This document shows, piece by piece, positions 1 through 32,629 of a stretch of 32,629 bases of DNA. Position 1 is the first letter of the stretch. Each line of letters opens with the position of its first letter. The translations under genes and the position numbers were made by a program. The notes beneath the pieces are model-generated. The model was given only the letters and a program-made list of their open reading frames with translations, made no database searches and was not told the DNA's origin. This DNA comes from Bacteriovoracia bacterium (GTDB lineage Bacteria; Bdellovibrionota; Bacteriovoracia; Bacteriovoracales; Bacteriovoracaceae). Location: the NCBI GenBank assembly GCA_030426585.1, contig JAUHYH010000006.1:1-32629 (forward strand), in the 5' to 3' direction.

Positions 1-33
1 ATAACTCCAATACTTTTCCATCCACATGGGAAA

Positions 34-42
34 TGTGGAAAA
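34..42 (-). promoter_or_regulatory. DnaA-box-like 9-mer TTTTCCACA
   Basis: TGTGGAAAA on + strand; complement fits TTWTNCACA. It is part of a small hairpin TCCACAT-GGGAA-ATGTGGA. Confidence 0.35.
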
Positions 43-44
43 AC

Positions 45-62
45 TATTTGAGTACTCAAATA
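45..62. repeat. 18-bp perfect palindrome TATTTGAGTACTCAAATA (motif family B core TGAGTACTCA)
   Basis: Read directly; the core recurs at 19615 and 19666, and the TGACTACTCA variant at 18602, 19597 and 19695. Confidence 0.8.
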
Positions 63-93
63 ATTGAAGCAATTTTAGATACTTGGGTAACAA

Positions 94-288
94 TTAAAAT
101 TTTGGCCGATCCTTTCCAGGAAGGGCTGCAGCAAGAGCAATTACTGTTACAATTGAGAATATATAGCCCAGAAAGAACCAAAGTATCTGACTTTTGTTCA
201 TGCTCTTGGCCATACGGCATGAGAGAAGTGCGCAGATAAGTCCAAAAATAAAGTAGCTTGGAAAAAATTCTGCTAGCAAAAGGTCCAT
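94..288 (-). CDS. small hydrophobic membrane protein (64 aa)
   Basis: ORF immediately downstream of yidC on the same strand; two hydrophobic segments. Confidence 0.5.
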   Translation of the reverse strand: MDLLLAEFFPSYFIFGLICALLSCRMAKSMNKSQILWFFLGYIFSIVTVIALAAALPGKDRPKF

Positions 289-297
289 TAACTCAGA

Positions 298-1770
298 CTA
301 AGCTTTAACTTTTTTCAACACAAGCATCTGCATTACGATAGCAATGAGCGTTGAAACGAAGATGTAAAGGTTGAGCCCACTTGGAAGGTCTTTCATGATG
401 AACCCAAAAACAATTGGCATAATCATCATGACCTTTTGCTGAGCAGGGTCAGTAGTAGCGGTCGGTGTTAATTTTTGTTGAAGAAACATTGCTCCTGTCA
501 TTAAAACTGGAAGGACGTAATACGGATCTTTTTGACTAAGATCTGTAATCCAGAAATAAAACGGCGCATTAACAAGCTCAACGGCATTATAGAGAACTTT
601 ATAAAAAGCGAAAAAGATAGGCATCTGGAGAAGTAGAGGGAAGCATCCACTAAGAGGATTGGCTCCGGCCCTTTTGAAAAGTTCCATGCTTTCTTTTTGC
701 AATCTTTGCGGGTTGTCCTTGAATTTCTCTTGGATTTTTTTGAGTTCAGGCTGAATAACCTGCATCTTCTTCATACTCTTTGTTGATTTATATTGAAGTG
801 GAAAGGTTAGAAGTCTAATAACAAAAGTTAGGAAGATAATAGCGATTCCGTAATTTAGGACTAGGCTGTAAAAAAACTGAAGTCCTCTTAAGATAGGGAC
901 TGCTATAAAAGAAAATATTCCAAAATTCACTGAGAGGTGAAGGTTTTCTCCCATCTTCTTAAGGAGGTCATAATTTTTCTTTATAAAAATAACATTAAAA
1001 TCTAATTTTCCTTCTTCGTTGAGGCTTAGGTAACTCGTTAAACTGTTGTCTGCTTCTGAAGTGCTGATATTAACAGGAGCTTTCTCTTTGAGGGTTACAG
1101 CAAATAAATGGAATAAGTAATCCATTCCGATCCAATTAACGGTAGCTGTTTCTTTGTCCTGTGAACCAACAGTTATTGTTTCAAGATCATTTGCAAGATA
1201 GGCAAAACTTCTGACCTGATAATTGTCGTTTTCTCCAGGAATAGATTGAAGTCTCATTTTTAGACTTATCGCTGTTGAGTTATTTTTCTTCTTAGCTTGA
1301 ATCGCAATTTTCCCGTTATCTAAAATTTTACCTTTCGCCTCAATACTGTTGTTTGAAATTTCAAATGAGTCTTCTGAAGTTTTTGTTAAAGAAAATCCGC
1401 CTGGAAGTGCACCTTGTTCTCCCATAACTGTAAATTTAAGAAGTGATTTCGTTTCGAAAACTTTATCTGCCGCAGAAACACCATTATAAGTAGCGTCTCT
1501 AAAGGTAAAAGAATCATCTAGGGTATAAGTGAATTCACCTTTAGAAATAGTTATAGCTTTACCTGTAGAAACCTCTGAATCAGTCTCTTGATTTGTGCTT
1601 GAGGTTTCTGTAACGAGTGAGTCTGTTTGTTTTTTTGTATCAACTTGAGTTTGAGTGATTGCGTTTTTGGTTTCAGGAGATTTTTGGGGAGCGAAGAAAA
1701 ATTGCCATGCAAATAGAATGACTCCAGAGATGAGGACGGCGGTTATGGCCCGACTTTGATCATTCTGCAT
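298..1770 (-). CDS. yidC: membrane protein insertase YidC
   Basis: N-terminal TM, periplasmic domain, then C-terminal core (KSMKKMQVIQPELKKIQEKFKDNPQRLQKESMELFKRAGANPLSGCFPLLLQMPIFFAFYKVL). Confidence 0.97.
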   Translation of the reverse strand: MQNDQSRAITAVLISGVILFAWQFFFAPQKSPETKNAITQTQVDTKKQTDSLVTETSSTNQETDSEVSTGKAITISKGEFTYTLDDSFTFRDATYNGVSAADKVFETKSLLKFTVMGEQGALPGGFSLTKTSEDSFEISNNSIEAKGKILDNGKIAIQAKKKNNSTAISLKMRLQSIPGENDNYQVRSFAYLANDLETITVGSQDKETATVNWIGMDYLFHLFAVTLKEKAPVNISTSEADNSLTSYLSLNEEGKLDFNVIFIKKNYDLLKKMGENLHLSVNFGIFSFIAVPILRGLQFFYSLVLNYGIAIIFLTFVIRLLTFPLQYKSTKSMKKMQVIQPELKKIQEKFKDNPQRLQKESMELFKRAGANPLSGCFPLLLQMPIFFAFYKVLYNAVELVNAPFYFWITDLSQKDPYYVLPVLMTGAMFLQQKLTPTATTDPAQQKVMMIMPIVFGFIMKDLPSGLNLYIFVSTLIAIVMQMLVLKKVKA

Positions 1771-2194
1771 TCTTAAACTCCTGGTTGGTAAACTCGATAA
1801 AACTAGACTTTAAATTGTTTAGTGAACCTAGCAGATTTGCTTCTTTTTTAAAACTATAAGGGTTAACGATAACGAGTGCATCGTAACCTTTTCTTTTAAA
1901 TTTAGAATGGCGAAAACTTTCTCTTAAGGTTCTTTTTATTTTATTTCTTATAACAGCATTTCCAACTTTTTTTGAAACACTGTAAGCAATTCTGGATTCT
2001 TGAAGATTATTTTTTTTATAGAAAATTCGAATGTGTGAATTTTGAAATCTAAGAGCGCCAACTCTAAGATTGGCGAAATCTTTTTTTAAACTTAAGCGAT
2101 GGTCCTTGGGTAGTTTGTGATCAAAAGAACTATTTTTGTCCTGTCGTAACAGTAAGTCTTTTTCTACCTTTAGCTCTTCTGCTTTTGATAACAT
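1760..2194 (-). CDS. rnpA: ribonuclease P protein component
   Basis: [13 protein letters not shown] and [28 protein letters not shown] signature; lies between rpmH and yidC. The ATG at 2194 makes it overlap rpmH. Confidence 0.93.
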
Positions 2195-2282
2195 TTCTTC
2201 CGTTTGGCGTAGACATGCGCTTAAGAAATCCGTGAGTTCTTAATCTCTTTGATCTTTTTGGTTGCCATGTTCTTTTGCTCAT
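2130..2282 (-). CDS. rpmH: 50S ribosomal protein L34
   Basis: Hand translation of the minus strand: [50 protein letters not shown]. 50 aa, so below the ORF-track cutoff. Confidence 0.96.
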
Positions 2283-2371
2283 TACCTTGTACTCCGACTT
2301 TTTACTTGAGGCGAAAAGTTAGCAAATTTAAGTTTTCGAGTCAAATCAATGTTGATAGCTTGGGTAACCAC

Positions 2372-2380
2372 TTTTCCACA
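2372..2380 (+). promoter_or_regulatory. DnaA-box-like 9-mer TTTTCCACA upstream of dnaA
   Basis: Fits TTWTNCACA; lies in the rpmH-dnaA intergenic region. Confidence 0.4.
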
Positions 2381-2408
2381 TTGTTTTTTGTTCAAAACAG
2401 GAGTTTTT

Positions 2409-3989
2409 ATGGACCAAAATTTTCCCCTGGGTAACTTTTTTTCTCCAAATAAAAACCCAGGTGAAAAGGCAAGTAATTCTAGTAACTTGCCAGCAAAAGA
2501 CGCAATTAGCAATAATGTGCAAAATAGCAGTTTTAGCACTGAGGAATTGTCTGCTATTACAAGTGAGGTGTTAGCAATTTTAAGACCTCAGCTAGGACAA
2601 GAAAAGTTTAGTGCTTATTTTGAAGGAGCTTTTCAAGCAAAATCCATAACACGAAGCGAAATAGAGTTTATTGTTCCTTCTCAGTTCACTAAAAAAATGA
2701 TTTCGGAGTATTACCTCGGGGACATCTCTCGAGCGATTCAAAGTATTCTTGGAAAAGAATACGAAATTGTTCTTTCAACTGTTTCTTCTCCGGTTGTCTT
2801 TAATGCCCCTAAAGTAGATGTAAAGCCTGTTAATAGCCCCTATAGCATAAATAAGGCTACTTCCGTTAAGGAAATGACCTTTTCTATTAATGATCTCAAG
2901 CCGCTTGGTGAGGACCTGCAAGCGAAGGTTGAAGGAACGGTTTTCGAGAAAGTTGAGTCTAGCTCCCCTTTTGGAAAAACGGTTGATACGAAAAAAACTT
3001 TCGATAACTTTGTTGTTGGGCCTTCAAACAATCTGGCTCACGCATCTTCTGTTGCAGTAACGAAGAATCCTGGAAAGGTTTATTCTTCGCTTTATATTCA
3101 CGGGAATTCAGGTTTAGGGAAAACTCACCTACTCCATGCCGTGGCCAATAAAATCAGCGAAGATTTCCCGGCGCTTAAAATCTACATCACGACTGCGAAT
3201 GAATTCATGTCTGAAATGATTGCAGCGATGAAAGAACAAGATATTCAGTCTTTCAGAAAGAAATACTCTGAAATGATCGATGTTCTTATGATCGATGATA
3301 TTCACGAGCTTAAAAACAGAACGGGAACTCAGAATGAGTTTTTTCATGTTTTCAATGAGCTTCAGAGAAAGAAAAAACAGTTAATCTTCACCTCTGATAA
3401 GGATCCGAAAGATATTACGGGGATCGAAGACCGTATTAAAACAAGACTGAGCTCTGCTCTGGTTGTCGAAATCCAACAACCGGATCTTGAAACAAGAATT
3501 GCTATTTTAAAGAAGAAAGCGATTGAAGAAGATATCTATCTTCCTGATGATGTTGTGAATCTTATTGCTAGTTGTATTAAGAGCAATATCCGTGAGCTTG
3601 AAGGATCTCTTATTAAGCTTGGTGCTTACTCTTCAGTTTTCAATGTTGATATCGATCTTGAAACAGCTAAAGAGCAATTAAAGCTTAATGAAGAAGATGA
3701 AAAGAAAACAGTAAACGTTGAAACCATCGCTAAGACAGTTTCAAATTATTATAAAATCCCAGTTCCAGATATTCGATCAAAAGCAAGAAATAAAGATATT
3801 ACGCTTGCTCGTCACGTTGCCATGTATTTCAGCTATTATATTGCTAAAGCGACTTTGGTTGAGATTGGTGAGTATTTCGGAAAAAGAGATCATACATCGG
3901 TTATGCATGGAGTGAATAAAATCAAAACGATGCAGAACAAAGAGGAATCATTCGCTCAGACGATGTATGAGATTGAGTCATTACTTTAG
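2409..3989 (+). CDS. dnaA: chromosomal replication initiator protein DnaA
   Basis: Walker A GNSGLGKTHLLHA, LMIDDIHEL, C-terminal EIGEYFGKRDHTSVMHGVNKI. Start placed at ATG 2409 because of AGGAG upstream (track ORF begins at 2349). Confidence 0.97.
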   Translation: MDQNFPLGNFFSPNKNPGEKASNSSNLPAKDAISNNVQNSSFSTEELSAITSEVLAILRPQLGQEKFSAYFEGAFQAKSITRSEIEFIVPSQFTKKMISEYYLGDISRAIQSILGKEYEIVLSTVSSPVVFNAPKVDVKPVNSPYSINKATSVKEMTFSINDLKPLGEDLQAKVEGTVFEKVESSSPFGKTVDTKKTFDNFVVGPSNNLAHASSVAVTKNPGKVYSSLYIHGNSGLGKTHLLHAVANKISEDFPALKIYITTANEFMSEMIAAMKEQDIQSFRKKYSEMIDVLMIDDIHELKNRTGTQNEFFHVFNELQRKKKQLIFTSDKDPKDITGIEDRIKTRLSSALVVEIQQPDLETRIAILKKKAIEEDIYLPDDVVNLIASCIKSNIRELEGSLIKLGAYSSVFNVDIDLETAKEQLKLNEEDEKKTVNVETIAKTVSNYYKIPVPDIRSKARNKDITLARHVAMYFSYYIAKATLVEIGEYFGKRDHTSVMHGVNKIKTMQNKEESFAQTMYEIESLL

Positions 3990-4015
3990 AATTTAATTGA
4001 AATTAATATGAGAAG

Positions 4016-4041
4016 AAGGGGCCTTTTGAGGCCCCTTTTTT
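4016..4041. terminator. bidirectional intrinsic terminator between dnaA and the convergent lipoprotein gene
   Basis: AAGGGGCC-TTTTGA-GGCCCCTT followed by a T-run. Confidence 0.85.
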
Positions 4042-4043
4042 AG

Positions 4044-5633
4044 TTATTCAGCTTTTTTTAGTATTGGGCATTCATCGTTGTCGTCATAACTTTGAAGGTT
4101 AAATGACGGTTTACCAGCATCATCTAAGGCAAAGTGTACGTAAACAGCAGTGCATGTACCTGTGGTACCGATTTTAACAATTTCTCCATTGGGATTTTGA
4201 AAAGTTTGTCCGCCATAAACAGTACCTGATTTAACATAGCTGAGCCCATTATGTGCGTAACTTAATCCTAATCTACCGTTTTTCGCAAAAGTGATTTCTT
4301 GGTCGTTGTACTTAATTTTCATATCAGAACCAAGACAATTGACCCCAAGGTCCCTTGATACAACACCATCACCTCTAACTCCAAATTGAAGGTTAATTTC
4401 ACAAGGCTCTGCATATGTTTCACCATTATCAGAATTGACTACAAGGTTTGACTCTACGCTTTTAACTGGAATTTCAAGAGAGTTGTTTTCATCATTTAGT
4501 GAATTAATTCTAAAACTTTTATCCGTTGAAAAACCAAATGAGCTAATTTGGTTTTTGTAAATACTTACCTCGCTGGCCTCAACATCAATTATGATTGACT
4601 CACCTTTTTCATTTATTATCCCCGAAGTATAAATATTTAGATTTGTGTAGCCGGTGAATCTTTTCCATTCGTCATCAAAGTTTTTCTCAGCCAAGACATA
4701 TCCTGATACATATCCCGAGTTCCCATGCATTGGATCTTCTTGAAAGTCCATATGTTCAATGAGCTTACTTTGACTCAACATTAATTCCATTGCCTCAGGA
4801 TTAAGTTCTTTGAAATCCAAACTAGAAGCAAGGGCGGTCAAGTTACGAGCCGGGAAGGTTGTATCTTTATCGCTTAAAGCTTGTGCCATATTAATTTGAA
4901 TGAGAATAAATTCATGAATTAATAATCCTGCCTTGTGATCATTGGACATTCTAGAGTAGTAATAGTCATCAATGAAAAGTAGTGGGCTTCCGACAACAAA
5001 CTCTTTTTCTTGTTTTGCAAGTTGTACCATTTTGCATTTTTTGTCTGAGAAATCGATGTCTGGTCTGAGATCTTTTAGGTCTTTAAGATTTACTTTTGGA
5101 TTAGAAGTAATGCCCTTGTTTATAAAACTAACCATCTTAGAGTTTAGATATTCGACTTTTTTTCCTTCTAAAAATCCAAGATAAGCTTCAGCATCTTCTC
5201 TCCATTTTTTCTCTAGGTTTGTTCCTTTGATTTTTTTGAAGATTCTCTCAAGAACTAGGTTGAATTTTTCTTTTACTGTTAGGTCTTCACTTCCCAAGTC
5301 TAGCGTGTATCCATTTCGGTATTCGGCTTCAATAAAATCCCAAAGGTAAACGTTTTCTAGTTTTCCTTGGTCGTCGTAACAAGCGACTCCGTCTCCCCCG
5401 CTCCCTGTTCTGACTCCTTGATTGTCTGGTGTTGGCGATTTTGCAGGTGTCGCTGCTGGTGTCGGTGTAACAGAGGGGGTAAAACTTGGAACGGGTAATG
5501 CTGCTGATGAGCTACTTGGTGTGCTACTCCCACTTGGTTGAGTGATAATCCTTGTAGACTCGCTTTTACAAGAAACGAGAGTTAAGGCTAGTGTTGACGC
5601 GAGGGCGATTTTTCTAAGTTTTGCAGTTTTCAT
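4044..5633 (-). CDS. secreted lipoprotein of unknown function
   Basis: Start at internal Met (MKTAKLRKIALASTLALTLVSC: lipobox LVSC), then Ser/Pro/Thr-rich linker and GGDGVACYDDQGKLENVYLWDFIEAEY. Confidence 0.8.
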   Translation of the reverse strand: MKTAKLRKIALASTLALTLVSCKSESTRIITQPSGSSTPSSSSAALPVPSFTPSVTPTPAATPAKSPTPDNQGVRTGSGGDGVACYDDQGKLENVYLWDFIEAEYRNGYTLDLGSEDLTVKEKFNLVLERIFKKIKGTNLEKKWREDAEAYLGFLEGKKVEYLNSKMVSFINKGITSNPKVNLKDLKDLRPDIDFSDKKCKMVQLAKQEKEFVVGSPLLFIDDYYYSRMSNDHKAGLLIHEFILIQINMAQALSDKDTTFPARNLTALASSLDFKELNPEAMELMLSQSKLIEHMDFQEDPMHGNSGYVSGYVLAEKNFDDEWKRFTGYTNLNIYTSGIINEKGESIIIDVEASEVSIYKNQISSFGFSTDKSFRINSLNDENNSLEIPVKSVESNLVVNSDNGETYAEPCEINLQFGVRGDGVVSRDLGVNCLGSDMKIKYNDQEITFAKNGRLGLSYAHNGLSYVKSGTVYGGQTFQNPNGEIVKIGTTGTCTAVYVHFALDDAGKPSFNLQSYDDNDECPILKKAE

Positions 5634-5752
5634 AATGATCTCCTTTATTTTACTTAAATAATTAATATTGATTGCTGCGAGTGAAAATTTAACAAAAAGT
5701 GTCAATTAAGTGGTATTAACTTCTAATTCATTTCTGCCGATATGTTTCCTAT

Positions 5753-6580
5753 ATGGAAAAAGTTAGTATTTACAGCTACTTAGATTACAGAAAATATGTC
5801 CTTGATAAGCTAAAAGAGGTAGAAAGTTCAGGCGGAAAGCTTTCTAGAAACCAGATTGCGAAGCAAATTAGGGTTCAGCCCCCCTATCTTTCAAAGGTTC
5901 TTTCTGGACGAGCGTTATTCAGTGAAGATCAGCTCTACCTTTTAGGCCGTTTTTTTCGGCTTTCCAGTGAAGAGCAGAACTATCTTTATCAGCTTTCTCA
6001 GTTCGAAAAAGCAGGATTGGAAGAACGAAAAAAAGAAATCAAAGAAACACTATTGCTCGTTCAAAAGAAAAAACTTTCTACTGAAGAACATATTGAAACA
6101 GAAGAACTAGATCGATCAAAAGATGAGGCAAGACGGTCTTATTACCTTGATCCACGACATTTATTGGTCCATGTATCACTTGCGCTTGATAAGTATTCAA
6201 CTGTACCAGAGCTCCTAATTGATGATTTGAAGCTATCTCAGCAGGATTTAGATACAATTATAAATAATCTTAGAACATTGGAGTTGGTTCAAAACATTGG
6301 ACCTAAATTAGTTTTAACAAAGTACAATGTTCACCTTAAGAAGGGCTCTGATCTTTATGTCCCTCATCAAAATCTTATGAGGCAGTTAACAACTCAAAGA
6401 ATGATGAATCCTGAAGATGATGATTATTCGCTTGCGATTAGTTTTTCATGCTCAAAAGAGGATAAAGAAAAAATAAAAAATCTCTTTTTGGGGTTTCTTA
6501 AGGCCTTTGATGACATTTTGGGTGATGCTAAGGATGAAGAGGTTTATCAATTAAACTTTGATCTATTTCAGTGGCTATAA
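5753..6580 (+). CDS. TIGR02147-like (DUF4423-type) regulator
   Basis: N-term IYSYLDYRKYVLDKLKE...SRNQIAKQIRVQPPYLSKVLSGRALFSEDQLYLLGRFFRLSSEEQNYL resembles this family; divergent from the lipoprotein gene. Confidence 0.75.
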   Translation: MEKVSIYSYLDYRKYVLDKLKEVESSGGKLSRNQIAKQIRVQPPYLSKVLSGRALFSEDQLYLLGRFFRLSSEEQNYLYQLSQFEKAGLEERKKEIKETLLLVQKKKLSTEEHIETEELDRSKDEARRSYYLDPRHLLVHVSLALDKYSTVPELLIDDLKLSQQDLDTIINNLRTLELVQNIGPKLVLTKYNVHLKKGSDLYVPHQNLMRQLTTQRMMNPEDDDYSLAISFSCSKEDKEKIKNLFLGFLKAFDDILGDAKDEEVYQLNFDLFQWL

Positions 6581-6622
6581 CTTTCGAAATTTCCCTAATT
6601 TAAGTTTTTCATGGTAAGAATC

Positions 6623-6638
6623 TGGTCCTACAGGACCA
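6623..6638. repeat. motif family A site TGGTCCTACAGGACCA (overlaps probable mnmE ribosome-binding site)
   Basis: Read directly; 16-mer near-palindrome just upstream of the likely mnmE ATG at 6644. Confidence 0.7.
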
Positions 6639-6643
6639 GAACA

Positions 6644-7969
6644 ATGGATTTATCTCAATATTATGACAGCTCAGATGCGATTATTGCCTGTTCTACTGGT
6701 GAACTCGAAAATACGGCTATTTCAGTAGTTAGAATCAGTGGTTCCATAGGACCAGAATCGGTCCAAACTGTACTCTCAAAAAGTGGTTCCATAGAACCAA
6801 AAGTTGCGTATGTTGTTGAAATTATTAAGGAAAATGAGGTTCTTGATGAGGCGGTTTTGACCTATTTCAAGGCCCCAAATAGCTATACGGGTGAAAACGT
6901 TTATGAATTTGCCGTTCATGGGAATCAGATCAACGTAAAAAGGCTGATTTCTCATCTTTCAGACGCTCTTAACTTAAGAAAATCAGCACCGGGAGAATTC
7001 ACTTACCGGGCGTTAAGAAATAAAAAAATCTCCCTTTCCCAGGTCGAAGGTCTTGATCAGTTGTTGAATGCTAAATCTGTTTTTGCCTTAGATTCTGGAA
7101 TGGGACTTTTAAAAGGTGAACTTCAAAAAGAATTTTTAAAATTAAAAAATTTATTCACTGACTTAAAGTCTGCTGTTGAATTGAATACTGATTTCTCAGA
7201 AGATGTTGGTGAGGAAGCTGGTAAAAAAATATTTAATGATAAATTTAATGAATTTCTTTCACATATAACGCTGTTAAATCGACGTGGTTCTATAGAACCA
7301 GAAATGCTCTTAAAGCCCTCTATTGGCTTATTTGGGCGTCCTAACGCTGGAAAAAGTACGTTGTTTAATAAGTTGTTAACTCGTGAAAGGTCTATTGTTT
7401 CTGAACAAGCCGGAACAACTCGAGATTATATTTCTGAAACTTTGATGATTAATAATAATCAATTCGAACTGATTGATACGGCCGGCTTAAGAAGTTCAAA
7501 CGACTCCATTGAAATGGAGGGAGTTAAAAGAGCTGAAGAAATTAGAAAGAATTGTTTTTATAAAATTCTTTTGATTAATAGCGAAGAAGATGAAAAAGTT
7601 GATGGCGAATATGACCTCGTGATCTACACTCACACAGATAAAAATAACCGAGTCCCTGAGGGTGATGGTTCCATAGGGGCAAATTTATTGGTTGATAATA
7701 TTTCAGAACAGATTATGGGCAGGGTTTCGAAAAAATTTGATGAACTCACGAAAAATAAGCCCTTCACTGTCCCTAGACACCGCGAAGCAATAAAAAATAT
7801 TTATGAAATGTCATGTAATTTCGAAGACTTGTGTTCTCAAACGAGCGATATTGCGGTAATTAGTTCTGAGCTTGGCTCTATTGAGGTTTATGTAAATGAA
7901 CTCCTTGGCCAAGTAAGCACAGATGATGTGTTAAAGAATATATTCAATAATTTCTGTATAGGTAAATAA
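6644..7969 (+). CDS. mnmE: tRNA modification GTPase MnmE
   Basis: GRPNAGKSTLFNKL, AGTTRDYI, DTAGLR, C-terminal FCIGK. Start at 6644 preferred over 6611 because of AGGA eight nt upstream. Confidence 0.95.
   Translation: MDLSQYYDSSDAIIACSTGELENTAISVVRISGSIGPESVQTVLSKSGSIEPKVAYVVEIIKENEVLDEAVLTYFKAPNSYTGENVYEFAVHGNQINVKRLISHLSDALNLRKSAPGEFTYRALRNKKISLSQVEGLDQLLNAKSVFALDSGMGLLKGELQKEFLKLKNLFTDLKSAVELNTDFSEDVGEEAGKKIFNDKFNEFLSHITLLNRRGSIEPEMLLKPSIGLFGRPNAGKSTLFNKLLTRERSIVSEQAGTTRDYISETLMINNNQFELIDTAGLRSSNDSIEMEGVKRAEEIRKNCFYKILLINSEEDEKVDGEYDLVIYTHTDKNNRVPEGDGSIGANLLVDNISEQIMGRVSKKFDELTKNKPFTVPRHREAIKNIYEMSCNFEDLCSQTSDIAVISSELGSIEVYVNELLGQVSTDDVLKNIFNNFCIGK
6739..6754. repeat. motif family A site TGGTTCCATAGGACCA
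   Basis: Read directly, inside mnmE (encodes GSIGP). Confidence 0.85.
6784..6799. repeat. motif family A site TGGTTCCATAGAACCA
   Basis: Read directly, inside mnmE (encodes GSIEP). Confidence 0.85.
7285..7300. repeat. motif family A site TGGTTCTATAGAACCA (perfect 16-bp palindrome)
   Basis: Read directly, inside mnmE (encodes GSIEP). Confidence 0.9.
7666..7681. repeat. motif family A site TGGTTCCATAGGGGCA
   Basis: Read directly, inside mnmE (encodes GSIGA); left half matches the consensus exactly. Confidence 0.7.
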
Positions 7970-9817
7970 ATGGAATATGACTTAATTGTCATTGGCGGTG
8001 GTCACGCAGGTATTGAAGCCGTAAACATGGGTTCAAGTTTCGGATTAAAGACCGCCCTACTGACTATGCCTGGTGTAGGTATTGCTTCAGCTCCTTGTAA
8101 TCCTTGTGTTGGTGGGGTTGGTAAAGGTCAAGTTGTTCGAGAAATCGATGCACTTGGTGGCCTTATGGGAAAACTTGCTGATATGTCCGGGATTCAATAT
8201 CGAATTCTTAATGAATCAAAGGGCTTTGCCGTTCAATCAACCCGTGTTCAGATCGATAAGCAGCTTTATTCTAATAATGCAGAAAAGCTTGTTAGCTCTC
8301 TCCCCCATGTTTCAGTCATAAAAGAAAAAGTTAATAAAATTTGGAAAGAATCTGAATTGTTCCACGTGGAAACATCTGCTCGGACCTATAGAACCAAGAA
8401 AGTTATTCTCACTGTTGGAACATTTCTCAACGGAAAGCTGCACTGTGGGGATAAAACAACACTTGGTGGGCGAGAAGGTACGGAATCTTCTCTGAAAATG
8501 CAGGAATTATTCGAAGGAATCAGGGTTTTACCTCAAAGATTTAAAACGGGAACACCTGCAAGGCTTGATAGGGCGACAATTAACTACGAAAAGATGGAAA
8601 AACAGCCCTCTGATGGTAGAACTAGAAATTTTCATTACCAAAACTCCCCTTTTACCCGCCACGTGGAACAGCTAAATTGTTATTTGACCTATACGAATGA
8701 GCAAACCATGGGAATTATCAGGGATAATAAAGAAAAATCCCCAATGTTTAACGGTCAAATTCAGGGAATGGGCGCTAGATACTGTCCAAGTATTGAAGAT
8801 AAAGCCTATAGGTACCCTGATAAGAACATTCACCACGTTTTTGTAGAGCCGGAAGGTATTGATTTAGAGACTGTTTACCCCAGTGGGATCTCATCTTCGC
8901 TTCCCAAGGAGGCTCAAGAAGAGTTTATTGCCACGATTCCTGGTCTCGAGAAAGCAAAAATCATCCAATATGGTTATGCCGTCGAGTATGACGTAGTCGA
9001 TACCACTCAATTAGATAATACTTTAATGCTTAAATCGTGCCCGGGACTTTATTTTGCCGGACAAATCAATGGAACTAGCGGATATGAAGAGGCTGGGGGG
9101 CAAGGATTGGTTGCTGGTTTAAATGCAGCCCTTTCATTAAGCGGAAAAGAGCCGGTTGTTCCACGTAGAACAAATAGCTATATCGGCGTCATGATTGAGG
9201 ACCTAATTACCAATACAAGGGATGAGCCATATCGATTGTTTACTGCGAGAGCTGAAAACAGATTGTATATACGAGAAGATAATAGTTTTATTCGCATGCA
9301 CCCCTATAGGACCAACTTTGGGCTAAACCAGCCCATAGATAGGCATTTGGAGAATATGATTTCCCAATTTAAGCTCATCAACAAGCTCATAGAAAAAACA
9401 GAATTTAATAATTATTTCTACGAGGGAGAGCGATTTGGCCTTAATGAGTTTCTCGTTAGCCAAGAAAGAAAGCTGACACTTGGGGAAATATTAAAGTTAG
9501 CCTGGTTAGACCCGGTTGATGTTCTTAGCTTTGTTTTAGAAAAAGAGAAAATTTCCGTGAATTGGGATGTTCTAAATACCTGTGCAATTAGTGCAAAGTA
9601 CGAGGGATATATCGAACGAGCCAATCAGCAGTATATGAAAATGGCGAAGCTTGATACTAAAAAACTAGATCTTCCTTTGATTTTAGCTTCTGATAACGTT
9701 TCTTTTGAGTGTAAAAGAAGAATTGAGAAGATTTCACCCGAGACATTTGGTCAACTAAAGAGAATTAACGGTTTAAGGGCAGCTAGTTTAGCCGTTATTG
9801 CTAGTGGTGCTTATTAA
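7970..9817 (+). CDS. mnmG: tRNA uridine-5-carboxymethylaminomethyl modification enzyme MnmG
   Basis: DLIVIGGGHAGIEA, CNPCVGGVGKGQVVREIDALGG, GQINGTSGYEEAGGQGLVAGLNAA. Confidence 0.97.
   Translation: MEYDLIVIGGGHAGIEAVNMGSSFGLKTALLTMPGVGIASAPCNPCVGGVGKGQVVREIDALGGLMGKLADMSGIQYRILNESKGFAVQSTRVQIDKQLYSNNAEKLVSSLPHVSVIKEKVNKIWKESELFHVETSARTYRTKKVILTVGTFLNGKLHCGDKTTLGGREGTESSLKMQELFEGIRVLPQRFKTGTPARLDRATINYEKMEKQPSDGRTRNFHYQNSPFTRHVEQLNCYLTYTNEQTMGIIRDNKEKSPMFNGQIQGMGARYCPSIEDKAYRYPDKNIHHVFVEPEGIDLETVYPSGISSSLPKEAQEEFIATIPGLEKAKIIQYGYAVEYDVVDTTQLDNTLMLKSCPGLYFAGQINGTSGYEEAGGQGLVAGLNAALSLSGKEPVVPRRTNSYIGVMIEDLITNTRDEPYRLFTARAENRLYIREDNSFIRMHPYRTNFGLNQPIDRHLENMISQFKLINKLIEKTEFNNYFYEGERFGLNEFLVSQERKLTLGEILKLAWLDPVDVLSFVLEKEKISVNWDVLNTCAISAKYEGYIERANQQYMKMAKLDTKKLDLPLILASDNVSFECKRRIEKISPETFGQLKRINGLRAASLAVIASGAY
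8358..8373. promoter_or_regulatory. parS-like site TGTTCCACGTGGAAAC
   Basis: Near-exact match to the bacterial parS consensus (TGTTNCACGTGNAACA). Confidence 0.8.
8381..8396. repeat. motif family A variant CGGACCTATAGAACCA
   Basis: Right half TATAGAACCA exact; in mnmG in a reading frame different from the mnmE copies. Confidence 0.55.
8655..8670. promoter_or_regulatory. degenerate parS-like site CCCGCCACGTGGAACA
   Basis: Right half CACGTGGAACA exact, left half degenerate. Confidence 0.5.
9157..9172. promoter_or_regulatory. parS-like site TGTTCCACGTAGAACA
   Basis: 16-bp near-palindrome matching parS apart from one central asymmetry. Confidence 0.8.
9299..9314. repeat. motif family A variant CACCCCTATAGGACCA
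   Basis: Right half TATAGGACCA matches the family; in mnmG. Confidence 0.5.
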
Positions 9818-10443
9818 TGGATGAAAATACCTTCTGTCGGAAGTATCTCGATCTTATACAGGGGCCTTATAAGGGTATAAACCTCACCAGGATCACTGAT
9901 GTTGAAGAGTTTCGGATTAAGCAATACCAAGATTCCGTAATCCCTTTCAGAAATTTTAAGTTTGACTCTATAGGGGCAAAAATCTTTGATATTGGTTTTG
10001 GTGGGGGCTTTCCAGTTCTGCCTCTTGCTAATGAATTCCCCGAAGTATCTTTTATGGGCATTGAAACTAGAAATAAAAAAGTAAAAGTTGTTGGGGAAAT
10101 ATCTGAAGCACTGGGTTTAAAAAATACGAAGTTTATTCACGGAAGATTCGAGGAGTTTCTCTATCCTGCGGGCTCAATTGTCGTGAACAAAGCGGTGGCT
10201 ACAGTAAAAAAAGTACTTGATAATATTAGTGTCGAAAAAGATGTAACTATCTGTTTTTATAAAGGTCCAAACTTTTTTACATTAGAGGGGAAAGAGTTGG
10301 AGACAATCGAAGACAATTGGTCCATTATGGGCAAAGAGGAATACAGCCTTTCCAATGGAGACCCTAGAGTGTTTTTTATTGTGAAATCTAAAAATGTTCT
10401 ACGTAGAACAAATCAAAAAAACTTAACAAAATTAATAGGTTAA
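9817..10443 (+). CDS. rsmG: 16S rRNA (guanine-N7) methyltransferase RsmG
   Basis: IFDIGFGGGFPVLPLANEFPEVSFMGIETRNKKVKVVGEIS; position between mnmG and parA. Confidence 0.93.
   Translation: MDENTFCRKYLDLIQGPYKGINLTRITDVEEFRIKQYQDSVIPFRNFKFDSIGAKIFDIGFGGGFPVLPLANEFPEVSFMGIETRNKKVKVVGEISEALGLKNTKFIHGRFEEFLYPAGSIVVNKAVATVKKVLDNISVEKDVTICFYKGPNFFTLEGKELETIEDNWSIMGKEEYSLSNGDPRVFFIVKSKNVLRRTNQKNLTKLIG
9963..9978. repeat. motif family A variant TGACTCTATAGGGGCA
   Basis: Shares TCYATAGGGGCA with the copy at 7666. Confidence 0.5.
10395..10410. promoter_or_regulatory. parS-like site TGTTCTACGTAGAACA (perfect 16-bp palindrome)
   Basis: Read directly; 40 bp upstream of the parA start, inside the 3' end of rsmG. 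Confidence 0.8.
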
Positions 10444-10449
10444 TTAAAT

Positions 10450-11268
10450 ATGGCGAAAGTAATTGCAATTGCAAATCAGAAAGGTGGTGTAGGTAAAACT
10501 ACAACGGCGATCAATTTAGCTGCATGTCTCGCTGCAGCAGAAAGAAAAACTTTAATTCTGGATCTAGATCCGCAAGGAAATGCTAGTAGTGGGCTTGGTT
10601 TAGATGGCTCTACTTTTGAAGCAGCTAACATTTATCATGCAATTATTGGTGAAGCGCCAATTGAAAAAACAATTTATTCAACCGAGCTTTCAACGCTAGA
10701 TATATGTCCTTCTGATAATAACCTTATTGGAGCCGAGATAGAGTTAGTTAGTGCTTTTGCAAGAGAGCAGAAGTTAAAGGCAGCAATAGCTCCACTTCTT
10801 AACAAGTATGAATATATCATTATCGACTGCCCACCATCTTTGGGACTTTTAACGGTAAATGCATTGAATGCTTCAACGAGTTTTATCGTTCCATTGCAAA
10901 CTGAATACTTTGCAATGGAAGGTTTAACACAACTTCTTAATACGGTTAGATTAGTGAAAGCATCTTTGAATCCTAAGATTGAGTTAGAAGGAATTCTTTT
11001 AACGATGTACGATGCACGTACAAGTCTTTCAAAACAAGTTGCAACTGAAATCCAAGAACATTTTAAAGATAAAGTTTTTAAATCGATTATCCCAAGAAAC
11101 GTTAAGCTTTCAGAGTGCCCAAGTTTCGGTAAGCCAGTCATTCTTTATGACATTAACTCTAAAGGCAGTGAGATGTATTTATCCCTCACGAAAGAGTTGC
11201 TAGTGAAACATGCAAAAAAACAAAGCACCGAACAAAAAGACATGCTTAATGAAATGGGATTAATGTAG
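10450..11268 (+). CDS. parA: chromosome partitioning ATPase ParA/Soj
   Basis: [36 protein letters not shown]. Confidence 0.97.
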
Positions 11269-11280
11269 GAGATATAATAA

Positions 11281-12216
11281 ATGACGACTAAAAAATCAGT
11301 TTTAGGGAAAGGCTTAGGAGCATTACTCAATACAAGTATTGCGACACCAGCAAACATCGAAAAAGCTAAAGAAATGATGGATGCCGAGAAAAGTGCCCCG
11401 ATAGAACCAGCCGCAAAACTTCCTGAAGGTCCAAGCCTAGTCGACGTTTCAGATATTAAGGCTAATTCTAATCAGCCAAGAAGGGTCTTTAAAGACGAAG
11501 AACTTAAAGAGCTGGCTGACTCAATTAAAGAAAACGGAGTGATCCAACCTTTAATTGTTACCTTTGATGAAGAAGATAAAAAATTCGAGCTCATTGCAGG
11601 GGAGAGAAGACTAAGAGCTTCTAAGATTGCAGGTCTCTCGCGAGTTCCTGTTGTTATTAAAAGAGTAACAAAAAAAGATAAGGCCCTCATGGCTATTATT
11701 GAGAACGTTCAGCGTTCTGACCTTAACTGTGTTGAAGAAGCACTTGCGTACTTTCAATTAATGGAAGAGTTCAAGTTGACTCAAGAAGAAGTTGCGAAGA
11801 AGGTTGGGAAAACAAGATCTTCAATTGCAAATTTCCTGAGAATCTTAAAGCTTCCAAAGGAAGTTCTTATTATGCTTCAAAAAGAAGTTTTAAGCTTTGG
11901 TCATGCTAAGGTTCTTGGGTCAGTTGATAATGATAAGGCCGTTAAACTTGCTAAGTTAGCTGCTGAGGAATCTTGGTCTGTTAGAAAGCTTGAAGGTGAG
12001 TTAAAGTCTGATAGTAGTGATAGCGATAAAAAAACACCAAGCTCAAAGAGAAAGCTTGTGTTTAATGAACGCCTGGATGCTTATAAGCAGAAGCTTGAAA
12101 GAAAGACTGGTTTTCATTACAACATTAAGTCTGGAAAAAATGGTAAGGGCGAATTGGTAATCAAGTTCAACGATGAGAAGGAATTTAATCGAATCTTTGA
12201 ATTTTTAATGGACTAA
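11281..12216 (+). CDS. parB: chromosome partitioning protein ParB
   Basis: IKANSNQPRRVF, LIAGERRLRASK, ENVQRSDLNCVEEALAYFQLMEEF, HTH. Confidence 0.97.
   Translation: MTTKKSVLGKGLGALLNTSIATPANIEKAKEMMDAEKSAPIEPAAKLPEGPSLVDVSDIKANSNQPRRVFKDEELKELADSIKENGVIQPLIVTFDEEDKKFELIAGERRLRASKIAGLSRVPVVIKRVTKKDKALMAIIENVQRSDLNCVEEALAYFQLMEEFKLTQEEVAKKVGKTRSSIANFLRILKLPKEVLIMLQKEVLSFGHAKVLGSVDNDKAVKLAKLAAEESWSVRKLEGELKSDSSDSDKKTPSSKRKLVFNERLDAYKQKLERKTGFHYNIKSGKNGKGELVIKFNDEKEFNRIFEFLMD
11394..11409. repeat. motif family A variant TGCCCCGATAGAACCA
   Basis: Right half ATAGAACCA exact; TGCCCC half shared with complement of the 7666 copy and with 19627/19708. Confidence 0.5.
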
Positions 12217-12217
12217 A

Positions 12218-12556
12218 ATGGAAAACGTTTTAAACGAAGACCTCACGGCAGTTATAGAGAAAGGTTGTCGGTTTGAGGGTAATCTCTCTTTTCACGGTAT
12301 GGTTCGAATTGCTGGTGAGTTTACTGGATCAATTTTTTCAAATGACACACTGATCATAACAGATAGCGCCGTAATAAATGCGGATATTCAAGCAGGAGTC
12401 ATCATTATTTCTGGAACTGTAAAAGGAAACTTACAAGCGGGAGCTCGCGTTGAAATGAGACAGCCGGCCCGATTTGAAGGAACAGTTACAAGTCCGAACT
12501 TGATCGTTGAGGAAGGCGTAATCTTTCACGGCGAAACTCGCATCAAAGCTGATTAA
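12218..12556 (+). CDS. bactofilin family cytoskeletal protein
   Basis: Beta-helical repeats: FEGNLSFHGMVRIAGEFTGSIFSNDTLIITDSAVINADIQAGVIIISGTVKGNL. Confidence 0.92.
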   Translation: MENVLNEDLTAVIEKGCRFEGNLSFHGMVRIAGEFTGSIFSNDTLIITDSAVINADIQAGVIIISGTVKGNLQAGARVEMRQPARFEGTVTSPNLIVEEGVIFHGETRIKAD

Positions 12557-12680
12557 ATTCGTTCAAAAATTTATTTTATAGTGCGTCGAACTTTTACTTC
12601 GAAACCTGCGGAGTATTTCACTCATACGCCTCGGTTTCTCAGCAAAATTCTCCTTCTCTAAAATATTTTTTGAACGAATT
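12556..12680. repeat. about 125-bp element bounded by ~25-bp imperfect terminal inverted repeats
   Basis: Left arm AATTCGTTCAAAAATTTATTTTATAG; right arm CTAAAATATTTTTTGAACGAATT; internal hairpins TCGAA..TTCGA and GAAACC..GGTTTC. Confidence 0.75.
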
Positions 12681-12727
12681 CCTTGCATCGCAAACTACTA
12701 GAAAAACAAGGTTTAATGAGGTTTTGC

Positions 12728-12756
12728 TTGACGATTATGGCTATTACGCATATTTT
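12728..12756 (+). promoter_or_regulatory. candidate sigma70-type promoter for the atp operon
   Basis: TTGACG, 17-nt spacer, TATTTT, upstream of the ORF starting at 12799. Confidence 0.5.
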
Positions 12757-12798
12757 TTGGGTTCTAATTTCTAGCGCTTTTGAAAGGGTTTCCCAAAG

Positions 12799-13242
12799 AT
12801 GGAAAAAGTTTACCAGATACTCGACCAACTCAACCTCAACTCCAGCATTTTTACCCAGTTTGCAATTGTTGTTGTTCTCTACTTAATTGCAAAATTTGTT
12901 TTCTTTAATCAGCTCAAGCACGTTATTGAGCTTCGTATTCAAAAGACATCAAAAACTGAGGACTCTGCGAATGAGCTTGTTGAGAAGTTTGAAACGTTAA
13001 AAGAAGTTTATGAGAAAAAAATCGATACAACTTATAAAGAAATTCAAGAAACAAAAAATACTGAAAAAAAATCAATCGATAGTCAGTTAGCTCAGGTTTA
13101 TAAGAAAAATGAAGAAGAAGTGAATGACTATGTTGAAAAGTCTAAGGCGGAAGTTGTATCTGAACTAAGTAAACAAAGAGATGTTGTACTTTCGAAGACT
13201 GATGAATTCGCAAACCAATTAATTGAAAAGATAAAGGCTTAA
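12799..13242 (+). CDS. ATP synthase F0 subunit b' (b-like)
   Basis: N-terminal TM plus long coiled coil, first gene of the ATP synthase operon. Confidence 0.75.
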   Translation: MEKVYQILDQLNLNSSIFTQFAIVVVLYLIAKFVFFNQLKHVIELRIQKTSKTEDSANELVEKFETLKEVYEKKIDTTYKEIQETKNTEKKSIDSQLAQVYKKNEEEVNDYVEKSKAEVVSELSKQRDVVLSKTDEFANQLIEKIKA

Positions 13243-13246
13243 AATA

Positions 13247-13783
13247 ATGAGTAAGGTAGTTATTCTTTTAAGTTCTCTTGTGGCTTCTGTTGCCTTCGCT
13301 GCTGGCGGCGGAGGGCATGGATCACCTGTTGATCTCATTCCTCCTTTTTTAAACTTTGCAGTGTTATTTGGCTTTCTTGGTTACAAGTTAACACCTGTAT
13401 TTAGAAAGCATTTCACGAGTAAGCATAAAGAAGTAAAAGAAACGGCGGAAAGAGCTCAAACTCTTAAGCACGAAGCTGAGATGAAGCTTGAGCAACAAGA
13501 AAAGAAAAATCAAACTCTTTCAAAAACAATCGAAGAAATTAAAACTCAAGCACAAAAAGAAATTGAGAAATATAAAGCTGAAAAAGCAAAAGAAAACGAA
13601 GAAAGAATTGCGAAGCTTAAGGAAGATGCTGAAAGCAAAATCGAAATGCAAAAGCATGAATATATTACTGCTTTAAATAGTGAGCTTGTAGACCTTATCG
13701 TTAGTAAGGCTAAGAGCACAGTTAAGTCTGAGGGTGGGCTTAAGAGTAATGTTGAATCGAAGCTTATGCAGGGGCTTAAGTAA
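13247..13783 (+). CDS. atpF: ATP synthase F0 subunit b
   Basis: Signal-like N-terminus, GGGGHGSPVDLIPPFLNFAVLFGFLGYKL, coiled coil. Confidence 0.88.
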   Translation: MSKVVILLSSLVASVAFAAGGGGHGSPVDLIPPFLNFAVLFGFLGYKLTPVFRKHFTSKHKEVKETAERAQTLKHEAEMKLEQQEKKNQTLSKTIEEIKTQAQKEIEKYKAEKAKENEERIAKLKEDAESKIEMQKHEYITALNSELVDLIVSKAKSTVKSEGGLKSNVESKLMQGLK

Positions 13784-14319
13784 TGAAAGAAAGAGATATT
13801 GCAAAGGTTTACGCTAACTCAGTTATCGCACTTGCGAAGTCTGAGAACTTTGACCTACTAGCAGAACTAGAAAAATTCGTTGCCGTTTTAAATACGAGCA
13901 ATGATCTTGAGTGTGTCTTGTTTTTTGATGCTTTTACAGAGGAAGAAAAGCTTGCAGTTCTTGGCGATGTAACTGCCAAAATCGGCCTCAATAAAGTTGT
14001 GAAAAATTTCCTTTCTTTTCTTGTAACAGAAAAAAGAATGGGGCTTTTTAATATTGTTTATAAGGAAGTTGTTGTTGCTGATGATCACGCGAAGGGGTTC
14101 ATTAGAGGAACCATCGAGGGGAGTGAAACTCAAATCGATGAAGCTGTTAAGACACGACTTAAAACATTTTTAAAGGCTAAGCTTGGAAAAGAACCAGAGC
14201 TTGATTATGTTCAATCAGACAAAATTACAGCGGGTTATAGAGTAAAGGTTGATGATTACCTACTCGACGCTAGTTTAGATAATCAATTAGAAAGTTTTAA
14301 AAAAACCATAATGTTCTAA
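13783..14319 (+). CDS. atpH: ATP synthase F1 subunit delta
   Basis: [42 protein letters not shown]; operon position. Confidence 0.93.
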
Positions 14320-14332
14320 AGAGGAATTATTA

Positions 14333-15853
14333 ATGAGTACAACGACAATTAGACCAGAAGAAATTACATCGATCATTAAAGATCGGATTTCGAACTTTGA
14401 AGCAAAGCTAGAAGTTAATGAAGTTGGAACGGTTCTCACTATCGGAGATGGTGTTGCTCGTGTTTACGGACTAAAAAACGTTCTTGCTGGAGAGCTTGTA
14501 GAATTTGAAGATGGTTCGAAAGGAATGGTTCTTAACCTTGAGAATAACAACGTTGGGGTTGCGGTTCTTGGGGATGATAGAGGAATTAAAGAAGGTTCAA
14601 CTGTTAAAAGAACAGAAAAAATCGTTGAGGTTCCTGTAGGGGAAGAGCTTCTTGGTCGTGTTGTTGATCCAATTGGTAATCCGATTGATGGGAAGGGACC
14701 GATTGGTTCTACGAACTTTAAAAAAGTTGAAACGAAAGCTCCTGGGATTATCGCAAGAAAATCAGTTCATGAACCCCTTCAAACTGGTATTAAAGCGATT
14801 GATTCGATGATTCCAATTGGTCGGGGTCAGCGAGAGCTTATCATTGGGGATAGAAAGACTGGTAAAACAGCGGTTGCGATCGATACGATCATCAATCAAA
14901 AAGGTAAAGACGTTAAGTGTGTTTACGTTGCGATTGGACAGAAGCAATCAACGGTTCGTCAGGTTTATCAAAAATTAACTGAAGCTGGAGCGATGGAATA
15001 TACAACAATCGTTTCTGCGACAGCATCTCAGTCGGCACCACTTCAATTTATTGCACCATACTCAGGGTGTGCGATGGGTGAGTACTTCAGAGATAATAAT
15101 CAGCACGCACTCATTATCTATGATGATTTAACAAAGCAATCACAAGCCTATAGACAGCTTTCACTTCTACTGAGAAGACCTCCGGGACGAGAAGCTTTCC
15201 CAGGGGACGTTTTCTATATTCACTCAAGACTTCTTGAGAGAGCTTGTAAATTAAGTGATGCGCTTGGAGCAGGTTCACTTACGGCACTTCCGGTTATTGA
15301 AACTCAAGAGGGTGACGTTTCTGCTTATATTCCAACAAACGTTATTTCGATTACTGATGGTCAGATTTATCTTGAGGCCGATCTTTTCAACTCGGGTGTT
15401 CGTCCAGCGGTTAACGTTGGTCTATCAGTTTCACGGGTTGGGGGTTCTGCACAAGTTAAAGCGATGAAAAAAGTTGCTGGTACACTTCGACTTGATCTTG
15501 CTCAGTTTAGAGAGCTTGCGGCTTTTGCTGCTTTTGGTTCGGATCTTGACGAAGCAACTCAAAGACAGCTTTCACGAGGGGAAGTGCTTGTAGAGCTTCT
15601 TAAACAAGGTCAGTACACGCCTTATGATGTTTATGAGCAAGTTGTTGTTATTTATGCAGGAACAAAAGGTTTTCTAGACGGTATTCCAAAAGAAAAAGTT
15701 AAAGCTGCGGAAAAAGATCTTTTAGATTTCATGAACAATAGACATTCAGATGTTATGAGTTCATTGAGATCAGAAGGTGCGATTACAGCAGATATTGAAT
15801 CCAAACTTACTGAAGCGATTAAAAACTTCAATGAGGTTAATAAGTACGAGTAA
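14333..15853 (+). CDS. atpA: ATP synthase F1 subunit alpha
   Basis: Canonical: [74 protein letters not shown]. Confidence 0.99.
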
Positions 15854-15856
15854 TTC

Positions 15857-18161
<2,305 letters not shown>

Positions 18162-18177
18162 TCTTAGGGGGACGTGA

Positions 18178-18588
18178 GTGTTTACATTAGATCTATTAAC
18201 TCCAAATGGTGCGATCGTAAAAAACGTTGAATGTGACGAGGTTCTCATTCCAACGTGCCGAGGGGAAATAAATATTCTCCCTGACCATACTCACGTCCTT
18301 ACAACTCTAGGAACAGGAATTCTTACGGTTCGGAAAGGTGAAACTAAAAAGTATTACTCAATCACTCACGGAACTTGCAAAATTCTTGGTGATAAAATTT
18401 CTATTCTTTCTTCGACTTCTGAAACAGCTGACAAAATCGATATAGATCGAGCGAAGCGAGCACTCGAAAAAGCAGAAAAAAAGCTTAAGGGTGAAGAGAG
18501 TCTTACAGAAGTTGAAATGATTAAGTTTCAACGAAAGTTGGAGCGAGCAAAAACTCGAATTGAAATCGGATATCTCCGAGGAGCTTAG
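18178..18588 (+). CDS. atpC: ATP synthase F1 subunit epsilon (GTG start)
   Basis: FTLDLLTPNGAIVKNVECDEVLIPTCRGEINILPDHTHVLTTLGTGIL; codon at 18178 is GTG. Confidence 0.95.
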   Translation: MFTLDLLTPNGAIVKNVECDEVLIPTCRGEINILPDHTHVLTTLGTGILTVRKGETKKYYSITHGTCKILGDKISILSSTSETADKIDIDRAKRALEKAEKKLKGEESLTEVEMIKFQRKLERAKTRIEIGYLRGA

Positions 18589-18601
18589 TCTGATTAGTCA
18601 G

Positions 18602-18611
18602 TGACTACTCA
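18602..18611. repeat. motif family B site TGACTACTCA in the atpC-to-18695 intergenic region
   Basis: Read directly. Confidence 0.7.
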
Positions 18612-18694
18612 GTGTTGGGTAATCACAATCTTTTGAAATCATTGATATTTTTCTTTTATGAAGTCAGAGTTGCTTTAAAATAATAAGTAACTTT

Positions 18695-21049
18695 ATGTTA
18701 CGTAAGATTCTAATATCCCTATTATTGATCGCTTGTTTGGGTAGTGCCTACCTTTTCTATGTCGTTGACCAGGGTCTTAATAAAACAGTTAAAAAAGCCA
18801 TTAAAACCAGTATTAAGGTAACGAAGCAAACTCGTATTCCGGCTACAGAGAAAGTAACGGAAACGACAGTGGTAAAAACAGAAGAAAAATCAAAGCCAAA
18901 TGTTTTACAGAAAATTTCTGAAAAATCTAACGAGCTCATGGCCGAGGTTAGTCAGAAAATTATGTACAACCGAGAAAGTAAAAAAGTTGAAAAAATTGAG
19001 AAAGTAGAAAAAGAAGAGAAAAAAGAAACTAAAAAAATAATTGAAAAAAAGACGGTAGAAAATAAAAAGCCACAAGCTTACTCTGAGCCACTCTATGCAC
19101 CAGACGAAATTGCAACAGATAATATGGTAATTGATTCTGAAGATAAATTTGTTCACTATGGTTACGAAGTAGAAGTTTCCATTGAGGCAGTAGACCTGGT
19201 TGCAATTGCAAATAATGTTCTTAAAGAAACTTATTATACTGAAGTAACTTCCGGGGTTGAGGTTGCTGAAACAGAGCCGGTAATTGAAAAGGCAATTGAA
19301 GAAGAACTTTTTGAAGTTGTTCTTGATGAAGAAAAAATTGTTAATGATGAATTGACCTATCGATACAGTGCTAACAAAAAAGATTTCAAAATAATTAAGC
19401 CAGAAAAAGTTGTTAAAAAAGAAGCGCCAAAACTGCTTGTTGTTGAGGCGAGTGAGAGCATTAATAAAAATGAAGCTATTGAAGAACCGATCAGTGATAA
19501 GGAATTGTCCAAAGTTCCTGAGCAAGAGATTGAAAAGGCCGTAAAAACGGATGCTGTGCCCGTAAAGAAAGAGAAAACTGATGACTTAGTGTTTTATGAC
19601 TACTCAGCGGAGGGTGAGTACTCAACTGCCCCTACGGAACCAGTCAAAGCAAAAGAAAGCAAGCCTGAGTACTCAAACAAAATAGCTCCAGTTTTGACTA
19701 CTCAAAGTGCCCCCGTAGAACCAGCAAAGACGAAACCAAGAAAGTGGACATTTAATAATGATGAAAGAGTTGCTAGAGCGACTCCTCCACAAGATCCGGC
19801 CACGCTTGCAAGCACTGTTCCGAACATCCCTAATATTTCTGATGAAACCGAAAAGAAAGATGACTACAAAGGGAAGGAATCATTTTCAACAAGCTCTTCA
19901 GCTTTAGAAGTAGAAGTTCTCTATGTCTATGGAGATAAAGAAGATTCATCAATGGCGCCATTTGAAATAGACTTCGCAGATAGCGGGGAGCGAATTGATT
20001 CAGCATACGAAGGATTTATTAAATTAGATCACTCTCTAAATAGTGAATCTGGGGTGAGAAGAGGTCGTGTTGCAAGTGCAGACTTTATTTCAACCATTGT
20101 TGATTTTTCAATACATAAAAATGAAACATCACAATACTTGGTACCAATGCTTTCAAGAAAATTTTGGTATGACTTTATTGATGACAACAAGATTGACGAG
20201 TTCAAGGCTTCAATTCTTATTAAAATTGATGATCAAATTGTCGTAAGTCCTGAAAATATTGAAGTGACTCCGTTTTACTTTGACTCAGAATTTAGACTTG
20301 TGGAAAAAAGAAGCCAAGCCAGTTATGAACTTTATGCAGGTTTAGAGTCAGGGAATATTACGTTGAGGTTTGACGACGGAGAAGGTGAAGGTTTTAAAGA
20401 TGTAACCTTACAAAACTCTGTTATTTATTATGAAAGATCTGATGCAAAGTTAAGAGATATAACCTTATCCTTGAACGAAAGAACAATTCTTGGAACATCG
20501 AGCGCGCCTTTAGATCTTCCAGAGAGCAAGATTGTTCAGATGTATTTGAATGAGAAAAGTTCGAAGCGAGGCGTGAACGCCTATGAGTTCAAAGATGTTT
20601 TAGTTCCATCGGGCTCAAGAGCCTATTTTCAAATCTATAATAAAGCCAATATTGACGTAGGTATAGGTTCAAGTCTTTCGAGAGTTGAAGTACCTTCTCT
20701 AGCATTCAAAGAAGAAGTTTTTGAAAAGCTAGACGTAAGAAACCCAGAAAGTTTATGTGTGATTCAGATTAATCTTCCTCATGATAAAGAACTCGACCTG
20801 ATTAACTTAAAAGGTGAGGGTATTATTTCTGAAGGAGATGAAAGTAAAATTATGCATACTGAGTATCACGCCTTTGATTCAGATGGAAAATTCTATAGTG
20901 AGTTTGGAAAAGACTCAAAGAAAATTTTTGTTATTGGAGAAGGTACAGGATACGTAAACATTCATCTAGGATACCTAGATGATACTCAAGATCATATACT
21001 TTCAGTCTGTGACAGTTCGTACACAGTTGAAGGTTTAAACCTCAGATAA
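18695..21049 (+). CDS. 784-aa protein of unknown function, N-terminal TM/signal anchor, Lys/Glu-rich linker, possibly beta-rich C-terminal half
   Basis: MLRKILISLLLIACLGSAYLFYVVDQG then charged low-complexity region; no family recognised. Confidence 0.8.
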   Translation: MLRKILISLLLIACLGSAYLFYVVDQGLNKTVKKAIKTSIKVTKQTRIPATEKVTETTVVKTEEKSKPNVLQKISEKSNELMAEVSQKIMYNRESKKVEKIEKVEKEEKKETKKIIEKKTVENKKPQAYSEPLYAPDEIATDNMVIDSEDKFVHYGYEVEVSIEAVDLVAIANNVLKETYYTEVTSGVEVAETEPVIEKAIEEELFEVVLDEEKIVNDELTYRYSANKKDFKIIKPEKVVKKEAPKLLVVEASESINKNEAIEEPISDKELSKVPEQEIEKAVKTDAVPVKKEKTDDLVFYDYSAEGEYSTAPTEPVKAKESKPEYSNKIAPVLTTQSAPVEPAKTKPRKWTFNNDERVARATPPQDPATLASTVPNIPNISDETEKKDDYKGKESFSTSSSALEVEVLYVYGDKEDSSMAPFEIDFADSGERIDSAYEGFIKLDHSLNSESGVRRGRVASADFISTIVDFSIHKNETSQYLVPMLSRKFWYDFIDDNKIDEFKASILIKIDDQIVVSPENIEVTPFYFDSEFRLVEKRSQASYELYAGLESGNITLRFDDGEGEGFKDVTLQNSVIYYERSDAKLRDITLSLNERTILGTSSAPLDLPESKIVQMYLNEKSSKRGVNAYEFKDVLVPSGSRAYFQIYNKANIDVGIGSSLSRVEVPSLAFKEEVFEKLDVRNPESLCVIQINLPHDKELDLINLKGEGIISEGDESKIMHTEYHAFDSDGKFYSEFGKDSKKIFVIGEGTGYVNIHLGYLDDTQDHILSVCDSSYTVEGLNLR
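19597..19606. repeat. motif family B site TGACTACTCA
   Basis: Read directly (encodes DYS). Confidence 0.7.
19615..19624. repeat. motif family B site TGAGTACTCA (perfect palindrome)
   Basis: Read directly (encodes EYS). Confidence 0.75.
19627..19642. repeat. motif family A variant TGCCCCTACGGAACCA
   Basis: Read directly, 2 nt after a family B site. Confidence 0.55.
19666..19675. repeat. motif family B site TGAGTACTCA
   Basis: Read directly (encodes EYS). Confidence 0.75.
19695..19704. repeat. motif family B site TGACTACTCA in a different reading frame
   Basis: Read directly (encodes LTTQ, not YS). Confidence 0.7.
19708..19723. repeat. motif family A variant TGCCCCCGTAGAACCA
   Basis: Read directly, 3 nt after a family B site. 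Confidence 0.55.
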
Positions 21050-22213
21050 ATCATTAAAAACTTGCATTGTTTTCTTATAGCCCTGACGGATAACAAGGGC
21101 CATGGCATCTGATTCTAATGAAAATTGGTTGGTGAAAAAGGTTCTATAGTCTTTGTGATCAGGGTAGATATCAATGAACTTCAAATTACCTTTGTAACTA
21201 AGTTTCGATTCAAGGATTCGAATAATTTCTTTGCTATGCCTTTCACTAAAGTTTTCTGTTTTCATATAAGAATGAACTGTTTTAAGCAAGTCTTCCGCAG
21301 TTTTAAATTGAGCCCTAGCAGTAACAATCTTTTTTTGAATCATTAGGAAAATTGATTGTATTGCAATGCTTGGAATTCCATAGTGGGCAAGAGAACCGAT
21401 CTCGTCATGAAAGTGATAAGGAGTGTGAGTCCAGGAACTGATAATAATTTCGCAGTTATTATCAATTGCAACGTGGGTTGAAAGAGTGTCTCGAATTTCT
21501 CCATCAATATAATAGTCAACGTCGCCTGTTCTTTCATTTTTAATAGGAAAAGGGGTGTAAAAAGGAGGTACGGCCATACTGGCAGCAACAGCATCTGAAA
21601 TTTTAGTATCTGTATAATAATGAGAAGTAGAATCATGAGTAGGATTTGGGTAATTATATTTACTAAAAATAACTTTTTTAGAGCTATCGAGTTGAGTGGC
21701 TACGACAAAGAGGTCTACATCAAGTCCATCAAAGTCTTCGGCCTTAAGGACATGTTCAATGAGGTACTTCCTTAACCCTTCTGTTGAGAAGAAACCAGAA
21801 GTGCTAAGAAAGGGTTTAACGATTTTTTTAATTAAATAAGGGAAGCCCTCAAGAGGATCAAAAAACTCTGGCTTCTTGGTTTTAATATCAGGTCTTTTTA
21901 AGTAGAGCATGTCTTTGTAACCAACAGCCCTGAGTTTTCCTTTTTTACCGATAGTAGCGTCGATAATCTCATGTGGACTAAAGCCATTGGCAAAATAAGT
22001 GCTAATCATCGCCCCGGCACTTGAGCCGACGTATGTGTTAATATTGAGTTCATCGTCTTTCTCACGGACTTTATTGAAGCCTCCGAGACGAAAACCTAGT
22101 TCTTCTAGGGCGAGACTAACTCCGAGGTGCCAGGCAGCTGCTTTAACAACACCACCAGACATTACGAGGCCAATTTTTTTATTTTTAAATGAGTTCAGGA
22201 CTTCTTGTGTCAT
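21035..22213 (-). CDS. patatin-like phospholipase family protein
   Basis: GLVMSGGVVKAAAWHLGVSLALEELG, GxSxG motif in YVGSSAGAM, DG in YYIDGEIRDT. Confidence 0.88.
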   Translation of the reverse strand: MTQEVLNSFKNKKIGLVMSGGVVKAAAWHLGVSLALEELGFRLGGFNKVREKDDELNINTYVGSSAGAMISTYFANGFSPHEIIDATIGKKGKLRAVGYKDMLYLKRPDIKTKKPEFFDPLEGFPYLIKKIVKPFLSTSGFFSTEGLRKYLIEHVLKAEDFDGLDVDLFVVATQLDSSKKVIFSKYNYPNPTHDSTSHYYTDTKISDAVAASMAVPPFYTPFPIKNERTGDVDYYIDGEIRDTLSTHVAIDNNCEIIISSWTHTPYHFHDEIGSLAHYGIPSIAIQSIFLMIQKKIVTARAQFKTAEDLLKTVHSYMKTENFSERHSKEIIRILESKLSYKGNLKFIDIYPDHKDYRTFFTNQFSLESDAMALVIRQGYKKTMQVFNDLSEV

Positions 22214-22265
22214 AAATATTTTTTGTTTTGTGTTAAATCTCTCTCTTTTATTATATTACTAGAAT

Positions 22266-22580
22266 ATGGAAATAAATCAGCAAGGAAAGTGGTTATCCAT
22301 TCTAGACTATGCACAGCATAGAGATGTGTCTATTTCAAGTATCAGGCGATACATCAAAGCTGGTCGAGTAAAATATAAGCAAGAAAAAGGTAAGTATTTT
22401 ATTTGGGTATCCAATTATTCTGAACCCGTTGAAACCAAATCCGATAATAAATTACTTTTAGATAAAATAAAAAGTCTTCAAGAAGAGAATCAAGAACTCA
22501 GAATGCTTGTTGATCTCTACGAAGAACAAATGAGAAAAAAACCAAAAAATGTTGAATTGCCTGAAATACCTATGCACTAG
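22266..22580 (+). CDS. MerR/excisionase-like HTH protein with C-terminal coiled coil
   Basis: WLSILDYAQHRDVSISSIRRYIKAGRVKYKQEKGKYFIWV followed by heptad-like KIKSLQEENQELRMLVDLYEEQM. Confidence 0.6.
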   Translation: MEINQQGKWLSILDYAQHRDVSISSIRRYIKAGRVKYKQEKGKYFIWVSNYSEPVETKSDNKLLLDKIKSLQEENQELRMLVDLYEEQMRKKPKNVELPEIPMH

Positions 22581-24030
22581 TTTGGTAGTGCTTTTTTCTC
22601 TCTCAAGTTTTGCTCATAGAAATATGAAGCGTTGTACATTGTTACCGGTTGTCGACAATGTCGACGGTGCGATTGCTTATAAGGTTTTCGATTTTACTCA
22701 GGGAGATCTTCGTTCGAGCACTTGGTGTAATTACAAGTCTAACACTGAATTATTAGATGTTTTCACAAATTATAGAGATAAGCTTGATACTTATCTAGAT
22801 AAGCCTGAAGTTTTAAAAACTGTCTCAGAGAAACTTAACGTTGGTTCAATAATTAGAATCAAAATTGAGGGTGTTGTTGATGGAATAAGAGTCAGGCTTT
22901 TTGTTTATGGTGATAACGGTGAAGTTAAGTACTATGAAAACAGTACTCTTGTTAAAAGTGAAAACATAGAGGCTATCAACTTAACAATCAGAGATTGGCT
23001 AAGAGAGTATTCAAAAATTATTCCTTATGACGGAATGGTTGTAGGGGTTCTTGGTGATCAAATTACTTTTGATGTTGGTCGATCTCGAAATTTTCAAGTA
23101 GGACAGAGTTTTACGATAAGAAAATTTATTAAATATAAAAAGCATCCACTCCTTAATTCGGTAGTAGAATGGGAAAGCGAATTGATTGGAAAGGGTAAGG
23201 TTTTTAATTTCTCCAGTGATCAAGCAGTGGGGGTTATTAAGGTTTACCGTGGAAACTACGGAGTTAATAAAGGTGATTGGATCATTATTGAGAATAATCC
23301 CAAGCAAGAAAAGCCTGAGTTTACGAAAGAAGAAATAGAAGAAAATAAATTTGGAAAACTTGGAATAGGGACTCTCTTTATTGAAGGAGGGGATCATAGT
23401 GTTAAATCTGGTGGGTTGAGTTCTCAGAAAAAAGCGAATGGAATTTTATTGGGCGTCAGTCTCAGAGCAGAAGCATGGATTACAAGAAATTATTTCGCAA
23501 TTTTTGAATATGGGCAGCGATTTGGAAACTTAAAAGAGGCTTCAACAGGACTTTCGCGGAGTAGCTATGGAATGCAACCAGGTGTTATTAAACTCATCGG
23601 AGGTTATAGATTCCTTCCAATGCGGTTTTTCTATGGGCCAAGACTTGATGTCTATACGGGTTGGGCAAAATATAGCTACGCTCTTGACCTGTCATCAGCA
23701 GATGGGTTTGGAGCGGCAGATTTCGGTGGATTTATTGGTGGAATTAAATTTGATATGCCCATCATGAAAGATACAAGGGCCTTTGCAAGAGCAGAAGTTA
23801 TAATGGATGCTAATTTTAACGACTCGGATGAGATTCAAAACTCAACAAGCTCTACCTCAAGTCTTCAGTTTGAATTAGGATCACGGTTTAAATGGAATCC
23901 GATATTGTTTATAGATGCCGCGCTACAAATTACATCGAACAAAGCAAAATTTAAATCTGGCGGAAGTTCTTTTAGAGATCTGCAGTTTCAGGACTCAACT
24001 TTCAAAGTTGGTGTCTCATATTTATTTTAA
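22549..24030 (+). CDS. putative outer-membrane / beta-barrel protein with signal peptide
   Basis: Signal peptide MLNCLKYLCTSLVVLFSLSSFA; C-terminal alternating strands ending ...STFKVGVSYLF (terminal aromatic). Confidence 0.65.
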   Translation: MLNCLKYLCTSLVVLFSLSSFAHRNMKRCTLLPVVDNVDGAIAYKVFDFTQGDLRSSTWCNYKSNTELLDVFTNYRDKLDTYLDKPEVLKTVSEKLNVGSIIRIKIEGVVDGIRVRLFVYGDNGEVKYYENSTLVKSENIEAINLTIRDWLREYSKIIPYDGMVVGVLGDQITFDVGRSRNFQVGQSFTIRKFIKYKKHPLLNSVVEWESELIGKGKVFNFSSDQAVGVIKVYRGNYGVNKGDWIIIENNPKQEKPEFTKEEIEENKFGKLGIGTLFIEGGDHSVKSGGLSSQKKANGILLGVSLRAEAWITRNYFAIFEYGQRFGNLKEASTGLSRSSYGMQPGVIKLIGGYRFLPMRFFYGPRLDVYTGWAKYSYALDLSSADGFGAADFGGFIGGIKFDMPIMKDTRAFARAEVIMDANFNDSDEIQNSTSSTSSLQFELGSRFKWNPILFIDAALQITSNKAKFKSGGSSFRDLQFQDSTFKVGVSYLF

Positions 24031-24033
24031 TCC

Positions 24034-25926
24034 ATGACCTTAAATAAGATTCAAAAACTAGAAAAAGAAATTCTTAAACACAAAGAGCTTTATTATCAAG
24101 GCCAAGCGACGATTTCTGACGAAGACTTTGATAAACTTGAAGAAGAACTCAAATCTCTTGCACCGAAAAGCCCCGTATTAAGCATTGTAGGAGCTCCCGT
24201 AAAGTCATCAAACAAGGTTAAACACGCCCAAAAGATGCTTAGTCTTGATAAGTGTTATGACCTTGATAAGTTTATGAAATGGATGGGAAACAATGAACTC
24301 GTGAGCACGTATAAGATCGATGGTTCAAGTTGTTCTATTGTTTATGAGTCAGGGGTTTTGAAGATCGCCAAAACGAGAGGAGATGGATCTTTTGGTGAAA
24401 ACATTCTAGAAAAAGCTCTATACATTGATGAAATACCCAACCGAATCAACGATAGTCACAACCTAGAAGTTAGGGGTGAGATTTACTGTACGGATAGTGA
24501 TTTTTTGAAACTATCTAAGCAAATGGAAAAGGAAGAACTCCCTAAGCCCACATCAAAAAGAAATATAGTTGCAGGTTTATTGGGAAGAAAAGAAAACCTT
24601 CATCTTTCTAAGTATCTTCGGTTTCAAGCTTTTGAACTTTTATCTGACGAGCTAAATCCTGATTCCGAATTTGAAAAATTTAAAATTCTTAAAAAACTAG
24701 GATTTGATACACCTGGGTTTCATCTCAATAAATCAAAAAAAGACATAGAAAAAAGAATAGAGGAAGCTCAAAACTTCATGGAGGAAGGAGATTACCTTAT
24801 TGATGGACTCGTATTCACTATTAATAACATTTCTCTTCATTCAAAGCTCGGAGAAACGGCCCATCATCCGCGCTACAAGATGGCTTACAAGTTTCAGGGC
24901 GATACGAAGATTACAAAGATTCTTGATATTGAATGGGGTGTTTCAAGAAATGGAACCTTAACACCTGTTGCACTGGTTGAGCCCGTTGAGTTGAGTCAGG
25001 CAATGGTTTCGCGTGTGACGCTTCATAATTACGGAATGGTAGTTGCTGAAGAATTGAAAAAAGGTGATGAAATTGAAATTGTTCGCTCAGGCGAAGTTAT
25101 TCCCAAATTTTTAAGAGTTGTAAAAAAATCAAAATCCGAACAGAAATTTCCAGAGAAGTGTCCTAGTTGTAATTCGAAAGTTGTTATTGATGATATTCGA
25201 CTTCTTTGTGTTAATGATGATTGCCCGGCCAAGAACCTTGTAGCGATTCAGTACTTTGTTTCTACAATCGGAATTGATGATCTTAGTTCTAAGAGGTTAG
25301 GGGAGATGATTAAGGTCGGATTAGTTGTAGATATCCCTTCATTATATGATTTAACTGTTGAAGATCTTCTGACACTCGATAAAACCAAAGAAAAAATGGC
25401 TAATAAACTTTATGAAAATATTCAAGGATCTAAAAAGGTTGGGCTAATACAGTTTATGAGTGCTCTGGGAATTGCAGGGGGCGGGAGTCAGAAGTGTGAA
25501 AAGATAGCCCTTGCTGGCTTTAACACGGTTGAGAAGTTTATGAACATCACTAAAGATGAACTGGCTTCAATTGAGGGATTTGCGGAAAAATCGGCAAATG
25601 ACTTCGTGGATTCTCTTGAAACAAAGCATAAATTGATTAAGGCTTTGCTCAAAAAAGGTTTTACTGTTTCTAAAATGGAAAATAACCAGTCAGATGGAAG
25701 TCTTTCTGGTAAAAAGTTTTGTATTACTGGTACTCTTTCTATGAAAAGAAGTGAGATTCAAAGAATGATTAAAAATCAAGGCGGTGAGATCGTCTCTAGT
25801 GTCTCAACCAAGACTGATTTTGTTGTAACAAATGATGTAGAGAGTAGTTCATCAAAATTTAAAAAGGCTCAAGAACTCAAGATACCGATTATTAATGAAA
25901 CGAAACTTATGAAGCTGATGGATTAA
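24034..25926 (+). CDS. ligA: NAD-dependent DNA ligase LigA
   Basis: STYKIDGSSCSIVYE (KxDG), Zn-finger CPSCNSKVVIDDIRLLCVNDDCPAKN, C-terminal BRCT domain. Confidence 0.95.
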   Translation: MTLNKIQKLEKEILKHKELYYQGQATISDEDFDKLEEELKSLAPKSPVLSIVGAPVKSSNKVKHAQKMLSLDKCYDLDKFMKWMGNNELVSTYKIDGSSCSIVYESGVLKIAKTRGDGSFGENILEKALYIDEIPNRINDSHNLEVRGEIYCTDSDFLKLSKQMEKEELPKPTSKRNIVAGLLGRKENLHLSKYLRFQAFELLSDELNPDSEFEKFKILKKLGFDTPGFHLNKSKKDIEKRIEEAQNFMEEGDYLIDGLVFTINNISLHSKLGETAHHPRYKMAYKFQGDTKITKILDIEWGVSRNGTLTPVALVEPVELSQAMVSRVTLHNYGMVVAEELKKGDEIEIVRSGEVIPKFLRVVKKSKSEQKFPEKCPSCNSKVVIDDIRLLCVNDDCPAKNLVAIQYFVSTIGIDDLSSKRLGEMIKVGLVVDIPSLYDLTVEDLLTLDKTKEKMANKLYENIQGSKKVGLIQFMSALGIAGGGSQKCEKIALAGFNTVEKFMNITKDELASIEGFAEKSANDFVDSLETKHKLIKALLKKGFTVSKMENNQSDGSLSGKKFCITGTLSMKRSEIQRMIKNQGGEIVSSVSTKTDFVVTNDVESSSSKFKKAQELKIPIINETKLMKLMD

Positions 25927-25927
25927 T

Positions 25928-27295
25928 ATGGCAAAAATAAAAACGGAATTTGAATGTCAGAGTTGTGGATACAAAACGGCTAAATGGGAAGGAAAATGTC
26001 CTGACTGTGGTCAATGGAATAGTCTTCTTGAAGTTGAAAAACTTACGAAGCAAACAAAGTCGAGTCCCGGAGCTGTTCGAGGAAGAAGGGAAGCAAAAAA
26101 GATTACTGAAGTTACTTCAATTGAACATGATCGAATCAAAACAGGAATTGAAGAGTTTGATCGAGTTGTAGGTGGTGGTTTAACAATTGGGTCTCTTTCT
26201 TTGCTTGGAGGTGAGCCAGGTATAGGAAAATCCACATTGCTTTTAGAAGTATGTGGAAAAGTAGCAAAAAATAACCCGAATGATCTTCTGCTTTATGTGA
26301 GTGGCGAGGAAAGTGAATCTCAGATTGCTGATCGTGCCAAGAGATTAGGGGTAGACTCTGAAAATATTCTTATTCTCCATGAAACTCAATGGCAGGAGAT
26401 CTTAGCAGTTATTAAAGATAAAAAACCAAAGTTTTTTGTTCTAGATTCAATTCAAACGACGGTATCAAATGAACTCACTTCTGCTTCGGGTACAGTTTCT
26501 CAAGTTCGAGAAGTTACTTATGATCTTATGAATCATGCTAAGGCTTTGGGAATTACCTGTTTTGTTATTGGGCATGTTACGAAAGAGGGGGGAATTTCTG
26601 GGCCAAAAGTTCTTGAACATATGGTGGATACTGTTCTTTTCTTTGAAGGTGATCAAAATAATTTCTATAGGCTTTTAAGAGTTCAAAAAAATCGCTTTGG
26701 AAATACTTACGAAGTCGGCATTTTTGAAATGACAGAAAATGGATTAGGCGAAGTTCACAACCCTTCACAATATTTTCTGGAAAAAAGTTTCCAAGGAGCT
26801 TTCGGCCGTTCAATTACTTGTGTACTTGAAGGGACCAGAAGTATCTTTGTTGAAACCCAGGCGCTAGTAACTGAAAACAAATATGGAAATGGTCGAAGAA
26901 CCACTCAAGGTATTGATAATAATCGTCTCGCCATGCTTGTTGCTATTATTGAAAAGTATTTTGAAATTCCTCTTGGTTTTCATGATATCTATGTGAACGT
27001 TGTTGGTGGAATTAAGCTTTCTAAGCGAGATAGCGATCTTGCGATTATTGCAGCAATCTTGAGTTCTTATTACTCGAAACCCCTTGATGAAAAAACAGTT
27101 CTCATTGCAGAGGTTGGCCTTACAGGTGAAATCCGAAAGGCACCTATGATGGAATCGAGAATTAAGGAAATGGATCTTTTGAAATATGAGAAGCTTATAA
27201 CGAGCAGTTACTTAAATGATGAAATTCAAAAAAAGTACGATGTGTGTATTTCAGGAATAGAAAGAATTACTGACTTAAAAAAGCTTCTTTTTTAA
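25928..27295 (+). CDS. radA: DNA repair protein RadA
   Basis: Zn-finger CQSCGYKTAKWEGKCPDCGQWNSL; GGEPGIGKSTLLLEV; KNRFGNTYEVGIFEM; Lon-like C-terminus. Confidence 0.97.
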   Translation: MAKIKTEFECQSCGYKTAKWEGKCPDCGQWNSLLEVEKLTKQTKSSPGAVRGRREAKKITEVTSIEHDRIKTGIEEFDRVVGGGLTIGSLSLLGGEPGIGKSTLLLEVCGKVAKNNPNDLLLYVSGEESESQIADRAKRLGVDSENILILHETQWQEILAVIKDKKPKFFVLDSIQTTVSNELTSASGTVSQVREVTYDLMNHAKALGITCFVIGHVTKEGGISGPKVLEHMVDTVLFFEGDQNNFYRLLRVQKNRFGNTYEVGIFEMTENGLGEVHNPSQYFLEKSFQGAFGRSITCVLEGTRSIFVETQALVTENKYGNGRRTTQGIDNNRLAMLVAIIEKYFEIPLGFHDIYVNVVGGIKLSKRDSDLAIIAAILSSYYSKPLDEKTVLIAEVGLTGEIRKAPMMESRIKEMDLLKYEKLITSSYLNDEIQKKYDVCISGIERITDLKKLLF

Positions 27296-27303
27296 AGGTT
27301 GAA

Positions 27304-28080
27304 ATGAATATTTATAAAATAATAGTTGCTTTAATTATTTATTCCAACGTTTATTCTAATGAGCTTGCTCGGTACTCAGCTAGGAGACCAGCGGGCGTTA
27401 GCGCAAGAGAAGCAATCAAAAGACATTTGAAGCTCAATGAAGGTTTTATAAATCCCAGTGCACCAACCGCACTCGATTCTGCTGTTCCTCTTAGAGAATT
27501 AGATTTAGATAAACTTACGAATTTAAGAAGTCGATCCGTGCAGATGAAATTATTTCGAAATGTAAGAGATACAAGAGCTTTTAGAAAAGACACAGACTTT
27601 CCCCGAAGACTGACTTGGTTATATCCTCACGATGGATGCTTTATGAGGGCTGAATACATGACGAAATACTTTGAGAAAAAGGATGTAGAAATTAATAAAG
27701 TTTTCGTTTTCGGAAAATTAAAAGTTAAAACACCTTACTCTGGTCAAGGTTACGTAAGATGGTAGTATCACGTTGCTCCAATATTTCGATCAAACGATTT
27801 GGTTCTTGTAAGTGACCCCGCTCTTCATGCTTATAGACCGATACCTTTAAAAAAGTGGATTTTAAAACAGGTTGAAAACCTTGAAGATGTTAAAGTTTCA
27901 ATTTGTTCTGGAAAAACCTATGGTCCTTCTGATGAATGTTATGAAGCGAAAAGAAGAGATGAACAAACTCTTATACGACATAGAGAAATGTTTATGGACC
28001 GAGAATTTAGTAATTTGGTAAATTTAAAATATAATCCGGAAAATGAATTAGGAAATATACCATACTGGTTGAGGTATTAA
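27304..28080 (+). pseudogene. secreted protein-glutaminase-like protein interrupted by one in-frame TAG (27763-27765)
   Basis: ORFs 27304..27765 and 27799..28080 share a frame; joined translation ...LYPHDGCFMRAEYM...GQGYVRW*YHVAPIFRSNDLVLVSDPALHAYRPI places C, H and D like the Cys-His-Asp triad of protein glutaminases. Signal-peptide-like N-terminus. Confidence 0.6.
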
Positions 28081-28109
28081 AAAAGGAGCCTTCTCAAGCC
28101 CCTTTTTTT
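28079..28109. terminator. intrinsic terminator-like hairpin between convergent genes
   Basis: AAAAAAGGAGC-CTTCTCAA-GCCCCTTTTTT with one mismatch. Confidence 0.6.
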
Positions 28110-28269
28110 AGATTCGGTTCCCAGCGCTGTCTCGGGGTTCCCTAAATTCCATTCTCGAAAATCTTTTGTTAAATTCTCGGAGAACTTCACTTTGGTCGTT
28201 GCTCTCAATAGTGCTACAACCCGATAACGCGAAGAGTCCAAGAAAAAGAATCCACACATTCATCTTCAT
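28108..28269 (-). CDS. small lipoprotein (53 aa)
   Basis: Hand translation: MKMNVWILFLGLFALSGCSTIESNDQSEVLREFNKRFSRMEFREPRDSAGNRI*; lipobox LSGC; AAGGAGG upstream. Too short for the ORF track. Confidence 0.8.
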   Translation of the reverse strand: MKMNVWILFLGLFALSGCSTIESNDQSEVLREFNKRFSRMEFREPRDSAGNRI

Positions 28270-28365
28270 AATGACCTCCTTGTCACCTAAATAAATTATA
28301 TCATGGATTAGAAAACGCCCTGATAGACGTTGATTAGAAGGAGCTTTTTTCCCGATTGGGAGCGT

Positions 28366-29841
28366 CTAGAATATTTTTTCTATGAGCTCAGTCCATCTAG
28401 AAGCTTTTGAAGTAAAGTAATTTTGTTCACCCATTTCTGAGAACTTTGGTTGGAAGCTCTTATCAATCTTCCATAATTCTCGAACGCCCTCTTCAGAAAT
28501 TTCACCAATTCCAATGAGGGAACCAAGAATGGAACCAAGAGCAGTGGTTTCAATGACTGTTGGTTTGATAATTTCTTTATTACTGAAGTTCGATTGAAGC
28601 TGCATTAATAAATTATTATTCACGGCCCCCCCATCTACTCGAATATTTTTAATTTTATCACCAAGATCTTTTTCAAAAGCATTTACAAGATCATTAATAG
28701 AAAGGGTTATTCCCTCAAGGCAAGCTCTCGAAATTTGATCAATGCCGGTATCTCTCGTCATCCCATATAGGCAGGCCTTAGCATTGGCATTCCAATAAGG
28801 TGAGCCAATCCCTGTAAAAAAAGGAAAGAAAATAAGATGTTCCATCTGTTCAGGAGTTGCTTGAGATGCAATTGATTCAATTTCTGAAGCATTTTTAAAA
28901 AATTTTAAGTTATCTCGTAAAAACTGAACAGCAGCTCCCGCAATATAAGTACTTCCCTCAAGGGCATAAACGGTTTTGTCTTTTGATCGATAAGCGACTG
29001 TTGTTAAAAGTCCATTCTTTGAATGTTTTATTTCATTACCGGTATTCAAAAGAAGAAAAGCACCTGTTCCGTAAGTGCACTTAAGTTCTCCGGGGTTAAG
29101 ACAAGCCTGTCCAAACAGCGCGGCTTGTTGATCTCCGAAGAGGCAGGAAATAGGAATCCCATCGGGTAAAAAACCTAAGCTCTTAGTTTCTCCATATTGA
29201 TCAAAAGTATTTTTGATTTCTGGAAGAACTTCTCTAGGAATTTCAAAGAAATCTAAAAGGTCTTTATCCCAATCAGTAGTTTCTAGATTAAAGAGTAATG
29301 TTCTAGAGGCGTTACTTGGTTCTGTTGCGTGTGAATTACAATCAGTAAGTTTATATAAAAGAAAAGTATCAATGGTTCCAAATTTTGTATTTTTTAAATC
29401 TGGTTTATATTTCTTAAGCAACCAATGAAGTTTTGTACCAGAAAAATAAGGATCTAGTGGAAGTCCTGTTTTCTTTTGAAGTTTTTCATAAGCACTTCTT
29501 TTTTCATCACAATATTTAGAAGTTCTTCGGTCTTGCCAGACAATGGCTTTGGCGAGGGGGTTACCTTTATTATCAAACAAACAAGTTGTTTCTCTTTGAT
29601 TTGTAATTCCAATTGAAATGACATCTGATTTTTTGGCAGAAGTTTCTTGAAAAACTTTCTCTACCGCTTTTTTTATACTGTCCCAAATTTCATTGAGATC
29701 GTGTTCTACCCAACCAGGTTTTGGATAATGTTGAGTAAATTCAAAGTTGGCATTTCCAATAACTTGATTTTTATCTACATCATAAAGCATGGCCGTTGAA
29801 CCAGTTGTTCCCTGGTCCAGTCCAAGCACGAGGCGAGGCAT
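28366..29841 (-). CDS. glpK: glycerol kinase
   Basis: LVLGLDQGTTGSTAMLYD, ITNQRETTCLFD, AIVWQDRRTS, CTYGTGAFLLLNTG, DGGAVNNNLLMQLQS. Confidence 0.96.
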   Translation of the reverse strand: MPRLVLGLDQGTTGSTAMLYDVDKNQVIGNANFEFTQHYPKPGWVEHDLNEIWDSIKKAVEKVFQETSAKKSDVISIGITNQRETTCLFDNKGNPLAKAIVWQDRRTSKYCDEKRSAYEKLQKKTGLPLDPYFSGTKLHWLLKKYKPDLKNTKFGTIDTFLLYKLTDCNSHATEPSNASRTLLFNLETTDWDKDLLDFFEIPREVLPEIKNTFDQYGETKSLGFLPDGIPISCLFGDQQAALFGQACLNPGELKCTYGTGAFLLLNTGNEIKHSKNGLLTTVAYRSKDKTVYALEGSTYIAGAAVQFLRDNLKFFKNASEIESIASQATPEQMEHLIFFPFFTGIGSPYWNANAKACLYGMTRDTGIDQISRACLEGITLSINDLVNAFEKDLGDKIKNIRVDGGAVNNNLLMQLQSNFSNKEIIKPTVIETTALGSILGSLIGIGEISEEGVRELWKIDKSFQPKFSEMGEQNYFTSKASRWTELIEKIF

Positions 29842-29852
29842 AGTGAGCTCCT

Positions 29853-30101
29853 TTAGTTGAGACCACCAACCCGATCGATGATCCCTGGATCTTTAGAGAT
29901 TACCTTAATCATTCTAGCCCAGAGCTCGGCAATTTCGCCATTGATTGTACTGAGCATCCCATAAGATATTGAACTAATGAGGGCCAGTATTAAAAGGTAT
30001 TCGAGGAGTGATTGCCCAGAGTTGTCCTGTTTTAATTTGAGCCAGAATCGGCTATAAAGGGTGAGAAAAATATTCTGGTACTTCACGAGGATTTCTTTCA
30101 T
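29853..30101 (-). CDS. prepilin-like / Flp-pilin-like small protein
   Basis: NSGQSLLEYLLILALISSISYGML: G-Q-S-L-L-E-Y class III prepilin-like motif before a TM helix. Confidence 0.5.
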   Translation of the reverse strand: MKEILVKYQNIFLTLYSRFWLKLKQDNSGQSLLEYLLILALISSISYGMLSTINGEIAELWARMIKVISKDPGIIDRVGGLN

Positions 30102-30137
30102 CTGTTAAGATTTTACTAGATGCACAATAGGAGACTG

Positions 30138-30689
30138 ATGCAACGGAAATTATTGCCATTAATACTCTTCGGGTTCGTCTTTTTCGGCGTTCTAAGCTTT
30201 CAAATTGGTTCTGATTTGTGGAGACCTAACGCCAGTATTATCAAGATTGAAGAAGCGAAACGTAAGCAATTTGAGGCTTTGTATCAAACACTTGAAGCCA
30301 CTTATACAACAGGGGAAAAAGTTAAACTAAGCTCTCATAAAGACGGGCTTGTTTTGGTTAATTTTTGGGCTTCTTGGTGCACCCCTTGTCTAAAGGAATT
30401 CAAAGGGATTGCAACTCTTAAAGAGCAATTTGGTAACAAGTTAAATGTTGTCGGCGTTAACTGTGATACCGAAGATCCAGAAAATAACGTTAAAAAAATT
30501 GAAGAAAAACATAAACTTATCTTTAAATCGGTTCTCGACCCAGAGAATAAAATTCTCGACAAATTTGGCATTGTTCACCTGCCGGCCAATATCATTTATC
30601 ACAAAGGTAAAGTCATTTATTTCAGTGAGAAGTTTACTGATTACACTGATCCCACTATGATTGCGAAACTAAAAAAATTTACTAAATAA
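30138..30689 (+). CDS. TlpA-like membrane-anchored thioredoxin family protein
   Basis: LVNFWASWCTPCLKEF (CxxC), N-terminal TM; start at 30138 with AGGAG upstream. Confidence 0.9.
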   Translation: MQRKLLPLILFGFVFFGVLSFQIGSDLWRPNASIIKIEEAKRKQFEALYQTLEATYTTGEKVKLSSHKDGLVLVNFWASWCTPCLKEFKGIATLKEQFGNKLNVVGVNCDTEDPENNVKKIEEKHKLIFKSVLDPENKILDKFGIVHLPANIIYHKGKVIYFSEKFTDYTDPTMIAKLKKFTK

Positions 30690-30704
30690 ATTAGGAGTTT
30701 TCGC

Positions 30705-31103
30705 ATGAGTATGATGAAGGAATTCAAAGCCTTTGCTATGAAAGGTAATGTTGTCGACATGGCCGTTGGGATTGTCGTTGGTGGTGCTTTTGGAAAGATC
30801 GTATCTGCCTTTGTTGCTAACGTTGTAATGCCGCCGATTGGTTTGCTTCTTGGTGGGGTAAATTTCACTGAGTTGAAATTGGTTCTTAAAGCAGCAGAAG
30901 GTGAGACGGCTGCCGTAACTTTGAACTACGGAATCTTTGTTCAGTCAGTTGTTGATTTTGTTATTATTGCTTTTGCAATTTTTATGGTTGTGAAAGGAAT
31001 GAACTCGATGAAGAAAAAAGAGGAAGAAGCTCCTGCAGAACCTCCAAAGCCATCTAATGAAGAAGTTCTTCTTTCAGAAATTAGAGACCTTTTAAAGAAA
31101 TAA
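30705..31103 (+). CDS. mscL: large-conductance mechanosensitive channel MscL
   Basis: [49 protein letters not shown]. Confidence 0.98.
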
Positions 31104-31115
31104 TTATCTTAATAT

Positions 31116-31141
31116 AAGGGCCGAGTTCTTCGGCCCTTTTT
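31116..31141. terminator. bidirectional intrinsic terminator downstream of mscL
   Basis: AAGGGCCGA-GTTCT-TCGGCCCTT plus T-run. Confidence 0.85.
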
Positions 31142-31152
31142 AAAATAAAAAG

Positions 31153-31737
31153 CTAATATTTGACTGAACAACCGTAAGGCTTAGTTTGAGCAACGGTTAC
31201 AGATTTTCCATTCATCAAGTTATCAAGATTTGAGGCAACAAAGTTTTTAGCCTTAGAAATGTCATCCTGATTTGTTGAAGGAATACTGTCGATAGCACCC
31301 TGGTAAGCAAGTTTACCATCAGGTGTAATAATGAACATGTGGGGCGTCGTTTTTGCTCCGTACTTCTTACCAACTTCGCCACTTGGGTCCAACAAGATGT
31401 GAGTTGCATGGTTTTTCCCTTCTTTTTTCATTGTCATGGCCTCTGTTGGAGTAATATGACCTTGTTTTTCAGGGGCTGAAGAGACAATGCTTAACCAAAC
31501 AACATCTTTACCGGTGTATTTTTTTTGAAGTTTTTGCATATTACTTGAACCATAGTGTTTAACAACAAAAGGGCAATCTTTGTTAAACCACTCTAGGACA
31601 ACATGTTTACCTTTGAATTGATTGAGCGATACTTTTTTTCCGTTTTCATTTGTCAGCTCAAAGTTTGGTGTTGTTTCTCCAACGGTTACAGCTGCAAAAG
31701 AGTTAATAGAGAACAATAAAGCAATTAAAAATTTCAT
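31153..31737 (-). CDS. secreted redoxin / AhpC-TSA family protein
   Basis: GETTPNFELTNENGKKVSLNQFKGKHVVLEWFNKDCPFVVKHY; signal-like N-terminus. Confidence 0.88.
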   Translation of the reverse strand: MKFLIALLFSINSFAAVTVGETTPNFELTNENGKKVSLNQFKGKHVVLEWFNKDCPFVVKHYGSSNMQKLQKKYTGKDVVWLSIVSSAPEKQGHITPTEAMTMKKEGKNHATHILLDPSGEVGKKYGAKTTPHMFIITPDGKLAYQGAIDSIPSTNQDDISKAKNFVASNLDNLMNGKSVTVAQTKPYGCSVKY

Positions 31738-32629
31738 AATTCACTCCTGAGGTTTTTTCCCCAATGATAAGTAATTTCACTAATAGAATTACATTTAAAA
31801 GTATTAAAGCGTGGTTTCATTCCAGCAACTATCGCACCTTGATTATTTATTCTCAATGCCTTTGCTGCATTAAGAGTAATCCCTGCCCATAGTTCTGTTT
31901 GATTAAGTTTATAAAGAGGAGCAGCGATTGAGGCAATTAATAGGAGATTGTCACAATGACAAGATCCCGGATTATAGTCACTGGCCAAGGCGACTCTTGC
32001 TCCGGCATCTAAGATTTTTCTAGCATGGGCCAAAGGCTTTCCAAGAAAAAGAGAAGTTCCGGGAAGTAAGGTTGCAATTGTTTCAGAGTGAGCAAGGCGT
32101 TCAATATTTTTTCCTGAAACTTGCAATAAGTGATCGGCACTCGCTGCTTTGAATTCGACAGCTATTCCTGCGCCATTATTGTCGTTAAATTCATCTGCGT
32201 GAATTTTAAGCTTTAGATTAATTTTTTTGGCTTCATTAAAAAGCAATCGAGTGTTCTCTTCTGAAAAATAACCTTCTTCATGAAAGATATCAACGAAATC
32301 AATATCACCGGAACATTCTTTCATGAGAGGAAGGACAACATTATTTAAATATTCTTCAGCTGTTGAGTCTTGAGGAATTGCATGAGCAGCCAGGTAGGTA
32401 TTAAAAATTTGAATATCTGGAGAGAAGTCTTTTTTAAGTTTTGCAATTACTTGAGTAAGTTTTTTCTCGCTTTCATAATTAAGGCCATACCCGCTTTTAA
32501 TTTCGATAGTCTTAACACCATAGCTAGAGAGGTTTTGAATCCTTTGTTTTCCAAGTTCATAAAGTTCATCAAAACTGGCTTCTTGAGTCGCGGTAGTACT
32601 CGCAAGAATACCACCACCAGTGTTAGCAA
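31734..32629 (-). CDS. hutI: imidazolonepropionase (5' end outside the window)
   Basis: Hand translation upstream of track ORF gives ANTGGGILASTTATQEASFDELYELGKQ...IEIKSGYGLNYESEKK...TYLAAHAIP, then LKIHADEF, LASDYNPGS. Stop overlaps the redoxin start (ATGA). Confidence 0.9.
   Translation of the reverse strand, partial: ANTGGGILASTTATQEASFDELYELGKQRIQNLSSYGVKTIEIKSGYGLNYESEKKLTQVIAKLKKDFSPDIQIFNTYLAAHAIPQDSTAEEYLNNVVLPLMKECSGDIDFVDIFHEEGYFSEENTRLLFNEAKKINLKLKIHADEFNDNNGAGIAVEFKAASADHLLQVSGKNIERLAHSETIATLLPGTSLFLGKPLAHARKILDAGARVALASDYNPGSCHCDNLLLIASIAAPLYKLNQTELWAGITLNAAKALRINNQGAIVAGMKPRFNTFKCNSISEITYHWGKNLRSEL

Follow-up and report, generated by a model that had tools for sequence, protein, structure and literature searches.

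Short palindromes of the consensus TGANTANTCA form an array close to the replication origin in the Bacteriovoracaceae and Halobacteriovoraceae (hereafter, the family). That this conserved, origin-proximal array is real is near certain. It is conserved, it is restricted to the origin region and it is constrained at the level of the DNA, including those of its sites that lie within a protein-coding gene.

The stretch analysed here, 32,629 nucleotides in length (the window), is an origin region. It carries yidC-rnpA-dnaA, mnmEG-rsmG-parAB-bactofilin, the ATP synthase genes, a gene that we call X784, a patatin-like gene, the small gene p104, p493, ligA and a radA-like gene. The AtpD encoded here has its closest named relatives in Halobacteriovoraceae and Bacteriovoracaceae MAGs. 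The dnaA-rnpA-yidC segment (window 1-5705) runs in the opposite orientation to that in most of the family, an inversion common to the genome G046. An HTH gene of the TIGR02147/DUF4423 type lies near the origin (window 5753-6580) and had no counterpart in the other origin loci that were searched.

The palindromic sites of the window

The consensus TGANTANTCA, with S preferred, was built from TGASTASTCA and its enriched single-base variants, TGAATASTCA and TGACTAATCA; the pattern TGASTACTCA is narrower and falls within it. A search of the window with the consensus returned seven copies, starting at positions 49, 18591, 18602, 19597, 19615, 19666 and 19695, and no others. All but the second of these are the TGASTACTCA copies that the earlier note had listed, each lying exactly where it had been placed, and the search bore out the statement that the window holds no further exact copy of that pattern. 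The list had overlooked the additional site at 18591. Counted on both strands, the window contains nine matches to TGASTACTCA, against a mean of 0.05 in shuffled windows.

How are these sites disposed? The copy at the contig start (49-58) forms the centre of TATTTGAGTACTCAAATA (45-62), a perfect palindrome of 18 bp that adjoins the DnaA-box-like TTTTCCACA. Since the close relative G046, which has the same inversion, carries dnaN directly after yidC, this copy is probably part of oriC, on its dnaN side. Upstream of X784, TGATTAGTCA (18591-18600) directly adjoins TGACTACTCA (18602-18611), so that the intergenic site is in fact a tandem pair, with the start of X784 93 bp on. Four sites lie inside X784: TGACTACTCA at 19597-19606, read as YDYS; TGAGTACTCA at 19615-19624, read as GEYS; TGAGTACTCA again at 19666-19675, read as PEYS; and TGACTACTCA at 19695-19704, which falls in another frame and reads LTTQ. 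These readings, (D/E)YS in three cases and LTTQ in the fourth, are those given previously. An RNA hairpin or terminator at the intergenic site was considered and rejected (z of 0.12 and -0.67), as was a tandem or low-complexity repeat as the identity of the sites.

Constraint on the DNA within X784

X784 (18695-21049, + strand), the gene after atpC, has a signal- or lipobox-like N-terminus, a variable middle that bears the sites, and a conserved, all-beta C-terminal part. It has no match in Pfam, NCBIfam or the PDB, and a kinship to Ig-like beta proteins was rejected, the Foldseek matches (TM ≤ 0.21) not being meaningful. Its product evolves fast and is probably exported. X784 orthologues that lack sites are shorter, at 471-671 aa, than the site-bearing ones (625-1201 aa; p = 5e-6).

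Might the intragenic copies be nothing but chance repeats of codons or of protein? Some of them do encode (D/E)YS, and one copy, in an (F/Y)DYS context, is conserved as protein too. Against this, the in-gene copies are divided between both stop-free frames (28 and 30), and when 41 X784 genes were shuffled among synonymous codons in 500 runs, TGASTASTCA appeared 2.1 times on average and at most 8 times; 58 copies are observed. For the X784 of the window alone, none of 5000 synonymous shuffles reached the four copies present, and five control palindromes of the same type occur in X784 genes 0-1 times each. The (D/E)YS tripeptides of the orthologues are, moreover, nearly all written as palindrome DNA, with TCA for the serine and a preceding T. 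The use of both possible frames, together with 58 copies where shuffling predicts 2.1, places the constraint on the DNA. Chance repetition, which the intergenic copies also contradict, retains practically no probability, and the earlier note's argument that protein coding is insufficient to explain the palindrome family is strongly supported by the two frames, by the shuffling and by the intergenic and oriC copies. The aligned orthologues are only 19-24% identical to the X784 of the window, yet the sites persist in both frames: a clear case of putative DNA-binding sites that are better conserved than the protein sequence carrying them.

Number and placement of the sites

Is the palindrome enriched in the genome as a whole? 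It is not. The genome of the window contains 12 forward and 8 reverse matches to TGASTACTCA, where the reversed control pattern has 10 and 9, and in the related genomes searched the counts are likewise near control. The condition that the earlier note named as refuting its claim, a copy number at chance expectation, therefore holds for the count, but the placement is far from random.

This placement was measured in 49 family loci covering the end of atpC, one pair of which represents the same contig. Downstream of atpC, TGASTASTCA matches 16 times at 0-250 bp and 54 times at 750-1500 bp; in the 16 kb upstream of atpC at each locus, some 690 kb in total, it is almost absent. Relative to the start of X784, 36 sites lie between -222 and -56, none at 0-300, three between 0 and +600 and 89 between +600 and +1200. 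Gene insertions after atpC, seen at three loci (L069, L073 and L178), leave the sites beside X784 and at their usual distance from its start codon. The upstream and the intragenic sites are kept or lost together (26/30 versus 0/11, p = 4e-7). On a tree of 44 loci the array appears to be ancient, with several losses.

A scan for paired sites in 59 whole genomes found 15 places, all of them in the origin region, and none with the control. Twelve are the atpC-X784 array; the others are one in oriC, one at the 5' end of dnaA and one at mnmG-rsmG. The dnaA-dnaN gap, which is oriC in Bdellovibrio and the predicted oriC in Halobacteriovorax (PMC5124646), holds sites in about 10 of some 34 genomes. 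Sites are found in oriC in two genera that have no X784 array, g13 and that of G045. Between the two species represented by G002 and G062, sites beyond the origin region are conserved only upstream of mtnP-rsmH and at the start of an rpsA-like gene, where the site is coding. The former, about 30 bp upstream of mtnP-rsmH and near a penicillin-binding protein gene (L221:1335, L201:1666), is conserved in two species of one genus.

Sites in other families of the phylum

Paired sites also turn up beyond the family, in a scan of 241 genomes. In family f8, two-part arrays again occur downstream of atpC, before and within a gene that is not detectably X784. In five families (f6, f11, f21, f23 and f26) the sites lie between patatin and p104, the divergent genes that follow X784 in the window. 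Forty-one of the 45 sites near patatin, from 27 genomes, fall within 500 bp upstream of patatin, beside p104, and in the surrounding 20 kb nearly all sites sit between the two genes. In G117, assembled as a single contig, about 35 kb separate this place from dnaA. The largest, Bdellovibrio-like genus of f6 has p104; full sites are absent there, and the half-sites TANTCA/TGANTA are enriched. The paired sites of families f12 and f15, and one pair in f8 (L359-L362, L366), show no link to the origin genes that were searched for; chance or plain coding conservation may account for them. At L359-L361 three genomes of a single f12 genus share an identical pair, which is located in coding DNA. In G136 (L373 / L408 13000-13310) eight TGANTANTCA sites lie outside the dnaA-dnaN gap, and six near-consensus DnaA boxes are interspersed among them.

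A candidate binder, p104

What protein might recognise the sites? The candidate is p104 (22266-22580, + strand), a protein of 104 aa with a MerR/Xis-type winged helix followed by a coiled coil. Its conserved divergent neighbour is the patatin-like gene (21035-22213, - strand), whose product matches an anti-phage phospholipase model only weakly and far below threshold. The AF2 model of p104 (pLDDT 80) places the HTH at residues 12-32, the wing at 37-48 and a helix at 57-91. Its best Foldseek matches are phage Xis and BldC, with probabilities of 0.99-1.00 and E-values of about 0.1, which are weak because the domain is small. RacA (5i44) ranks low (probability 0.57, E 0.76), and sequence searches of Pfam and the PDB gave no RacA match. 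A longer homologue in G136 matches DUF3972 just above the cut-off. The recognition helix, SxSTLRRxIK, is nearly invariant among 40 homologues, which fits a site that is unchanged across the phylum.

Twelve family loci reach past patatin. Eleven have both p104 and sites; the twelfth, G051, has neither, and only 66 bp separate its patatin gene from p493. This comparison leaves out several site-less genera (G003, G005, G006, G007, G010 and G023), as well as G040, in which p104 would lie beyond the contig end. The co-loss in G051, a single event, is suggestive rather than proof. In the window's own family, the sites do not lie in the p104 promoter. From its neighbourhood, its predicted fold and this one co-loss, we consider p104 the probable binder of the array.

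Proposed function and alternatives

How might the array work? A dimeric, sequence-specific protein, most likely p104, would occupy TGANTANTCA as its putative binding site. Dimers on separate palindromes would be joined through their coiled coils, and a bridge from the sites before and inside X784 to those in oriC would give a single nucleoprotein complex. Such a complex might repress or tune p104 or its neighbours (autoregulation) and, above all, would serve as a mark of the origin domain, by which it is segregated or anchored at the pole, in the manner of RacA in Bacillus and Par of pSK1. RacA, pSK1 Par and RocS, which segregate or anchor DNA, combine a winged helix with a coiled coil (PMC11500499), and in Bdellovibrio the origin is located at the invasive pole, where an unknown complex holds it (PMC11318664). 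It is because of this shared architecture and this pole-held origin that we favour origin marking or anchoring with autoregulation. As a whole the explanation is plausible enough to be advanced tentatively, more firmly in its choice of binder than in its anchoring step; an anchoring function for the array and p104, taken by itself, is possible but somewhat doubtful.

The main rival is ordinary transcriptional control, in which a repressor, be it p104 or another factor, would loop over X784 by way of promoter-proximal and intragenic operators and would autoregulate p104-patatin in other families, with no role in chromosome organisation. The constant distance of the sites from the X784 start despite gene insertions, the co-occurrence of upstream and intragenic sites and the location of the sites between divergent p104 and patatin in other families would all be expected of it. 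On the other hand, where X784 lacks sites they are found in oriC, dnaA or rsmG and, in the pair scan, never at distant promoters, and the two-part arrays of f8 occupy a post-atpC gene that is not detectably X784. We regard transcriptional looping as rather unlikely. Control of replication initiation comes third: the sites would recruit a regulator of DnaA/oriC, and the X784 array would be a titration or activation locus of the datA/DARS kind. While the oriC sites of about ten genomes and the array of G136, with its six DnaA boxes against 0.2 expected, accord with such a role, most other p104-patatin arrays show no enrichment of DnaA boxes and most genomes lack the oriC copy, which leaves it improbable.

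Could the array belong instead to a known type of site? The parS-like palindromes TGTTCCACGTAGAACA (9157-9172), ParB's own, and TGTTCTACGTAGAACA (10395-10410) are of a separate family, and parS/ParB was rejected as the identity of the array, the sites of which differ from the TGTTNCACGTGNAACA-type 16-mer. Parenthetically, parS-like palindromes occur in the window at 8358, 9157 and 10395, and such palindromes are conserved at about -3.4 and -0.95 kb of parB in most family genomes. Of 59 family genomes, 56 carry a second ParA-ParB pair beside a nadA-like gene (e.g. L249:872-2515, G000:C8). Its wide presence, and the fact that the parS of this ParB2 is unknown, would allow the array to be its centromere. 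However, G040, which is 99% complete, has five X784 sites and no ParB2; G007, G010 and G066 carry ParB2 without the array; S-type sites are absent at the parAB2 loci; and the readable HTH sequences, aligned validly for plus-strand loci only, are nearly alike in genomes with and without sites. ParB2 is accordingly disfavoured, and very unlikely. Still less credible are nucleoid occlusion sites for a SlmA-like TetR protein. The earlier note had remarked on a likeness to the SlmA operator, and the core TGAGTACTCA is indeed identical to that of GTGAGTACTCAC (PMC3116907), but the outer G...C of this 12-mer is not conserved at the array sites, which are few and all at the origin. G040, whose X784 contains five sites, encodes no TetR_N protein, although the control search was positive in 13 of 14 genomes. 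SlmA/TetR is thereby refuted as the general binder, and the likeness is, as far as tested, coincidental.

To return to the marking of the origin by p104, its widest form would be a second centromere throughout the Bdellovibrionota: a one-protein system of p104 and TGANTANTCA operating beside ParABS and supplying the polar origin anchor, with sites in the coding sequence of X784. So broad a reading is doubtful, if conceivable. If it is true, p104 and the array would provide the missing anchor of the origin at the cell pole in predatory bacteria. Site and protein form a concrete candidate pair that occurs throughout the phylum and can be tested directly.

Comparison with known systems

The roughly 50 SlmA binding sites of E. 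coli are spread over the chromosome, whereas those described here are few and origin-proximal. Closer in disposition is ParB-parS, in which short palindromes near the origin, likewise spread over coding and non-coding DNA, are conserved across a phylum; the sequence of the array is nevertheless unrelated to parS. Par of plasmid pSK1 and RocS of Streptococcus pneumoniae are single-protein segregation factors with a MerR-type winged HTH and a coiled coil, as predicted for p104 (PMC11500499). They differ in that they come from a plasmid or from Firmicutes; p104 is also shorter than they are, and no C-terminal membrane helix appears in its model. RacA of Bacillus subtilis has a different site sequence and serves sporulation, as the proposed p104 system does not; it has no sequence-level match to p104, the predicted fold of which is nearer to Xis and BldC. 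Yet the likenesses are several: a MerR-type winged HTH followed by a coiled coil, in p104 by predicted fold; repeated sites clustered in the origin region, to which p104 is putatively linked; and the anchoring of the chromosome, the role proposed here for p104 (PMC11500499).
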